From Thermosipho sp. (in: thermotogales) (GTDB taxonomy: Bacteria; Thermotogota; Thermotogae; Thermotogales; Fervidobacteriaceae): 64,000 nucleotides of DNA. The position numbers and the translations under genes were made by a program. Shown piece by piece: positions 1 through 64,000 of the stretch. The notes beneath the pieces are model-generated. The model saw only the letters and a program-made list of their open reading frames with translations, had not been told where the DNA came from and did no database searches. Position 1 is the first letter of the stretch; the number at the start of each line of letters is the position of its first letter. The stretch lies in the NCBI GenBank assembly GCA_017656335.1, contig JACDOA010000002.1, forward strand, positions 1 to 64,000, given 5' to 3'.

Positions 1-93
1 CTAAATTCTCCGTATTTCTAAAAATATTATACCACAATACCAAATATTTTAATATTAAAAACAAATTATTTGGTTAAAATGTTTATTTTTTTA

Positions 94-123
94 TAAAAAA
101 AGCAGAGCAAATGCTCTGCTTTT
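94..123 (-). terminator. Rho-independent terminator of the lipoprotein gene
   Basis: A 9-bp GC-containing inverted repeat (AGCAGAGCA / TGCTCTGCT) with a two-base loop is followed on the minus strand by a T run. It lies just past the stop codon of the lipoprotein gene. A-rich and T-rich flanks extend the stem, so it could also work in the other direction. Confidence 0.85.
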
Positions 124-146
124 GAAAAATTCTTCTTAGAAATACC

Positions 147-695
147 TTATTGTATAATTACAAATTTTCCTTTTATTAAACCACCTGTGATACGGATACC
201 AATTTCACTAATACTACTAAGAGTGTTTTTTACTAAAACAGCTATATGAAAAACTCTCCCACCATTGTTAATATAATCAATTATTTTAGAAAAAGCTGGA
301 AAAGTAGAAGAATCAAGCGTTAAATTTGCTACAGTATCGCTTTGAGTAAATGTCGAACTTGCAACCACCAATGTATCATCTGGAATATCATTTACCGTTA
401 TTTTAGTTGTACTAGCATATACTGTAATTTCAACCTCACCTTGTATTGTTCCGGTAGCTTGAGCTTCCAAATCAATTTTTAAATAATCAATTATCACCCT
501 ATCAAGCTGGCTATCAATATCTTGTAATTGATCAAATGTTATATCCTTAAATAATACAGGAATAGTTCCTTCAAGATATTGATTAGTGTCTACTACATAT
601 TGATCGGTTGAAGGTATATTAAAGCTGAAAGGTATCTGAGTACAACCAGACAATACCACTAAAACCAATATAAAAGGAATTAATATTTTTTTCAT
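147..695 (-). CDS. Small predicted lipoprotein, function unknown
   Basis: The 182-residue product begins with a lysine-containing n-region, a hydrophobic core and a good lipobox (LSGC), so it is probably lipid-anchored outside the cytoplasmic membrane. The mature part is rich in Thr, Ser, Ile and Val and looks mainly beta-stranded; I recognise no family. The ATG chosen lies a few bases after a strong AGGGAGGTGG site; the in-frame GTG nine bases upstream falls inside that site and is unlikely to be used. Its style resembles the much larger lipoprotein near 55 kb, but homology is not shown. It lies downstream of tRNA-Met, with a terminator between them. Confidence 0.75.
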   Translation of the reverse strand: MKKILIPFILVLVVLSGCTQIPFSFNIPSTDQYVVDTNQYLEGTIPVLFKDITFDQLQDIDSQLDRVIIDYLKIDLEAQATGTIQGEVEITVYASTTKITVNDIPDDTLVVASSTFTQSDTVANLTLDSSTFPAFSKIIDYINNGGRVFHIAVLVKNTLSSISEIGIRITGGLIKGKFVIIQ

Positions 696-732
696 AATAT
701 CCACCTCCCTTTGCTTTATTATACCAAATTAT

Positions 733-759
733 TAAAAAAATAACCCCCTTATCGGGGGT
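733..759 (-). terminator. Terminator downstream of tRNA-Met
   Basis: The minus strand reads ACCCCC, a five-base loop, GGGGGT and then a T-rich run. It sits about a dozen bases after the tRNA-Met CCA end and separates it from the lipoprotein gene. Confidence 0.8.
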
Positions 760-771
760 AATTATTGGTTA

Positions 772-847
772 TGGTGGCGGCGATGGGACTCGAACCCATG
801 ACTCACTGATTATGAATCAGTTGCTCTAGCCACTGAGCTACGCCGCC
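772..847 (-). tRNA. tRNA-Met (anticodon CAU), probably elongator
   Basis: The 76-nt cloverleaf has a 7-bp acceptor stem (GGCGGCG/CGCCGCC), a 5-bp anticodon stem (ACTGA/TCAGT) with loop TTCATAA, the GTTCGAG T-loop and an encoded CCA. The acceptor is fully paired at position 1, unlike initiator tRNA. A CAU anticodon can also belong to the lysidine-modified Ile tRNA, which sequence alone does not fully exclude. Confidence 0.93.
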
Positions 848-856
848 GCGTGAAAT

Positions 857-885
857 ATGATATCATAATTTAATTTGTATGTCAA
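857..885 (-). promoter_or_regulatory. Sigma-70-type promoter of tRNA-Met
   Basis: TTGACA and TATCAT are separated by 17 bases on the minus strand, and the -10 box ends about ten bases before the tRNA 5' end. The fit to consensus and the spacing are both good. Confidence 0.8.
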
Positions 886-917
886 TAAAACAACTGATTA
901 CGTATTTCTTACAAAAA

Positions 918-1508
918 CTACACTTCATTTTCTTCTAATTTTTCTGTATTCTTCAAAATCTGTTTGTAAATTTCCAGCTTCTCAGATGACTTTTCTACGT
1001 GTTTCCCTTCAAGCAAATCATATCTTATAGCATTTGATAGATTAGATAAAATCTCCAGTAGTTCATCAATATCTTCACCTAGTATTTTCTTATCTTTAGA
1101 TACTAAATTAAATTCTTCAATAAACCTTTCAAAAATTTTTAAAACATCAATTGATGCTATCATCGAAAGTTTTTGGTTAATAAGTTTTAATTTTATTATG
1201 TCTTTTCTTGTAACTTCCTGTTTTAAAAATACATCTTCCAAATATTTAAAAAGTTCATCATAGATATTTGCTTTTAATTCTAAAATTTTTAAATTTTCTT
1301 CTTTGAGCATTTCAACCTCAGTTTGCCTGTTTAAAAGTAAGGCTGTAATTAATATAGTCATCACAGTACCAATAAGAGCTGCTAAAATTTCTTGAGAATA
1401 TGGAAAATTATTATTTGAATAATACATCTCTCTAAATAAAAAATACGTTATTATTCCCAAAACAATTCCCAAAATCGTTATAAGAAAATTTTTTGCTCTT
1501 AGTGACAA
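918..1508 (-). CDS. Two-helix membrane protein with cytoplasmic helical tail, unknown
   Basis: The 196-residue protein has two predicted membrane helices near the N terminus (about residues 9-28 and 38-60). A Lys/Glu-rich, probably alpha-helical tail of about 130 residues follows. I recognise no family. Translation starts at TTG, placed seven bases after GAGGAG. The gene follows the VanZ-like gene by about 20 bases and is the last member of a WecA-VanZ-membrane protein run. A structural or regulatory role at the membrane is possible but not shown. Confidence 0.65.
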   Translation of the reverse strand: MSLRAKNFLITILGIVLGIITYFLFREMYYSNNNFPYSQEILAALIGTVMTILITALLLNRQTEVEMLKEENLKILELKANIYDELFKYLEDVFLKQEVTRKDIIKLKLINQKLSMIASIDVLKIFERFIEEFNLVSKDKKILGEDIDELLEILSNLSNAIRYDLLEGKHVEKSSEKLEIYKQILKNTEKLEENEV

Positions 1509-1529
1509 TCTAACGCTCCTCTCTAGTCT

Positions 1530-2069
1530 CTAGTTTTTATTTGTTTTATTCTTCTTTAAAATTTTCAACAATAACATTGAAAAAGTAATCAAAAAAAATC
1601 CTAGAAACACTCCTGATATTATTCCAGAAAGGTCGATAATTACATCGTTTAAAGAAGAACCTCTATTATAATATTGTTGACTATATTCATCCAAAACAGC
1701 TACTAAATTAGGAAAAGTAATTCCAAGAAGTATAGCTAAGTAAATTTTTGAAATAGCATAAAACCCCAAAAAACTTATAAAGCCTAAAATAAAATACAAT
1801 CCAAAATGAGCTGTTTTTCTTACAAGCATTTCAGCCGGGACATTTTCTGTTTTAAACCATATTCTTTTCAAAAACAATTCCACTTTTTTAAATAAAGGTG
1901 TATTTGAAAAATCAATTACTTGATCAATCTTCTTTAACACCCTAGTCACAAAACTAGATTGTTGTGAGGATTCAAGAGGATTTCTTGACGAAAAATAAAA
2001 AATTAAAAAAATCCAAAAAACTAAAATCAGAAATATCAAAAACACCTTAACATTAACTTTTTTGCTCAT
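1530..2069 (-). CDS. VanZ-like family membrane protein
   Basis: The 179-residue protein carries VanZ-family features: an N-terminal membrane helix, the RKTAHFGLYFILG segment, and a downstream DEYSQ motif followed by a D-V-I-D-x-x-G segment in the last helices. VanZ was named for low-level teicoplanin resistance, but most family members have no known function and are often found with cell-envelope genes. I chose the ATG after GAGGGG; the upstream ATG has no clear ribosome site. It overlaps the end of the WecA-type gene by 17 bases, which implies co-translation and an envelope-related role. Confidence 0.8.
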   Translation of the reverse strand: MSKKVNVKVFLIFLILVFWIFLIFYFSSRNPLESSQQSSFVTRVLKKIDQVIDFSNTPLFKKVELFLKRIWFKTENVPAEMLVRKTAHFGLYFILGFISFLGFYAISKIYLAILLGITFPNLVAVLDEYSQQYYNRGSSLNDVIIDLSGIISGVFLGFFLITFSMLLLKILKKNKTNKN

Positions 2070-3000
2070 TTTTCCCCTCTTTGTTATCATACTTCAAAAG
2101 CCTTAATTTTATTGTTAAAAATAAAATCAGAAAAACAGTAATCAAAATTGAATACATTTTGAAATTTATTATATATATAATTCCCATCAAACAAAACAAT
2201 GAACTTATTAAAGCCATTACAAAAAATGTTTTTCTTTTGCTTTTTAATCTTCGGTATAATTTATCGTAAATATGATCTCTATCTCCATCAAAAGGAGATT
2301 TTTTTGCAAGTATTCTTCTTATCATACTAGTAAAAGTGTCTAAAAAGAACGGAGTTAAAATTATTAAAGCAGCTATAGTATGAGATAAACTCTTTGAAAA
2401 AGAGGAAATCACCGAAACTCCCAAAATAGCTCCAATTGCATAACTTCCCATATCGCCCATAAAAATTTTTGCTGGCGGAAAATTGTAAATAAGGTAAGCT
2501 AACAAAGAACCAATTAAAGCTACTAAATAGTACTTGTCGTAGGGAAAAGTAACAGTCCATATCAATCCAAATGCTGCAATAGCAGAAGTTATTGCGCAAA
2601 TTCCATCCATTCCATCCATCATATTTACAGAATTAATCAAAAAAGCATAAAAAACCGTTGCAATTAAAATTTCAATAGGATTTGTCAAAAATCTTGTTGC
2701 AACCAAAAAACCTATTAAAAATTCAATAAATAATCTAAACCATGGATTTATTGACTTAAAATCATCATACAAGCCCATTAAACTTAACACAACTAAATAC
2801 ATTTTCCTAAATAAACTAAAAGGAGTGAAAAATATAAATGATAACACAAAAGCTACTCCACCTAAATAGGGAGTAGCCTTTTTGTGCGTTTTTAACTTAT
2901 TATCTGGCTTATCAACTATATTTAACTTGAAAGCTATTTTTCTCAGGAAAGGAATAATAATCAAAGTGAATAAAAATGAGCTTATAAATGAATAAAACAT
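2053..3000 (-). CDS. WecA/TagO-type undecaprenyl-phosphate sugar-1-phosphate transferase
   Basis: This 315-residue polytopic membrane protein belongs to the MraY/WecA glycosyltransferase family. Such enzymes transfer a sugar-1-phosphate, usually GlcNAc-1-P, from a UDP-sugar to undecaprenyl phosphate and start cell-surface polysaccharide synthesis. Visible motifs are TPYLGG (about residue 43), the Mg-binding GLYDDFK (about 75), NMMDGMDG (about 125), FMGDMGS (about 180) and DRDHIYDKL (about 235), which are the conserved catalytic loops. The ATG follows AAAGGAGG. The sugar used cannot be told from sequence. A paralogue at 43-44 kb has lost these motifs. Confidence 0.88.
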   Translation of the reverse strand: MFYSFISSFLFTLIIIPFLRKIAFKLNIVDKPDNKLKTHKKATPYLGGVAFVLSFIFFTPFSLFRKMYLVVLSLMGLYDDFKSINPWFRLFIEFLIGFLVATRFLTNPIEILIATVFYAFLINSVNMMDGMDGICAITSAIAAFGLIWTVTFPYDKYYLVALIGSLLAYLIYNFPPAKIFMGDMGSYAIGAILGVSVISSFSKSLSHTIAALIILTPFFLDTFTSMIRRILAKKSPFDGDRDHIYDKLYRRLKSKRKTFFVMALISSLFCLMGIIYIINFKMYSILITVFLILFLTIKLRLLKYDNKEGKNEQKS

Positions 3001-3212
3001 TAATGACCTCCTTTTTATATAATTTACAAATGATATTTTATCACATATTTTAATGTTAATGAATAAAAGAAAATTGAAATGATTTATAATATAAAATTTA
3101 TATACAAATTAGTTTCTAAACTAAAACAGCCATAATCAGCTAAAATCAAGTTAAAAACCTGAATTTTTAGAAATACCTTAATTTTAAAGCTAATATCACA
3201 TATATTTATAAC

Positions 3213-3248
3213 TTGATTTGACGTTAACATTTCCGGTATCATTAACGT
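3213..3248 (+). promoter_or_regulatory. Candidate promoter and dyad operator of the malEFG-GH53 operon
   Basis: TTGATT and TATCAT are 18 bases apart just upstream of malE. A dyad with half-sites ACGTTAA and TTAACGT (10 of 14 positions symmetric overall, centred near 3234) runs from inside the spacer to just past the -10 box. That is where a repressor of the LacI or ROK type would bind. No regulator gene is in the window, so the binding protein is unknown. Confidence 0.55.
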
Positions 3249-3262
3249 AAGGAGGTGGGATA

Positions 3263-4438
3263 ATGAAAAAATTTGTATTGGTTTTTTTATTAATTATTGC
3301 AATAGTTTTATTTGCTCAACCAAAACTAACTATTTGGTGTTCAGAAAAACAGGTAGATATACTCCAAAAACTTGGTGAGGAGTTCAAATCTAAATACGGT
3401 GTTGAGGTTGAAGTTCAGTATATTAATTTTTCTGATATTAAATCTAAATTTCTTACAGCTGCTCCGGAAGGGCAAGGTGCAGATATAATAGTGGGTGCAC
3501 ATGATTGGGTTGGCGAACTTGCAGTAAATGGCTTGATTGAACCAATTCCTAATTTCGCGGATCTTAAAAACTTTTATGATACTTCTTTGAATGCTTTTTC
3601 ATATAGTGGAAAACTATATGGTGTTCCTTACGCAATGGAGGCCATTGCCCTCATATACAACAAAGATTTTGTACCAGAGCCACCAAAAACAATGGATGAA
3701 TTATTAGAAAAAGCAAAGGAAATTAATGACGAGTATATAGGAGAAATAAGAGGTTTAATTTTACCTTCTGCAGAGTTCTACTATGTTGTTCCGTTTATTT
3801 TTGGATATGGAGGCTATGTTTTTAAACAAACAGAAAATGGTCTTGATGTTAATGATATTGGATTAGCAAACGAAGGTGCAATTAAAGGGGTAGAACTTTT
3901 GAAAAAAATGGTAGATGAAGGAATACTTGATCCGAGTGACAATTATCAAATCATGGATTCTATGTTCAAAGAAGGTCAAGCTGCAATGATTATTAACGGT
4001 CCTTGGTCAGTAAAAGCATATAAAGATGCCGGAATAGATTATGGGGTTTCACCAATACCCGATCTCGAACCTGGTATTCCAGCCAAACCATTTGTCGGGG
4101 TACAAGGATTTATGGTAAATTCTAAATCCCCAAACAAATTATTAGCAATTGAATTTTTAACCAATTTTATCGCAAGAAAAGACACAATGTTTAAGATCTA
4201 TCAAGCTGATCCCAGGCTACCAGCTAGAAAAGATGTTCTTGAAATAGTAACAAATAACCCAGATATTGTCGGTTTTACAATGAGTGCAGCAAATGGTATT
4301 CCAATGCCAAATGTTCCTCAAATGTCTGCTGTATGGGGAGCAATGAATGATGCTTTAAATCTCATAGTAAATGACAAATCATTTATTGAAGATGCTTTAA
4401 AGAATGCAGTTGAAAGAATACTATCTCAAATTAAATAA
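3263..4438 (+). CDS. malE: Sugar ABC transporter substrate-binding protein, MalE-like
   Basis: The 391-residue protein has a Sec signal peptide (hydrophobic core, cleavage likely after LFA) without a lipobox cysteine. An extracellular solute-binding family 1 domain of maltodextrin-binding type follows. Typical segments are KLTIWCSEKQ, the GADIIVGAHDW loop, GVPYAMEAIALIYNKD and AAMIINGPWSV. It should deliver oligosaccharides to the MalF/MalG-like permease encoded next. The ATG follows AAGGAGGTGG. Because an endo-galactanase gene closes the operon, the ligand may be a beta-galacto-oligosaccharide rather than maltose; that is inference. Neither an ATPase (MalK) nor a regulator is encoded nearby. 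Confidence 0.88.
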   Translation: MKKFVLVFLLIIAIVLFAQPKLTIWCSEKQVDILQKLGEEFKSKYGVEVEVQYINFSDIKSKFLTAAPEGQGADIIVGAHDWVGELAVNGLIEPIPNFADLKNFYDTSLNAFSYSGKLYGVPYAMEAIALIYNKDFVPEPPKTMDELLEKAKEINDEYIGEIRGLILPSAEFYYVVPFIFGYGGYVFKQTENGLDVNDIGLANEGAIKGVELLKKMVDEGILDPSDNYQIMDSMFKEGQAAMIINGPWSVKAYKDAGIDYGVSPIPDLEPGIPAKPFVGVQGFMVNSKSPNKLLAIEFLTNFIARKDTMFKIYQADPRLPARKDVLEIVTNNPDIVGFTMSAANGIPMPNVPQMSAVWGAMNDALNLIVNDKSFIEDALKNAVERILSQIK

Positions 4439-4445
4439 TTTTACA

Positions 4446-4461
4446 GGGGGCAAATGCCCCC
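4446..4461 (+). terminator. Intercistronic hairpin between malE and malF
   Basis: A six-base-pair all-GC stem (GGGGGC/GCCCCC) with loop AAAT is followed by a pyrimidine-rich TTCTTTT. It sits in the 50-base gap between malE and malF. The tail is a weak T run, so partial termination or protection of the malE mRNA 3' end is more likely than a full stop. Confidence 0.6.
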
Positions 4462-4488
4462 CTTCTTTTCATCACAAGAGGAGGGGAA

Positions 4489-6225
4489 ATGTTGAAAAAC
4501 ATAACAAAATTCTTTCTCTGGTTTTTACTTTCTATTTTTAATATTTTTTTATTTTGGATTTCTTTCTTTCTACTTCAAAATAACTACTATGAGCTTTCTA
4601 TAGTTCTTTTTACTCTAATTATTCTTATTGATTTTTTCATTTTTAATCCTAAGGCTTACCCTTATCGTTACATTATTCCAGCCTTAATTTTACTCTTTAT
4701 CCTAGTTCTTTATCCTATTTATTTTACTTTTAAAATCGCATTTACAAATTATGGGACTGGCCATTTTATGACCAAACAAGATGCAATTGAACGATTGTTG
4801 TATGATCCAAATTTTTCTTATGTAATTGATGAAAACCCTGTTTCCTACAAAGTCTTTGTTGTTTATAATGGGCTATCACCCACAGATGATTTTGTTATTC
4901 TATTTAAAGTAAATAACGAACTTTTCTTAGGTGAAAAACCTATTCCTAAAAAAACCAGAGGTCAAGAAGTATTACTAAGCCAATTCGATTTATTTAAAAT
5001 TGATAATGAATCAATATCACTAAATGGAAAAAATTATCAAATTATTCCTTGGGAAAATGACTTGGAAAAAATTAATCTAATTATCATAAATAACAAATCT
5101 TACAAAAGTTTTTATTCACCAGATAATGACTTATTAGCTATTAACGCACCTCATTTCAAAACAAGAATCGCTCAAAATTACCTTTCTCATGCGGAATATA
5201 TTACTCCAGATGGCAGTAAATATGCCTTAAAAATAGCAAGTGATGGAAAATGGAGATTTATGAAAATTCAAAGACTTTACAGGCTTTCTTATAAAGAAAT
5301 ATATGAAAACGGAAAATTACAAATGCAGTTATCATTAATAAACAATTATACAAATAAAGAAGTTTTAGAAAAAGATGGAGCTTTTTATGATATTGACGAA
5401 AATGGCCAAGAAACATTTTTAATGGGATTCATAGATTTCGTTGGATGGAAAAATTTTGTAAGAATTATAAAAGATCCAAAAATTTCAGGACCATTCTTTA
5501 GAATCTTCATTTGGACATTCATATGGGCTCTTTTGAGCGTAATACTTTCGTTGGCTGTCGGACTCCCTTTTGCATTAGTATTAAATGATACAAATTTAAA
5601 AGGTAGAAATATTTACAGGACACTTTTAATAATTCCATGGGCAATACCTGTTTTTATTTCTGCTCTTGTTTGGAGAAACGGTCTTCTAAACGAAAGTTAT
5701 GGAATTATCAATAAATTTTTACTTCCTTTATTAGGTATTAATTCCATAAAGTGGTTGAACGATCCTTTCTGGGCACGTGTGGGTGTCTTATTGGTTAATA
5801 TGTGGCTCACATTCCCATATATGATGACTATTTCATTAGGAGCATTGCAAAGCATCCCGCCTGAGCTTTATGAGGTTGCTGCTATAGATGGAGCTGGGAA
5901 AATTAAAAGATTTTTAAATATAACATTTCCGCTTTTAATGAGTATAATTGCTCCATTACTGGTAAGCAGCTTTGCTTTTAGCTTTAATAACTTTACAATA
6001 ATATACTTAATCACTGGAGGAGGACCTCCAATACCTAATTCAACTACCCCAACAGGATATACAGATATTTTAATTTCATATGTATATAAATTAGCCTTCG
6101 AAGGAGGACAAGGTCAGAATTTTGGATTTGCTAGTGCTATATCTATTCTAATTTTCTTCTTAGTCGGAGGAATCAGTATATTAAACTTTAAGTTGACAGG
6201 GACTTTTGAAGAGGTGAATCGTTAA
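4489..6225 (+). CDS. malF: Sugar ABC transporter permease, MalF-like
   Basis: The 578-residue inner-membrane permease has about three N-terminal helices (residues 5-80). A soluble extracytoplasmic domain of about 240 residues (roughly 85-325) follows, in the place of the E. coli MalF P2 domain that contacts the binding protein. The C-terminal transmembrane block carries the EAA loop (EVAAIDGAGKIKRFLNITFP, about 465-484), which docks on the ATPase. The ATG follows GAGGGGAA. Its TAA overlaps the ATG of malG by one base, so the two permeases are translationally coupled. The family is clear; the substrate is not. Confidence 0.87.
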   Translation: MLKNITKFFLWFLLSIFNIFLFWISFFLLQNNYYELSIVLFTLIILIDFFIFNPKAYPYRYIIPALILLFILVLYPIYFTFKIAFTNYGTGHFMTKQDAIERLLYDPNFSYVIDENPVSYKVFVVYNGLSPTDDFVILFKVNNELFLGEKPIPKKTRGQEVLLSQFDLFKIDNESISLNGKNYQIIPWENDLEKINLIIINNKSYKSFYSPDNDLLAINAPHFKTRIAQNYLSHAEYITPDGSKYALKIASDGKWRFMKIQRLYRLSYKEIYENGKLQMQLSLINNYTNKEVLEKDGAFYDIDENGQETFLMGFIDFVGWKNFVRIIKDPKISGPFFRIFIWTFIWALLSVILSLAVGLPFALVLNDTNLKGRNIYRTLLIIPWAIPVFISALVWRNGLLNESYGIINKFLLPLLGINSIKWLNDPFWARVGVLLVNMWLTFPYMMTISLGALQSIPPELYEVAAIDGAGKIKRFLNITFPLLMSIIAPLLVSSFAFSFNNFTIIYLITGGGPPIPNSTTPTGYTDILISYVYKLAFEGGQGQNFGFASAISILIFFLVGGISILNFKLTGTFEEVNR

Positions 6226-8699
6226 TGGTACAGAAAAAAAGAAAATTAATTACACATATCATTCTTATTTTCTTAATTATAGTTATTTTATTTCCCGTTG
6301 TATGGGTTATCACAACTTCAATAAGAAGAGACGAAGCTGCATTTTCTACAAAGCTTTTTTCATCGAGAGTTTCTCTGCAGAACTACAGAGACTTAGTTTT
6401 TCCTGAGAAAAACCTTCCTTATTTAATCCAATCACTTCAATCAATGATTCAGTTGGTAAAACCATATGATTCCTGGGATAAAGATAAATTAAATAATAAA
6501 ATCGATAATTATATAGATAGAGTAGAAAATTATCTTCTTGAAACTGAGAACAGACTAGATGAAGTTGAACAATCATACGAAAACATCAAAAACTATTTAT
6601 TAGAGCATAGTCATGATATTAAAAATCAGGTGATTAATAACATTGAAAACTTAATCAACATTATTAATATTTCAAACTTGCAACCCACAATAGAAAATGA
6701 GGCTGCTTTGTATGTAATTCTTTCAAAAGAAAGGTTTAATTCCACAACACATAAAGCGTTGAAAGACTTTTTAGATAGCTTTACAGATTTAGACACTAGT
6801 TCTAGAAGCAACTATGAAAAAGCTTTAGAAAAACTAAAAGAAAGTTATGAAAAAACCTTAAATGGTTATGATAAGATCTACCTAAATACTGAAAATGAAC
6901 TTAACAAATGTAAATTCGAAATTAACGAATTGCAAAAAAAATATCAAGTCTTTCAGAATAAAATCTTCGAAATAAATATAATCTTGGAAAAAGACATTAC
7001 CCCTGAACTTGAAAAATTAACTGAATCATTAAAAAACTTAAACAACTTAAAAGAAAACATCAAAAACTCTTCTACAGAAAACCCATATATTATTGACGAT
7101 TCTGAACCTATTAAAAATTTGGAGGAAGTTGACAAACTTTTAAATGATTTAATTACCAATCTAGAAAAACTCCCAGGTTATGATAATTTAAAAAATATTC
7201 TAAAAATACAGAAGGATGAAATTGAAAAATTAATGCTTGAAAATGATAGTTTAAAAAATAAACTTGTCTACTCTAATCTTATAAATATTTATTATAGCGA
7301 ACTTCATCCTAGAATCCTAAAAATATATAATGAAATAAAAACTAATATTTTTGATATAAAAGATATTATTTATGCATTCGAAAATTTAAACGATCAGTTA
7401 GAAAAATTAAAAAATAAAGAAAATGAATTAACAAATAAAAAGCTAGAAATTGAAAAAAAATTGTTCGAAGTTCAACAATTATTTATTGAACCTCAAAAAG
7501 TATATAATTTAAAAATTTTCAAAGAAAAATTACATAACTTGATTACTTCTTTAGAAAAAGCAAAATCTTTTTCAAAAATAGATTTAATAAAGTATCATTC
7601 GACTTTAAAGACCCTTCGTGAATTTTCAAACTCTTACAATGAAAAAGATGAATTGCAAAAAAACGTTAACAAAATAATACAAGATTTAAATTGGATAGAA
7701 ATATACAGGGATTTCGAAAGTAAGATGGAAAAAATTCCCGAAAATCTTAAAAATATTTTAACAGACATGGAGAAGTCTCTAAATGATTTCAAGAACTCTT
7801 ATAAAGATCTTTTAAACCTTTCTTCAAATGGGATTTTTGTATCTTCTGAAATTCTAAATAAAATGTACGATACTGTAAAAATGGATTTTGTAAATAAAGT
7901 AAGAGCTAACATGTCCATCGCCTCTCGTAAAGCCAGCATACTACTCGACTTAATTCCTTTTAACGTGTTAAAAAGTGATTTTAAAAATATTGATAAGCAA
8001 TTATTTAGAATTGATCAAATCTGGAAACAAAAAATAAAACACTATTTCTGGTTGTGGGTTTTAAATTCAGTAATTATTTCTTTAATTGTTGCTACTATAA
8101 CTACAGCTGTTTGCGCAATAGCTGCTTATCCATTTAGTAGAATGAAATTTTTCGGAAGACGTTATGGAATCATAGCTCTGTTGTTAATTCAAATGTTTCC
8201 AGGTGTTGTATTTATGATTGCAATTTATGATTTATTAAATTTTATTGGAAGATATGTTTCATTTTTAGGTATAGATACTTTAGGTGGTTTAATTTTTGCA
8301 TATTTAACTAACATTGCTTTTAATATGTTTTTAATTAAAGGTTTCTATGATACTATTCCAATATCTCTGGAAGAAGCTGCTATCGTAGATGGAGCAACAA
8401 GATTCCAAAGTTTCTATAAGATAATTCTTCCACTTTCTAGACCAATTTTAACTGTAGTATTTTTACTTATTTTTATGGGGACTTTTAATGAATATGTAGT
8501 TGCAAGAATAATACTACAAGATGTCAAGCATTATACTTATGCACTAGGTTTACAATCTTTTGCCACTGGACCTTATGAAACTGAATGGGGTCTTTTTACA
8601 GCTGCAGCGTTGCTGGGGATGGCCCCAATGATTATACTGTTCTTATCACTTCAAAAATATCTTGTTAGTGGTCTCACTAGAGGTGCAATAAAAGAATAA
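6225..8699 (+). CDS. malG: Sugar ABC transporter permease, MalG-like, with giant coiled-coil insert
   Basis: At 824 residues this is almost three times the usual MalG length (about 280-300). Residues about 10-30 form the first membrane helix. Residues about 40-610 are Lys, Glu, Asn and Leu-rich with many heptad-like stretches and look like long coiled coils. The standard permease core begins near residue 612 (HYFWLWVLNSVIISL) and includes the EAA loop EEAAIVDGATRFQSFYKII. The insert therefore lies in the first extracytoplasmic loop. The reading frame is intact, so this is not a fusion error. I recall similarly long MalG proteins in Thermotoga, which makes it a lineage trait. Confidence 0.87.
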   Translation: MVQKKRKLITHIILIFLIIVILFPVVWVITTSIRRDEAAFSTKLFSSRVSLQNYRDLVFPEKNLPYLIQSLQSMIQLVKPYDSWDKDKLNNKIDNYIDRVENYLLETENRLDEVEQSYENIKNYLLEHSHDIKNQVINNIENLINIINISNLQPTIENEAALYVILSKERFNSTTHKALKDFLDSFTDLDTSSRSNYEKALEKLKESYEKTLNGYDKIYLNTENELNKCKFEINELQKKYQVFQNKIFEINIILEKDITPELEKLTESLKNLNNLKENIKNSSTENPYIIDDSEPIKNLEEVDKLLNDLITNLEKLPGYDNLKNILKIQKDEIEKLMLENDSLKNKLVYSNLINIYYSELHPRILKIYNEIKTNIFDIKDIIYAFENLNDQLEKLKNKENELTNKKLEIEKKLFEVQQLFIEPQKVYNLKIFKEKLHNLITSLEKAKSFSKIDLIKYHSTLKTLREFSNSYNEKDELQKNVNKIIQDLNWIEIYRDFESKMEKIPENLKNILTDMEKSLNDFKNSYKDLLNLSSNGIFVSSEILNKMYDTVKMDFVNKVRANMSIASRKASILLDLIPFNVLKSDFKNIDKQLFRIDQIWKQKIKHYFWLWVLNSVIISLIVATITTAVCAIAAYPFSRMKFFGRRYGIIALLLIQMFPGVVFMIAIYDLLNFIGRYVSFLGIDTLGGLIFAYLTNIAFNMFLIKGFYDTIPISLEEAAIVDGATRFQSFYKIILPLSRPILTVVFLLIFMGTFNEYVVARIILQDVKHYTYALGLQSFATGPYETEWGLFTAAALLGMAPMIILFLSLQKYLVSGLTRGAIKE

Positions 8700-8711
8700 G
8701 GAGGTATATTT

Positions 8712-10532
8712 ATGAAAGAAATACTTATTTTCCTTATGATTTCAACAGTTTCATTCAGCTTAATTGTCAATCCAATAGAAAATCTCAAAGAAGATTTTAT
8801 CTTTGGAATGGATGTTTCAATGCTTTATGAAATTGAAAAAAATGGTGGCAAATATTTTGATGAAAACGTAGAGAAACAATGTTTAAACATTTTAAAAGAG
8901 CATGGTGTAAACTGGATTAGATTGAGAGTTTGGAATGATCCTAAAGATGAAAACGGAAATCCTCTTGGTGGTGGTAATTGTAATTATGAAAATATGACTG
9001 AAATAGCAAAAAAAGCGAAAAATTTAGGATTAAAAATTTTCCTAGACTTTCATTACAGTGACTGGTGGGCAGACCCTGGAAAACAAAATAAGCCAAAAGC
9101 ATGGATAAATCTTCATGGTAAGGAACTTGAAAATGCAGTATATGATTACACAAAGTTTGTTTTAACTTACATGAAAAACAATAATGCTCTTCCAGAAATG
9201 GTTCAAATTGGAAATGAAGTAAATAATGGTTTCTTATGGCCAGATGGAATGATCTTCGGAAAAAACGCAGGTGGCTTTGAGGGATTCACAAAGCTTTTAA
9301 ATGCTGCAATCAAAGCTATAAGAGAAATTGATCCATCTATAAAAATTGTTATTCACCTTGCAGAAGGAGGAAATACTAAACTTTTTAAAGAGTTTTTTGG
9401 GGAATTAATTAACAGAAACATTGATTTTGATATAATTGGAGTTTCGTATTATCCTTACTGGCATGGAACATTTGAAGATCTAAAAAAGACTATTTTTTTA
9501 GTCTCAAGAAAATACAAAAAAGACATTATAATTGCTGAAACAGGATATGCCTGGACGGCAAATAACGGAGACAATCATCCTAATTTATTTAGCAAAGGAA
9601 TGGAATTATCAGGTGGATACTTAGCAACAATTCAAGGACAAACAACTTTTCTAAGGGATTTAATTGAACTGGTTAATAACGTGCCAGATAATAGAGGACT
9701 TGGAATTTTTTATTGGGAAGGTGAATGGATTCCAATTAAAGGAGCAGGGTGGAAAACTGGTGAAGGAAACCCTTGGGATAACCAAACTTTATTTGATTTC
9801 AATGGAAATGCTCTTCCATCACTTGATATTATGAATTTAATTAAAACTTCGCCAGCTACAGAAGTAAAAATGCTGAAAATTTATCCTGTTGAACTCACAT
9901 ATAACTTAGGTGAAGAAATTGATTTACCAAAAACAATTAAAGCCTTGTTTTCAGATGATTCTATCAGATCACTACCTGTAACCTGGAATTTAAATCCCGA
10001 AATATCAGAAATACCAGGTGTTCATAAAATTGAAGGAATTATAAAAAGTACAAAGGAAAAAATATCTGCTACTGTTACCATTAAAAATACAAGAAACTTT
10101 CTTAAAAATCCCAGTTTTGAAACTGGAGAATTTGCACCATGGATAGTTCTGAAAGATATTAACGCCGTCAAAATTGAAAAAGCTAATCCTCCAGACAATG
10201 CACATAATGGTGAATATGCTGTTAATTTCTGGTTAGATAGTCCTTTTAGTTTTGAACTCTATCAAGAATTAGAAATTTCAAATGGAAAATACAAAGTTGG
10301 TTTCTGGACACATGGGAATGCTGGTGTAAAAGTTATTATGAAAGTAAGTGAATATGGAGGAGAAGATAGATATGTAGAAATAGAAGAATCAGGTTGGTTA
10401 AATTGGCACAATCCAATAATTGATGGTATAAATGTTAGTACCGGTAAAATTAAAATAAGCATTATTGTTGAAGGAAAAGAAGGTGATTGGGGCTTTTTAG
10501 ATGATTTCTATCTTTTTAAAGAAGATGAATGA
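8712..10532 (+). CDS. Secreted GH53 endo-beta-1,4-galactanase with carbohydrate-binding tail
   Basis: The 606-residue protein starts with a short signal-like hydrophobic segment, then a GH53 arabinogalactan endo-beta-1,4-galactanase domain (about 25-380). Visible features are FGMDVSMLYEIE, VNWIRLRVWNDP, the acid/base Glu in VQIGNEVNNGFLWP and the nucleophile Glu in IIIAETGYAW. A bacterial Ig-like Big_4 type domain (about 395-460) and a C-terminal domain starting FLKNPSFETGEFAPW follow. That domain resembles the galactan-binding CBM61 known from the Thermotoga maritima enzyme. It would cut pectic galactan outside the cell, feeding the transporter encoded just upstream. The ATG follows AAGGAGG. 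Confidence 0.9.
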   Translation: MKEILIFLMISTVSFSLIVNPIENLKEDFIFGMDVSMLYEIEKNGGKYFDENVEKQCLNILKEHGVNWIRLRVWNDPKDENGNPLGGGNCNYENMTEIAKKAKNLGLKIFLDFHYSDWWADPGKQNKPKAWINLHGKELENAVYDYTKFVLTYMKNNNALPEMVQIGNEVNNGFLWPDGMIFGKNAGGFEGFTKLLNAAIKAIREIDPSIKIVIHLAEGGNTKLFKEFFGELINRNIDFDIIGVSYYPYWHGTFEDLKKTIFLVSRKYKKDIIIAETGYAWTANNGDNHPNLFSKGMELSGGYLATIQGQTTFLRDLIELVNNVPDNRGLGIFYWEGEWIPIKGAGWKTGEGNPWDNQTLFDFNGNALPSLDIMNLIKTSPATEVKMLKIYPVELTYNLGEEIDLPKTIKALFSDDSIRSLPVTWNLNPEISEIPGVHKIEGIIKSTKEKISATVTIKNTRNFLKNPSFETGEFAPWIVLKDINAVKIEKANPPDNAHNGEYAVNFWLDSPFSFELYQELEISNGKYKVGFWTHGNAGVKVIMKVSEYGGEDRYVEIEESGWLNWHNPIIDGINVSTGKIKISIIVEGKEGDWGFLDDFYLFKEDE

Positions 10533-10556
10533 ATGAATGAATTTTTTAAATTAAAA

Positions 10557-10603
10557 AAACTATCCCTTTGGGGTTCTCGAATTCCAAAGGGATAGTTTGT
10601 TTT
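10557..10603. terminator. Strong bidirectional terminator after the galactanase operon
   Basis: A perfect 15-bp inverted repeat (AAACTATCCCTTTGG / CCAAAGGGATAGTTT) has a 12-base loop and ends in T-rich sequence on both strands. It separates the plus-strand operon from the converging protease gene. Confidence 0.9.
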
Positions 10604-10612
10604 TAATAAAAA

Positions 10613-11455
10613 TTATCTCGAGTTATCTTTAAAGATTCTGTAGTCAACCGGGACATAATTAACTGAGGGCCTTCTTTTTCCAGATTGTTTATATAAATTC
10701 ATTAATAAATAAACTTCATTTGGCATTTCTATAGATACTTTCAATCCAAGTTCTCTTGCTTTTTCAACAGTTATAGGATAATCATGAGTCCAATAACCAC
10801 TTACAAGTTTATCTGCTAGTTCTTCAGCTTTATCTCCATATTTTTCCTTTAAAAGATCAGAAGCATATTCTTTCATTTGTTTCATAGCTTTTTCAGCAAC
10901 ATCTGCCAAAATCAAAGTTTGATCATCTATCTTATTTACATCCTTTTTCTCAACAACTGATAATATTGAAGCTGCTGGATATTGTCCAAGTTGAGGATCA
11001 ATAGGTCCTAAGACTGCATTTTCATCCATTACAATCTCATCAGCTGCAAGTGCTATTAAAGTTCCACCGGACATTGCATAATGAGGAACAAAAACAGTTA
11101 CTTTTCCTTTGTGTTTTCTTAGGGCATTTGCTATTTGTTCTGCAGCTAATACCAAACCTCCAGGTGTGTGAATAATTAAATCAATTGGCATATCATCAGG
11201 TGTCATTTTTATCGCTCTAATCAATTCTTCAGAATCTTCAATATCAATATACCTTCTGATTGGAAGTCCGAAAAAATTAATAGATTCTTCCCTATGAATT
11301 AATGTAATTACTCTGCTACCTCTTTTTTTCTCAATTGACCGTATTATACCTTCTCTAGAAGCATTCAAAGACATACTTTTAAATAGTGGGACAAAAGTTG
11401 TAATTATCAAAACCATCCAAAAAATCTGAAAAATTATTGTGAAAAGACCATCCAT
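10613..11455 (-). CDS. Membrane-anchored Clp-fold serine protease, SDH/DUF114 (SppA-like) family
   Basis: The 280-residue protein has one N-terminal membrane helix (about 5-25) and a ClpP/crotonase-fold domain of the Pfam SDH_sah type. Segments such as LIIHTPGGLVLAAEQIANAL, VFVPHYAMSGGTLIALAADEIVMDENA and LGPIDPQLG place the likely catalytic Ser in AMSGGT. Related proteins include archaeal and bacterial membrane proteases near SppA and NfeD. It probably degrades membrane or signal peptides. The ATG follows GGTGAGGTGA. It lies downstream of porB but beyond a terminator, so it is probably transcribed separately. Confidence 0.8.
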   Translation of the reverse strand: MDGLFTIIFQIFWMVLIITTFVPLFKSMSLNASREGIIRSIEKKRGSRVITLIHREESINFFGLPIRRYIDIEDSEELIRAIKMTPDDMPIDLIIHTPGGLVLAAEQIANALRKHKGKVTVFVPHYAMSGGTLIALAADEIVMDENAVLGPIDPQLGQYPAASILSVVEKKDVNKIDDQTLILADVAEKAMKQMKEYASDLLKEKYGDKAEELADKLVSGYWTHDYPITVEKARELGLKVSIEMPNEVYLLMNLYKQSGKRRPSVNYVPVDYRIFKDNSR

Positions 11456-11504
11456 TTTATCACCTCACCATTTAATATGTCTGATTTAATAATATTATAT
11501 CAAA

Positions 11505-11537
11505 AAATAAAGCAAGGCATTTTGCCTTGCTTTATTT
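11505..11537 (-). terminator. Terminator of the por operon
   Basis: A 15-bp inverted repeat (core GCAAGGCA/TGCCTTGC, three-base loop) runs into a T-rich tail on the minus strand. It lies about 20 bases after the porB stop. Confidence 0.88.
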
Positions 11538-11555
11538 TGAATAACATAGAAATAA

Positions 11556-12533
11556 TCATCTTATAGGTTTATCTTTTGTAGCTTCTTCAAGAATTTGGAG
11601 CCTTTCCCATCTTCTTGTTATGTATTCTTGAACTTCATTAATTATTTCTTCTGCATCTGGTCTCTTTAAAAGATTTCTGAATCTGCCTTGTGCTTTTATA
11701 AATTCCTTTACTGGTTTTAATTCTTTAACTTTCTTAGTAATCCTATACACACCTCTTTCAACTTCATATAATGGCCAATAGCCTGTTTCTATGGCTAATT
11801 TTGAGATGTCTACAGCTTTGTCTTCACTAATTCTCCAGAATCTTACACATGGAGAAAACGCAGCTATAAATGATGGACCATCAAATTGAAGAGCTTTTTC
11901 GATTTTTTTGAAGAAATCCATTGGTTCAGATGTTGAAACTGTAGCAACATATACATTTTCATGTCCTGCCATAATTTCAACAATATTTTTCTTAAGTTGA
12001 ACCTTACCAGGTAATTTTTTACCAACTGGTTGAGTAGTTGTTTGTGAACCAGGAGGAGTTGCACCTGATCTCTGATTTCCAGTGTTCATGTATCCTTCAT
12101 TGTCATATACTATGTAAATAAATTTATGTCCTCTTTCTACAGCCCCAGATAATGACTGAAGACCTATATCATAAGTTCCTCCATCTCCACCAAATGCAAA
12201 GAAAGCATATTTCTTCTCAGGATCAACTAATCTTCCTTTTTTTGCAAGGGCTCTATATGCCGTTTCTACACCACTAACTGTTGCAGCAACATTTTCGAAA
12301 GCATTATGAATATAGGGAACATTCCAAGCTGTAAATGGGAAAATTGTAGTTGAAACTTCTAAACATCCAGTTGCTAGCCCAACAATAGGGGTATATCCCA
12401 AAGATTGTGCAGTCATTAAAGCAAATTTTGCAACATTTGGAGCAGCACAACCTGGACAAAGCCTGTGACCAGGAGTTATACCAGGATTTTTATCTGCAAA
12501 GTTTGTTGCAAGCTGCATTATATTTAAAGCCAT
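11556..12533 (-). CDS. porB: Pyruvate:ferredoxin oxidoreductase, beta subunit
   Basis: The 325-residue subunit binds thiamine pyrophosphate: GDGGTYDIGLQSLSGAVERG followed by YDNEGYMNTGNQRS is the TPP/Mg motif region. RLCPGCAAPN near the N terminus supplies two cysteines of the catalytic-side [4Fe-4S] cluster, and further cysteines occur at GCLEVS and FSPCVRF. The enzyme oxidises pyruvate and CoA to acetyl-CoA and CO2 and reduces ferredoxin. In anaerobes this feeds hydrogen production. It is the last gene of porGDAB, the arrangement known from Thermotoga. Confidence 0.96.
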   Translation of the reverse strand: MALNIMQLATNFADKNPGITPGHRLCPGCAAPNVAKFALMTAQSLGYTPIVGLATGCLEVSTTIFPFTAWNVPYIHNAFENVAATVSGVETAYRALAKKGRLVDPEKKYAFFAFGGDGGTYDIGLQSLSGAVERGHKFIYIVYDNEGYMNTGNQRSGATPPGSQTTTQPVGKKLPGKVQLKKNIVEIMAGHENVYVATVSTSEPMDFFKKIEKALQFDGPSFIAAFSPCVRFWRISEDKAVDISKLAIETGYWPLYEVERGVYRITKKVKELKPVKEFIKAQGRFRNLLKRPDAEEIINEVQEYITRRWERLQILEEATKDKPIR

Positions 12534-12546
12534 TCATTACACCTCC

Positions 12547-13734
12547 TTATTCTCTAAGTCCAAGATATCTTTCTTCATCTGGATTAAGATTTCCAGCAAA
12601 GGCATCTTCAAATGCTTGTTTAATATATTCAACTTTAATATCTCTGCCACCAAGACCATAAACGTAGCTTCCAATTAATGGTTTATTTTCTACATTGAAT
12701 AATGCACTCTTAACAGCTTCATATAAAGGAGCCTCAGCACCAAATGAAGCGGATCTATCAAGAACAATGACGGCTTTACGTCCATTTAGAACTTCTTGAA
12801 GTTCCTTTTTGAGGAATGGTCTGAAAACCCATGGTTTTACAATACCAACTTTATGTCCCTGTTCTCTCAATAAATCCACGGTGTATTTTATTGTTCCTGC
12901 AGTAGAACCAAGGGCTATCATTATATATTCAGCATCATCAACCATGTATTTATCAAAGATATCATATCTTCTTCCTGAAATTTTTTCGAATTCATCTACA
13001 ATTTCTTTATAAACTCTTTCAACATGTTTCATCGCTTCTATTTGCTGTCTTTTGTGTTCAAAATAATAATCATAAAGATCTAATGGACCATATGTAACTG
13101 GATTATCAACATCTAATAAAGGATATTTTACCTTAGGTTCTCCAACAAATTTCTTAACAACTTCATCGTCTAAAAAGTCAACTACTTCAACACCATGTGA
13201 AATAATAAAGCCATCAAAATTAATCATAACAGGCAATCTTACATCTTCATGTTCTCCAAGTCTAAGAGCAATTAACGTGAGATCGTATGCTTCCTGAGCA
13301 TTTTCTGCCCAGAGTTGAATCCATCCTGAATCTCTTTCTGCCATAGCATCACTGTGATCACAGTGAATATTAATTGGTCCTGAAAGCGCCCTGTTTGCAA
13401 CTGGCATTACAATTGGTAATCTTGAAGATGCTGCTATATAAACTATTTCATGCATTAAAGCCAAACCATTTGCCGCAGTTGCGGTCATGGCTCTAGCTCC
13501 TGCTGCAGCTGCACCAACAACTGCACTCATTGCACTGTGTTCACTTTCGACGGGAATCATTTCAGTGTCTACAACTCCATCTGCAACGTATTGAGCAAAG
13601 TATTCTACAACAGGTGTTTGTGGAGTAATTGGATAAGCTGCCACAACATCCGGATTTATTTGACGCATAGCATTTGCTATTGCTTGTGCACCAGTAACCG
13701 CCTGTCTATTTTTTACCTCTGGCACGTCACACAC
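12547..13734 (-). CDS. porA: Pyruvate:ferredoxin oxidoreductase, alpha subunit
   Basis: The 395-residue subunit carries the pyrimidine-binding domain of TPP-dependent 2-oxoacid oxidoreductases. Visible features are the N-terminal AVTGAQAIANAMRQINPDVVAAYPITPQTP and ESEHSAMSAVVGAAAAGARAMTATAANGLALMHE, split here only by ordinary sequence. The C-terminal half has the transketolase-C-like fold (SFGAEAPLYEAVKS). It pairs with PorB to form the active site. It starts 4 bases after porD, with a site (GAGGTGTGTGA) partly inside the end of porD. Confidence 0.96.
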   Translation of the reverse strand: MCDVPEVKNRQAVTGAQAIANAMRQINPDVVAAYPITPQTPVVEYFAQYVADGVVDTEMIPVESEHSAMSAVVGAAAAGARAMTATAANGLALMHEIVYIAASSRLPIVMPVANRALSGPINIHCDHSDAMAERDSGWIQLWAENAQEAYDLTLIALRLGEHEDVRLPVMINFDGFIISHGVEVVDFLDDEVVKKFVGEPKVKYPLLDVDNPVTYGPLDLYDYYFEHKRQQIEAMKHVERVYKEIVDEFEKISGRRYDIFDKYMVDDAEYIMIALGSTAGTIKYTVDLLREQGHKVGIVKPWVFRPFLKKELQEVLNGRKAVIVLDRSASFGAEAPLYEAVKSALFNVENKPLIGSYVYGLGGRDIKVEYIKQAFEDAFAGNLNPDEERYLGLRE

Positions 13735-13738
13735 CTCC

Positions 13739-14071
13739 TCATTCCTGAAATTCCGTTTCAGGTTTCATTACAATTGCACGTTTTTCTTCAGGTAATTTAT
13801 CATTTGTTTTTGGACATACATTAGCACAAAGACCGCAACCTTTACAATAATAGTAATTAAATCCTTTCATCTTCGGTTTTCCATCTACAACTTCTATTTC
13901 AACTGCCTGATCAGGACAATAAAGCCAACAGAACATACAGTGAATACAGTTTTCGGCTTGATATATGGGTCTAATTACTCTCCAAGTACCTGTTTGATAT
14001 TCTTTTGCTGTTGCAGGTTTATCTATCACACCACCTATTGGAAGTTCTTTCCAATTTTTGAGTTCAGCCAT
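13739..14071 (-). CDS. porD: Pyruvate:ferredoxin oxidoreductase, delta subunit (2[4Fe-4S] ferredoxin)
   Basis: The 110-residue subunit has two complete CxxCxxCxxxCP motifs, CIHCMFCWLYCP and CKGCGLCANVCP, each binding a [4Fe-4S] cluster. It carries electrons from the TPP site towards external ferredoxin. Its ATG overlaps the end of porG by 8 bases, which suggests coupled translation and fixed stoichiometry. Confidence 0.96.
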   Translation of the reverse strand: MAELKNWKELPIGGVIDKPATAKEYQTGTWRVIRPIYQAENCIHCMFCWLYCPDQAVEIEVVDGKPKMKGFNYYYCKGCGLCANVCPKTNDKLPEEKRAIVMKPETEFQE

Positions 14072-14639
14072 TGCATTTCACCTCCTCAAAGCCTCGGCGT
14101 AAAGCTCTAACGTTTGCTTCGACTACTTCTTCAGAGAATTTCTTTCCAAATGTTTTTCTTATTCTTTCTTCTACGCTTTCAAGGGTTATAACACCAGTAA
14201 CATTTGCAATAGCCCCCAACATAACGGTGTTAGGGATTCCTCTTTTGATTTCTTCAAGAGCAATATCAGTTGCTGGAATTACACATACTTTTCCCTTCAC
14301 ACCTAATTTTGTTTTAACAAAATCAACATCTTTTGTTGTATTAACAATGAAAATAGTTCCATCTCTAACACCAGCAACTAGGTCTGGATTTCCTAACATG
14401 GTATCATCAATAACAATCACTACATCCGGATTTTCAACTGAACTGTGAACAAGAATTGGGACATCAGCAATTCGGTTAAAGGCTTTCATGGGAGCTCCTG
14501 TTCTTTCAGCACCATATTCAGGAAAAGATTGAACATACTTTCCCATTTCAAGCGCGGCTTCAGCAAGCATCTGCGATGCACTTTTTGCGCCTTGCCCCGC
14601 TCTTGCATGCCATCTGAATTCAAAATATTTTGCGGGCAC
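14064..14639 (-). CDS. porG: Pyruvate:ferredoxin oxidoreductase, gamma subunit
   Basis: The 191-residue subunit starts MPAKYFEFRWHARAGQGAKSASQMLAEAA in two adjacent blocks, where RAGQGAKSA is the family signature for the gamma, CoA-side domain. Translation starts at GTG after GTGAGGAGGG. It is the first gene of porGDAB. Only about 28 bases and no terminator separate it from the GH57 gene upstream, so the oxidoreductase may be partly transcribed with the glucan genes. Confidence 0.95.
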   Translation of the reverse strand: MPAKYFEFRWHARAGQGAKSASQMLAEAALEMGKYVQSFPEYGAERTGAPMKAFNRIADVPILVHSSVENPDVVIVIDDTMLGNPDLVAGVRDGTIFIVNTTKDVDFVKTKLGVKGKVCVIPATDIALEEIKRGIPNTVMLGAIANVTGVITLESVEERIRKTFGKKFSEEVVEANVRALRRGFEEVKCNG

Positions 14640-14667
14640 TTTTATCCCTCCTCACTAAAATTTTGTT

Positions 14668-16275
14668 TCAGACTTTCAAATACATTGTATAATCAATATC
14701 TTGGAATATATCATCAGTTTTTTCAAAATGTGAAAGTCTTCTCATATCAATTTTACCACTAATAACCATTTCATACAATTCTAAAAAACGTTTCACATGT
14801 GTTTTAGTTCTGTTAACAGCGTATTCCACACTGGTGTTTGTTGTCATTATAAACGCCCAGTCACTTGATTGCGCAAGCAGTAATTCCCTTGCCATTTGGT
14901 TTAAAGCTCTTTTAATTTTTGATGGAGTTTCTTCCGGACTGGGATATTTTTTAGCAGCTTCAGTCATTTTTTCTACCATTTCATGAAGGTGGAGATAAAT
15001 CCAATCATTTGTTCCATTCAACCAAACTTCGTTATACCCATTTGCACCCCAGGTAGACGCAGCAGGAGTTACAATTTGAACTTTTTCAATTTTATCCACT
15101 ATATCTGAGGCCTTAATTGTTCTAATAAGTTTACTTTCACTTGAATATCTCATAAACTCTTCAAGAAAAATAGGACCTTCATACCACCAGTGGCCGAAAA
15201 GTTCAGCATCAAAAGGTGCTACTATTACAGGTTCAAGTCCTTCAAATAAATTCAACAAACCAGATGTTTGGGCTTCTTTTTTCTTAAGAAAATCTAATGC
15301 ATGCTGTTTGGCAGCCTCCTTTGCTTCATCTATATCATAAAAATCCTTTTCATTCAACGGAACGTTTTTAGAAGTAATTTTGTGATATTTAATTCCTGTA
15401 TTTGTTCTTACACCACTTGGATCTATAAAAGGTTTGATATATTCAAACTCTCTATCAAAACCAATATCCCTATAAAATTCACGGTACCTACCATCACCAG
15501 GATAACCAATATCAGCATTCCATACCTGTTCACTACTTTCTGGATCTCTTGCAAAAACAAAAACATTATTTGGAGTAACTACAGGCCGATATACACCATA
15601 TCTTGGTCTTTCATCCGCATACCAGAATCCATGAGAATCAACAAAGAAAAATTCTAAACCGTACTCTGCTAAATATTTGTCTAACCCAGGAAAATACGCA
15701 CATTCAGCAAGCCAAATCCCACGAGGTTTAATGCCCATATGTTTTTCGTATGTTTTAACTCCTTGTTCTATTTGAGCTCTAATTGCCTGTGGATACTGCT
15801 CCATGAAAGGTAAAAAACCGTGAGTAGCATTACATGTTATAACATCTAGATAACCTTTTTCCAAATATTCTTTAAATCCTTTTAAAATATTCCCACCATA
15901 TACATCTTTGAAAATGTATAAAATTTCTTTGAAATCATTGTAATAAAATTTTGCCATTTTGTGTTTTCGGGGATTTTCTTTCTGAGTCCTATTAACTTCT
16001 TTTTCTGCAAGTTCTATCATTTTTTTCATTCTTTTAATATATTTTTGCTGAAGATCTTCATTTGCGAGCATTTCCATCAAAGGAGGAGTAATTGACATCG
16101 TAAGATTGAACTTTTTATTTTCTTCTTCTAGTCTTTTAAACATCCTCAATAAGGGAATATATGTTTCAGTAATTGCTTCAAATAGCCAATTTTCTTCTAG
16201 AAAAAAATCGTACTGCGGATGATGAATAAAAGGTAAATGTGCGTGAAGCATAAATACAATATTTCCTTTCGGCAT
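14668..16275 (-). CDS. GH57 1,4-alpha-glucan branching enzyme
   Basis: The 535-residue protein is a GH57 member of the branching-enzyme group (DUF1957 type). An N-terminal (beta/alpha)7 barrel begins IVFMLHAHLPFIHHP. The nucleophile Glu lies in IWLAECAYFPGLD (about residue 180), the acid Asp in VAPFDAELFGHWWYEGP (about residue 350), and a helical C-terminal domain follows. Such enzymes form alpha-1,6 branches in glycogen-like alpha-glucan in the cytoplasm; no signal peptide is present. I chose the ATG after GGAAGGGGG rather than the GTG 18 bases upstream, which overlaps the preceding gene. It follows a DUF4912 gene with almost no gap. Confidence 0.9.
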   Translation of the reverse strand: MPKGNIVFMLHAHLPFIHHPQYDFFLEENWLFEAITETYIPLLRMFKRLEEENKKFNLTMSITPPLMEMLANEDLQQKYIKRMKKMIELAEKEVNRTQKENPRKHKMAKFYYNDFKEILYIFKDVYGGNILKGFKEYLEKGYLDVITCNATHGFLPFMEQYPQAIRAQIEQGVKTYEKHMGIKPRGIWLAECAYFPGLDKYLAEYGLEFFFVDSHGFWYADERPRYGVYRPVVTPNNVFVFARDPESSEQVWNADIGYPGDGRYREFYRDIGFDREFEYIKPFIDPSGVRTNTGIKYHKITSKNVPLNEKDFYDIDEAKEAAKQHALDFLKKKEAQTSGLLNLFEGLEPVIVAPFDAELFGHWWYEGPIFLEEFMRYSSESKLIRTIKASDIVDKIEKVQIVTPAASTWGANGYNEVWLNGTNDWIYLHLHEMVEKMTEAAKKYPSPEETPSKIKRALNQMARELLLAQSSDWAFIMTTNTSVEYAVNRTKTHVKRFLELYEMVISGKIDMRRLSHFEKTDDIFQDIDYTMYLKV

Positions 16276-16276
16276 T

Positions 16277-17092
16277 TTATATCCCCCTTCCACTTCTAAA
16301 AATACTAACTAATTGCCAGTCTAAAGAATGTCCAGATAACGCTTTCGATATTTCCTTTTCAAATCCAAAAACGGAACCTGCAATTCTTTCAACTTCTCTT
16401 ATGACAGGACCATCAGATGGGGTAACAATTTTTCTCTTCTTTCTTATATCCATCCATCTTTCCCTAGTACTCTGACTAGGCGAATTTGAAGGGGTTCTAC
16501 AAACATTGGACTTTAAAAGAGACACAAATCTTCCATCTTTTGTGACATATCCTAGTTCAGCTAAATAATCTGCATTGGGCATGGGAACATTAAAATAGTA
16601 ATTTTTTTGAAGGTTAAGATTTATAGGAATCTCAAAAGTTCTATGGGCATTATTTCCGTTAAATTGGATAAATGTAACATCATAAATTCTCAAAAAAACC
16701 CTCGTACCTTCAGGAAAATTTTCTAATATTTCTCTTGTACTTTTGGAAAAATCCCAATATGCATGAATCCAGTTTGGATTAACGGGCATAAGAATTAGCT
16801 TATCTTTTTCGTAGGTTTGCGGGATTTCTGGGGTTGATTCTCCTGAGGGTCTTAGTCTTTCTTGAGAAAGCTTTGAGGTGGATGAAGCTGATGAGGCTGT
16901 TGATTCGTTCTGTAATTTCTCAAGTTTTTCAAGTTTCTTAATATAATTTTTAAACAACTTTACTACCTCTCTTTTTTTCATCATTCGCTTTACTTTTAAT
17001 CCCAAATCTTTTGCTTTGGATTTTAATTCTTGAATCGTCGGGCCAGTTTCCAACCATTTCTTTAATTTTTCATAATTTCGCTCTCCTGACAT
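16277..17092 (-). CDS. DUF4912 domain protein with SAP-like N terminus
   Basis: The 271-residue protein begins with a basic helical region (about 1-60) that resembles SAP or Rho-N helix-extended-loop-helix folds. A Ser/Thr-rich low-complexity linker (about 65-90) follows, then a DUF4912 domain recognised by LILMPVNPNWIHAYWDFS (about 95-115). The domain's function is unknown; in several lineages it occurs beside alpha-glucan genes, as here. It has a strong ribosome site (AAGGGGGGG) and its own promoter, and runs directly into the GH57 branching-enzyme gene. A glucan-binding or regulatory role is inference. Confidence 0.75.
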   Translation of the reverse strand: MSGERNYEKLKKWLETGPTIQELKSKAKDLGLKVKRMMKKREVVKLFKNYIKKLEKLEKLQNESTASSASSTSKLSQERLRPSGESTPEIPQTYEKDKLILMPVNPNWIHAYWDFSKSTREILENFPEGTRVFLRIYDVTFIQFNGNNAHRTFEIPINLNLQKNYYFNVPMPNADYLAELGYVTKDGRFVSLLKSNVCRTPSNSPSQSTRERWMDIRKKRKIVTPSDGPVIREVERIAGSVFGFEKEISKALSGHSLDWQLVSIFRSGRGI

Positions 17093-17130
17093 ATTACCCC
17101 CCCTTTTTCAAAATATTTTCCCTCAAAATT

Positions 17131-17159
17131 ATTGTATCATAATAATATCTTGTTGTAAA
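17131..17159 (-). promoter_or_regulatory. Promoter of the DUF4912-GH57(-por) operon
   Basis: TTTACA and TACAAT are separated by 17 bases on the minus strand, about 40 bases upstream of the DUF4912 start. The rest of this intergenic stretch shows nothing else clear. Confidence 0.7.
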
Positions 17160-17227
17160 CAGTTGAAAGGAAGAGTAATAACGAAAAAAATATTTTTATT
17201 TACCAATATATTTCTAATATTGCAGTC

Positions 17228-18085
17228 TTATATTAAAAAATTCAAATTAGCAATTAAAGTTTTGGCAGTTGGAGTATTTGCAACCCCACCTTCTCCAGTC
17301 TCACGTAAACTTTGCGGTAACTGGCTTCCAACTCTTCTCATGGCATTAACAACCTCATCAAACGGAATGAGGCTTTTTATACCACTTAGTGCCATCTCTG
17401 CTGAAGAAATGGCTATATTTACTAGATTTCCATTTCTTTTAACACACGGAACTTCAACAAAGCCTCCAACTGGGTCACATACTAAACCCATAACAGATTT
17501 TAAAACTAAAGCAGCAGCATTTCCTACTTTTTCAGAATCTTTTGAAAAATAATAAGTAAGTGCACCAGCCCCCATAGCTGCTGCAGTACCTATTTCCGCT
17601 TGACACCCACCAGCTGCACCTGAAATAGTTGCTTTGTCGGCAATTACCTTCCCAATTCCTCCTGCAACGATAAAAGAATTTAACAATTCTTCAAAACTAG
17701 GAGAAAAAATTTCATATAATGCATAGAAAACTCCAGGAATAACCCCTGAAGAACCTGCAGTAGGACAAGCAACTATTCTTCCCATGCTTGCATTACTTTC
17801 AGCAATTGAAAGTGCTGTAACAGTAGCAATATAATTAAATTCGCTGAGAAATTTTGCTTTATAATTTTTTAATTTAAATGCATTATCTCCTGTAAATCCA
17901 GTTAATGTTTTTTGAGTCTTACCATATTGATTTTTTGCTTCTTCCAGTATTACTTCAAGCATTTCTGATAATTTTTTTCTTAAAACTTGAGGAGCTTCTC
18001 CAGTATCAAACATTTCAAGATTCAAAATAACCTCATGTAAAGGTAAAGACTTTGACATTTCCATAACATCCTTCCACAAATACAC
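17228..18085 (-). CDS. sdaAA: L-serine dehydratase, alpha subunit
   Basis: The 285-residue protein is the iron-sulfur subunit of the two-subunit bacterial L-serine dehydratase, which converts L-serine to pyruvate and ammonia. The conserved segments VACPTAGSSGVIPG, GAAGGCQAEIGTAAAMGAGAL and VCDPVGGFVEVPCVKRN supply the cluster cysteines. I chose the GTG that lies seven bases after CAGGAGGG and shares its G with the TAG stop of the beta-subunit gene. An upstream ATG would lie inside that gene and precede the ribosome site. Pyruvate made here can feed the por enzyme encoded nearby. Confidence 0.93.
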   Translation of the reverse strand: MYLWKDVMEMSKSLPLHEVILNLEMFDTGEAPQVLRKKLSEMLEVILEEAKNQYGKTQKTLTGFTGDNAFKLKNYKAKFLSEFNYIATVTALSIAESNASMGRIVACPTAGSSGVIPGVFYALYEIFSPSFEELLNSFIVAGGIGKVIADKATISGAAGGCQAEIGTAAAMGAGALTYYFSKDSEKVGNAAALVLKSVMGLVCDPVGGFVEVPCVKRNGNLVNIAISSAEMALSGIKSLIPFDEVVNAMRRVGSQLPQSLRETGEGGVANTPTAKTLIANLNFLI

Positions 18086-18732
18086 TAAGTATCCCTCCTG
18101 ATAAAATAACATTCATAAACATAAGGGGATTTTTTAATTTCTTCTATATTTTCTATTGGTTCATCAAGTTCAATAATTGTTATTGCTTTTTCCTGAAGTA
18201 AATTAATTCTTCTTAGATAAAGATTAGCAACATTTACTTTTATAACATCTAAAATACTTTTTAATGCACTAGGGGCATCTTTATTAACAATCACTAAAGT
18301 ATCGTAATCCCATGAAAGTTCGCAAGAAACAGAATCGATAAAAGTAATTTTAATATCTCCTCCTCCAATTGAAGAACCTTCAATTTCATGGGGAATCCCA
18401 TCTTTAAAAACTTTAATTCTTACAGTATTAGGGTGTACATCACCCAAATCTTCAACAATAAAACTATACTTTAATTCTTTGCTCTTAGCAATATCATATG
18501 CATTTTTAATATTTGGATCATCCTGTTTAAGACCCAAAATACCAGCAAGTAAGGCTCTGTCTGTACCATGTCCTCTATGTGTTTTTGAAAAAGATTCATG
18601 CAGAATAAATGTAACTTCATTCGGTATACCACCTATCAATTTATAAACAAATCGGGCAATTCTCAATGCTCCTAATGTGTGTGAACTTGATGGACCTACC
18701 ATAACAGGACCAACCACTTTTAATAAATTCAT
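18085..18732 (-). CDS. sdaAB: L-serine dehydratase, beta subunit
   Basis: The 215-residue subunit starts MNLLKVVGPVMVGPSSSHTLGA, where GPSSSHT is the family signature, and the KTHRGHGTDRALLAGILG segment follows. The C-terminal third looks like an ACT-type regulatory fold. I chose the ATG downstream of AAGGAGTGAGG; a more upstream start would precede this site. It is translationally coupled to the alpha-subunit gene through a TAGTG overlap. Confidence 0.92.
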   Translation of the reverse strand: MNLLKVVGPVMVGPSSSHTLGALRIARFVYKLIGGIPNEVTFILHESFSKTHRGHGTDRALLAGILGLKQDDPNIKNAYDIAKSKELKYSFIVEDLGDVHPNTVRIKVFKDGIPHEIEGSSIGGGDIKITFIDSVSCELSWDYDTLVIVNKDAPSALKSILDVIKVNVANLYLRRINLLQEKAITIIELDEPIENIEEIKKSPYVYECYFIRRDT

Positions 18733-18769
18733 TACCTCACTCCTTACCTGAAATCTTTTTGATGTCATC

Positions 18770-18797
18770 TTGATTTTACCACGTAATATGCTAAAAT
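18770..18797 (+). promoter_or_regulatory. Promoter of tRNA-Gln
   Basis: TTGATT and TAAAAT are separated by 16 bases, and the -10 box ends 12 bases before the tRNA. It lies in the short divergent gap beside the serine dehydratase genes. Confidence 0.6.
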
Positions 18798-18809
18798 ATA
18801 AGAGGAATT

Positions 18810-18883
18810 TGGGAGGTCGTCTAATGGCAGGACTGCGGACTCTGGATCCGCCAGTGGTGGTTCGAATCCACCCCTCCCAGCCA
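18810..18883 (+). tRNA. tRNA-Gln (anticodon CUG)
   Basis: The 74-nt cloverleaf has acceptor TGGGAGG/CCTCCCA, anticodon stem GCGGA/TCCGC with loop CTCTGGA, T-loop GTTCGAATC and an encoded CCA. The U at position 1 is typical of bacterial tRNA-Gln. A terminator follows immediately. Confidence 0.93.
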
Positions 18884-18916
18884 AAATAAAAGGGGCCCTA
18901 GGGCCCCTTTTATTTT
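18883..18916. terminator. Perfect palindromic bidirectional terminator
   Basis: A 34-base perfect palindrome centred on GGGGCCCTAGGGCCCC is flanked by A and T runs on both sides. It ends tRNA-Gln on the plus strand and the methyltransferase gene on the minus strand. The methyltransferase stop codon lies inside the stem. Confidence 0.9.
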
Positions 18917-19563
18917 AAAAATATAGGTCTATCGATTTCCAAATGTTCACCACCATTTTTTTTGCCTCTAATTAAAACTAATTCTGCTTTTTTACCATAA
19001 GCTATACACATTTGCTGGGGCATTAGCTTATTCTTTACTAACAATGAGATAAAACTAGGCAAAACATACGGTGAAACAACACAAACAAAAGTACCTTTGT
19101 TTTTTAAAAGGAAAAATGATGCTTTAATGAACTTTTCTAGCAAAGAAAAATTTCCTTTTCTGCTTATTTTCCTAAAATGGTTGGGACTATCAGATGAAAA
19201 ATGATACGGTGGATTAAAAACAACCATATCGAAACTTTCAGGTAAAAGATATTTTTTTACATCCCCTACATCCATATTCAAAAATTCCACATCTAAACCA
19301 TCATTTAACTTCTTTGATTTAATAGCATTTTCATAAAAAACTCTTTCCTTTTCTATTCCAACTACTTTTAAATTATACAGCTTCGATAATCCTAAAGAAA
19401 CAAAACCAGTTCCACTTCCCAGTTCACAAGCTTTTTTTATATCCGAAGTTGGCATTGAATACCACAAAAGTAAGACCGACGCATGCGTCGGTTTGTGACC
19501 CTCAATATCAATGACTTTAATTTCTTTTCCCAAATTTTTATCAAAAGGCGGAAACTTTATCAT
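18910..19563 (-). CDS. Class I SAM-dependent methyltransferase, TrmN6-like
   Basis: The 217-residue protein has the Rossmann methyltransferase motif I ACELGSGTGFVSLGL (about 40) and motif IV VVFNPPYHF (about 110), typical of N6-adenine methyltransferases of the COG4123/TrmN6 group. TrmN6 methylates A37 of tRNA-Val; the exact target here is not proven. It lies three bases after the MscS gene in a tightly packed minus-strand run. The fold is clear and the substrate is uncertain. Confidence 0.78.
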   Translation of the reverse strand: MIKFPPFDKNLGKEIKVIDIEGHKPTHASVLLLWYSMPTSDIKKACELGSGTGFVSLGLSKLYNLKVVGIEKERVFYENAIKSKKLNDGLDVEFLNMDVGDVKKYLLPESFDMVVFNPPYHFSSDSPNHFRKISRKGNFSLLEKFIKASFFLLKNKGTFVCVVSPYVLPSFISLLVKNKLMPQQMCIAYGKKAELVLIRGKKNGGEHLEIDRPIFLK

Positions 19564-19565
19564 AA

Positions 19566-20351
19566 TTAGCTTTTCATGTTAACGACAATTTGTGTAAATG
19601 GAATTTCAACGCCATTTTCATCAAAAATTTTCTTAATTCTCATTGCTAAAGCATTAACAGCATCAAAATATGTGCTTCTTTCAACCCAAAAGTACACTGT
19701 AAAATCAATAGAACTTGATCCGAATTGTTTAAATGCAATAAAATTACTAACTCCTTCTTTTACAACAAGCGGTTCCTCCTCAATTGCTTGCTGTAAAAGC
19801 TTAATAACTGTTTCTAAATCAGAATCGTAAGAAACTCCAACATCCATAGTTACTCTTCGAACAGGACCAGGCCAAAATTTTGTTACTGTACCACTCCATA
19901 CAGTTTTATTTGGTATTAGAACAAGCTTTCCATCAAATGTTCTTAAATAGCTATGATTGATTCTAATTTCATTTACAACACCTGATATTCCATTTACATC
20001 TACTACTTCTCCCTCAAACAATTTTCTGGTTGTCATTACAAGTAATCCTGAAACAAAATTGGCAAGGGGTTCTTGAAGTGCAAGACCTACAACTATACCT
20101 GAAATTCCCAAACCAGTTATATATGGAAGCAAATCAACGTTCCAAATACTCAACAAAATCAATATTACAAAAACTGCTACAATGATACCTATAAAAAATT
20201 GTACAGTTTTTGGAGCTTTTAAATCCTTTCCAAAAGCTTTTAGCGATTTTTGAATTATTTTAACAACATATTTATAAATAATATAACCTACAATTATTGT
20301 AATCACAGATAAAAGAAGCTCATCCCAAGAATTTAAAAACCACTCTTTCAT
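19566..20351 (-). CDS. mscS: Small-conductance mechanosensitive channel, MscS family
   Basis: The 261-residue protein has three predicted membrane helices in its first 100 residues. The third contains ITGLGISGIVVGLALQEPLA, the pore-lining MscS signature. The beta domain (GEVVDVNGISGVVNEIRINHSYLRTFDG in two blocks) and the alpha/beta C-terminal domain follow. Such channels open under membrane tension and release solutes during hypo-osmotic shock. Confidence 0.93.
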   Translation of the reverse strand: MKEWFLNSWDELLLSVITIIVGYIIYKYVVKIIQKSLKAFGKDLKAPKTVQFFIGIIVAVFVILILLSIWNVDLLPYITGLGISGIVVGLALQEPLANFVSGLLVMTTRKLFEGEVVDVNGISGVVNEIRINHSYLRTFDGKLVLIPNKTVWSGTVTKFWPGPVRRVTMDVGVSYDSDLETVIKLLQQAIEEEPLVVKEGVSNFIAFKQFGSSSIDFTVYFWVERSTYFDAVNALAMRIKKIFDENGVEIPFTQIVVNMKS

Positions 20352-20355
20352 ATAA

Positions 20356-21351
20356 TCACTCCTTTAAAAATCTATAATCAAGTTTCATTGCATTTCTTAC
20401 TTTTTCCATGGTTTTTTGAGCAACTTCTCTAGCTTTTCTATTACCTTCAACAATTACATCTTTTACATAGTCCTCTGTTAAACTGTTATATCTATTCCAT
20501 ATGGGTTCAAGCTTTTCTTTCATATTTTTGAGAAGTAACCTTTTACAATCAACACATCCAATTTTTGCATTTGTACAGCCATCTTTTACCCATTCGGCAT
20601 CTTCCTGTGAAATCCCAAAAGCCTTATGATAATCCCAAACTGGGCATTTTTCAGGATTACCTGGATCTGTTCTTCTCTTTCTGGCTGGATCAGTAATCAT
20701 AGGCATAACCATTTTCTTTAATTCATTTTCATTGGTAATCAAAGATATTGTGTTCCCATAGCTTTTACTCATTTTTCTTCCATCCGTTCCAAGTAATTTT
20801 GGAACTTTTGATAACACAGGTTCTGGTTCTGGAAAAACTTCCTCGTATAAATAATTAAACCTTCTAGCTATTTCTCTTGTAAGTTCTATGTGGTATACCT
20901 GATCTTCTCCAACAGGTACTCCTTCTGCAAAATAAATAAGAATATCAGCTGCTTGAAGAACGGGATAAATTAAAAAACCGGCATTTGATAGATCTCTTTC
21001 GCTAAGTTGTTGCTTTAATTCTTTATAAGTTGGAACCCTTTCTAATCTTGAAACAGAAACAAACATTGAAAAAAGAAGAGTCAATTCAGCATGTTCTTTA
21101 ATTTCAGATTGAATAAAAATTGTGGATTTCTCAGGATCAATGCCAACTGCCAAATAAGATTTAACTAACTCAATTGAATTTTTAACAATTTCTTGAGTTT
21201 CATTATAATGCGTTGTCAAGGCATGCCAGTCAGCAACAAAATAAAAACATTCATTTCCCTTTTCTTGCAAATCAACCCAAGATTGTAAAGCTCCAAAAAG
21301 GTGTCCAATATGTAAACTCCCTGTTGGCCTCATTCCGCTGAGTATTCTCAA
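20356..21351 (-). CDS. trpS: Tryptophanyl-tRNA synthetase
   Basis: The 331-residue class I synthetase shows SGMRPTGSLHIGHLFGAL with the HIGH motif, and KMSKSYGN as its KMSKS motif. It attaches Trp to tRNA-Trp. I chose the TTG start because it lies seven bases after AGGGAGGG and begins the conserved RILSGMRPTG segment. A start further upstream would lie in the end of the Lon-like gene, before the ribosome site. It belongs to the packed minus-strand operon. Confidence 0.95.
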   Translation of the reverse strand: MRILSGMRPTGSLHIGHLFGALQSWVDLQEKGNECFYFVADWHALTTHYNETQEIVKNSIELVKSYLAVGIDPEKSTIFIQSEIKEHAELTLLFSMFVSVSRLERVPTYKELKQQLSERDLSNAGFLIYPVLQAADILIYFAEGVPVGEDQVYHIELTREIARRFNYLYEEVFPEPEPVLSKVPKLLGTDGRKMSKSYGNTISLITNENELKKMVMPMITDPARKRRTDPGNPEKCPVWDYHKAFGISQEDAEWVKDGCTNAKIGCVDCKRLLLKNMKEKLEPIWNRYNSLTEDYVKDVIVEGNRKAREVAQKTMEKVRNAMKLDYRFLKE

Positions 21352-21364
21352 GTACTTTCCCTCC

Positions 21365-23716
21365 CTATTTTTTTCTATTCTTTCCATTTAATTTCTCATA
21401 AGTCTTTTTTAATTCCAATCCTACATAATAATTTACGGTTCCTCTGGGATAAGTTCCTTTGGATGTTAACTTACCTGCTGGTTTATCCATTAAAATCTCA
21501 ATTGCTTCATCAACTGTTTTGACCGTCCAGATATTAAACATACCATTTTTTATATCTTTCAATATTTCCTTATTTAAAACCAAATTTTTTAAATTGGTTT
21601 CTGGAATAACAACTCCATGTGATCCATCCAATCCTCTAAACTTACAAAGTCTATAAAAACCTTCCACCTTTTCATTAACTCCTCCAATAGGTTGAACAAG
21701 TCCATGTTGATTAATAGAGCCAGTGACGGCTATTGATTGATTTATAGGAACTTTCGAAATTGCCGAAATAATCGCCAAGGTTTCAGCAAGCGATGCACTA
21801 TCACCTTCAACTACACCGTATACCTGCTCAAAACTTATTGATACACCCATTGAAAAAGGTACTTCTTTTGAATACTTGCTTCCTAAATATCCAATAAGTG
21901 TTAAAACTGCTTTACTATGAATATTACCGCTCAAATCTGATTCTCTTTGGATATCTATAATTCCAATATTACCTGCATACGTTTTTGCAGTTATTTTCAC
22001 GGGATGGCCAAAGGCAAAATCTCCCAGATGTATTACTGTTAGTCCATTGATCTGACCAACCTGTTTACCAGATGTTTCAACCATTATTTCATAATTCTTG
22101 AGTGCCTCATCATACTTTTCTCTAAAAAGTTTCATCCGGTTTTCATTTTCTTTGATTGCCTTTTCAATGTCAACAACATCAACCATATCTGATTTTCTTT
22201 GAGTTGAATAATAATCTGCCTCCATTATTAGATTGGCAATTTTTCCCATTTTCATAGATAGTTTTTCTCTATTTTCTGCCAATCTCATTGAATACCATAC
22301 AACTTTTTTCAATGCTTTTGAATTAAGAGGTTTTAAATTGTTATTTTCAACTACATTTGAAATGAAAGAATAATATTGTTTTACGTTTTCTAAATTTGCT
22401 TCTATCTCCCAATCAAATTCTACTTTAACCTTAAATAACTTTTGGAAATCTTCGTCATACTCGTATAAAAGATAATATAAATCAGGTGTACCAATCAATA
22501 TTACTTTCAAACCTACATCAACAGGTTCGGGTTTCAGAGAAATTGTTGGATTTATACCATGTATTGAATCAAGATTTTCTATTACAATTTTTTCAGTTAA
22601 AAGAGTTTTTTTCAATTTATCCCACACATAGGGATTTTTTAAAATATCTTCTGCATTCAAAATTAGATATCCACCATTTGCCTTGTGAATAGCTCCGCCT
22701 CTAATCATTGTAAAATCAGTATATGAAACTCCCATTTTCGAAACATATTCAACTTTACCAAATAAATTTGGATAAGTTGGATTTGTTTCGAATACAACAG
22801 GAGCACCTTCTATTTCAGAATTATCTACTAACAAATTAACAGTTAAAATATGCTTCAAATAAATTTTTGCTTCTTCAAAATTTTTTAATTTATTACTATT
22901 TTTAATAACATGATCCTTTAATTGTTGGAAGTGTTCCAGTAATTTCTCACTAAATGAAAATTCATTCTTCAACTCTTCAAACAAAGGCTCAACAGCAAAT
23001 AAAATTGCATACTTATCCAAGTCATTAAATTTCTCAGCATATTCTGCATCAATTTTTCTTAATTGATGAATTACTCCTGAAATCAAATGTTCTACTTTTT
23101 TAGAACTCTCTTCGTATGTATTTTTCAAATCTTCAGGTAGGTTTTCGAATTGCTCTTGTGTCATCGGCTTACCATCAAGAGCAGGAAAATAAACAATCCC
23201 TGTTGGAGTTAATTTAACAATGAAACCAAGCTTCAGTGTTTTTTTAGATAAATCTTTTAAAATACTTTCCTTTGCCTCTTTATATTCACTTTCAATTTCT
23301 TTTCTTTTTTCTTCATACTCTTCACTTTCAAAGGTTCTCTGAACTTTTATAATCAACTTTTCTGAAACTTTTTCTAATTTTTCTCTCAGAAGTTTCCCTA
23401 AACCTGCAGGAAGTAAAATCGCTTTAGCAGAATAGGGGTTTTCAAGATCAACTAGATAAGCTAAATCACTTTGTTTTTCTTTTCTCTTTGCAAAAGAATG
23501 TACAAATGATTCCACAAAAGATCTTCTACCAGTACCACTGGGGCCAACTACAAAAACATTATAACCTTTCTTTTCCATTGAAAGTCCAAAATTTATAGCT
23601 TTGAATGCATTCTCCTGACCTATAAATGTCTCACACGGACTTATATTTTTAGTTGTATCTACTTTTGGAAAAATCTTATTTGATATAATTAAATCTTTAT
23701 AACCTAATTTCCTCAT
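21365..23716 (-). CDS. Lon-related AAA+ protease
   Basis: The 783-residue protein has an N-terminal nucleotide-binding region with VVGPSGTGRRSFVES (about 55), a long helical insert (about 100-300) and an AAA-type middle region. A C-terminal Lon protease domain carries the catalytic Ser in EGDSASLAETLA and the dyad Lys in IGGVNEKVEGFYR. This is the LonC/AAA_32 group of soluble, non-classical Lon proteins. The Walker A lysine is Arg here (GTGRRS), a variant I believe occurs in this family, so ATP use may differ from classical Lon. It overlaps ispE by 20 bases. Confidence 0.85.
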   Translation of the reverse strand: MRKLGYKDLIISNKIFPKVDTTKNISPCETFIGQENAFKAINFGLSMEKKGYNVFVVGPSGTGRRSFVESFVHSFAKRKEKQSDLAYLVDLENPYSAKAILLPAGLGKLLREKLEKVSEKLIIKVQRTFESEEYEEKRKEIESEYKEAKESILKDLSKKTLKLGFIVKLTPTGIVYFPALDGKPMTQEQFENLPEDLKNTYEESSKKVEHLISGVIHQLRKIDAEYAEKFNDLDKYAILFAVEPLFEELKNEFSFSEKLLEHFQQLKDHVIKNSNKLKNFEEAKIYLKHILTVNLLVDNSEIEGAPVVFETNPTYPNLFGKVEYVSKMGVSYTDFTMIRGGAIHKANGGYLILNAEDILKNPYVWDKLKKTLLTEKIVIENLDSIHGINPTISLKPEPVDVGLKVILIGTPDLYYLLYEYDEDFQKLFKVKVEFDWEIEANLENVKQYYSFISNVVENNNLKPLNSKALKKVVWYSMRLAENREKLSMKMGKIANLIMEADYYSTQRKSDMVDVVDIEKAIKENENRMKLFREKYDEALKNYEIMVETSGKQVGQINGLTVIHLGDFAFGHPVKITAKTYAGNIGIIDIQRESDLSGNIHSKAVLTLIGYLGSKYSKEVPFSMGVSISFEQVYGVVEGDSASLAETLAIISAISKVPINQSIAVTGSINQHGLVQPIGGVNEKVEGFYRLCKFRGLDGSHGVVIPETNLKNLVLNKEILKDIKNGMFNIWTVKTVDEAIEILMDKPAGKLTSKGTYPRGTVNYYVGLELKKTYEKLNGKNRKK

Positions 23717-24524
23717 ATTCTACACCTCTTGAAACAAATTCATAATCAGCATCATCCAAAGTAATGCCATAAACAGCACTCCCACTACCAGTCATGGAAG
23801 CTACAATACACTCTTTTTTCAATTTTTTTATTCCTGAAACAATATCTGACCTTATAGGAAGAATTACTTTTTCAAAAATATTATAAGTGCAATTTTGAAT
23901 GTTTTTTATGTCACGCAAATGGTAAGCCTCATATAACTTGTACACATTACATTTTGCTTTTCCAAACAAAGAAGGTTTCAACATTTCATATGCGCTTTTT
24001 GTTGAAATACCTTTATTGAAAGTTAAAATTTTTACATTATATCCCTTAATTGGAAGTAATTTTTCAATAATTTGCCCCTTTCCCTTTACTAATGCAGTAC
24101 CACCTTCCAAAAAAAAAGGAACATCACTGCCTATTTCAGCAGCTAGTAATAACAAATTCTTTTTGGGAATATTAAATTCATCGCTAAGAAATTTTAAAAA
24201 GGCAGCAGCATCCGAACTACCTCCGCCTAAACCCGCTTCGATTGGTATATTCTTCTCAATTTCAACTTTGAAACCGCAATTGGGGGTTTTAACTTTTTTC
24301 ACGAAAACATCCCAAACCTTGTACAGAATATTTTCAGGTAAATTAACATTGGATGTTATTTCGATTCCTCTTTCAATTTTTGTAATAATCAATCTGTCAT
24401 ACAAAGAAATGTTCTGGAAAAGAGAGATTATTTCATGATATCCATCTTCTCTTTTTCTTAAAACATCAAGGAAAAGATTTATTTTTGCATATGCCCTAAG
24501 TACTCTACTACCGCTTTGCTCCAT
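23697..24524 (-). CDS. ispE: 4-diphosphocytidyl-2-C-methyl-D-erythritol kinase
   Basis: The 275-residue GHMP kinase acts in the MEP isoprenoid pathway, phosphorylating the 2-OH of CDP-methylerythritol. Features are the N-terminal AYAKINLFLDVLRKREDGYHE and the ATP-binding loop PIEAGLGGGSSDAAAFLKFL; MTGSGSAVYGI is the third GHMP motif. The ATG used follows GGAGATGGAAGG and overlaps the Nudix gene by 46 bases; the conserved part begins about ten residues later, so the start is slightly uncertain. Confidence 0.93.
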   Translation of the reverse strand: MEQSGSRVLRAYAKINLFLDVLRKREDGYHEIISLFQNISLYDRLIITKIERGIEITSNVNLPENILYKVWDVFVKKVKTPNCGFKVEIEKNIPIEAGLGGGSSDAAAFLKFLSDEFNIPKKNLLLLAAEIGSDVPFFLEGGTALVKGKGQIIEKLLPIKGYNVKILTFNKGISTKSAYEMLKPSLFGKAKCNVYKLYEAYHLRDIKNIQNCTYNIFEKVILPIRSDIVSGIKKLKKECIVASMTGSGSAVYGITLDDADYEFVSRGVEYEEIRL

Positions 24525-25066
24525 CCTTCCATCTCCTCTAAATAATCAAAAGGAGAGTCAGTAAAAATCTCCTGAAACTTGTCTTTTTCAACTAAACCAT
24601 TGTACTTTACATCAGCAATATAACACAATCCGACATGAACTCTACTCACAGGAGTATCAATGACATTTATCACACCCAAATACTTTAAGCTTTTTATTTC
24701 AACATCAACCTCTTCATTAACTTCTCTCTCTAATCCAATGTAGAAAGCCTCCAAAGGGTTTTGCGAATCATTTATGTTCACATGTCCACCAACACCTATT
24801 GCTATTTTATTGTGAAGCCTCTCTTCACCTTGAGCTGTTGTTCTTTTGAAAAGCAAAAATTTTTCGTTTTCTCTCAAAAGAATGTAGGGGATAACCTGCC
24901 TTTTGGATTCATCAAATTCAGCCTTTTCTCTGTCAACAAAAAAGCCTTTTTCTTTTATTAAATTAATTATATCATATTCAGGCACCTCAACTAGTCCTAC
25001 TTTTCCCTCACAAATTTTCTCTACATCAGCAGCAGGAATAACTAAGACTTTTTCTTTTTCATACAT
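24479..25066 (-). CDS. Nudix hydrolase family protein
   Basis: The 195-residue protein has a Nudix box in its middle: GGHVNINDSQNPLEAFYIGL followed by EREVNEEVDVE, with the REVNEEV core aligned to REuxEExGu. The box carries a small insert after GGH. The upstream strand VIPYILLRENEKFLLFKRT fits the Nudix fold. Substrate is unknown; such enzymes hydrolyse nucleoside diphosphate derivatives. It starts four bases after MutL and overlaps ispE, so it is within the operon. Confidence 0.78.
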   Translation of the reverse strand: MYEKEKVLVIPAADVEKICEGKVGLVEVPEYDIINLIKEKGFFVDREKAEFDESKRQVIPYILLRENEKFLLFKRTTAQGEERLHNKIAIGVGGHVNINDSQNPLEAFYIGLEREVNEEVDVEIKSLKYLGVINVIDTPVSRVHVGLCYIADVKYNGLVEKDKFQEIFTDSPFDYLEEMEGWSKAVVEYLGHMQK

Positions 25067-25069
25067 ACT

Positions 25070-26437
25070 TTAGCCTCCAATCTTTTCTAAATCTATTTCC
25101 AATATATTTTTCGCAATTTCCTTATCAATCTCAGATGAAATTACCCCGATAGCAGCAAATATATAATATTTGTCTCTGAAAATCTTTACTTCTTCTTGAG
25201 GAAGTAGCTCCATCGGGTGAAGTTTTGAAAGGTGATTAATTGAACTTAAAACATCCTTGGCATATTTTGATCTACTTAAAAAACCACCAGTACCAAATAA
25301 ATATTTTACTGCTGTTAAATCTTTCCCTTCAGCAATCAATTTTCTTCCAAGCGGGGTATATAAGTGTTTTTTTATTCCAACATGTCTTCTAATTCCTTGT
25401 TGAAAACAAAATAAAGCTAATCTTGAAATAAAATACTCATCTCTTTCTGTCTTTGGATAAGGAGAAATCCTTTTAACAAGTTCATCAAAATCCGAAAATT
25501 CTTTTCGAAGAGTCTCCTCACCAATCATTTCAATTACAGTGTGAGCATTAACAAATAAACCTAAATCACCTTCGACAGTTCTCTTTGCAATAGGCTCAGG
25601 AGAAATCATAATTTCCTGTATCTCACCACTTCCTTGAGTAACAGAATCAACATCAGTGGTAGCACCACCAATATCAACTGTAATGACATCCTCAAATATC
25701 TCGGAAAGCAATTCCGTAGTCTTCATAACGGCACCTGGTGTTGAGTGTACTTTATAATCAACAATATCATAAATTTTTTTCATTCCCGGAGCTTTAGTAA
25801 TGTGTTCAGCAAAAACTTCTTTAATAATATTTCTCGTTGGTTCAACATTTAATTCGTCAATTTTTGGATATACATTTTCCGTAATGAATACTTTTTTACC
25901 AGCACTGGTTAAAATAAATTCTACCTGTTCTGCTGCTGCAACATTTCCGGCAAAAATAATTGGAACATCTAAATCTAACTTAGCAAGTAATTTTGCATTA
26001 TGAATTACTGTTTCTTTTTCCCCGTAGTCAACTCCTCCGGCCAAAAGAATTAATTTTGGGGAAATTTCTTTAATTTTATGTAATTGAAATTCATCCATTT
26101 TTCCAGCTGTAACATATTTTATTACCGCGCCGGCACCTAAAGCTGCTTCTTTTGCAGCCCTCACTGTCATATCGTACACAAGTCCATGAACAGTCATTTT
26201 CAAACCACCAGCTGCACTACTGGAAGCTGCAAACTTATCCCAAGTTAGATTTTCTACTCCCAATTTTTCTTTCAATTTCTTTATTGCATTTTCAATTCCA
26301 ATAGTTACATCGCCTTCACTAACGGTAGTCCAATGTTCTCCTTGAACAGGTATTTTAATATTACTTCCTAATCCATCAAAAGCCGTTACTACGGTAGTAG
26401 TTGAACCAATTTCTGCAAATAATAAATCAACTTTCAA
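25070..26437 (-). CDS. MutL (GlmL) family ASKHA ATPase
   Basis: The 455-residue protein matches the MutL/GlmL family, an actin-like ATPase often linked to B12-dependent glutamate or ornithine mutases and thought to help reactivate them. It is not the DNA-repair MutL. Visible phosphate-binding segments are LLFAEIGSTTTVVTAFDG near the N terminus and VITVDIGGATTDVDSV in the middle. ILLAGGVDYG and LFGTGGFLSRS fit the adenosine region. I chose the TTG six bases after GGGGGTGA. No aminomutase subunit is encoded in the window, so its partner is unknown. Confidence 0.8.
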   Translation of the reverse strand: MKVDLLFAEIGSTTTVVTAFDGLGSNIKIPVQGEHWTTVSEGDVTIGIENAIKKLKEKLGVENLTWDKFAASSSAAGGLKMTVHGLVYDMTVRAAKEAALGAGAVIKYVTAGKMDEFQLHKIKEISPKLILLAGGVDYGEKETVIHNAKLLAKLDLDVPIIFAGNVAAAEQVEFILTSAGKKVFITENVYPKIDELNVEPTRNIIKEVFAEHITKAPGMKKIYDIVDYKVHSTPGAVMKTTELLSEIFEDVITVDIGGATTDVDSVTQGSGEIQEIMISPEPIAKRTVEGDLGLFVNAHTVIEMIGEETLRKEFSDFDELVKRISPYPKTERDEYFISRLALFCFQQGIRRHVGIKKHLYTPLGRKLIAEGKDLTAVKYLFGTGGFLSRSKYAKDVLSSINHLSKLHPMELLPQEEVKIFRDKYYIFAAIGVISSEIDKEIAKNILEIDLEKIGG

Positions 26438-26494
26438 AAAAATCACCCCCATATGATTTTATCATGAATTGAATTTTATCAAAAAATATTTTTC

Positions 26495-26524
26495 TTGCAT
26501 TATCAATACATTATAGAGTATAAT
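26495..26524 (+). promoter_or_regulatory. Promoter of the UPF0173-solenoid-HIT-TPR run
   Basis: TTGCAT and TATAAT are separated by 18 bases and end about 20 bases before the UPF0173 start codon. It lies in the divergent gap with the MutL gene. Confidence 0.65.
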
Positions 26525-26545
26525 TTTAAAAGAGGGGGTGTAAAG

Positions 26546-27223
26546 ATGAAAATCACATTTTTAGGACATGCCGTTTTCCTTATTGAAAACAAAAAAAACA
26601 TTATTATTGATCCTTTTATTTCTGGAAATCCAGCTTATCCAAGTGGTTTTGCATTACCAAAAATAGACTACATTCTTGTAACTCATGGACATGGAGACCA
26701 TATTGGAAACACAGTTGAACTTTCTGAAAAGTTTGATGCTACTGTTATTTCTAATTTTGAAATATGCAATTATCTTAAAACAAAAGGGGTTAAAAAAATA
26801 CATCCAATGCATATAGGTGGTTCCAAAGAGTTTGAGTTTGGAAAATTAAAAATGACCCCAGCTCTTCATGGTTCTGGAATTATAGAAAATAATGAGATAA
26901 TATACGGTGGAACTCCTGGAGGATTTTTGATTTCTTCAGAAAAAACTATATATCACGCAGGAGATACTGGTTTAACAAAAGATATGGAACTATTACAATT
27001 ACAAGACGTAGATGTGGCAATATTGCCCATTGGCGGTAATTTCGTTATGGACGTTGATGATGCAGTTAAAGCTGCAGAAATGATTAAACCTAAAATTGTT
27101 ATTCCTATGCATTACAACACCTGGGATGTCATCAATGCTGATGATAAAAAATTTAAAATGCTAATTGAAAAATTAGGCATTAAATGTGTAATTCTAAAAC
27201 CAGGAGAATCGTTGGAGGTATAA
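26546..27223 (+). CDS. UPF0173 metal-dependent hydrolase (metallo-beta-lactamase fold)
   Basis: The 225-residue protein starts [14 protein letters not shown] and has the metal-binding motif [10 protein letters not shown] (HxHxDH). Later ligands occur in [13 protein letters not shown] and IPMHYNTWD. This is the UPF0173/YtkL group of metallo-beta-lactamase fold hydrolases, with unknown substrate. The ATG follows AGAGGGGGTG. Its TAA abuts the ATG of the secreted solenoid protein, so the two are co-translated. Confidence 0.88.
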
Positions 27224-28492
27224 ATGAAAAAAATAACTGTATTAATTTTAATTTTAATTTGCGTATTTTCATTCTCTTTAAATATTCCAAAATTCGTTGG
27301 AATTAATGATAGTTGTTTTGAATTTGATGGTTTAAAAGCGTTTTTCGATGGCCTCGAAATTCCCAATAATGTAATCAATGGGCTTGATTTTGAAGAAGGG
27401 GCTCATTCTTTGAGGTTACTCGGCCAATACGAGGAATTTATCTTTAAAATTACAATTGATACTATCCCCCCATCAAATACAATTTTCACTTTGAAAGATC
27501 CAGATTTAGCAATTTTTGATGATGAAAATGAAGTTATTCAAGTTAACCTTGATTCAAGAACAAATTTTTTTGAAAAATCTTTGAAAAAGAATTTTCAAAG
27601 GTTAGATAATACTCCAGTTGTTGCTTGTAGTAAAGACGAAGCTGGAAACTTAGGTGGCTTTGTTTATATTAAGCCTAGTGTTAGTAACATTACACCTATT
27701 GATTCTCAAACACCCATTGGTGGAATTAATAACAAAATGATTTTATTATCTTCAAAATCTCCGTACAAAGCTATTGGTAAGATTATTATTCCAGAACAAT
27801 CAACTTTGTTCTTTGAACCGGGTGTAGAATTAAAAACTGTTGGAACTGTTCAGATTTTTGTTAAAGGTAATTTATTCATTCCACAAGGCTCCATTATTTC
27901 AGGAAAAATTGATATTTCCTTACAACAAAATGGAACGATTTATTTAAATTCTACATTTATTAATGGCAAGATCAGTTCTGATAGTGGAAAACTTATTTTT
28001 ATTGAAAATTCTAAACAAAATAATATCGATATCAAAAAAACGAATGTTGTAATTATTAAAAATTCTACAATTGAAACTATTTCCACTCGATTTTCACCAC
28101 TGGTAGTTATTGAAAATTCTACGATCACAAACATGAATGTATCAAGTTCAAGGCTTGTTATTATAAACAATTCAAATATAAAAAATCTTTCAGTTGATGG
28201 TTTTTCAAATGTAAATGCATATAATTTAACTTCGTATTCTTTAAATATTGAAAACCTTACTAGTATAAAGCTTGTCGACTCAGGTATATTAAATGCCAGC
28301 ATAGATAAAATTTCTTATCTTCGTTCAAAAAACACATTGTTTGAAAATCTGTCGCTTTCAAATTTTTCGAATGCAAAAATTTACAAATCTTCTATTCATA
28401 AATTAACCTTGTTTAAATCAAAATTTTCTAAAAGATTTTCCACTTATATAGATATTCAAAAAGATAATTCTTCCATCATAGAAGATTACTAG
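27224..28492 (+). CDS. Secreted beta-solenoid-like protein, unknown
   Basis: The 422-residue protein has a signal peptide (MKKITVLILILICVFSFS). An Ig-like segment with a DTIPPSN motif (about 60-90) and a C-terminal half of degenerate 17-19-residue repeats follow, for example VVIENSTITNMNVSSS and LVIINNSNIKNLSVDG. The alternating Ile/Val/Asn/Ser pattern fits a right-handed beta-helix. No catalytic motif is visible, and I do not recognise the family. It may be a surface or periplasmic structural protein. It begins immediately after the UPF0173 stop codon. Confidence 0.7.
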   Translation: MKKITVLILILICVFSFSLNIPKFVGINDSCFEFDGLKAFFDGLEIPNNVINGLDFEEGAHSLRLLGQYEEFIFKITIDTIPPSNTIFTLKDPDLAIFDDENEVIQVNLDSRTNFFEKSLKKNFQRLDNTPVVACSKDEAGNLGGFVYIKPSVSNITPIDSQTPIGGINNKMILLSSKSPYKAIGKIIIPEQSTLFFEPGVELKTVGTVQIFVKGNLFIPQGSIISGKIDISLQQNGTIYLNSTFINGKISSDSGKLIFIENSKQNNIDIKKTNVVIIKNSTIETISTRFSPLVVIENSTITNMNVSSSRLVIINNSNIKNLSVDGFSNVNAYNLTSYSLNIENLTSIKLVDSGILNASIDKISYLRSKNTLFENLSLSNFSNAKIYKSSIHKLTLFKSKFSKRFSTYIDIQKDNSSIIEDY

Positions 28493-28510
28493 AAGAGGAG
28501 TGAAAAAAAG

Positions 28511-28843
28511 ATGGATTGTGTATTTTGTAAAATAATAAACAATGAAATCCCTTCTGAAAAATTGTATGAAGATGAGGATTTTATTATAATTAAAGATATA
28601 AACCCGGTAGCTCCTGTCCATCTTCTTCTTATTTATAAAAAACATGTTCCAACCATAAATGACCTGTGTGAAGACGACAGAAGAAGATTTTGGAAAGTAT
28701 TTGAAATTATCAAGAATATTTCTCAAAAACTTGGTTTTGATGAATACAGATTGGTTGTAAATAACGGAGCATCAGCAGGCCAAGAAATCCCGCACATCCA
28801 TTTTCACATTATTTCTGGAAGAAAGCTTGGAAAAATTGGTTAG
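28511..28843 (+). CDS. HIT family protein (HinT-like nucleoside phosphoramidase/hydrolase)
   Basis: The 110-residue protein has the HIT fold with the active-site triad HIHFHII near the C terminus. The N terminus CVFCKIINNEIPSEK contains the CxxC typical of HinT. Family members hydrolyse nucleoside phosphoramidates and related nucleotides in the cytoplasm. The ATG follows GAGGAG. Its TAG is followed in the same frame, after four codons, by the TPR gene. Confidence 0.92.
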   Translation: MDCVFCKIINNEIPSEKLYEDEDFIIIKDINPVAPVHLLLIYKKHVPTINDLCEDDRRRFWKVFEIIKNISQKLGFDEYRLVVNNGASAGQEIPHIHFHIISGRKLGKIG

Positions 28844-28855
28844 GAGGCGAAAAAC

Positions 28856-30448
28856 ATTAAAGCAATTGTTTATTTACCAGTAAAACCAGAAATAGCAAAA
28901 AAACAAAATTTACCTGCAAAACTTCCTGTATTAGTGGAAGATCTACCACTTATAACTGAAATGGATAAAATTCCATTAGAAATTATTATAAGAGGTCTTG
29001 AAGCACAGTATGAAATCGAAAAAAATGACTATTGGAAAAGCTATTTAGTTTACTTTTATTATGAAGCATTCAAGAAAAATTTGAATGAGAATAAACTAGA
29101 ACAAGCTAAAGAATTTCTTGAAAAAACTAAAAATCTAATGTACGATTATAGATATCATTTTTATTATGGCCTTTTATTTTCCAAACTTTCTGATTATGAT
29201 AACGCTGAAATTGAGTTGAAACGTGCTATTTCAATGAATCCAAAGTTTTATCTTGGTTATTATGAACTTGGAAATATTCTTTATTTAAAAAAAGAATATG
29301 ATGAAGCAATTGAGATGTATATGAAATCATTTGAACTAAATAAAGAATTTTCACTTCCGCTTTTAAAAATTGGTGATGTATACTTTGAAAGTAATCAATT
29401 TAAAGACGCTGAAATTGCATATAAATCAGCTTTAAAAATTGAAAAATTACCAGAAATATACCTAAGACTAGGTGTTTTGTACAATACAAGATATCAATTT
29501 GAAAAAGCTGAAAAAACCTTTAGAGACGGTTTATCTTTAGATTATAAGCCTGAAATTGCATATAATTTATCTTATACTCTAACAAGGTTAGGAAAACATT
29601 TTCAAGCTCTTCAACTTCTAAAAGAACTCGCTAATAATTATCCCACTTCTGAAGTATATAATGAGCTTGGTCTTTTACAAAAACATTTAGGCTTTTACGA
29701 AGAAGCTGAGGAAAATTTGAAACTTGCTGGAGAACAATTTAAAGAAAATTATTTAAAAGTTAAATTATTTACAAAAGGTTTAAAACAAGAACTTATTGAA
29801 GAACTTAAAAATTTTGATCCAGAATATTCCGAATTTTTGAAAAGTATTACTGAAAAAAAAGAAGAAATAGAGGAAAAATTAGAGAAAATAAAAATTCCTT
29901 TTGAAAAGGAATTAAACATTATATTTGATACTACAGATGATGACGGAGAAGTAATTTTAGATGAATTTATGGACAAACTTAAAATAAAAGAAATTGGTGA
30001 AAAAAAAGAAAAATTTTTAGAATACATCCCATACATTATCTCAAGTATGTACATTGCAGGTGCTGATCCAATTTTAATTGAAAAAAATGCAATCAAAACA
30101 ACTATTTCTCTTTTTGGAGATGGTGAAGGTCTTGCTCTTGCTAAAACATTAATTACTTTTTATCAGTCCTTTATATTCACTAACGAACCTGTAGATTTCG
30201 TACTTGAAAAAACCTTGGAAATAATTTCTGAATTTCATTATCCACTTTCAAAACAAATTGCCAACTTACTTGAAAATGAAAAAACTTCACTGGATGATTT
30301 TATTGAAAACTTCCAAATAGCAGATAGTATTTCTGATTTTATTCTCCAGCTCTTTGAATTGTTTAGCTATAACCCTTATATTGAAGAAATAAAAGATATT
30401 CCTGAAAAATCCCTCAGAAATTTTTCAAAATTATTACTTAGTATTTAA
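28856..30448 (+). CDS. Tetratricopeptide-repeat protein, apparent AUU start
   Basis: Residues about 85-310 form roughly six to seven TPR units (for example AEIELKRAISMNPKFYLGYY and AIEMYMKSFELNKEFSLPLL). A Glu/Lys-rich helical region and a further helical domain of about 150 residues follow. TPRs usually mediate protein contacts; the partner is unknown. No ATG, GTG or TTG occurs in frame before the GTG at 28934, 87 bases beyond AGGAGG. An ATT lies eight bases after AGGAGG and opens an uninterrupted protein-like extension (IKAIVYLPVKPEIAKKQ), so I placed the start there. If wrong, the start is the GTG, giving 504 residues. Confidence 0.75.
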   Translation: MKAIVYLPVKPEIAKKQNLPAKLPVLVEDLPLITEMDKIPLEIIIRGLEAQYEIEKNDYWKSYLVYFYYEAFKKNLNENKLEQAKEFLEKTKNLMYDYRYHFYYGLLFSKLSDYDNAEIELKRAISMNPKFYLGYYELGNILYLKKEYDEAIEMYMKSFELNKEFSLPLLKIGDVYFESNQFKDAEIAYKSALKIEKLPEIYLRLGVLYNTRYQFEKAEKTFRDGLSLDYKPEIAYNLSYTLTRLGKHFQALQLLKELANNYPTSEVYNELGLLQKHLGFYEEAEENLKLAGEQFKENYLKVKLFTKGLKQELIEELKNFDPEYSEFLKSITEKKEEIEEKLEKIKIPFEKELNIIFDTTDDDGEVILDEFMDKLKIKEIGEKKEKFLEYIPYIISSMYIAGADPILIEKNAIKTTISLFGDGEGLALAKTLITFYQSFIFTNEPVDFVLEKTLEIISEFHYPLSKQIANLLENEKTSLDDFIENFQIADSISDFILQLFELFSYNPYIEEIKDIPEKSLRNFSKLLLSI

Positions 30449-30525
30449 TATTTTTGTTTTTTGAAACACGCATTTTATAAGGATTTTGTTTCGATGTTAA
30501 AATTAAATTTATTTAACTTTCTTTC

Positions 30526-30554
30526 TTGACACTAATTTTTTATTGTGGTATTAT
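30526..30554 (+). promoter_or_regulatory. Strong promoter of acpP
   Basis: A consensus TTGACA, a 17-base spacer and TATTAT lie about 30 bases before the acpP start. The 5' leader includes a clear GGGGAGG ribosome site. Confidence 0.85.
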
Positions 30555-30587
30555 TTTTTCTGTATAGTAAATTGGGGAGGTGTTAAT

Positions 30588-30818
30588 ATGGCAGATGTTG
30601 AAAAAATCAGAGAACTTATTGCCGATCAACTTGGAGTAGATATCTCCGAAGTTACCGATGAAAAAAATTTAACTGATGATTTAGGTGCTGATTCTCTAGA
30701 TATGGTTGATCTTATCATGGCATTTGAAGATGAATTCGGTATTAAAGTTGATGACTCTGATCTTTCAAAAATTAAGACAGTAAAAGATGTTATTGACCTT
30801 GTATCCCAAAGGGTATAA
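30588..30818 (+). CDS. acpP: Acyl carrier protein
   Basis: The 76-residue acidic protein carries GADSLDMVDLIMAFEDEFG, with the Ser of DSL as the 4'-phosphopantetheine attachment site. It carries acyl chains in fatty acid synthesis. The ATG lies after GGGGAGGTG; upstream in-frame codons precede the ribosome site. It has its own strong promoter and terminator, so it is a single-gene unit with no fatty acid genes beside it. Confidence 0.96.
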   Translation: MADVEKIRELIADQLGVDISEVTDEKNLTDDLGADSLDMVDLIMAFEDEFGIKVDDSDLSKIKTVKDVIDLVSQRV

Positions 30819-30835
30819 TAAAAACCTTAAATTCA

Positions 30836-30866
30836 AAAGATGGCTCATCAGAGCCATCTTTTTTTA
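30836..30866 (+). terminator. Terminator of acpP
   Basis: An 11-bp stem (AAAGATGGCTC/GAGCCATCTTT) with loop ATCA is followed by a T run, about 20 bases after the acpP stop. Confidence 0.9.
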
Positions 30867-30911
30867 TTTCTCAAAAAGGGATAAAATAGAAATAGAAAGG
30901 AGTTGTTAAAA

Positions 30912-33900
30912 ATGGAAAGAAGACTCGATTTTGAAATAAGACACTTAAAAAGGGCACTTGGGGAAATAATACCTTATTCAATCAAAAATAAAACTCCTAT
31001 TTTAAAATGGGAGTACTTTGATAAAAAGATTGAAATCCCATTCAGATGGAATGAAACAAAAGTTCCAGCTGTTTTTGAATCAAAAATATTGTTAAACCAA
31101 AAAAATCCTACTTACTTATCAGGATGGTTTGGTGGAGAAAGTCTAATAAAAATTGATGAAAAACCTTATGGTGAAATTAATGTTTACCATACCATGATTG
31201 ATTTAACTCCCTTTTGCGATGGAAAATTTCACAACCTAAAAATTGAAACAATGCCAAGGGGTCTTTTTGGAAAAAAAGAAGAGCCAATATTTAAAGAAGC
31301 TTACTTAATTGAGATTGACAAAGAAATTAAAAGCGTAATTACTTTTACCAATAATGTGATTCAACTATGTGAAGAAACAAAAAATAAACCTCTAGTTAAA
31401 AGATTAGTTGATTTAACAAATGATTTTCTATATTCATTAAACATCCCCCATTCTACGAGTATCTTCATATCAAAAGTAAAAGAGAATCCAACCATAGAAT
31501 ATGAGCTAACAACAACTTGGTCCACCTTGGATTTTTCAACTTCATATGAATTTTCTTTAGCACTAAAAAAAGATATAATAAAAAAATTTTCACATTATAA
31601 GAAAGAAGTTGAAAAACTTACTAAAGTTTTTCCTAAAATCGGGCAAGTATATTTAGTTGGACATGCACATATTGATTATGCCTGGCTCTGGCCAGTATAT
31701 GAAACAAAAAGAAAAATAATTAGAACTTTTTCAAATGCTGTTCAATTAGCAAAAAAATACCCATATTTTATATTTGCTCAATCATCTGCGCAAATGTATG
31801 AAGATATAGAAAAAGATGCACCAGAGATTTTTGAAGAAATTAAAAACCTTGTTAAATCAGGTCAATGGGAACCTGTTGGTGGAATGTGGATAGAATCAGA
31901 TTGTAATATCCCTGGAATTGAATCCCTTATTAGACAATTTTATTACGGGCAAAAGTATTTTATTCGAAAATTTGGAAAAAAATCCAGAGTTTGCTGGCTT
32001 CCGGATGTTTTTGGTTTTTCATGGATCCTACCTCAAATTTTAAAAGAAGCCGATATTGATTATTTTATAACCACTAAATTAAATTGGAACGAAACTAATG
32101 AATTCCCATATGATATCTGTATTTGGAAAGGTATAGATGGTAGTGAAGTGCTTTATCATAGTTTTAATAACGACGAAGGTGGATATGGAGGAAACATAAC
32201 ACCTAAAACAGTTTATAGTACATGGAATAATTTTAAACAAAAAGATTTATCTTCTTTTACTATGGTTTCTGTTGGATACGGAGACGGAGGCGGTGGCCCT
32301 ACAGAAGAAATGTGCGAAAGTTATCCTGTACTTCAAAAACTTCCTGATGTACCAAAAGTTGAATTTTCAAAAATTGAAGATTTTTGTAAAAATTTACAAA
32401 AAGAAATATCTGATAAAAATGTACCAGTATGGGATAATGAACTTTACCTTGAACTTCACAGAGGAACATTAACATCTCAAGCAAAAATAAAAAAACTTCA
32501 TAAGGAAAATGAACTTCTTCTTTTTGAAGCTGAAGTTTTAAATGCTTTATTTGAACTTAATAAGCAAAATCAAATTGATAAACTTTGGAAAAAAATACTT
32601 GCATTAGAATTTCACGATATTATAACCGGTTCTTCAATTAAAGAAGTGTACGAAGATGCTGAGAAAGTTTTAAACAAAGTAACCTATTCACTAAACGAAA
32701 TTATAAATTCCGTTCCTTTATATGAAAAAGAAAAATATTTAACTTTATTTAATCCAGCATCTTTTAAGCAAAAAATAAAATTTATTCTGCCAGAACATTT
32801 AAATTTAAAATTCAATGGTAGGCAATTAGATTGTATAAAAACATATGATAACAAATATCTGTACACCTTCAATGAATATATAAACCCATTAAGTTTAATT
32901 ACACTTGAAGTGGGGGAAAACGTAGATTATTCTTCCTTCTTCAGCTACTCAGATAATGAAATTGAAAATAAATACATAAAAATGAAAATTAACGAAGATG
33001 GTACTTTTAATATATATCACAAAACAACTAATAAATGGCTGTTCAAAGACAAAGGAAATATTCTTATGCTTTATAAAGATATTCCTTATTTCTGGGAAAA
33101 TTGGGACATTGATGTTCATCATACTAAATCAGGTATTCAATTGAAGGCAAATTCTATCGAAGTTGTTGAGACAAACACTCTAAGGAAAGTGATTAAAGTT
33201 AAATACAAATATGAAGAAACAGAAATTACACAGTATTATATTATTTGGAATGATTCAGATATTGTAGATATAAAAACCAATATAGACTTTCATCATAGAA
33301 GATGTGTATTAAAGGCCATCTTTCCTACAAATATTCTTTCTAGATACGCAAAATTTGATTTAGATGGTGGTTATATTACAAGAGCTACCCATCAAAATAC
33401 TAATTTTGAAAAAGCAAGATTTGAAGTTCCCGGCCATAGATGGGTTAATCTCTCACAATATGATTTTGGGATCTCCATACTAAACAACGGCAAATATGGT
33501 CATAGCGTGATAAACTCAACAATTGGATTAACACTTGTAAAAGCTGGAATTTATCCTGATTTCTTTGCTGATGAAGGAAAACATGAATTTTCATATGCAA
33601 TAATGCCAAATGAAAAAGAAGATATTTTGAAGGTTATAAAAGAAGCTGAATTGTATAACAAATCTATAAGAGTTTTAAGAGGGAAACCAAAGGTTCAAAT
33701 ACCAACAATAAAAATATCAAAGGACAATTTCAAAATACTTTCATTCAGAAAAATTAAAGGTAGTTTTGTGCTAAGAATAGTTGAAACAACCGGAAGTAGT
33801 GGGGATGTAAAAATCTCAATTAATAACATGAATTTAAATAAAGCTTTTTTGACAAATAATCTGGAAGAAATTAAAAAAGAACTTAAAATTAAAGACAATT

Positions 33901-33953
33901 CAATTCAAATAAAGTTTAAACCTTTTAAAATATACACATTCTTATTTGAATAA
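30912..33953 (+). CDS. GH38 alpha-mannosidase
   Basis: The 1013-residue protein follows the GH38 layout: an N-terminal beta region, a catalytic barrel starting near residue 250 (VGHAHIDYAWLWPVYETKR), the nucleophile Asp in WLPDVFGFSWILPQ (about 375), and LEFHDIITGSSIKEVYEDAE opening the helical middle domain. A long beta-sandwich C terminus follows. Such enzymes release mannose from alpha-mannosides. No signal peptide is seen, so it acts in the cytoplasm on imported oligosaccharides. I chose the ATG nine bases after AGGAG. It converges on flgI with a two-base gap and no visible terminator. Confidence 0.93.
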   Translation: MERRLDFEIRHLKRALGEIIPYSIKNKTPILKWEYFDKKIEIPFRWNETKVPAVFESKILLNQKNPTYLSGWFGGESLIKIDEKPYGEINVYHTMIDLTPFCDGKFHNLKIETMPRGLFGKKEEPIFKEAYLIEIDKEIKSVITFTNNVIQLCEETKNKPLVKRLVDLTNDFLYSLNIPHSTSIFISKVKENPTIEYELTTTWSTLDFSTSYEFSLALKKDIIKKFSHYKKEVEKLTKVFPKIGQVYLVGHAHIDYAWLWPVYETKRKIIRTFSNAVQLAKKYPYFIFAQSSAQMYEDIEKDAPEIFEEIKNLVKSGQWEPVGGMWIESDCNIPGIESLIRQFYYGQKYFIRKFGKKSRVCWLPDVFGFSWILPQILKEADIDYFITTKLNWNETNEFPYDICIWKGIDGSEVLYHSFNNDEGGYGGNITPKTVYSTWNNFKQKDLSSFTMVSVGYGDGGGGPTEEMCESYPVLQKLPDVPKVEFSKIEDFCKNLQKEISDKNVPVWDNELYLELHRGTLTSQAKIKKLHKENELLLFEAEVLNALFELNKQNQIDKLWKKILALEFHDIITGSSIKEVYEDAEKVLNKVTYSLNEIINSVPLYEKEKYLTLFNPASFKQKIKFILPEHLNLKFNGRQLDCIKTYDNKYLYTFNEYINPLSLITLEVGENVDYSSFFSYSDNEIENKYIKMKINEDGTFNIYHKTTNKWLFKDKGNILMLYKDIPYFWENWDIDVHHTKSGIQLKANSIEVVETNTLRKVIKVKYKYEETEITQYYIIWNDSDIVDIKTNIDFHHRRCVLKAIFPTNILSRYAKFDLDGGYITRATHQNTNFEKARFEVPGHRWVNLSQYDFGISILNNGKYGHSVINSTIGLTLVKAGIYPDFFADEGKHEFSYAIMPNEKEDILKVIKEAELYNKSIRVLRGKPKVQIPTIKISKDNFKILSFRKIKGSFVLRIVETTGSSGDVKISINNMNLNKAFLTNNLEEIKKELKIKDNSIQIKFKPFKIYTFLFE

Positions 33954-33955
33954 AC

Positions 33956-34909
33956 TTACTTTAAAACCACTATTTCAGCTTCAATTGCACCAATAGAATG
34001 AAAATATAACAAAATATCTATGATCTTTTCTGGAGTTAATCCCACTATTTTCAAGGCTCTTATTAGATCTGAAACAGTTGAATTATTTTTTACATTTATC
34101 TCATAAATACCAGTCATATAAGTTATATCCTTAACTTTTTCTGTACCACCATACAATATTTCGGAATTATCACTTTTTATCACAATCAAAGGGACTTGAC
34201 TTGGTATTACTTCAATTTCTTCTATAACAGATAAAAATCCAATTAAATCGTGTTTGAATTCTTCTGGAATTTTCAATTTAATTGCTGTTTTATCATAAGT
34301 TTCTGCAATATTTCTTCCAAATTTTTTATTTATTGCATCCGTTACAACGCTTGCACTCAGAAACTCAAATGGTTTTAAGGTAATTGTTAAAATCTCAGAC
34401 TTGAAAATATTCTGAGGTATTTCTTTAATAATGGTTCCTCCATTCTGGATTTTCCCATTAACTTTAAATCTATAATTATTTTCATCTAATGGTGCCACTT
34501 GCCCTTCAGCAGAAACATATATGTTATCATCAGATCCAAAAAGATCCGTTTTTAATAGATATCCATTTTCAATACTTTTAGCATTTCCAACCGCATATAA
34601 ATAAACATCAATCTTCATACCAACTTTATAATAAGCAGGAATATCAGCCAATACCATAACCAATGCTGTATTAGTTGATTTTAAATCTTCCTTCGGAATT
34701 GATGCTCCATATTTTTCAAACATATTTAAAATAGTTGGAGAATAACTATAACCATCATCTCCTGTCCCATTTAATCCTACAACAATACCTATTCCAAAAA
34801 ACTGACTATCCATAGCTCCTCTAAATGTAGCTATGTCTTTTATTCTTACTATTCCTAACAAAGAAGACAAAAAAGTTATAATAATTAGGAAAATAAAAAT
34901 CCTTTTCAT
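33956..34909 (-). CDS. flgI: Flagellar P-ring protein
   Basis: The 317-residue protein has a signal peptide and then the FlgI signature VRIKDIATFRGAMDSQFFGI followed by GIVVGLNGTGDDGYS. It is somewhat shorter than typical FlgI (about 350-370 residues). FlgI forms the periplasmic P ring around the flagellar rod. The gene follows flgA by a few bases. The L-ring gene flgH is not in this window, as might suit a cell with an unusual toga envelope, but it could lie elsewhere. Confidence 0.92.
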   Translation of the reverse strand: MKRIFIFLIIITFLSSLLGIVRIKDIATFRGAMDSQFFGIGIVVGLNGTGDDGYSYSPTILNMFEKYGASIPKEDLKSTNTALVMVLADIPAYYKVGMKIDVYLYAVGNAKSIENGYLLKTDLFGSDDNIYVSAEGQVAPLDENNYRFKVNGKIQNGGTIIKEIPQNIFKSEILTITLKPFEFLSASVVTDAINKKFGRNIAETYDKTAIKLKIPEEFKHDLIGFLSVIEEIEVIPSQVPLIVIKSDNSEILYGGTEKVKDITYMTGIYEINVKNNSTVSDLIRALKIVGLTPEKIIDILLYFHSIGAIEAEIVVLK

Positions 34910-34917
34910 CCTTCACC

Positions 34918-35835
34918 TCATTTTACAATAAACAACCTTGGACCTTCTTCAATAATTCCAATAACAATTTTACCTGTTTCAATATTTTCTGCTTTTACTA
35001 CATCTCCTATATTTCCACCTTCTAAAAGTTTGAATTTTGCTTTTACTAAAACTCCATTTATTATCACGAAACCTTCAATAATTTGATATTTCACAGTATA
35101 AGGAATTGTTTGAAGATATTCCTTAAATACCGGTTCTCCAACTTTAATATTTTTTTTGGCAATCATTGGTAAATCTGATAGTTTAATATTTGTACCAAAC
35201 ACATTTAAATCGTTTATATATGTTTCTATTAAATAGTCAGAAACAACTAATTCGCCAAAATAAATATCTCTAGTAGCTACATATACTTTTCTTAAGTGCT
35301 TTGCAAAAATATTTAAACTGTAAAAACCAGTTAAGCTTCCTTTCTCAAACAAATTAAATCTAACAACAAAAGTTCCAGTTTTGGTGTTTAGAATGTCAAC
35401 TGAAAAATTCTCATGTTTTGTTATTGTTCCTTCCACTGACAATATTGTTGCTTCACTTTGAGGGGATAATTTGGATAACACACTTTCCAATGCAATTTCT
35501 TTGGCAAGACTCTCAGTTAAAGTAGAGGGGTTTTGATTCTTTACATTTGAAATCCATATTGTTCCATTGGTAGGTGTTGCCACTAAATCTGTAGCAATCT
35601 TTGAAAGTTCAAATAAAACGTACCTAACATCTAAATCATATGATGTATTATCAGGTAAATACACTAAATTTATGTTTCTCAATGATGTTTTATCTATTCC
35701 ATTGAATGTTGCAGCAACATCAAAAACAGTCACAACATTATTTGTGACTGTTGCCTGAGGAAGAAATTCAATACTTATCGAAAACAATGTTGAAAAAACT
35801 AGAAATAAACAAAACAAGAAACATTTTTTAATCAT
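34918..35835 (-). CDS. flgA: Flagellar P-ring assembly protein FlgA
   Basis: The 305-residue protein has a signal peptide, an extra N-terminal region and a C-terminal SAF-type FlgA domain (KVYVATRDIYFGELVVSDYL, then GEPVFKEYLQTIPYTVK). The C-terminal beta strands end GKIVIGIIEEGPRLFIVK. FlgA is the chaperone for P-ring assembly. It starts one base after the gyrB stop codon, so it is co-transcribed with gyrase, an odd but compact arrangement. Confidence 0.88.
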   Translation of the reverse strand: MIKKCFLFCLFLVFSTLFSISIEFLPQATVTNNVVTVFDVAATFNGIDKTSLRNINLVYLPDNTSYDLDVRYVLFELSKIATDLVATPTNGTIWISNVKNQNPSTLTESLAKEIALESVLSKLSPQSEATILSVEGTITKHENFSVDILNTKTGTFVVRFNLFEKGSLTGFYSLNIFAKHLRKVYVATRDIYFGELVVSDYLIETYINDLNVFGTNIKLSDLPMIAKKNIKVGEPVFKEYLQTIPYTVKYQIIEGFVIINGVLVKAKFKLLEGGNIGDVVKAENIETGKIVIGIIEEGPRLFIVK

Positions 35836-37719
35836 TTAAATATCTATCTCCTTAACCTGCAACGCATGTCTAAAAATAAATTCTTTTCTACTGTCTGTAT
35901 CACTACCCATAAGCATTTCAAATAATTCATCTGCTTCTTCTGCGTCCTCAATAGCCACTTTCAGCAGTTTCCTTGTTTTTGGATCCATTGTTGTTTCCCA
36001 AAGCTGTTGAGGATTCATTTCTCCAAGACCTTTGTATCTCTGAATCTCATACTTTTTGTCACCAATTTGTTCTTTCAGCTGTTCTAATTCTTCATCGGAA
36101 AATAGATAATATGTTTTCCTATTTACTGTTAATTTATATAAAGGAGGTTGTGCTATATAAATCCTTCCTTCTTCTAATAATGCCTTCATATATCTAAAGA
36201 ATAATGTCAAAAGAAGTGTTCTAATGTGTGCTCCATCTACATCGGCATCTGTCATTATAATTATTTTTCCATATCTAAGCTTGGAAGTATCAAAATCATC
36301 CCCTATTCCTGTACCAAGAGCTGTTATAATATCTCTAACCTGTTCATTTTTTAAGAGTTTTAACCAGCTACTTTTTTCTACATTGAGTATTTTACCTCTC
36401 AAAGGAAGAATTGCTTGGAAATTTCTATCTCTTGCTTGCTTTGCAGATCCACCGGCTGAATCACCTTCAACAATAAAAAGTTCTGATTCGTCTAATTTTT
36501 TTGTTATACAATCAGCTAATTTCCCAGGTAAAGAAGAACTGCCAAAAGCACTTTTCCTTTTTACCATTTCTCTTGCATGTTTTGCTGCTTCTCTTGCTTT
36601 TTTAGCTTCCAAAGCTTTTTGAATAATTATCTTTAATGTGGTTTGATTTATTTCAAAATACTCTTTTAATTTTTCTCTAACAACTTTAGCAACAGCTTCT
36701 TGAATTTCCTCATTACCCAACTTTGATTTAGTTTGCCCTTCAAATTCGGGTGTTGATGTCATCAAAACACTGATGATAACTGTCATTCCTTCTCTAATGT
36801 CTTCCCCTCTTAACGATTCTTTCTTTAACTGTCCTGTTTCCTTTCCCAGCTCGTTTATTAATCTAGTAAAAGCTGTCTTAAACCCAGTAACGTGAGTGCC
36901 ACCTTCAACGGTTCTTATGTTATTAACAAAAGACACAATTTTCTCAAAATCTGAGTCAGTATATTGAAAAACTACTTCAATTCTGTTTGAATTGTATTCT
37001 CCAGATATATAAATGGGTTCATGAAGGGTTCTAGTACCTTTGTTTATAAATGCTATAAATTCCTTTAATCCTCCAGTGTAATGAAAAGTTTTTTCCGTAC
37101 CATCTCTTTCGTCTTTAAAAATAATAGTTACATTAGGATTTAGAAATGCAAGATCTCGAAGTCTAATTAAAATAACATCTGAATCAAAATCAGTTACTGA
37201 AAATATTTCAGGATCTGGCTTAAATCTAACGACTGTTCCGCTTTTCTTAGTACTGCCAATAATTTTTACATCAGTTACTGGTATTCCACGTTCATACTTC
37301 TGATAATAAATTTTACCATCTCTATGAACTTCAACTTCTAACCATTCTGAAAGAGCATTAACAACAGATGCACCAACACCGTGGAGCCCTCCACTAACTT
37401 TATAAGAATCTTTTGAAAATTTTCCTCCAGCATGTAAAGTAGTCATAACAACTTCTAAAGCACTTTTGCCAGTTTCAGGATGGATATCGACAGGAATACC
37501 CCTACCATTATCTTCAATTTCGGCGCTTCCATCTTTAAAAATCAAAACTTTAATAGTATCACAATAACCTTGTAATGCCTCATCTATACTATTATCTACA
37601 ATTTCGTAGATAAGATGATGCAAACCCGCTTTTCCTGTGGAACCAATATACATACCAGGTCTTTTTCTAACAGGTTCAAGCCCTTTTAAAACTTTTATTT
37701 GTTTTGCATTATAATCCAT
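35836..37719 (-). CDS. gyrB: DNA gyrase subunit B
   Basis: The 627-residue protein has a GHKL ATPase domain (EIVDNSIDEALQGYC, EDNGRGIPVDIHPETGKSALE, GGLHGVGASVVNALS), a transducer domain, and a TOPRIM domain with EGDSAGGSAKQARDR and the metal site TDADVDGAHIRTLL. With GyrA it adds negative supercoils to DNA. The length is typical of the short GyrB lacking the proteobacterial insert. It lies between a DUF721 gene and flgA; gyrA is not in the window. Confidence 0.96.
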   Translation of the reverse strand: MDYNAKQIKVLKGLEPVRKRPGMYIGSTGKAGLHHLIYEIVDNSIDEALQGYCDTIKVLIFKDGSAEIEDNGRGIPVDIHPETGKSALEVVMTTLHAGGKFSKDSYKVSGGLHGVGASVVNALSEWLEVEVHRDGKIYYQKYERGIPVTDVKIIGSTKKSGTVVRFKPDPEIFSVTDFDSDVILIRLRDLAFLNPNVTIIFKDERDGTEKTFHYTGGLKEFIAFINKGTRTLHEPIYISGEYNSNRIEVVFQYTDSDFEKIVSFVNNIRTVEGGTHVTGFKTAFTRLINELGKETGQLKKESLRGEDIREGMTVIISVLMTSTPEFEGQTKSKLGNEEIQEAVAKVVREKLKEYFEINQTTLKIIIQKALEAKKAREAAKHAREMVKRKSAFGSSSLPGKLADCITKKLDESELFIVEGDSAGGSAKQARDRNFQAILPLRGKILNVEKSSWLKLLKNEQVRDIITALGTGIGDDFDTSKLRYGKIIIMTDADVDGAHIRTLLLTLFFRYMKALLEEGRIYIAQPPLYKLTVNRKTYYLFSDEELEQLKEQIGDKKYEIQRYKGLGEMNPQQLWETTMDPKTRKLLKVAIEDAEEADELFEMLMGSDTDSRKEFIFRHALQVKEIDI

Positions 37720-37734
37720 TAAACTACCTCCTTG

Positions 37735-38022
37735 TTATCTTCTGAGCTTAATCAGAATTTTATTTACTGCATTAAAACCAATTCTTTTATTCAATTCCTC
37801 CCTGATTTTTTCTTTAAAAAAATTGAGCTCTGTAACATATATGTTGTCATCACATTCAATAAACACTGTACCATTAGAAAAACGACTTACTTTACAGTAT
37901 TCATTAAATGGCTTTCCAATTATATTTAAAAATTCATTCTTTGCTACCATGTTTACATACAGTCTTCTAAACATACTGTTCTTTTTTGCAAGTTCTTTAA
38001 AAACATCACTCAATTTTTGCAT
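37735..38022 (-). CDS. DUF721/DciA-like protein
   Basis: The 95-residue protein matches the DUF721 pattern: a helical start (MQKLSDVFKELAKKNSMFRR) and the strand pattern GTVFIECDDNIYVTELNFFKEKIREE. A C-terminal LNKRIG segment leads into an IKLRR end. DciA, in the same family, helps load the replicative helicase in many bacteria, and DUF721 genes often lie near gyrB or recF. I chose the ATG after GAGAGGTACA; a longer form would overlap the aminotransferase gene far more. The DciA role is inference from family and position. Confidence 0.72.
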   Translation of the reverse strand: MQKLSDVFKELAKKNSMFRRLYVNMVAKNEFLNIIGKPFNEYCKVSRFSNGTVFIECDDNIYVTELNFFKEKIREELNKRIGFNAVNKILIKLRR

Positions 38023-38728
38023 GAATGTACCTCTCAAATTCCTTGGATAATTTTGATGAAATTTCTTTAGAAAAGAAAAATTTTTTACCCAGACTATCAA
38101 CAGGAACAATTCCTCGACTGGTATGAGTCAAAAAAATTTCATCGGCATAAAATAATTCTTTTACTTCAACAATCCTTTCATCAACTTCATATCCATATTC
38201 TCTAAGCATTTCAATTACATATTTCCGGGTAATCCCTTCTAAAATACCAGATTCCAAAGATGGAGTTATTATTTTTCCATTTTTGATAATAAAGACATTT
38301 GAAAAACTACCCTCGCATACATGACCTTTATCACCTAAAAGAATGACATCATAATAACTTCCTTTATTCAATCTCGCAATATATAAGTCCGGTCTTCCAA
38401 TAGATTTCAAATTTGGGGGAACACTCAAAGGATCTGCATGTCTTACATGAGAAATATCTATATCCACAGAAATCAAAGGCTCATTTAAAAAATTTTCTCC
38501 TAGAGAAAATAATTTTAATGATCCATCCACAACTCCGAAAATTTTTACTCTATCGTAAGTATTATATTTCACTACATGTTTTTCAAATTCTTTAAAAGAA
38601 ACCTTTTCTTTTGAAACGTAAGAAAGAGAATTAAGAAACCTTTTATAATGCTCTTCTATTGCAAAAGGTATTTTATTATAAAACCTTATAGTTTCATAAA
38701 CAACAATACCTCTAGTAATTCTATTTAT
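38006..38728 (-). CDS. PLP-dependent class IV aminotransferase / aminodeoxychorismate lyase-like
   Basis: The 240-residue protein has the class IV fold: VYETIRFYNKIPFAIEEHYKRF near the start (split across ordinary sequence), the Lys region IARLNKGSYYDVILLGDKGHV, CEGSFSNVFIIKNGKIITP and SGILEGITRKYVIEML. Members act as branched-chain or D-amino-acid aminotransferases or as PabC lyase. The motifs do not settle which. The ATG overlaps the mtaB stop (ATGATAAATAG) and sits only two bases after GGAGG, so the exact start is uncertain. Confidence 0.82.
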   Translation of the reverse strand: MNRITRGIVVYETIRFYNKIPFAIEEHYKRFLNSLSYVSKEKVSFKEFEKHVVKYNTYDRVKIFGVVDGSLKLFSLGENFLNEPLISVDIDISHVRHADPLSVPPNLKSIGRPDLYIARLNKGSYYDVILLGDKGHVCEGSFSNVFIIKNGKIITPSLESGILEGITRKYVIEMLREYGYEVDERIVEVKELFYADEIFLTHTSRGIVPVDSLGKKFFFSKEISSKLSKEFERYIHAKIE

Positions 38729-40019
38729 CATATCCTCCAGAAACTTTTCGGTCTGCATTTGTTGAAATCACTCCTTCATCGGTTATTGCCTGGATAATAA
38801 CCGAATTAAAATCACCCAAGGCACCATAAGGAGTTTCATGTAATATGTAGTACTCATCATATCCGCTATATATGCCCTGCTTAACACCTTCAATTAACAC
38901 TTTTACATTTTTCCCCAAAAGCATTTTTTTATATTCTTTCGAAATTTTACGACTTACTTTTTCAAGTTCAACTATTCTATCTTTTTTTATATTACCTGGA
39001 ACCTTATTTTCAAAATTTGAAGCAGCCGTACCTTCCCTATCAGAATATCTAAAACCATGCACTTTTGAAAATTTTACTTCTCTAACTACTTTTAATGTTT
39101 CCTCAAAATCATTTTCGGTTTCGCCAGGAAAACCAACTATAACATCTGTTGTTATTGAAAAGGTAGGATCTATATTCCTTAGTTTTTCAACAACCTCGAA
39201 ATATTTTTTTTGATTATATCCTCTTTTCATTCTCTCCAGAATCTTTTCACTACCACTCTGAAGAGGGATATGTAAGTGATTACATATTTTTTCTTCATTT
39301 ACAATTACATTTATTAATTCGTCATTAATATCTTCAGGATTAATTGAACTAAGTCTAATTCTAAAATCTCCTTTTATTTTGGCTAATCTTTTCATTAGGT
39401 AGGGAAGATTATAACCTTCTCCAAATCCATACTTTCCAAGATTTAAACCAGTAATTACTATTTCACGATACTCTTTTTTTACCAATCTTATAACTTCATT
39501 CACAACAACATCAACAGGTTTACTTCTAATTTTCATTCCCCTTGCAAATCTAATTGCACAGTAGGTACAAACATTGTCACATCCGTCCTCAATTTTTACA
39601 AAGGCTCTTGTCCTTTCAGCCAAAGAAGAAGTAATAATTTCACCATCTATCTCATCATCTAACCAATACTTTGCATCTGCAAACACTCCCGTTTTATCAA
39701 TAAACAAATGAATATTCTTTTTTTCCTTGTTTCCTAAGATTAAATCTACACCTTCTTTTTTTAAATCTTCATGACCAATTTGAGAATAACAACCAACAGC
39801 AATTATTTTCGAATTAGGATATTTTTTTCTTAATTTTCTTATTTCTTGCCTTACTTTTCTTGCTGCCTCGGATGTTACAGCACAAGTATTTAGAACAAAT
39901 ATATCTGATTCAACTTCGCCATTTACAACTACATAACCAAAATTTTCGAGCTTTTCGGTCATAAGTTCGGTTTCATATTGGTTAAGTTTACAACCGTATG
40001 TAATAAAGCTAATTCTCAT
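38721..40019 (-). CDS. mtaB: tRNA t6A37 methylthiotransferase MtaB
   Basis: The 432-residue radical-SAM protein has an N-terminal UPF0004 domain (SFITYGCKLNQYETELM, NTCAVTSEAARKVR, AVGCYSQIG with three cluster cysteines). The radical SAM motif is CDNVCTYCAIRFARG, and a C-terminal TRAM-like segment follows. It adds a methylthio group to t6A37 in tRNAs reading ANN codons. The GCKLNQYE and VNTCAVT patterns favour MtaB over MiaB or RimO. It overlaps the CBS gene by four bases. Confidence 0.92.
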   Translation of the reverse strand: MRISFITYGCKLNQYETELMTEKLENFGYVVVNGEVESDIFVLNTCAVTSEAARKVRQEIRKLRKKYPNSKIIAVGCYSQIGHEDLKKEGVDLILGNKEKKNIHLFIDKTGVFADAKYWLDDEIDGEIITSSLAERTRAFVKIEDGCDNVCTYCAIRFARGMKIRSKPVDVVVNEVIRLVKKEYREIVITGLNLGKYGFGEGYNLPYLMKRLAKIKGDFRIRLSSINPEDINDELINVIVNEEKICNHLHIPLQSGSEKILERMKRGYNQKKYFEVVEKLRNIDPTFSITTDVIVGFPGETENDFEETLKVVREVKFSKVHGFRYSDREGTAASNFENKVPGNIKKDRIVELEKVSRKISKEYKKMLLGKNVKVLIEGVKQGIYSGYDEYYILHETPYGALGDFNSVIIQAITDEGVISTNADRKVSGGYDK

Positions 40020-40471
40020 TTAACAAGACTCTCCTCTCCAGAAACTGCTTCAAGTATCTTCATTCTTGTTAAAATCCCTAAAAGCTTTTCCTCATCATCT
40101 ACGACAGGCAAAATTTTTAAATTGTGCCTTATCATTAAATCAGCAGCATGCAAAAGAGGAGTTGATTCTTTAATAACTATAGCAGGTTTTGTCATTACTT
40201 CACTAACCGGTTTTTTAGAAATTTTTTTAAGATTTCTTACAAATTGATTCAAGTCCGGAATAAAAGAAGCCGATTGAAGTAAGGCAAAATAACTAGGAAG
40301 AGAGGCTCTTATAATATCATTCTCACTTATAAAGCCAACGACTTTATAATCTTCATTTATTACTGGAATCCCACTTACTTCCTGTCTTGATAAAATTTTT
40401 AACACTCTTGAAATTGCTTCATCTTCCAATACAGCTGTTATATCCCTTATATAAAAATCTTTTACTTTCAT
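40016..40471 (-). CDS. Two-CBS-domain protein
   Basis: The 151-residue protein is a tandem CBS (Bateman) module. The first repeat contains VSGIPVINEDYKVVGFISENDI and the second LKILPVVDDEEKLLGILTRMK. CBS pairs bind adenine nucleotides and usually act as sensors. No enzyme domain is attached. It lies between a PfkB sugar kinase and mtaB within a long minus-strand run, so it may report energy state to a neighbour; that is inference. Confidence 0.85.
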   Translation of the reverse strand: MKVKDFYIRDITAVLEDEAISRVLKILSRQEVSGIPVINEDYKVVGFISENDIIRASLPSYFALLQSASFIPDLNQFVRNLKKISKKPVSEVMTKPAIVIKESTPLLHAADLMIRHNLKILPVVDDEEKLLGILTRMKILEAVSGEESLVK

Positions 40472-40473
40472 TA

Positions 40474-41427
40474 TTATTCCACCCTTTCAATTTTGAATTT
40501 TTCCATAGCCTTTTCTATATCATCCAATTTAGGCGGAACCTTACTTCTATACCAAGTCTTTGCAAGCGCTGCTGCGTAGCCATATTTAGCAATTTCAATT
40601 AAATCATTGGTACTAAGGTATTTATAAACCATTGCAGCCATGTATGTATCACCAGTTCCAAGCAAATGTGCATGTTCAACTTCAATAGTTGGTCTAATAA
40701 ACCAAACACCCTCTTCAGTTACAATAATGTCATAATCTACTTTATAAGACAAAACAACCATTTTGACTCCATGCCTAATTGCCTCTTTTCCTGCTTCAAT
40801 ATAATCTTGCTCACTCTCCAATTTTTTTCCAAATAACTTTTTTTCACGTCGAAAATCCGGCTTTAAAACCAAAGGTGGAGAAATCTTTAAAGATTCTGAA
40901 ACAACTTCATCTTTTGCTTCCCAAAACACTATTTTTTTGTGTTTTTTAGCAATTCTTGTTAACTCACCATAAACACTATTTGGAACCCCTACAGGGATAC
41001 TTCCAGAAATTACTATCATACTAACGTTTGGTGAAATGAGTTCAAATCTTCTTAAAAAATGTTGAAGATCTTCCATAGGAATAACTGGTCCAGAAGAATT
41101 TATCTCAGTTAAAGTATGATTTTTTTCATCTATAATTGCTATATTTTCCCTTATTTCCTCTTCAATATGTACAAAATTTGTCGTAATAAGTGTACTGGTT
41201 TCTCTTAATTCCGAAAGTACAACATCTCCTAAATACCCTCCAATAAAACCTGAAACCACAGTTCTAATTCCAAAACTAGCTAAATCAACAGCCACGTTTA
41301 TTGCTTTACCTCCGGGGGTCATTCTAGAATTTTCAGACGATAATCTATGCAATTTATCAATTGTAAAATCACTAATATAAAATTCCCTGTCTAATGCAGG
41401 ATTCAAACACACTGTTAAAATTGACAA
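40474..41427 (-). CDS. PfkB-family sugar kinase, FruK/LacC-like
   Basis: The 317-residue ribokinase-fold protein begins ILTVCLNPALDREFYISDF, the signature of 1-phosphofructokinase and tagatose-6-phosphate kinase. GGKAINVAVDLASFG (substrate loop) and LLGTGDTYMAAMVYKYL (anion hole and catalytic Asp) follow. It should phosphorylate a fructose- or tagatose-phosphate with ATP. I chose the TTG start five bases after GCGAGGTGA. No PTS or fru regulator is beside it, so the substrate remains open. Confidence 0.85.
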   Translation of the reverse strand: MSILTVCLNPALDREFYISDFTIDKLHRLSSENSRMTPGGKAINVAVDLASFGIRTVVSGFIGGYLGDVVLSELRETSTLITTNFVHIEEEIRENIAIIDEKNHTLTEINSSGPVIPMEDLQHFLRRFELISPNVSMIVISGSIPVGVPNSVYGELTRIAKKHKKIVFWEAKDEVVSESLKISPPLVLKPDFRREKKLFGKKLESEQDYIEAGKEAIRHGVKMVVLSYKVDYDIIVTEEGVWFIRPTIEVEHAHLLGTGDTYMAAMVYKYLSTNDLIEIAKYGYAAALAKTWYRSKVPPKLDDIEKAMEKFKIERVE

Positions 41428-41431
41428 AATA

Positions 41432-42151
41432 TCACCTCGCAATTGTAAATTCTTCAGGTTCTCCCCTAAATTCAATTTTACCATTTTTCATGGAAATAAA
41501 CAAATCTGCAATTGGAAGGAAACGTTTAAAAAACCTGGTGGCAAGTATCAAAGATTTTTCTTCGGAAAGGATTTTTTTCTTTATTATGAGTGACAATTTT
41601 TGCAGATGATCATCATCTAAATGATCCAATATACAATCAAAAATTACAAGCTTACTATCTTTAAGATACGAAAGAAATAAAAGTATAGAAATTTTCTCAA
41701 GAACATATAAATTAGACAATTTCGTTTTGTACCCAACATCTAAACTCTTTAAAAGGCCAAAATCATCCAGAAGGGAAGAATACTCTTCAAATGGAAGGAA
41801 TTCATTTCCAATTGCAAGTTCAATAAGTTCCCCAAAAGTTAAATAATCCAACGCTTCAAAAAAATTTGTATCACTATAAAAAACCAAATTTCTCAGTTGC
41901 TTGATATCATATTCAAACAAATCTCCTTGATCTAAAAAAACTTTCCCATCATATTTTATTTCATCAAATATTTCTTCATTTAATCTTGCAAATGAACGAA
42001 GAAGTGCGGATTTACCGGAACCTCTAGGACCATAAAGAACCAAAGTATTACTTTCCTCTAAATCAAAAGTTACATTTTCAAATAACTTTACTTTATTAGC
42101 AAAGCCCGTAAAATTTTCAACTTCAAGAATTTTCTTTTTTTGGCTTTTCAT
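41432..42151 (-). CDS. Degenerate ABC-type ATPase domain protein
   Basis: The 239-residue protein has an ABC ATPase layout with an intact Walker A (LYGPRGSGKSALLRSF, about residue 35). Other motifs are altered: the signature LSGGQ is replaced by LSNLYVLEK, the catalytic Glu after Walker B is Cys (LVIFDCILDHLDD), and the switch His is Arg (LILATRFF). It may bind ATP but hydrolyse it poorly. No membrane partner is encoded nearby. It overlaps a small upstream gene by 29 bases and precedes the PfkB kinase. Confidence 0.8.
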   Translation of the reverse strand: MKSQKKKILEVENFTGFANKVKLFENVTFDLEESNTLVLYGPRGSGKSALLRSFARLNEEIFDEIKYDGKVFLDQGDLFEYDIKQLRNLVFYSDTNFFEALDYLTFGELIELAIGNEFLPFEEYSSLLDDFGLLKSLDVGYKTKLSNLYVLEKISILLFLSYLKDSKLVIFDCILDHLDDDHLQKLSLIIKKKILSEEKSLILATRFFKRFLPIADLFISMKNGKIEFRGEPEEFTIAR

Positions 42152-42266
42152 CCGTATTCACCATATCCTTTAGCCTGTTTTCCAATTCCTTTTTTGCTTC
42201 TTTATTACCCGAAGAAGATAACTTAATTAACTCAATTTGTGAAAGTATTTTTACTTTTTTTGCCAT
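42123..42266 (-). CDS. 47-residue basic helical protein, unknown
   Basis: This short frame opens at an ATG six bases after AGAGGTGG, a strong ribosome site. It encodes a Lys/Glu-rich, probably alpha-helical product starting MAKKVKILSQIELIKLSSSG, and its 3' end overlaps the ABC-type gene in another frame. It is the first gene of the long minus-strand run to flgI. I know no family. Overlap with the next gene and a good start site argue that it is real. Confidence 0.65.
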   Translation of the reverse strand: MAKKVKILSQIELIKLSSSGNKEAKKELENRLKDMVNTDEKPKKENS

Positions 42267-42478
42267 TAATTGCCACCTCTCTTATATCTTTCCAAGACTA
42301 TTTTACTCTTTTTTCTTTAAAAGTTTTTGTATTAAAAATTACACTTTAAAAAATTTGTTTACAAAATGTATAAAATAAATTTTTAGGAGTTATTGAAGAT
42401 ATCTAAAATATTTTTATTAGAAGGAATAACTAAAACGTCATATATATAAAATGTTTCATTTTAATATTTAAATCTACA

Positions 42479-42506
42479 TTGCAAAAAAATAAAGAAATGG
42501 TATAAT
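42479..42506 (+). promoter_or_regulatory. Promoter of the hemolysin III gene
   Basis: TTGCAA and TATAAT are separated by 16 bases, about 25 bases before the start codon. The remaining divergent gap (about 42267-42478) is AT-rich and shows no other convincing gene or RNA. Confidence 0.7.
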
Positions 42507-42531
42507 TAAACAAAATAAAAGGAGAAATAAT

Positions 42532-43167
42532 ATGAAAGACATTGAAAATAAAGAAACGTTCAAAAAAGGAGAAGAAATCGCAAATGCAATTACCCATGGA
42601 ATAGGAGTGTTATTAAGCATCAGTGCTATAGTTTTGTTGATAATTTTTACGTATAAAATTCCTTTAAAATTAATTAGTACCGTTATTTATTCTTCTACAC
42701 TCTTTCTTTTATACCTTTCCTCAACCTTGTATCACTCAATTACAAACAAAAAAGCAAAGAATTTATTTGAGATTTTTGATCATGCAAGCATTTATCTTCT
42801 TATCGCAGGAACTTATACACCATTTGCTCTTATAGTATTGAATGGAAAACTTGGTTGGTTTATCTTTTTTATTATATGGACTTTAGCTGTTCTTGGAATT
42901 ATTTACAAGATTTTTTTCGTGAAAAAATTTGTAGTTTTTTCCACACTCTTGTATATAGCTATGGGGTGGCTTGTTATTTTTGTTTTAAAACCCTTGAGCC
43001 AAAACCTTGATAGATTAGGCATGCTATTCCTCTTTGTAGGAGGAATTTTGTACACAGCTGGAACAGTATTCTATCTTTGGCGAAAAATTCCATATCATCA
43101 CGCTTTCTGGCATGTTTTTGTGCTTGCAGGAAGCATTTTCCATTTTTTTGCAATACTTTCAATCTAA
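42532..43167 (+). CDS. Hemolysin III / PAQR family membrane protein (TrhA-like)
   Basis: The 211-residue protein has seven predicted membrane helices and the PAQR metal-site residues. ANAITHGIG is in helix 1, SSTLYHS and FDHASIYLLIAGTYTPF lie in the second block, and a paired HAFWHVF...HFF is near the C terminus. Bacterial members influence membrane homeostasis; the hemolysin name is historical. The ATG follows AAAGGAG. It converges with the WecA-like gene and overlaps its end by nine bases. Confidence 0.9.
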   Translation: MKDIENKETFKKGEEIANAITHGIGVLLSISAIVLLIIFTYKIPLKLISTVIYSSTLFLLYLSSTLYHSITNKKAKNLFEIFDHASIYLLIAGTYTPFALIVLNGKLGWFIFFIIWTLAVLGIIYKIFFVKKFVVFSTLLYIAMGWLVIFVLKPLSQNLDRLGMLFLFVGGILYTAGTVFYLWRKIPYHHAFWHVFVLAGSIFHFFAILSI

Positions 43168-44016
43168 TTTTGGATAAAAAATCAAGAAAAACGTAAAAAT
43201 AATATAGAACAAGATACCCATCTGCCAATTAACTATTCTATAGAAAACTCCTAAAGAAAGTATAAGATAAATACCTGAAATTGTCCAGATAGTGTAAAGC
43301 ATTTTTCTTTTGTCCTTAGTTAATTTTAATAATTTCGCACTTAGAGAATATTTGAATTTTTTTAAAAAAAGAGGAATTGATTCCAGAAATATGGGAGTTA
43401 ATACAATTAAAGACGGGAAAATATGACTTAGTCCTCCCCTAGATGAGGAAAGAACAGAAATCACAATTACCCCACCTATTAAATAATTTCCAATTTCTCC
43501 AAGCTGTATTCTAGAAGGAGGAAAGTTATAAAATATAAAAGCAAAAAGGGATCCAAGTAAACACATCAATATCATTTTATCGTAAGTACTTGTAACAAAA
43601 AAATAAAATCCCAATCCTAAAATCATCGTTAATGAAGCACTTACACCATCAAAATTATCAACTTTCCTAAAAATTTCAATCAAAAAATAGCTAAAAAAGA
43701 CACCAATTGGGAGATAAAAAAGCCCAACGTATTTAAAATTAACAATCAAAAGGGAAAAAATCACAATTAAAAATTTTAATTTAAACGATTTTTGTTTCAA
43801 ATCTTCATATAGTCCTAACATTGCTAAAATAGTTAAAAAAGATTTCACGAATAAATCGAAGGGAGCTAAAAGAATTATAGAAACAAATAATCCCATTCCT
43901 CCAAGATAAGGTATACTTCTTTCTTTTTTCTCTAAAATGTTATATTTAATTGCCAATTTTCCAAAAAAAGGTATGGCAACAATTGAAATAGCAAAAGAAA
44001 TCACAAAATAAATCAT
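43159..44016 (-). CDS. WecA/MraY-family paralogue lacking catalytic motifs
   Basis: The 285-residue polytopic membrane protein is clearly related to the WecA-type enzyme at 2-3 kb, sharing IPYLGG, the LYxDxK block and the FYNFPPS segment. The motifs needed for catalysis are changed: GLYDDFK becomes GLYEDLK, NMMDGMDG becomes VDNFDGVSA, FMGDMGS becomes QLGEIGN, and the DRDHIYDKL loop is absent. The frame is intact and starts after GGAGG. It may be a pseudo-enzyme that regulates or partners the active transferase; that is inference. It follows the pullulanase terminator, so it has separate or read-through transcription. Confidence 0.82.
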   Translation of the reverse strand: MIYFVISFAISIVAIPFFGKLAIKYNILEKKERSIPYLGGMGLFVSIILLAPFDLFVKSFLTILAMLGLYEDLKQKSFKLKFLIVIFSLLIVNFKYVGLFYLPIGVFFSYFLIEIFRKVDNFDGVSASLTMILGLGFYFFVTSTYDKMILMCLLGSLFAFIFYNFPPSRIQLGEIGNYLIGGVIVISVLSSSRGGLSHIFPSLIVLTPIFLESIPLFLKKFKYSLSAKLLKLTKDKRKMLYTIWTISGIYLILSLGVFYRIVNWQMGILFYIIFTFFLIFYPKLD

Positions 44017-44030
44017 AACCGATCCTCCAA

Positions 44031-44062
44031 TTAAAAAGCCTGGTCTCGTTTGAGACCAGGCT
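44031..44062 (-). terminator. Terminator of the pullulanase gene
   Basis: An 11-bp stem (AGCCTGGTCTC/GAGACCAGGCT) with a four-base loop is followed on the minus strand by TTTTAA. It lies between the pullulanase stop and the next ribosome site. Confidence 0.9.
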
Positions 44063-44066
44063 AGTT

Positions 44067-47000
44067 TTATTTTATTTTTACTGGCAATACAGTGGCATAT
44101 TTACTATCTGGAACATATGAAGAAAGAATTGCTTTTTGATCGTATCCTTCTGGAACAATTATATCTACCACATATGGTGCCATGTCTCTGGAATCTTTCG
44201 GATAACCACCTAAAGTCCATTGACCAGGCTCCGGGGTTACAGGCCTAAAGTTATCTGGACCATATCCATCCTGACTACCAACAAGAATATATGCGTAAAT
44301 TTCATCTGAAACTTCTAAATATTTCTTATAAACTATAACATTTATTGTTTTTTCACCAGTATCAGCTTCTACTCTAACAGCATCATTTATCTCTTTTCCA
44401 TCATTTGTAGCAAAAAATTGACCGTAAGAAGTCCAACCTGCTACTTTAATGAAGTAATCCCATGGATGTTTTTCATCAAATTGAACTCTTGCTCCTTCAT
44501 TATATGTATCAACTCTACCACCTGGTTTTGTGTCCAAGTATATGTTAACGAGCTGATGTGAAAAACCTTTTGGTGCTCCCCAAGGATTAGTCATCTCAAC
44601 AAATTTAATCTGGAAAATATAGGCCTCTTCATTTTCCATTATCACAACATCTGACATATCAAATAAACCTTTGAAAGGCTCAAATGCAACATCTTTAGGA
44701 TACGTATATGTTCCGGGACCATACTCATCACCAACTGGATCTTTGAATATTTTCAAAATATCTCCCTTTACTATTGCTGGGAGTATTACATTTATAGGTC
44801 CACTGTTTGGAGCAAAATCTATATCTTGTCTATCCCTAGAAATAACCACTGCAATGTTAAATTCTTCTCCAGATTTCACATTTAATAAATCATATGGAAT
44901 TTCAAATTCTACAATTTCACCAACATTGCCCTTAACTTCACCGGTGGTTAATATCCAGGTATCATTTCCAGAAGCTTTGTAAAAGCTAACTTTTTGCCTT
45001 TTCTCCCATGTTTTTAAATTAATTACAAACCTATGGGACAATGCAAAACCTAATGGAGTCACTTTTTCTTTCGAATAATATGTTTTTGCATTGAATTTTT
45101 CCGCTTTTGGACTATCTGCGTAAATTTCAATCTTAACGTTTTTTCCCAAATACTCTTTTGCAGTTCTGTCTAATTGTACTCCAACATATAGGCCGGTATC
45201 TCCTCTTCCAACAATTACATTTTGAAGAATATTTTCATCAAGTGTATCATCAAAGATCGCTGTCGCTTTTTCAAATTCATCAAGTTTCCCATCTAATGAA
45301 TACTCAATTTTCTTAATAACACCTGTGGTTGGTGGAGCTGGTTTTTTATTTGGAATATATAAGTAACTCGGAATATCTTTATAACCAACTAGTTCATACA
45401 TTTTTATTAAAAGATTTTTGAATTGCTGATCAAATAAAACTTCATTATTTCCAGCATCTTGATCAGCACCGTACCACCAGAACCAATCGCTTCCTTCAGC
45501 AGCATATAGAACATGCCTTGCAAGATCGTCTTCGTGAATATTTACATTACTTAAAAGAATTTCTCTTGCTTTAGACAGCCTATCCCATGCTTCATTTTCT
45601 TCTTTTTCTCCTATCCAAGTATCCAAAGATCCTCCTGCCCAAGAACCTTTTGCCAATGTTTTTAATTCTTTTTTAACTCCATATTTTGCAATATATTGAC
45701 TTGGAGTTATTAAATTAATCAATGGATCTTCAGAAAGTTTTTCATATAAAAGCTTTCTAAAATCATTTCCATTATTTGGATAATGCTCCCAAGCATTTTC
45801 ACCATCAAGAGCAATTGTAATAATCAAATCTCCAGAGGTATTAATTTTTTGATATTCATGAAGTGTATTTATTAAATCATTTACTGCATCTTCTGCACTC
45901 ATTTGCGAATACTTAAAGCTAATTCTATTTGAAAGGTCAGTATCCCTGAAAAATACGACAATTTCACCTTTATTTGTTTTCAATTTGTATGGTCTCAAGA
46001 GATTTTCAATATCGCCCGTATCAACACCACTTTTTTGTAAAATTGATTTATCTGTAACTATCCATTTAATATTATTTTCAGCAAAAAGTTCTGTAACTTC
46101 CTGGGAAACAGCTTGCTCTGAAGGCCACATTCCTTCAGGTTCTTTTCCAAAAATCTGTTCAAAGTAATTTAATCCTTCTTTTATTTGACCATTTGCATCA
46201 TCAATCCATCCTTTATCAACAAGGATTGGAAGTATAGGATGATAGAAAGGTGTTGTTGTTAGTTCAATTTTTCCTTCCTCCCATAATTTTTTGTATTTAT
46301 CTACTATTGTAGATAAAATCTTCTTGTGAAAATCCAAAACATATAAAAGATCATCTCTTGTATAATGTTCTTTTTCTAATAAACCACTAAGTTTTGAATC
46401 TGATTGTATGTATTCAATATTTATCCAATACAAGTTCCAACAAACCTTCAAATCTAATAAATCCTGATTAGAAAATTCTTGACCTGAGGTTTTTAATTCC
46501 ATTAATTCTTTATATCTTTTATGCCCATTTACAAATTGAGGATTAATATCAAAAAAGTGATCAATTATAAATTTCTTTTCTTCTTTTGTTAATTTATCTT
46601 CTTCTTTTAACGAAAGTCTCTGATATTCGTCAGTAGCTCCTTTTAAATAATCCTGTATTTGGAGCAATAAACTGGGTACAATATTAAAAGTAACACTCCC
46701 TTTTTCAAGATATTTATCAACTAGATCTGCCATATAAGGATAATCATTTACACCGTGAGCTCTAACCCAAGGCATCATATATTCATTGGAGCCTGGGATT
46801 TTATACAACGGTTGATGATGATGCCATATTATTGCTACATTCAATGGTTGGTTTTTTTCAGTTTTTGTACCATTTTCTAATCCAATTACTAATCTTCCGT
46901 CTTTTTCATAAACTTCAAAGTATCCATTTTTTCCCCCAAATCCATCATCAACAAATGCTGGTGCATTAGGATCAGTCTCCCATTGTTCACCATTGATAAC

Positions 47001-47606
47001 AAATTTATATTGATATGCCCCTGCATCAAGCTCAAGAACTGCTTCCCACCATCCATCTCCTATTTCATAACATTCGATAGATTCAGGATCCCAATTATTA
47101 AAATTACCAGCAATTGTTACATACTCAGCATCTTTTGCAAAAAATCTAATAACCACATATCCTTCTTCATCTACAAAGAAATTTTCAGGGTTGAAATTCT
47201 CATTTATTTCTATTGTTTTTTCTTTTGCCTTAATTTCTTTTTCTCCTGTTCCAATTATTATCAGTTTTCCATCCTTTTCAACCAAAGTAAAAATTCCGTT
47301 ATAACCCCCAAATCCATCATCAACAAAACCTGGAGCTTCAGGATCTTCTTTCCAGTTCGTTCCCTCAATAACATATTTATATTGGTATGTTCCAGGTTTT
47401 AATTCCAAGGCAAGTTTCCAGACACCATCTTCCTTTTTCATAGAAAGTTCAGTTGGATTCCAATTGTTAAAATTTCCAGCTAAATATACTATCTTCGCAT
47501 CTAGAGCTTCTTTAAAGGTAAAAACTACTTTACCGTTTTCAACATAAACTGCTGAAAAAGCTAATAAACTAACTAAAACAAGAGTAAGAATTAAAAACTT
47601 TTTCAT
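44067..47606 (-). CDS. Secreted GH57 amylopullulanase-type enzyme with tandem N-terminal starch-binding domains
   Basis: The 1179-residue protein has a signal peptide (about 1-20). Two similar CBM48/AMPK-type domains follow (about 20-115 and 145-240), each with a GNFNNWDP/GNFNNWNP loop, YQYK and FVDDGFGG. The GH57 catalytic part (about 255-760) has IWHHHQPLYKIPGS, the nucleophile Glu in EGMWPSEQAVSQE and the acid Asp in IALDGENAWEHYP. The rest (about 770-1179) carries beta domains of the glucodextranase C-terminal type. It should cut alpha-1,4 and alpha-1,6 links of starch or pullulan outside the cytoplasm. It is transcribed alone, with a weak promoter candidate. Confidence 0.9.
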   Translation of the reverse strand: MKKFLILTLVLVSLLAFSAVYVENGKVVFTFKEALDAKIVYLAGNFNNWNPTELSMKKEDGVWKLALELKPGTYQYKYVIEGTNWKEDPEAPGFVDDGFGGYNGIFTLVEKDGKLIIIGTGEKEIKAKEKTIEINENFNPENFFVDEEGYVVIRFFAKDAEYVTIAGNFNNWDPESIECYEIGDGWWEAVLELDAGAYQYKFVINGEQWETDPNAPAFVDDGFGGKNGYFEVYEKDGRLVIGLENGTKTEKNQPLNVAIIWHHHQPLYKIPGSNEYMMPWVRAHGVNDYPYMADLVDKYLEKGSVTFNIVPSLLLQIQDYLKGATDEYQRLSLKEEDKLTKEEKKFIIDHFFDINPQFVNGHKRYKELMELKTSGQEFSNQDLLDLKVCWNLYWINIEYIQSDSKLSGLLEKEHYTRDDLLYVLDFHKKILSTIVDKYKKLWEEGKIELTTTPFYHPILPILVDKGWIDDANGQIKEGLNYFEQIFGKEPEGMWPSEQAVSQEVTELFAENNIKWIVTDKSILQKSGVDTGDIENLLRPYKLKTNKGEIVVFFRDTDLSNRISFKYSQMSAEDAVNDLINTLHEYQKINTSGDLIITIALDGENAWEHYPNNGNDFRKLLYEKLSEDPLINLITPSQYIAKYGVKKELKTLAKGSWAGGSLDTWIGEKEENEAWDRLSKAREILLSNVNIHEDDLARHVLYAAEGSDWFWWYGADQDAGNNEVLFDQQFKNLLIKMYELVGYKDIPSYLYIPNKKPAPPTTGVIKKIEYSLDGKLDEFEKATAIFDDTLDENILQNVIVGRGDTGLYVGVQLDRTAKEYLGKNVKIEIYADSPKAEKFNAKTYYSKEKVTPLGFALSHRFVINLKTWEKRQKVSFYKASGNDTWILTTGEVKGNVGEIVEFEIPYDLLNVKSGEEFNIAVVISRDRQDIDFAPNSGPINVILPAIVKGDILKIFKDPVGDEYGPGTYTYPKDVAFEPFKGLFDMSDVVIMENEEAYIFQIKFVEMTNPWGAPKGFSHQLVNIYLDTKPGGRVDTYNEGARVQFDEKHPWDYFIKVAGWTSYGQFFATNDGKEINDAVRVEADTGEKTINVIVYKKYLEVSDEIYAYILVGSQDGYGPDNFRPVTPEPGQWTLGGYPKDSRDMAPYVVDIIVPEGYDQKAILSSYVPDSKYATVLPVKIK

Positions 47607-47642
47607 TCATATACCTCCCTTCTGGAATCATTTCCAAAATAT

Positions 47643-47648
47643 ATTATA
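47643..47648 (-). promoter_or_regulatory. Candidate -10 box of the pullulanase gene
   Basis: A consensus TATAAT lies about 37 bases upstream of the start codon on the minus strand. No good -35 hexamer is seen at normal spacing, so an activator may be needed or the site may be elsewhere. Confidence 0.4.
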
Positions 47649-47691
47649 CACGAAACTGAATTTTTAAATTTTGAAAATGAAAAATTCCAAA

Positions 47692-48027
47692 TTATTCTTT
47701 TTCAATCTTCGTAAGGTCAGTCTTTCTCTTTGATTCGACTATCATCATACTCAATGCAAGAATTAGAGATAAAGTCGCAAACCCAATAACTATAGAGGTT
47801 ATGATAACAGCTTGAGGAAATGGATCTACATAGCTTGAAACTCCGGGGGTCTTGATTGGATAAAAATTACCTTTTTTAGAAGAAATTATTACAAATAACA
47901 TAACTACTGCCGTATTTAAAATATCTAAAGAAATCACTTTAGATAAAATATGTTTTTTGAATAAAAGTCCATATATTGAAAACATCATTATTACTATCGG
48001 ACCTAAAAAATCAATATTTTCTAGCAT
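47692..48027 (-). CDS. NuoK/MrpC-type membrane subunit
   Basis: The 111-residue protein has three membrane helices and the NuoK/MnhC pattern: an acidic-poor first helix, LDILNTAVVMLFVIIS in helix 2 and DPFPQAVIITSIVIGFATLSLILAL in helix 3. MrpC subunits belong to multi-subunit Na+/H+ antiporters and related hydrogenase or Mbx complexes. It starts seven bases inside comB. Only MrpC and MrpD-like subunits are encoded in this window. Confidence 0.85.
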   Translation of the reverse strand: MLENIDFLGPIVIMMFSIYGLLFKKHILSKVISLDILNTAVVMLFVIISSKKGNFYPIKTPGVSSYVDPFPQAVIITSIVIGFATLSLILALSMMIVESKRKTDLTKIEKE

Positions 48028-48701
48028 ATTCTCACCTCATAAAAAACATCATTTAAAAGTTGTGGCACAACATTATAAATTGATACTTGCTTGCAAAAAT
48101 CAATATCATCTTTATAACCCAATTCCAGTAATTTTTTTGTATGTTCTCCTTCAAAATTTAGCCCTGTCCTTTTCCAAAATTTAAGCGAAATAAGCGAACT
48201 ATCGTTAAAATCATATCTTTTGTATTTTTCTAATCTTTCTATGAAAGCACCGGCAAAAAGAGTATCTTCAAACGAAATCCTTCCATTGTTCCCAGAACAC
48301 CATAAAACAATATTTTCATCATTTTTTACATAATCCACTATATAATCCAAATTTAAAAACGAACCAATTACAACCTTTGAAGAAACTTTCCTTGCTTTTT
48401 CAACAACTTTTGTACCATTTGAAGTTGTTAAAACAATTTTTTTATCTTTTACATCAAAAAACTCTAAAGGAGAATTACCTTTATCAAAACCTTTAATTTT
48501 TTGAGTGCTTCTTTCACCACATAAAATGAAACCATCTTTTCTCATTTCTCTTGCTTTTTTAATTGAATTTGTGACTTTTACAAACTTTGCTCCATTGTAA
48601 AGTGCAGTGATAATAACTGATCCTGCTCTTAACACATCAATAACAACTATCGTTCCTTCCGTTGTTGGAGCTTCTTTAAAGGAAAATAAAGTTTCTACCA
48701 T
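48021..48701 (-). CDS. comB: 2-phosphosulfolactate phosphatase family protein
   Basis: The 226-residue protein matches ComB: VVIDVLRAGSVIITALYNGA near the start, LCGERSTQKIKGFDKGNSPLEF, VLTTSNGTKVVEKA and the IVLWCSGNNGRISFEDTLFAG segment. ComB is an Mg-dependent phosphatase that makes sulfolactate in coenzyme M synthesis in methanogens, but homologues occur in bacteria with unknown roles. It is wedged between two Mrp-type subunit genes and overlaps the MrpC gene by seven bases, so it is co-translated with them. Confidence 0.88.
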   Translation of the reverse strand: MVETLFSFKEAPTTEGTIVVIDVLRAGSVIITALYNGAKFVKVTNSIKKAREMRKDGFILCGERSTQKIKGFDKGNSPLEFFDVKDKKIVLTTSNGTKVVEKARKVSSKVVIGSFLNLDYIVDYVKNDENIVLWCSGNNGRISFEDTLFAGAFIERLEKYKRYDFNDSSLISLKFWKRTGLNFEGEHTKKLLELGYKDDIDFCKQVSIYNVVPQLLNDVFYEVRIC

Positions 48702-49982
48702 CTAAATCACTCCGAATAAACTGAAAATCCCGATAGAAAAAATCATAAATGTTAGTATAAGTTCTGTTGTAAAAGTAAATTCAAAATTGATTTTTGAAAA
48801 GAATAATTTTCCTATCAGCATACCTATTGGAACTAAAACTAAAGATTTTAAACTAATAAAAATTGGATAAATTAAAATAAGGGAAATTAAAAAGAACAAA
48901 AGAAAAAAGTGATTTTTTTCAAATTTTAATTTTTTAGGTAGTGTTTTCCCAAAATATAAAGAAGAAAAAAGTGAAATAAAGACTGATAAAATCTTCGAAT
49001 CAATCATTTGTTCTTTTAAATAACCTCCTAAAGTAAAAGAAAAACCAGAAATAGAAAGAAATGAAATGAAAATGGCTAAAAATAAAAAGATTGAATAAGT
49101 TCTTTCCTTTTCAAGATTTCTTTCCACAAATCTTGTACTTAAAAAAAGAAGTGTTTTTGAAACACCGTGAGCTAAAACATAAAAAGGTGCAAATAAAGGA
49201 TTTAAAAGAATAATTCCTAATTGAGACATAGTACTGAAAGCTAATAGTTTTTTTAAGTCCTTTGAAAAAAGCGCAAATATCGCTCCAAAAAAGAAAGTCA
49301 AAACACCTAAAAAATAAAATTCGCTACCTATACCAAGTCTAATAAGTGGATATAAAACAGATTGAGTATACACACCTGACAATAGAGCTGAAGTTTCAGT
49401 TTCTGCATTAGAATGGACCTCAGGTAACCATAACCCAAATAAAAAAATCCCCGCTTTAGAAATTAAAGCAGATTTCATTAAAAATTCAGAAATACCTGAA
49501 ACGTTTTGAATGTCAAAACTACCTGTTTTAAAATAATGGATTCCAACTCCAAATAAATATATGTTCATTGCAACAGCACTGGCAAAAATATATTTTAAAC
49601 CCACAAGTTTATGTTCAAACTTTTCTCCAGATAATATTAATAAAACAATCAAAATTGTTAGAGTTTCAAGTAAAACATAAATATTAAACAAATCGTTTGA
49701 AATAAACAAAAAATTTAAAATAACATGGGTCAGAGAAACAAAAAAATTTGTATTTAATTTGTAAAATCTGATAAGTTGTATTGACACAATAAATGTACAC
49801 AAAATGTTTGTGAGAATAAAATAAAAAGAAATGGAGTCACTTACAATGTGAACTCCATTATATCCTATAAGATACATATCAAATTTTTGAAATAACAAAA
49901 AGATTGATGTTAATGAAATAACAAAAGGTAGAAATTTTGCTTTTTTGAGTATATAAAAAAGGAACACAAGAAAAATTTGCAT
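48702..49982 (-). CDS. NuoN/MrpD-type proton-conducting membrane subunit
   Basis: The 426-residue protein has about 12 predicted membrane helices and the antiporter-like core LMKSALISKAGIFLFGLWLP followed by EVHSNAETETSALLSGVYTQS, where the Lys and Glu/His residues resemble the ion channel of NuoN and MrpD. It would carry ions in an Mrp-like complex. The ATG chosen has no ribosome site close by: the nearest AAGGAGG lies about 35 bases upstream, inside the end of the phosphofructokinase gene, and would suit an in-frame ATA codon instead. Confidence 0.8.
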   Translation of the reverse strand: MQIFLVFLFYILKKAKFLPFVISLTSIFLLFQKFDMYLIGYNGVHIVSDSISFYFILTNILCTFIVSIQLIRFYKLNTNFFVSLTHVILNFLFISNDLFNIYVLLETLTILIVLLILSGEKFEHKLVGLKYIFASAVAMNIYLFGVGIHYFKTGSFDIQNVSGISEFLMKSALISKAGIFLFGLWLPEVHSNAETETSALLSGVYTQSVLYPLIRLGIGSEFYFLGVLTFFFGAIFALFSKDLKKLLAFSTMSQLGIILLNPLFAPFYVLAHGVSKTLLFLSTRFVERNLEKERTYSIFLFLAIFISFLSISGFSFTLGGYLKEQMIDSKILSVFISLFSSLYFGKTLPKKLKFEKNHFFLLFFLISLILIYPIFISLKSLVLVPIGMLIGKLFFSKINFEFTFTTELILTFMIFSIGIFSLFGVI

Positions 49983-50002
49983 TAAAGAATAAATTACAAA
50001 TA

Positions 50003-51190
50003 TTATTGTTCTTCTACCTCCTTAAAAATAGTATATTTAGGAAGACCATTTTCAAATTTTGGAGGCATTTCTCCTTCTATTAGTGGTTTTGCATACTCAA
50101 TGAACTTTTCTGTAACTTCAAACTCATTGTAAAATTCTTCAGGTAGAAATTTCGTTTTATCAGCAACTTTATTCAATTCAACAGTACCGTAATCGACGCT
50201 ATATGGCTCATTGCTTTTTCTTTCTATTGTTACCATAACACCCGATACACCATCAAGAGCTAGCTGAACTGCTCTTCTTCCAGCCATTTCAGCTTCTTCA
50301 ATATCAATTTTACTGGCGATATGTCTTCCGCTCCTTTGTAAATAATCAGGAATTGCCACATGGGTTTTTAGAGATAGTTCAGATCTAATCATTCCAGCAA
50401 TTGTTATTCCAACTCCACCAAGTTGCCTATGACCAAAACTATCAGTGTATCCCATATCCGATACAAAAAAACCATCTGGATATCTTATTCCTTCAGAAAC
50501 TGCAATTGAACAATAACCTTTTCTTCTTATTATTTCATCAACTTTTTCCAAGAATTTTTCTTTATCAAAAGGAAACTCTGGAAAGAGAATCATATCAGCT
50601 CCAATTCCGTTTATCCAGCCAAGACCAGCTGACGCAACAAGCCATCCTGCATGCCTCCCCATTATTTCCATTATAAAAACGCGAGTTGAGTCAACAAACA
50701 TACTTTTTAAATCGAGAGTTGCTTCCATAACTGAAGTAGCAACATATTTAGCTGCAGAACCATATCCAGGACAATGGTCTGTAAATGGCAAATCATTATC
50801 AATTGTTTTGGGAATACCTATAACTTTCAATGGAATCCCTCTTATTTTCGCTTCCTGATGAACTCTCCATGCAGTATCCATTGAATCATTACCACCATTA
50901 TAAAAGAAATATTCAATCTTATGTTTTTCAATAACATCAAATAATTTACTTATATCTTCCTGAGTTTTCATTTTTCTTCTACATGAACCAAAAGCACCTG
51001 CAGGAGTATATTTTAATCCTTCTAAATCCAAATCATTTACCTTCAATAATTTTTCTTTTAAAATTCCAGTAACTCCATGAATTCCAACATAAACTTCCAA
51101 CCCAGCTTTTCTTGCTTCATCAAGTACACCATAGGCGGATGAGTTTATAACACTCGTAACCCCTCCAGATTGAGCATACAAAACCCTCAT
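50003..51190 (-). CDS. Pyrophosphate-type 6-phosphofructokinase
   Basis: The 395-residue protein has the phosphofructokinase core with GGVTSVINS near the start, YNGGNDSMDTAWRV (Asp in place of the ATP-type Gly of GGDGS) and PKTIDNDLPFTDHCPGYGSAA. The Lys of PKTIDND and the Asp after GGN are diagnostic of the PPi-dependent group, which phosphorylates fructose-6-phosphate with PPi instead of ATP. MEIMGRHAGWL and EGIRYPDG are other family segments. The ATG follows GAGGAGGAA and overlaps the end of the alcohol dehydrogenase gene. Assignment to the PPi type is by residue, not assay. Confidence 0.88.
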   Translation of the reverse strand: MRVLYAQSGGVTSVINSSAYGVLDEARKAGLEVYVGIHGVTGILKEKLLKVNDLDLEGLKYTPAGAFGSCRRKMKTQEDISKLFDVIEKHKIEYFFYNGGNDSMDTAWRVHQEAKIRGIPLKVIGIPKTIDNDLPFTDHCPGYGSAAKYVATSVMEATLDLKSMFVDSTRVFIMEIMGRHAGWLVASAGLGWINGIGADMILFPEFPFDKEKFLEKVDEIIRRKGYCSIAVSEGIRYPDGFFVSDMGYTDSFGHRQLGGVGITIAGMIRSELSLKTHVAIPDYLQRSGRHIASKIDIEEAEMAGRRAVQLALDGVSGVMVTIERKSNEPYSVDYGTVELNKVADKTKFLPEEFYNEFEVTEKFIEYAKPLIEGEMPPKFENGLPKYTIFKEVEEQ

Positions 51191-51191
51191 T

Positions 51192-52355
51192 TTATTCCTC
51201 CTCGTATGCAATTTCCAAAATTTTCCTAATATCTTCTTTTTCAAGTTTGACAAGTTTACCCATCGGCACTGTTTTTGCAGCTATTTCCGTAAGAGTTTCT
51301 ATGTCTTCGCGTTTAAAACCTAACTCTTTTAATGTAGTAGGAGCTCCTATTTTCTTATACCATCTTTTTAAAGCATCAATAGCCTGTGTTGGTGTGCTAT
51401 TTTTTAATCTGAAAATAGTTCTTCCAAATCTTCTAAATTTTGTTGGATTAGCTTTATAAACATATTTCATCCATGCCGGAAAAACAACAGCTAAACCTGC
51501 TCCATGAGCTACTTCAGGATTTAACGCACTAAGAGCATGCTCAATTGCATGCGAAGACCAATCACCACCTCTGTGCCCAAGCCCAGAAATACCGTTTAAA
51601 GCTAACGTTGTAGAAAGTGCAAAGTTAGCACGCGCATCATAATCTTTGGGATCGTTTAGCAAAGCTTCAGTCGTTTCCATTAATGTCAAAATAATCGATT
51701 CGTCAACTCTATCAATTAAATCTGTCCTCTTTGCCCCATCAAAATAGTATTCCATTACATGACTGATCGCATCAACAGCACCATTTACTGTTTGATGTGG
51801 TGGAAGAGAATATTGAACTTCTGGATCCACAATAGAAACTTTTGGAAAAGTGTGAATGGACCAAAATGAAAATTTTTCTAAAAGTTCCTCATTTGTTACT
51901 ACTGTCCCCCCATTCATTTCAGTACCAGTTGCAGACAATGTGAGAATTGTATAAAGAGGTAAAGCATCTTTTGGAGTTGCTTTTCCTTGATAAAAATCCC
52001 AAACATCTCCTTCATACATTACACCAGCAGCAACAGCTTTACCACTATCTATAACACTTCCTCCTCCAACAGCTAAAATAGCATCAACTTTTTCTTTTCG
52101 AGCAACATCAATTGCTTCCCGCACTTTACTTACAACAGGATTTGCTCTTACTCCCCATACTTCGACTTTTTCAATAGAATTTTCTATTAAAGATCTAACA
52201 ACTTTTTCGTATACACCATTTTTCTTTATAGAACCTCCGCCAGCAAGTAAAAGTACTTTTTTTATCTTATCTTTTTTTAAATACTCTCCAATTTGTTCTA
52301 CTGTATTTTTTCCAAAAACAAGTTTTGTTGGATTATAAAAAACAAAATTTTCCAT
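51192..52355 (-). CDS. Iron-containing alcohol dehydrogenase, butanol dehydrogenase type
   Basis: The 387-residue protein belongs to the group III iron alcohol dehydrogenases. NAD(P)-binding segments are LLLAGGGSIKKNGVYEKV and AVGGGSVIDSGKAVAAG. Metal-binding residues lie in DAISHVMEYYFDG, HAIEHALSALNPEVAHGAGLAVVFPAW. It probably reduces aldehydes to alcohols as an electron sink, or the reverse. The start is ATG after GGGGGTGA. It shares an operon with the phosphofructokinase gene downstream. Confidence 0.92.
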   Translation of the reverse strand: MENFVFYNPTKLVFGKNTVEQIGEYLKKDKIKKVLLLAGGGSIKKNGVYEKVVRSLIENSIEKVEVWGVRANPVVSKVREAIDVARKEKVDAILAVGGGSVIDSGKAVAAGVMYEGDVWDFYQGKATPKDALPLYTILTLSATGTEMNGGTVVTNEELLEKFSFWSIHTFPKVSIVDPEVQYSLPPHQTVNGAVDAISHVMEYYFDGAKRTDLIDRVDESIILTLMETTEALLNDPKDYDARANFALSTTLALNGISGLGHRGGDWSSHAIEHALSALNPEVAHGAGLAVVFPAWMKYVYKANPTKFRRFGRTIFRLKNSTPTQAIDALKRWYKKIGAPTTLKELGFKREDIETLTEIAAKTVPMGKLVKLEKEDIRKILEIAYEEE

Positions 52356-52405
52356 ATAATCACCCCCGATTCAATCTAAATATCAATCAATATTTATTAT
52401 ATCAT

Positions 52406-52430
52406 AAAAAAAGAGCCTCTTACGAGGCTC
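52406..52430 (-). terminator. Terminator of tRNA-Thr
   Basis: A seven-base-pair stem (GAGCCTC/GAGGCTC) with a four-base loop and a run of seven Ts on the minus strand directly follows the tRNA CCA end. Confidence 0.9.
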
Positions 52431-52433
52431 GAT

Positions 52434-52510
52434 TGGAGCAGGCGGTGGGACTCGAACCCACACCCTCCTCCTTACCAAGGAGGCGCTCCACCTCTTGAAG
52501 CTACGCCTGC
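52434..52510 (-). tRNA. tRNA-Thr (anticodon GGU)
   Basis: The 77-nt cloverleaf has acceptor GCAGGCG/CGCCTGC, anticodon stem CCTCC/GGAGG with loop TTGGTAA, T-loop GTTCGAGTC and an encoded CCA. The discriminator is T, as usual for bacterial tRNA-Thr or close to it. Confidence 0.92.
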
Positions 52511-52522
52511 AATCCAAAAATT

Positions 52523-52551
52523 ATTTTAACAAAGCATCAATTAATTGTCAA
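52523..52551 (-). promoter_or_regulatory. Promoter of tRNA-Thr
   Basis: TTGACA, a 17-base spacer and TAAAAT lie just before the tRNA on the minus strand. The -35 box is inside the last codons of the DUF1292 gene. Confidence 0.8.
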
Positions 52552-52891
52552 CATCTTCTGATTCATCTGATTCTTCTAAAACTTCAAAGTCAGTTGAACC
52601 CATATCTTCCCAAAGTTTAACTGCTTCATTAAATTCGTTTTCATCTTCAATAGAATCCAAATAAATATTCCCTTCTTCATCTGTGGTTTTTTTAAAAATA
52701 TAAAGATCTCCAAAATCCTTAATATCTTCACCTTCTACAAAGATCTCTTCGCAAACCCAATATTCATTTTGTTCTTTTTCTAGTTCACCTAAAAGAACAA
52801 AATTGTGTTCATTCCCTTCCTCATCATAAAGGGTAAAAGCTTCCATGTGTTCATGTTCATGCTCGTGTTCATGTTCGTGATTTTCATGCAT
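52541..52891 (-). CDS. DUF1292 protein with His/Glu-rich N terminus
   Basis: The 116-residue acidic protein begins MHENHEHEHEHEHEHMEAF, an alternating His-Glu stretch. A DUF1292 core follows (FTLYDEEGNEHNFVLLGELE, then YWVCEEIFVEG and DLYIFKKTTDEEGN) and an acidic tail ends the protein. DUF1292 has no known function. The His-Glu run could bind Ni, Zn or other metals, or help solubility; that is inference. I chose the ATG, 11 bases after AAAGGAG; a TTG sits too close to the site. Confidence 0.82.
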   Translation of the reverse strand: MHENHEHEHEHEHEHMEAFTLYDEEGNEHNFVLLGELEKEQNEYWVCEEIFVEGEDIKDFGDLYIFKKTTDEEGNIYLDSIEDENEFNEAVKLWEDMGSTDFEVLEESDESEDVDN

Positions 52892-52957
52892 AAATCTCAA
52901 CTCTCCTTTTAAAAAATATTCATAATAAGTATACCATGTTAAAAATTTTTGTATAGC

Positions 52958-54130
52958 CTAAAAACCTAAACCAAAATTAAAATTGACTCCAAAAGAATTG
53001 GCACTAAATGGAGATATATTACTAGAAATAAGCTTCATGTTGATGGTAAAATAAATTATTCTAATATCAAGTTTACTTCCAAAGGAATGAACAAAAGCAC
53101 TAGCATCACTCAAATAATCTATAAAATAATAGGGTGAAAAAACACCAAAATTTCCAACTAGAAATCCCCCAACACTCCATTTTTTGTCTAGAGCATATTT
53201 TCCTCTAAAACCCAAACTTAACTTACCATTGGTTTTATAATAACCAGTAATTTCAGGAATTTTGGAAACTTCCTTTAAATATGATTCAAAATCACTCATA
53301 GAGGCAGTGGCATCATATGTTAGAGAAACATCTGTTCCTTCGCCTGAATACAGTAATGTAGCTTCAGCAGAAAGACTTACTCTGTATTTTGAAATTGAAG
53401 GTTTTAAAATAATATTATTAACTGATATTCCAAAATTATCTGTATAATAACCAACAGATAAAGCAATTCCTAAATCGTCAAAACTGATATCTTGTAAATT
53501 ACTTGCACTCAAATTATCAAATGGAAAGTACGAATAAATAAAAGCATTGGTTTGAAATTTTAGATTTGCTTCTGCAGGTGATGAAGATGAAGTATATTCA
53601 AAAGTTAAGCTTTGATCATTTTTTGAAGAATAAATGACAGGTAAATAAAATGATGGTGCTACAAAAACTTTCCCAATATTTATAATCAAACCTGCATCAG
53701 CAAATACACTAGACCTGATAAAGCTATTTGAGGATGCATCATATGTTTTGTCAACCTCAATGTTATCGACAATAAAATCTTTAATTTCATCTGGCAAACT
53801 TACTCCTATATAACCATCAAAATTTATAAAAGGAGATAAGGAAAATTTTCCAATCTTTAGAGTTCCGTATGCTGCAATATCAGAAAAAGAATAAACTGAT
53901 AGTTTATTAATGGTTTCAAGATTCACAATCCCATCATTCAGTAATGCATTTAAATCTTCAATTGAATATAAATCCTGTTTGAATAATAAAACCCCAGAAG
54001 TATTCAAACCAAAAAACGCAAAGTTTTGCTCAGTTATAAGCCCAGGATTTATATAAAGTCCAAAAGGATTCAATACACCAGCGAAAGAAAAAGTGCTAAT
54101 AATTAATATAAATAAAACAACTTTTTTCAT
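52958..54130 (-). CDS. Probable outer-membrane beta-barrel protein, unknown
   Basis: The 390-residue protein has a signal peptide (MKKVVLFILIISTFSFAG), then amphipathic beta strands throughout with many aromatic residues. It ends in FNFGLGF, a C-terminal Phe typical of outer-membrane barrels. It may be part of the toga. I know no named family. The ATG follows GGAGGCGAA. It lies one base after the large lipoprotein gene, so they are probably expressed and used together. Confidence 0.72.
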   Translation of the reverse strand: MKKVVLFILIISTFSFAGVLNPFGLYINPGLITEQNFAFFGLNTSGVLLFKQDLYSIEDLNALLNDGIVNLETINKLSVYSFSDIAAYGTLKIGKFSLSPFINFDGYIGVSLPDEIKDFIVDNIEVDKTYDASSNSFIRSSVFADAGLIINIGKVFVAPSFYLPVIYSSKNDQSLTFEYTSSSSPAEANLKFQTNAFIYSYFPFDNLSASNLQDISFDDLGIALSVGYYTDNFGISVNNIILKPSISKYRVSLSAEATLLYSGEGTDVSLTYDATASMSDFESYLKEVSKIPEITGYYKTNGKLSLGFRGKYALDKKWSVGGFLVGNFGVFSPYYFIDYLSDASAFVHSFGSKLDIRIIYFTINMKLISSNISPFSANSFGVNFNFGLGF

Positions 54131-54131
54131 A

Positions 54132-56606
54132 TTATTCGCCTCCTCCAAAGCTTATACTGGTAGCTATTTTCAGGTCGAGCAATATATATGGAGCTATTTT
54201 TATATATCCATTATTGTTAAATTGTATAAACTCATCTTTTGGAAGGAAAATTGAAAGTGTAGATTGTGGAATCAGATTATTTAAATCTTCATTACTCAAC
54301 GAAATAACAGGCGTACTATCACCAATAACAAAGTCAAGAGTATTTAAAGACAAATTGATAGAAATACCTGTGGTATTTTCCCAATTAGCAAATGTCAATG
54401 TGGCTGAATCAACTATATCAATCAAAGGATCAATATCGGAAAGTTCCAGAGAAGTTTCGTACAGTTTTATATCTGAAGTTGGAGTTCCTTCAAGAGGTAA
54501 AGTCAAAGAACCTGAAAGACCAAATACTGAATCTTTAGATAGTATACCTGAACTTGTTGTTAATGATGCAGAAATTGTAAGAGGAGATGAAGTTTTTATT
54601 ATATCGTAAATATATGACCCAAGATCAATTTCAGGATCATTATTCCCAATTTTAATCGTAGTACCTGAAACTAAAAATGTTAGTGTTGAATTAACTGTTG
54701 TGTTGGTTGATTTAAACTCTACAGGCATATAGATATCGAAATCAAGATTAGAAAGTATTTCTGTACCTTCCATAGTCGAAAAATCGAATATTGTAGTTGG
54801 CGGTAAAACTTCAAAACTCTGAGACTTGACATCAAAATTATCAAGTTCAAAAATTGGTAGACTTGTTGAAATATCTATACCATATGTTTGTCCCTTTTTG
54901 ATATTTGTAATTTCTGGAGTGCCTGTAGCTTCTATAGTAAGAGAAATATTATTTAATGTATTAAAATCTATATGTTGTATCTGATTGGAAATAGTGGCTT
55001 CACCTGAATTATCAATTACTATATCTTTTTCTTCAAAGAAATTCGATTGAATTTTTAATGTTAAACCTGAAATATCAGTAGCATTATAGGTTAAATTAAT
55101 TAATATCGTTGCATCAAGACTATTAACAAAATCTTTTATTTCTTGTGGAATGTCATAAGAAAAGTTTTGATTTGCAGAACTCAAAAGCTCATTTGAAATT
55201 TTTGCTTTAGCAATTTCAAAATCATCAGACAGGTGCCCGCTAAAACTGATTTCTTGACCTTCAATTTTTCCTGAAATTGTACTTAAAAGAATAGTTGAAG
55301 GTAAAGAAATGTCACTAAAATCTAATATTAAAGACGTAGCATTAGAAATCAAAGTATTCGTTATTGTTGCATCATATACTGAACCAGTTGCCTCTATTAT
55401 TGAAACGCCTGTAAAATCCAATATAACTGCTCCAGTTCCTATTGTAGTTTCTACAATATTATTTGGAAGTTCTATCACCTGTTCAAAATTAACAGGATAA
55501 TTGTAAATATTTTCTATCGAAACATTGGGAATAACATTATAGGTTATTGGAGACGTAAGATCAATATCAACGTTGCTACCTGCCAATGTTAAAGTAGCTT
55601 CAATATTCAAATCATCATTTGCATTAATTATTTTTGAAGCATCAAATGTAACTGGCGATCCTGATGCAATAATTTGATCTCCTGATTTAACTACAACTTC
55701 GGAAGTTAGTTCCAAATTAGTAGCATTAACAGTAAAAGAAATCTGTAGATTTCCTGCTAAAGTAAGTTGCCAATTCTGATTGTCAATGGAAATAGGATCA
55801 ATCGTTGGACTTATCACAAAGTTCGAAATTTCTAATCCTGTACCCTTATCAACTTCTAAATTGGAAAGTTTCACACTTATATCAACTTCTCCAGCTCCAG
55901 TTCCATTGTAAGTAGCAACAAGTGTAATGTTCTGATTATTTTCAAGTAGCAAGTCAGTTAAAATATCACCATCTTTATATTCCGTATCATTGACAATAAA
56001 TCCAAGTTCCAATTGATTCAAGTCTATATCCGTTGAAGCTTTACTGACGTTTAAAACTCCTTGAACAAGGTGTATCGAATTAAATTGATCGGTAGAAATT
56101 GGAATCGATGTAGAAGTAGAACCATTAAAAACAGGAATAGTTGTAGAGATAAGTTGAACATCAGAAAGTAAGATAGAAGAAACTGCAAAAGTCCCACTTA
56201 CTCCACTTATACTTGGTAATGTTATGGTTTGATTATCCAAAGTTAAATCAAATACTTCATCAACTGAAAATGAAAAGCTTATGTTACTCGCAAAATTAGT
56301 TAAAGTATCTTTTACGTTATTTTCAAGTTCCGTAAATAAATCTTTTGGTGAAAATTCTACGCTAGTCGAATAAGACAGAGTTAATGGTGCGTCACTAACT
56401 TTATAAAATCCCTCTTCTTCAAATTGAGATATAAAAGGTTCCGTTAAACCTTGCATAGAATAATCTATAGTAGTAATAGGAAATTCTACATGCTTGGTAA
56501 ATTCTAAAGAAACGCTATCTGGTAATTTTTCTGGTATTTTTAGTCCACAAGACCAAAAGGCAAATAATAAACCAAAAATTAACAAAATATACAGAATTGT
56601 CTTCAT
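54132..56606 (-). CDS. Large beta-rich lipoprotein or secreted protein, unknown
   Basis: The 824-residue protein has a signal peptide with a cysteine at FWSC, an atypical lipobox, so lipidation is likely but not certain. The mature part is Ser, Thr, Ile and Asn-rich with recurring strand-turn segments such as NPTIDPISIDNQNWQLT and TLTLPLEGTPTS-like stretches. It looks like many repeated beta domains. No enzyme motif is seen. It is upstream of and coupled to the predicted barrel protein, which suggests an outer-envelope assembly. The family is not recognised. Confidence 0.68.
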   Translation of the reverse strand: MKTILYILLIFGLLFAFWSCGLKIPEKLPDSVSLEFTKHVEFPITTIDYSMQGLTEPFISQFEEEGFYKVSDAPLTLSYSTSVEFSPKDLFTELENNVKDTLTNFASNISFSFSVDEVFDLTLDNQTITLPSISGVSGTFAVSSILLSDVQLISTTIPVFNGSTSTSIPISTDQFNSIHLVQGVLNVSKASTDIDLNQLELGFIVNDTEYKDGDILTDLLLENNQNITLVATYNGTGAGEVDISVKLSNLEVDKGTGLEISNFVISPTIDPISIDNQNWQLTLAGNLQISFTVNATNLELTSEVVVKSGDQIIASGSPVTFDASKIINANDDLNIEATLTLAGSNVDIDLTSPITYNVIPNVSIENIYNYPVNFEQVIELPNNIVETTIGTGAVILDFTGVSIIEATGSVYDATITNTLISNATSLILDFSDISLPSTILLSTISGKIEGQEISFSGHLSDDFEIAKAKISNELLSSANQNFSYDIPQEIKDFVNSLDATILINLTYNATDISGLTLKIQSNFFEEKDIVIDNSGEATISNQIQHIDFNTLNNISLTIEATGTPEITNIKKGQTYGIDISTSLPIFELDNFDVKSQSFEVLPPTTIFDFSTMEGTEILSNLDFDIYMPVEFKSTNTTVNSTLTFLVSGTTIKIGNNDPEIDLGSYIYDIIKTSSPLTISASLTTSSGILSKDSVFGLSGSLTLPLEGTPTSDIKLYETSLELSDIDPLIDIVDSATLTFANWENTTGISINLSLNTLDFVIGDSTPVISLSNEDLNNLIPQSTLSIFLPKDEFIQFNNNGYIKIAPYILLDLKIATSISFGGGE

Positions 56607-56617
56607 ACTTTCGCCCC

Positions 56618-57643
56618 CTATACACCTTCAAAAGAAGGTTTTATAAAATCATCCCAGTATGCAACAACAAAAATTAATAGAGGAACTGCGAAAAAAATCC
56701 CTACAATTCCAAATATCTGACTGACGATGATAATGGAAATAATCATCAAAACTGGATTAACATTCAAGTGCATTTTCATAACATTTATAAATATCACAAA
56801 CAATCCAAGATGTATTAAAAGAACTAAAATATTAACTATTATAAATCCTTTAAGACCTAAAGTTAAAGAAAAAAGAAAGACAGGAATATACTCAAAAATT
56901 ACTCCAACTATTGGAATTAAATTTGTTACACCCGCCCAAAATGACAAAATAACAGCAGTATTAGGAAAATAAAAACTTGAGATAATATAAAACAAAATAG
57001 CGGTTATAAGTGCGTTAATAAAAACAACATCAACAAAGCCCGATAAAGCCAAATAAACCTTTTTCAAAAAAACTTCAATGTGCTTTCTAATATTTTTTGG
57101 AAATAGATTTGGGATAGATTTTCCAAGCCATGAAGAATACAAAACTAAATAAACGGTAAGTAAAATCGAATAAAAAATGGTTGTGAAAAACCCGGGGGTT
57201 CCTTTTGCAACATAATCCATCAGGTAATTAGTTAAATCAGAAAATTTTGGTTGAAGCCATTCCATAATTGCGGTAACACCAGAGGCAAGATTAGGGTTTT
57301 TTTCAAAATAACCTTCCCAAGCTTTTGTTTCAAAAACTTTATTAATTGTTTTAATAAAAGTACCTATTTGTTCAGTGGCAGCAGGCACTATCAAAATTAT
57401 ACCATAAATAATTACAAAAAAGTATATTAACATTGAAATAACTAAAGCTAATTTCCCCTTAATTCTTAAAAATCTTAAAATTTTCGCAAGAAAATTTATT
57501 ATTAAAACTGAAATTAGAGTAAAAACAAAAACATTCAATATAGTTTTAAACAATAAAAACAAAGCTAACAATATTAAAAAGTAAATTGCAACATACTTAG
57601 CAGCAGTCTTCCTTGGATCATCTGATCCAAAGAATTTATTCAT
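56618..57643 (-). CDS. AI-2E/PerM family transporter
   Basis: The 341-residue membrane protein has the AI-2E exporter-family layout: paired N-terminal helices (about 12-65), a soluble segment (about 85-135), and later helices containing FWAGVTNLIPIVGVIFEYIP and VSQIFGIVGIFFAVPLLIFV, where the conserved NLIPxxG and GxxxxxPL patterns are visible. Members export small molecules or ions; the substrate is unknown. The ATG follows AAAAGGAGG and overlaps the asparaginase stop by eight bases. Confidence 0.88.
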   Translation of the reverse strand: MNKFFGSDDPRKTAAKYVAIYFLILLALFLLFKTILNVFVFTLISVLIINFLAKILRFLRIKGKLALVISMLIYFFVIIYGIILIVPAATEQIGTFIKTINKVFETKAWEGYFEKNPNLASGVTAIMEWLQPKFSDLTNYLMDYVAKGTPGFFTTIFYSILLTVYLVLYSSWLGKSIPNLFPKNIRKHIEVFLKKVYLALSGFVDVVFINALITAILFYIISSFYFPNTAVILSFWAGVTNLIPIVGVIFEYIPVFLFSLTLGLKGFIIVNILVLLIHLGLFVIFINVMKMHLNVNPVLMIISIIIVSQIFGIVGIFFAVPLLIFVVAYWDDFIKPSFEGV

Positions 57644-58640
57644 TTTCTTTTGGCCTCCTTTTTATATCCTTTTCAAAATATTTTCTAATTTCTTCAATTT
57701 TGCTTGTTTTTCCCATTACCACCATTAATTTTATTTTTGCTTTTTGACCTATTGGATGCTCACTCATAATAGCTCCTCTTTTCCTTAAATCTGCGCCTCC
57801 GCCTTTGTATCCATAAACAGGATAAACTCGTCCCTTAAAACATCTAGATGTTACAACTACTGGAATTCCTGATTTTACGACTTCTTCAACTGCATCTGCA
57901 ACCAAATGAGGAACATTTCCTCTTCCAAAACCTTCAAGTACAATTCCTTTATAACCTAATTTTACCGCTAATTTTAAGAAATCTCCTTGATCCCCAGTAA
58001 ATGTTTTTATAAGCGCAATCTTTTCTTCTATTCTTTCAACTAATATTTTTTCACGTGTTAGAGATTTTCTAAAAAATATTACAGTATCTTCATCAACTAT
58101 TCCAAGTGGCCCATAACCTGGTGAATCAAAAGTTGCTACATTACTAGTATACGTTTTAGTAACTTCTCTTGCCGCATGAATTTCATCATTTAAACAAACC
58201 ATAACTCCCATACCATAGGATTGAGGACTTAAAACTGTTAAAACTGAAGAGTAAACATTTCTAGGTCCATCTGTACCAAGCTCTCCTATATTTCTCATAG
58301 CTGCTGTACAAACGACAGGCTTTTCACTTTTTAACGTTAAATCTAAAAGATAAGAAGTTTCCTCCAGCGTATCAGTTCCATGAGTTACAACTATTCCTAA
58401 AACATCTTCATCTTCAAGAATTCTATTAATCGTCTTTGATAGTTTCCACATGTCGTTAGGAGTCATGTGAGGACTTGGAATGTTTGAAAATTCAACAACT
58501 TCAATTTTTGCATCTTTTATTTTTTCAAGATCAGGAATTTCACTTATTAACATATTTCCCTTTTCATATGGAACAACACTTTCACCTTTCTTTACCATTG
58601 CAATTGTTCCACCAGTTGTTAAAATAACAACTTTTTTCAT
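57636..58640 (-). CDS. L-asparaginase
   Basis: The 334-residue protein has both asparaginase threonine motifs: VVILTTGGTIAMVKKG at the start and VVTHGTDTLEETSYLLDLTL (about 85-105). GVVVTSRCF-like and GYKGGGADL segments lie near the end. It hydrolyses asparagine to aspartate and ammonia. No signal peptide is present, so it is cytoplasmic. Its ATG overlaps the rhomboid stop (ATGA). Confidence 0.92.
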   Translation of the reverse strand: MKKVVILTTGGTIAMVKKGESVVPYEKGNMLISEIPDLEKIKDAKIEVVEFSNIPSPHMTPNDMWKLSKTINRILEDEDVLGIVVTHGTDTLEETSYLLDLTLKSEKPVVCTAAMRNIGELGTDGPRNVYSSVLTVLSPQSYGMGVMVCLNDEIHAAREVTKTYTSNVATFDSPGYGPLGIVDEDTVIFFRKSLTREKILVERIEEKIALIKTFTGDQGDFLKLAVKLGYKGIVLEGFGRGNVPHLVADAVEEVVKSGIPVVVTSRCFKGRVYPVYGYKGGGADLRKRGAIMSEHPIGQKAKIKLMVVMGKTSKIEEIRKYFEKDIKRRPKENE

Positions 58641-59335
58641 AAATAATGCCTCCTAACTTTAGAACCAATAATCATTCCATATATAAATCCTCCAACGTGA
58701 GCCCAATAGGCAACACCTGATCCAGTGATATCTGCAAAAGTTCCATTAAGAATTTGTAATAAAAACCAGAAAAACAAGTAAATTACCGCGGGAATTTCAA
58801 CTAAAAATGGTATAAACCAAATTACCAATGAAACTATTTTAGAATACCAGAATTGAACAAAATAAGCTCCCATTACAGCTGAAATTGCTCCTGAAGCTCC
58901 AACTAATGGAAATGGAGAAAATAAATTAAAAAGCCAATGAAAACACAAAGCAAACAATCCACCAGAAAGATAAAACATTAAATAATTGAAGTGTCCAAAC
59001 CTATCTTCAACATTATCTCCAAAAATCCATAAAAACCACATGTTTCCCAATATATGAGACCATCCACCATGAATAAACATATGCGAAATAAAAGGAATTA
59101 CTGGATTTGAAAATATAATGGGATTGATTTCTTTCCAAGCAAGAAGATACTTCACCTTCGAAGTGTATTTCCAAGTATATCTTAAAGGTACCAAACCGTA
59201 ATTAAAGAAGAACTGATGAAGTTGAGGAGTATGTAATGAAAGTTCATATAAAAAAACAATCACATTGATCAAAATGATTGTGTAAGTTATATATGGTTTT
59301 TTCCTACTTGGTATCGTATCATACAATGGAAACAT
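58637..59335 (-). CDS. Rhomboid family intramembrane serine protease
   Basis: The 232-residue protein has six predicted helices. The catalytic Ser lies in PLVGASGAISAVMGAYF (GASG) and the His in VAYWAHVGGFIYGMIIG; HMFIHGGWSHILGNMWFLW is the conserved loop and helix 2 region. It cuts other membrane proteins inside the bilayer. The ATG follows AAGGAGG, and the gene ends in a four-base overlap with asparaginase. Confidence 0.93.
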   Translation of the reverse strand: MFPLYDTIPSRKKPYITYTIILINVIVFLYELSLHTPQLHQFFFNYGLVPLRYTWKYTSKVKYLLAWKEINPIIFSNPVIPFISHMFIHGGWSHILGNMWFLWIFGDNVEDRFGHFNYLMFYLSGGLFALCFHWLFNLFSPFPLVGASGAISAVMGAYFVQFWYSKIVSLVIWFIPFLVEIPAVIYLFFWFLLQILNGTFADITGSGVAYWAHVGGFIYGMIIGSKVRRHYL

Positions 59336-59350
59336 AGGCTAACCTCCTTA

Positions 59351-59461
59351 TTATGGATTTCCAATCATTCTTAAATGTAACAATTGCCAGATTTTACTCA
59401 GGATGAACACACAAATTAGAAAAATTGATAATACAAAAATTGCAACAAAACCTTTCTTCAT
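59351..59461 (-). CDS. 36-residue single-span membrane protein
   Basis: An ATG seven bases after AAAGGAGG opens a frame for a small protein with basic start MKKG, a hydrophobic helix (FVAIFVLSIFLICVFIL) and a short polar tail ending MIGNP. It sits between ydcF and the rhomboid gene with normal operon spacing. A role as a small membrane regulator is possible, but no family is recognised. The start site and composition argue that it is a real gene. Confidence 0.6.
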   Translation of the reverse strand: MKKGFVAIFVLSIFLICVFILSKIWQLLHLRMIGNP

Positions 59462-59463
59462 TA

Positions 59464-60177
59464 TTATCCTCCTTTAATAATTCCAATTATTTCGTGTGTT
59501 ATTTGAGAAAAAGTATACAAAGCATCCCCGCTTGGTAAATAGTCAAGAAAGGTATTTCTAAAATCAATGGGATAATCACAAATTACAGGAAAAATCTCAT
59601 TATTTATGGCTTTTCTGAAGATTAATAAACTTCTTTTCATATGAAGATATGATGTAACCAAGTACACTGCTTTATAATTCTCCAGAATATCTTTCGTATA
59701 CAAAGCATTTTCCTTTGTTGTTCTTGCTTTGTTTTCCACAAGAATTTTATTTTCAGGAACACCTAAATGCATCAATGTTTCTTTCATTATATCACTTTCT
59801 GGAATTCCTTTTGAAATAACTCCTCCTGTAACTAAGATAGGATATCCTGTGGATCTATATATTTCATAGCCCTTCAAAACTCTTTTCAACGTATGAAGAC
59901 CGATTTCAATGTTTTCATTGTATTGAAGAGTTCCTCCACCCAAAATCAAAATTATCCCTTCTTTTGAATAATTTTTAGTATTATTAACATAGAAAAACTT
60001 ACTTAAAAAATATACAAAAAAAGGCGACGTAATTAAATAAAAAAATATTGTAAAAAAAAGAAAAAAGCGCCACATTTGGCGTTTTTTTACAAAAAGATAA
60101 ATTGTAATTGATATAAAAAATAGGATTAAAATTCCAGGAAACTGAATAAAACTCCCCACAGTTTTATATAAAAACAA
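59464..60177 (-). CDS. YdcF/SanA-like DUF218 protein
   Basis: The 237-residue protein has two N-terminal membrane helices (about 5-60), then the DUF218 fold: ILILGGGTLQYNENIEIG, YPILVTGGVISKGIPESDIM, NKARTTKENALYTKDIL and VYLVTSYLHMKRSLLIFRK. Members such as ElyC and SanA affect envelope or peptidoglycan metabolism; their chemistry is uncertain. Translation starts at TTG five bases after GGGGTGA. Confidence 0.85.
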   Translation of the reverse strand: MFLYKTVGSFIQFPGILILFFISITIYLFVKKRQMWRFFLFFTIFFYLITSPFFVYFLSKFFYVNNTKNYSKEGIILILGGGTLQYNENIEIGLHTLKRVLKGYEIYRSTGYPILVTGGVISKGIPESDIMKETLMHLGVPENKILVENKARTTKENALYTKDILENYKAVYLVTSYLHMKRSLLIFRKAINNEIFPVICDYPIDFRNTFLDYLPSGDALYTFSQITHEIIGIIKGG

Positions 60178-60199
60178 ATTCTCACCCCAGAAAGAATTT

Positions 60200-61441
60200 T
60201 TAAAATTTTTCAGATAAAAAAGCAGTTAAAATATCAACAAAATAATTTAATAATTTTTTGCTTTCATCAGAAAAGTGTTTTCCACTAAAATTATCCAGAG
60301 AAATATTTCCAATAATTTTATTACCAATTTTAAATACTCCGATTAAAGGAATAAAGGTTGGACTGTTCATACCGTAACTTGATAACATATCTTTTAATTC
60401 ACTTTTTTGTACCAATTCCTTTGCATTTTCTATTTCAAAAACCTTCTCTCCTTTTTGAATTTTCTTAACAATTTCAGTTCCATAGGCTGTTTTTGAAGGA
60501 GAAAAACTCAAGGATTCAGCTCCTGGATATCCAATTTCTGCAATACACTCATATTTATTTTCATTTAAAATCCAAACAGACCCTTTCTCAGCTTCTGGAA
60601 TAATTTCCATAATATCTTCAAGTGCTTTTTTACAATATGATTTCAAATCTTTCGATCTCCATGACACTACAAAATCCACCATTTTTTCAAGAGCTTTATA
60701 GTATAATTGCTGCTTTAATTTTCTCTCAATTGAATCTAAGACATTTTCAATTTTTGAAACAGCAGTTGGATACAAATTTTTTATTATTTTATAATAATTA
60801 GGTGTACTTTTTAATAAAAGCTTATATTCAGCAATTGGTATAACAATCCATTTTTCATTATCAACTGAAAACTCTTTTAATTCACTTTTCGAAAAGGCCC
60901 GTTGGCAAACCTTTTCAGGCAAATAAGATTTTAAAATTATATTTTCTTTATTTTCCTTCAATATGGCATATGGACCCATTTGACTTCTTTTGTATAAATT
61001 TTCAAAGAAATCAATAATAAAGCTATCTCTATCATTATAATTTTCAAGTAGTAAATCTCGTAAAACCTCATTTATTTTAATCAAACCTTGCAAACTTAAC
61101 TCATACAAATATCTTTCCGTCTCATCTAAAATAAATCCAGCAACTCCGTATGTTCCATCTCCTAGTCTAATAGGAATTTTGTTTACTAACAAATGTTTGT
61201 TATCTAAAGTTGCTTTATAAGTAACAGCTTTTTTTGTTTTAATGACCTTTTTATCAATTTCTTCATGAATATCTTTACCAAACAGTTTTTTGTTTGTTTT
61301 CCCAATGACTTTTCTCTCGATAATGCCAAAAAACTTTTCCCATTCTTTATTAATCCAAACGTATCTAAGTTTGTTATCTTTTATAAAAGCAGGAGCTGGA
61401 AAACGTTCAAAAAACTGTTGTAGATAAAACAAATGTCTCAT
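60200..61441 (-). CDS. PAS-GAF sensory protein without output domain
   Basis: The 413-residue protein has an N-terminal PAS domain (about 1-115; FPAPAFIKDNKLRYVWINKEWEKFFG and GVAGFILDETERYLYE in the usual order). A helical middle (about 120-250) and a C-terminal GAF domain (about 255-410; GSVWILNENKYECIAEIGYPG) follow. No kinase, GGDEF, HD-GYP or DNA-binding domain is present, and no membrane span. It overlaps the smc stop by four bases (ATGA). The ligand and partner are unknown. Confidence 0.8.
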   Translation of the reverse strand: MRHLFYLQQFFERFPAPAFIKDNKLRYVWINKEWEKFFGIIERKVIGKTNKKLFGKDIHEEIDKKVIKTKKAVTYKATLDNKHLLVNKIPIRLGDGTYGVAGFILDETERYLYELSLQGLIKINEVLRDLLLENYNDRDSFIIDFFENLYKRSQMGPYAILKENKENIILKSYLPEKVCQRAFSKSELKEFSVDNEKWIVIPIAEYKLLLKSTPNYYKIIKNLYPTAVSKIENVLDSIERKLKQQLYYKALEKMVDFVVSWRSKDLKSYCKKALEDIMEIIPEAEKGSVWILNENKYECIAEIGYPGAESLSFSPSKTAYGTEIVKKIQKGEKVFEIENAKELVQKSELKDMLSSYGMNSPTFIPLIGVFKIGNKIIGNISLDNFSGKHFSDESKKLLNYFVDILTAFLSEKF

Positions 61442-64000
61442 ACTACTTCCTCCAATCTTACAGATACAATATTAGAAATATCATTAGTCTTTGTTACTCC
61501 AAGCATAATATCAGCCGCCTCCATAACTATCTTGTTATGGGTAACAACAATAAACTGTGCCTCAGAATTTTCAAGCAATTTTCTAAATCTTTCCGAATTA
61601 TACTCATCTAGAGGTGCATCTGCTTCATCAAGGACATAAAAAGCACTCGGTTGAGCTTCTAAAAGAGCCATCAAAAGTGCTAAACCCACTAAAGCTTTTT
61701 CACCTCCAGAAAGAAGTTGTAATTTTTGTGCTCTTCCCTTCCCCTTTGAAATAATTATTTCGATCCCACTTTCTAAAATATTATCTTTATCTAATATTCT
61801 TATTATACCATTTCCACCGTAAAATAATTGTTTAATATATCTTTTAAACGCATTATTAACAATGTTAAAGGTTTTTAAGAAGACTTGTTTTGCCTCTTCA
61901 TCAGTCTTTTCAATTAACTCAATTAATTTCCTCTTAGCTTCTTCTAAGTCTTCCTTTTGTTTTTCAAGTTCTTCATATTCTCTTGAGACTCTTTCATACT
62001 CCTCTTGAGCTTCCAAATCTACTGGCCCAATAAATTTTATTTTATTTTCCAATTCTTCCATCCTTTTTTTCAATTCGTCCAACTCTTCTTGACTTATCTT
62101 CAATTCTTTTCTGTATTGTTCGGGAATATTATCTATTTTTAATTTCTTTTCTTGAATTTTCAATTCAAGGTTATGAATATTTTCCCTGATTTCCTCAATT
62201 TCGCTTCGTAATTGCTCCATTTCTTTTTCCAAGTTTTCAATTTCTTTCACTTTTCCTTCTTTTCCAGATTTTTTATAGTTTATACTATTAAAAAGTTCAT
62301 CTGTTTCATTTTTTAGTGCTTGCAACTCTTTTTCATTCTCACTAACAAGATTTTGTAAGTTTTCTATTTCGTCTTTTATCCTTTTAATTTCAAGTTGTAT
62401 CTCTGAAATTTCAGAATCAATTTCTGCTTTTCTCTCGTGAATTCTCTTGATCTCAGAGTCGTACTGCATTTTTCTTTCATATAAACCCCTTATTTCTGTT
62501 TGAAAATCAGCATATTTTTCATTTATTTCATCCAATTTTTCCTTGTTTTTAAAAATTTCCTTATTAAAATTTTCAACTTCAGATTTTAAAGAAACAAGTT
62601 TTTTCTTAATTTGTGAAATTTCCTCATTTATTTTTTTCTTTCTTTCTTCAATGCCTTCTATTCTCAAATGATACTCTTTTCTTAATTTTTCAAAATTTTC
62701 AACTTCCTTTGAAATTTCTTCATGTGTTTTCAAAAGCTCTTGCAACATCCTTTTAGCAGATGTACTTTTGCTAGTATATTCCATTAATTCAGAATTAATT
62801 GAATCAGCATAATTTCGCAATTCTTGAATTTCGGACTTTTTACTTTCTAATTTTTTTATCAAAGTTTCTTCATTTTTTTCCAGTTCCTTATACTCTGTTT
62901 TCAATTTTTCGATTAAATTCTTTCTTGATAAAAATGAATGAGAAGTTTCGTATTTTCCACCCGTCATTGATCCTCTAGTACTAATAATTTCACCATCTAA
63001 AGTGGCTATTCTACTAAATTTATTTTTTTTCTTAAGTTCAACTGCAACATCCAAGTTTTCAACAATTAAATCATTACCAAAAAGATAGTCAAGCAATTTT
63101 CCTATATCATTTTGAACTTTGTTTATTTTAATTAATTCACGCGCAAATCCATATATACCTTTTTCCTTTGGTAATTTAATACTTTTTACGCTTCTTTCTA
63201 TTAAATCCAGAGGAATAAGCGTAACTCTTCCTATTTTCCTACTCTTAGCAAATTCCAAGATTTTCTTAGCGTTTTCTGCGGTATCTACAACTATATGTTG
63301 TAAAACACCACCAAGTAAGGCTTCTATAGCTTCTACATATTCTTCAGGAACTTCCACTATGTTTGCCACAACATCTATGATTCCTTCAAATTCTTCTTTA
63401 TATTCAAATATTTTTTTAACAGCACGAGAAAACCCTTGATATTCATTTAACTGTTTTTCTAAAATAGAAATTTCAGATGCAATTTCTTTTTTTCTATGAA
63501 CTAACTTTTCAAATTCTTCTTTTAAATATTCTCTTTCATTTGTTAAATTTTGAATTTTTTCTTTAACAATTTCCAATTCATCTAATAATTTTTTTGTTTT
63601 CTCGTCATACTTATTTGCATTTTCTGAAAGTTCATTAATTTCATCATCAAGCTCTTTGAAACGATTTTTCTTTGACTCAAGCTGTTCTACAATCATCTCA
63701 AGCCTTTCTTGAAAATCTTGCTGCGAATCAAAAATTGAACTCCTTTCACTTTCCAATTTGTGAAGTTTTTTTTCAAGTTCATCATATTCTCCTTTTTTCT
63801 TTAGAAGTTCCATCTCATTTTCAGAATACTGTGAAGTTAAAATATTTCTTTCTTCTTCAATTTGAGCAAGTTCTTTTTCTTTTTCTTTAATTTCTTTTAT
63901 TAAAGAATCTAAAATTAATTGAATTTCTTCTTCTCTCTTAACTAGTCTATTTTTCTCATCTTTCAACGAATCAATTTTTGATGTTTTCTCAACATAAAAA
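61438..64000 (-). CDS. smc: Chromosome segregation SMC protein, C-terminal part (cut by window edge)
   Basis: The frame is open to the right edge, so the N-terminal Walker A lies outside. What is visible is a long coiled coil and a hinge around residues 195-345 of the visible part (GGVLQHIVVDTAENAKKILE, STRGSMTGGKYE). The returning coil and the C-terminal ATPase half follow, with LLSGGEKALVGLALLMALL and Walker B AFYVLDEADAPLDEYN. SMC organises and separates chromosomes. The C terminus overlaps the PAS-GAF start by four bases. Confidence 0.95.
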   Translation of the reverse strand, partial: FYVEKTSKIDSLKDEKNRLVKREEEIQLILDSLIKEIKEKEKELAQIEEERNILTSQYSENEMELLKKKGEYDELEKKLHKLESERSSIFDSQQDFQERLEMIVEQLESKKNRFKELDDEINELSENANKYDEKTKKLLDELEIVKEKIQNLTNEREYLKEEFEKLVHRKKEIASEISILEKQLNEYQGFSRAVKKIFEYKEEFEGIIDVVANIVEVPEEYVEAIEALLGGVLQHIVVDTAENAKKILEFAKSRKIGRVTLIPLDLIERSVKSIKLPKEKGIYGFARELIKINKVQNDIGKLLDYLFGNDLIVENLDVAVELKKKNKFSRIATLDGEIISTRGSMTGGKYETSHSFLSRKNLIEKLKTEYKELEKNEETLIKKLESKKSEIQELRNYADSINSELMEYTSKSTSAKRMLQELLKTHEEISKEVENFEKLRKEYHLRIEGIEERKKKINEEISQIKKKLVSLKSEVENFNKEIFKNKEKLDEINEKYADFQTEIRGLYERKMQYDSEIKRIHERKAEIDSEISEIQLEIKRIKDEIENLQNLVSENEKELQALKNETDELFNSINYKKSGKEGKVKEIENLEKEMEQLRSEIEEIRENIHNLELKIQEKKLKIDNIPEQYRKELKISQEELDELKKRMEELENKIKFIGPVDLEAQEEYERVSREYEELEKQKEDLEEAKRKLIELIEKTDEEAKQVFLKTFNIVNNAFKRYIKQLFYGGNGIIRILDKDNILESGIEIIISKGKGRAQKLQLLSGGEKALVGLALLMALLEAQPSAFYVLDEADAPLDEYNSERFRKLLENSEAQFIVVTHNKIVMEAADIMLGVTKTNDISNIVSVRLEEVV

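Follow-up and report, generated by a model that had tools for sequence, protein, structure and literature searches.

A predicted helical insert in the first periplasmic loop of the sugar permease MalG is nearly universal in Thermotogota and may act as a stalk for MalE

Among ABC importers MalFGK2 is the textbook case, with its binding-protein contacts resolved in atomic detail. A malG gene found in a 64,000 bp stretch of a Thermosipho sp. genome (contig JACDOA010000002.1, positions 1–64,000; hereafter the window) raises the question of what a giant first external loop on the permease of such an importer looks like, how widely it occurs and what it does. This touches on the general question of how a permease is located by its soluble binding protein in an envelope whose periplasm is very wide. 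The gene (6225–8699, + strand) starts with ATG and possesses no internal stops, confirming the single intact frame of 824 residues given in the original prediction. Its product was identified as a CUT1/MalG-type permease from family and PDB matches over residues 609–823.

The gene closely follows malE (3263–4438, +; identified from the ORF and family matches, with the N-terminus read directly) and malF (4489–6225, +; 578 aa, with a large P2 loop on family matches and hydropathy), and the run, in the order malE, malF, malG, GH53, is closed by a gene for a GH53 protein (beta-1,4-galactanase family) with a Big_4 domain (8712–10532, +; ORF and family matches). MalE scored 308.8 bits against NF007011, above the MalE equivalog cut-off of 291, and has a signal peptide without lipobox, on which it should be soluble. 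The best match of MalF was NF008232 at 378 bits, slightly below the cut-off of 392; DUF4896 and TM_PBP2_N domains precede its large P2 loop. The GH53 neighbor suggests galacto-oligosaccharides as candidate cargo.

Hydropathy analysis of MalG placed TM1 at residues 12–30 (6258–6314, +) and TM2 at 616–634, with no hydrophobic segment in between. The conventional core, comprising TM2 onward and the EAA loop, occupies residues 609–823 (8049–8693, +), in line with the expectation that it would be confined to the last 200 residues or so. Positions 82–295 of the 296 in NF008231 (MalG) correspond to residues 609–823, and positions 83–295 of E. coli MalG (PDB 2r6g_G) align with residues 610–823 (E 6.9e-56). 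Both matches put the entire surplus over E. coli MalG, whose P1 loop is short, ahead of TM2, at ~527 residues. NF008231 was the best NCBIfam match, its 237 bits lying somewhat below the cut-off of 261 with the match split by the insert, and Pfam detected BPD_transp_1 (PF00528; 49.5 bits, cut-off 26.4) alone, with no wall-binding, SLH or outer-membrane anchor domain in the insert. TM1 is followed by a conserved segment, FSTKLFSSRVSLQNYRDLVFPE, with the pattern S-x-RRD-x-AAFS-x-x-LFSSR...Y-x-DL, which extends to around residue 62 and precedes the insert. The latter covers residues ~64–602 (6414–8030, +), delimited by the family and PDB matches, the AlphaFold2 (AF2) model and its periodicity, and has a size of ~530–540 residues. 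An extent of ~570 residues from 6340 to 8030 had been proposed; the end holds, while the start lay ~25 residues early, giving ~535 residues from 6414. The insert is rich in Lys, Glu, Asn and Leu as had been noted (L 13.3, K 12.6, N 11.7, I 10.3, and E 9.8%), and homology to the known MalG topology likewise places it outside, in the first external loop.

The existence of the insert is not new, having been published in 2008, and the mention of long MalG forms in Thermotoga that accompanied the original prediction was correct. A hydrophilic region of ~500 residues between TM1 and TM2 was described in MalG1 and MalG2 of Thermotogales, without an assigned function, and was reported missing from MalG3 and every other MalG then known (Noll et al., 2008; PMC2246101). 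These permeases (T. maritima mal1, TM1204-1202, and mal2, TM1839-1836) share the region and the malE-malF-malG type with the window; mal1 is described as an apparent mannooligosaccharide transporter with the ability to bind maltose as well (PMC2246101). A literature search, in which subscription journals were thinly covered, turned up no paper after this one that describes the insert or gives it a structure or a function. Whereas the 2008 paper gives no fold, the present analysis adds a predicted architecture and occurrence in Dictyoglomota, together with the phylum-wide distribution, conservation pattern, height estimate and the insert of a second permease.

The insert is predicted to be helical and shows heptad periodicity. 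A heptad repeat corresponds to 102.9 degrees per residue. Within the insert, windowed hydrophobicity has its peak at 102–103 degrees, with a significance against shuffles of z ~9.8 for the window sequence alone and ~15.6 for the alignment average, which bears out the heptad-like runs previously remarked on (peak at 102 degrees). In the unrelated insert of a second permease (C8, see below), used as a control, the heptad peak was not seen (z 0.3 at 103 degrees). An AF2 model of the window MalG, built on an alignment of 25 sequences, is nearly all helix across residues 60–600 with a pLDDT of ~90, which rules out a disordered insert, one of the outcomes named in advance as fatal to the coiled-coil reading. 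In the model two base helices (86–127 and 129–146; 6480–6662, +) are followed by smaller helices across 156–187, an ascending arm of two helices (194–212 and 215–279; 6804–7061, +), a poorly conserved tip of short helices (280–346; 7062–7262, +) and a descending arm formed by a single predicted helix of 98 residues (347–444; 7263–7556, +), which has a counterpart of 94 residues in the second model. After this arm come a helix at 451–470 and base helices at 476–534 (7650–7826, +), 542–576 and 580–600, which lead back to TM2; the last two lie in a conserved membrane-proximal base (521–605; 7785–8039, +) recognized in the alignment, conservation profile and model and bearing the motif IDK-x-LFRIDQIWKxK.

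The second model, of a deep-branching ortholog (L089, 933 aa), has the same helix order at 29% full-length identity to the window MalG (86–159, small helices, 280–393 rising, tip 394–459, 460–553 descending, 590–642, 650–683, and 688–708); the two models share most alignment rows and so are not fully independent, and the pairing of helices was deduced from helix order and length alone. The TM core of the window model is weak (pLDDT blocks of 32–75), presumably because the alignment is shallow, and the angle of the stalk to the membrane is therefore not fixed by the models. On this modeling the structure of the insert itself appears fairly secure. A Foldseek search of the model against the PDB gave significant matches to MalG-type permease cores only; MukB, Rad50, the dynein stalk and others, tried as a known fold, matched at E 0.026 or worse, as generic coiled coils.

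With a rise of 0.15 nm per residue, the length of the descending arm would be ~14.7 nm and that of the base helices ~9 nm, so that stalk height estimated from helix lengths is ~15 nm with the two side by side and ~24 nm end to end, with a small extra for the tip. The models thus predict a helical arm of roughly 15–25 nm. It had been proposed that one antiparallel hairpin of ~40 nm would suffice to cross the periplasm and touch the toga or hold the binding protein. A coiled coil in an outward loop is indeed present and the residue total would be enough for one fully extended hairpin, but both models break the insert into base, two-helix arm and tip, with a longest predicted helix of 98 residues in the window MalG and 114 in L089, and on their architecture a single 40 nm hairpin was rejected. 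Against it also stands the gap itself: the Omp-alpha rod of T. maritima is reported to measure 50 nm, in correspondence with the distance from inner to outer membrane (PMC5082667). We consider this arrangement very improbable, and the geometry proposed is ~twofold too long. An envelope-spanning length of 50 nm, as in Omp-alpha, is likewise not reached at ~24 nm plus tip at most by predicted helix lengths. By itself the modeled stalk would end near mid-periplasm, and because it is estimated at ~15–25 nm against 50 nm it is unlikely to reach the toga without a partner. Omp-alpha (OmpA1) resembles the insert as a spacer of coiled-coil type within the periplasm of a similar envelope. It differs as a connector of toga and wall that combines an SLH domain with a 50 nm rod, modeled as a multistranded parallel coiled coil, and lies outside any transporter.

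Conservation is unevenly spread along the alignment. Information per block is 1.6–3.1 bits at residues 41–100, falls to ~1.2–1.3 bits in the arm and 1.0 bits in the tip, the least conserved part, and climbs from 1.7 to 2.9 bits across residues 521–605, where the base motif IDKxLFRIDQIWKxK lies. The profile is that expected of a spacer standing on a functional foot, not of a long surface for specific binding. Compared with the window proteins, MalE and MalF from the same operons are 46–76% identical and the N-terminal regions that contain the insert 18–53%. Coiled coils that act as spacers have been described as diverging in sequence in this way while their helix order is kept (PMC5082667). Total insert length ranges across lineages from ~465 to 652 residues, being nearly constant inside families and shifting from family to family: 465 and 518 in Dictyoglomota (n = 2), 498–552 in Thermotogales, ~570 in family f11, ~581–596 in f10 and ~632–652 in f7, f8, and f9. 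As insert length varies by lineage, an exact stalk height is not fixed.

The search for relatives covered 390 genomes (103 Thermotogota and 287 others). A profile running from TM1 through the insert to TM2 found the insert in 98 of the 103 Thermotogota genomes, and in 81 of the 82 of good quality, with matches mostly end to end. The long malG frames of this phylum are mostly ~786–963 aa, some being shorter, probably through truncation at the end of a contig or disruption. One genome has several stops within its long malG (G041:C17:16729-18710), which may be frameshifts, sequencing errors or a real pseudogene. The source genome holds a second full-length copy on its contig C17 (805 aa, 42% identical over residues 1–823), with malE and malF of its own. 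This paralog and the 98 genomes rule out an assembly artifact, so that neither this case nor absence from relatives, also named beforehand as refuting, arose.

Outside Thermotogota the profile gave one match in 287 genomes, identified by its coordinates as a Dictyoglomota genome (G109), and none in the 286 of other groups. A peptide scan of genome contigs used one pattern only and missed most Dictyoglomota, making it a weak negative outside Thermotogota for which the profile search is the better guide. Long MalG was found in six of seven Dictyoglomota genomes, at 746–799 aa where the gene could be read complete, and in stretches long enough to show them malF and GH53 lie next to the gene (L119, L121-L125). 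A 4.3 kb contig labeled Dictyoglomaceae (L073), which was among the hits of the peptide scan, had been suspected as a contaminant, a reading dropped given the presence of the gene in these six genomes. Because long MalG also occurs in Dictyoglomota, the 2008 statement that the region is in no other MalG needs amending. For a GH53 gene of the D. turgidum genome, Dtur_0857, the best match reported carries a locus tag of Thermotoga type, TRQ7 (PMC5167688).

A tree was built on the MalG core only, excluding the insert; it is a quick one without bootstrap and with very long outgroup branches. The Dictyoglomota rows form one group nested in Thermotogota, the enclosing branches having SH-aLRT values of 92–95, and on this nesting the operon probably moved from Thermotogota to Dictyoglomota. 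The window malG clusters with g13, a genus that belongs to another family (85% core identity; groups of 6 rows at 87 and 16 rows at 100). The C17 copy clusters with the genus of the window itself; in the three further genomes of that genus the C17 type is the only one present. By this placement a different Thermotogota family is the probable source of the malEFG-GH53 run (3263–10532). Long malG has malF, and likewise malE, as its neighbor on all contigs that extend far enough and in which a homolog was scored. The MalE genes read beside long malG encode signal peptides without lipobox, the sole pattern match (L086) falling in an over-extended start, and their products should for this reason be soluble.

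The same loop is enlarged in a second CUT1 permease, encoded by L018:2458-4623 (−) on contig C8 of the source genome (G000), which has 721 aa and an insert of >400 residues between TM1 and TM2. Its gene adjoins a MalF-like gene and hslU. Homology of the two inserts was rejected: BLAST aligned the core only, plus an 18-bit chance alignment, and hhalign gave a probability of 5%. The C8 permease is thus like the window MalG in its enlarged loop and nearly phylum-wide occurrence, and unlike it in sequence and in showing no heptad periodicity. A profile of the C8-type insert matched 98 of the 103 Thermotogota genomes and none of the 287 others at the cut-off used; a single-sequence search found the permease in 100 of the 103, a few matching weakly. 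The insert was not found in the seven Dictyoglomota genomes, nor was a published description of it found in a narrow literature search. The MalF-like partner beside hslU (L018:4625-5911, −; 428 aa) has extra hydrophobic segments ahead of its permease core, and no binding-protein gene was seen near the C8 permease in the 8 kb read. One genome has a stop that divides its C8-type permease in two (G090:C1:631926-633469; frameshift, sequencing error or real pseudogene). Enlargement of one loop in two permeases with different material may reflect a demand of the envelope and not an accident of one gene.

As to function, an interaction of MalG-P1 with MalE has been reported for E. coli/Salmonella (Daus et al., 2007, as cited in PMC3150292). 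Because the insert sits in this loop and MalE should be soluble in a wide periplasm, we favor a helical stalk on MalG-P1 that acts as a spacer or docking tower for MalE, a proposal made tentatively and at a little under even probability; on our analysis, holding MalE is the most plausible function of the insert. The stalk would have grown from the first periplasmic loop of a MalE-MalF-MalG sugar importer, with its conserved base seated on the permease at the site that contacts MalE in E. coli. The conserved foot may shape the site for MalE. The tip and the arm of two helices would project roughly 15–25 nm into the unusually wide periplasm, where they could keep soluble MalE near, or well posed over, the translocation path, or restrict its approach. 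The computations show an external loop, a predicted helical coiled-coil arm, a conserved base and near-universal presence in the phylum; that the insert touches MalE, how rigid and tall it is in the cell, and its part in retention are inferred. A large periplasmic loop that contacts MalE is already known from the same transporter, namely MalF P2 (E. coli, Thermotogales); unlike the insert it belongs to the partner subunit, is unrelated in sequence and has ~180 residues in E. coli (PMC2246101). Counting against a docking tower, conservation in the arm and tip is poor, which is unlike a specific binding surface, and E. coli makes do with a short P1 although its MalE is soluble too.

The main rival is anchoring to the wall or envelope, whereby the tip would bind peptidoglycan or an envelope protein (e.g., Omp-alpha) mid-periplasm and fix or organize the importers under the toga, leaving MalE binding unaffected. 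The estimated height of 15–25 nm would reach the middle of a 50 nm space, the insert is near-universal in a toga-bearing phylum, and in another importer there the same loop holds a giant insert of a different kind; however, Pfam finds no wall-binding domain in the insert, and the tip that would do the binding is its least conserved part. We regard such anchoring as possible but unlikely. Arms of adjacent transporters could alternatively pair as intermolecular coiled coils, bringing MalFGK2 into arrays or dimers. Oligomerization is common among coiled coils and a strong heptad pattern runs through ~540 residues, but the confident single-chain model of the insert fits intramolecular pairing, and clustering of this kind seems rather improbable.

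It might also be supposed that the stalk has little or no dedicated function, being an ancient tolerated insertion that is inherited while its sequence drifts, as fast divergence of the arm and a total length anywhere from 465 to 652 residues would allow. We give this little credence: near-universal retention (98/103 genomes), a helix order preserved at low identity, persistence after the probable transfer to another diderm phylum, Dictyoglomota, and the parallel enlargement of a second permease all speak for a role of the stalk.

A whole phylum runs a MalFGK2 variant with a predicted helical arm of ~540 residues on the loop reported to touch the binding protein. More broadly, the sugar permeases of Thermotogota may bear stalks, in at least two unrelated and near-universal inserts in the same loop, as docking towers or standoff spacers for an extra-wide periplasm. 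This generalization is a speculative one, which we think doubtful at present; if true, permease stalks would be a layer of ABC importer architecture with no description elsewhere.

A further permease of the source genome, OppC-like and on contig C11 (L096:1169-2803, +; 544 aa), is apparently enlarged, with ~270 residues lacking a Pfam match between OppC_N (residues 28–79) and the core (354–542).
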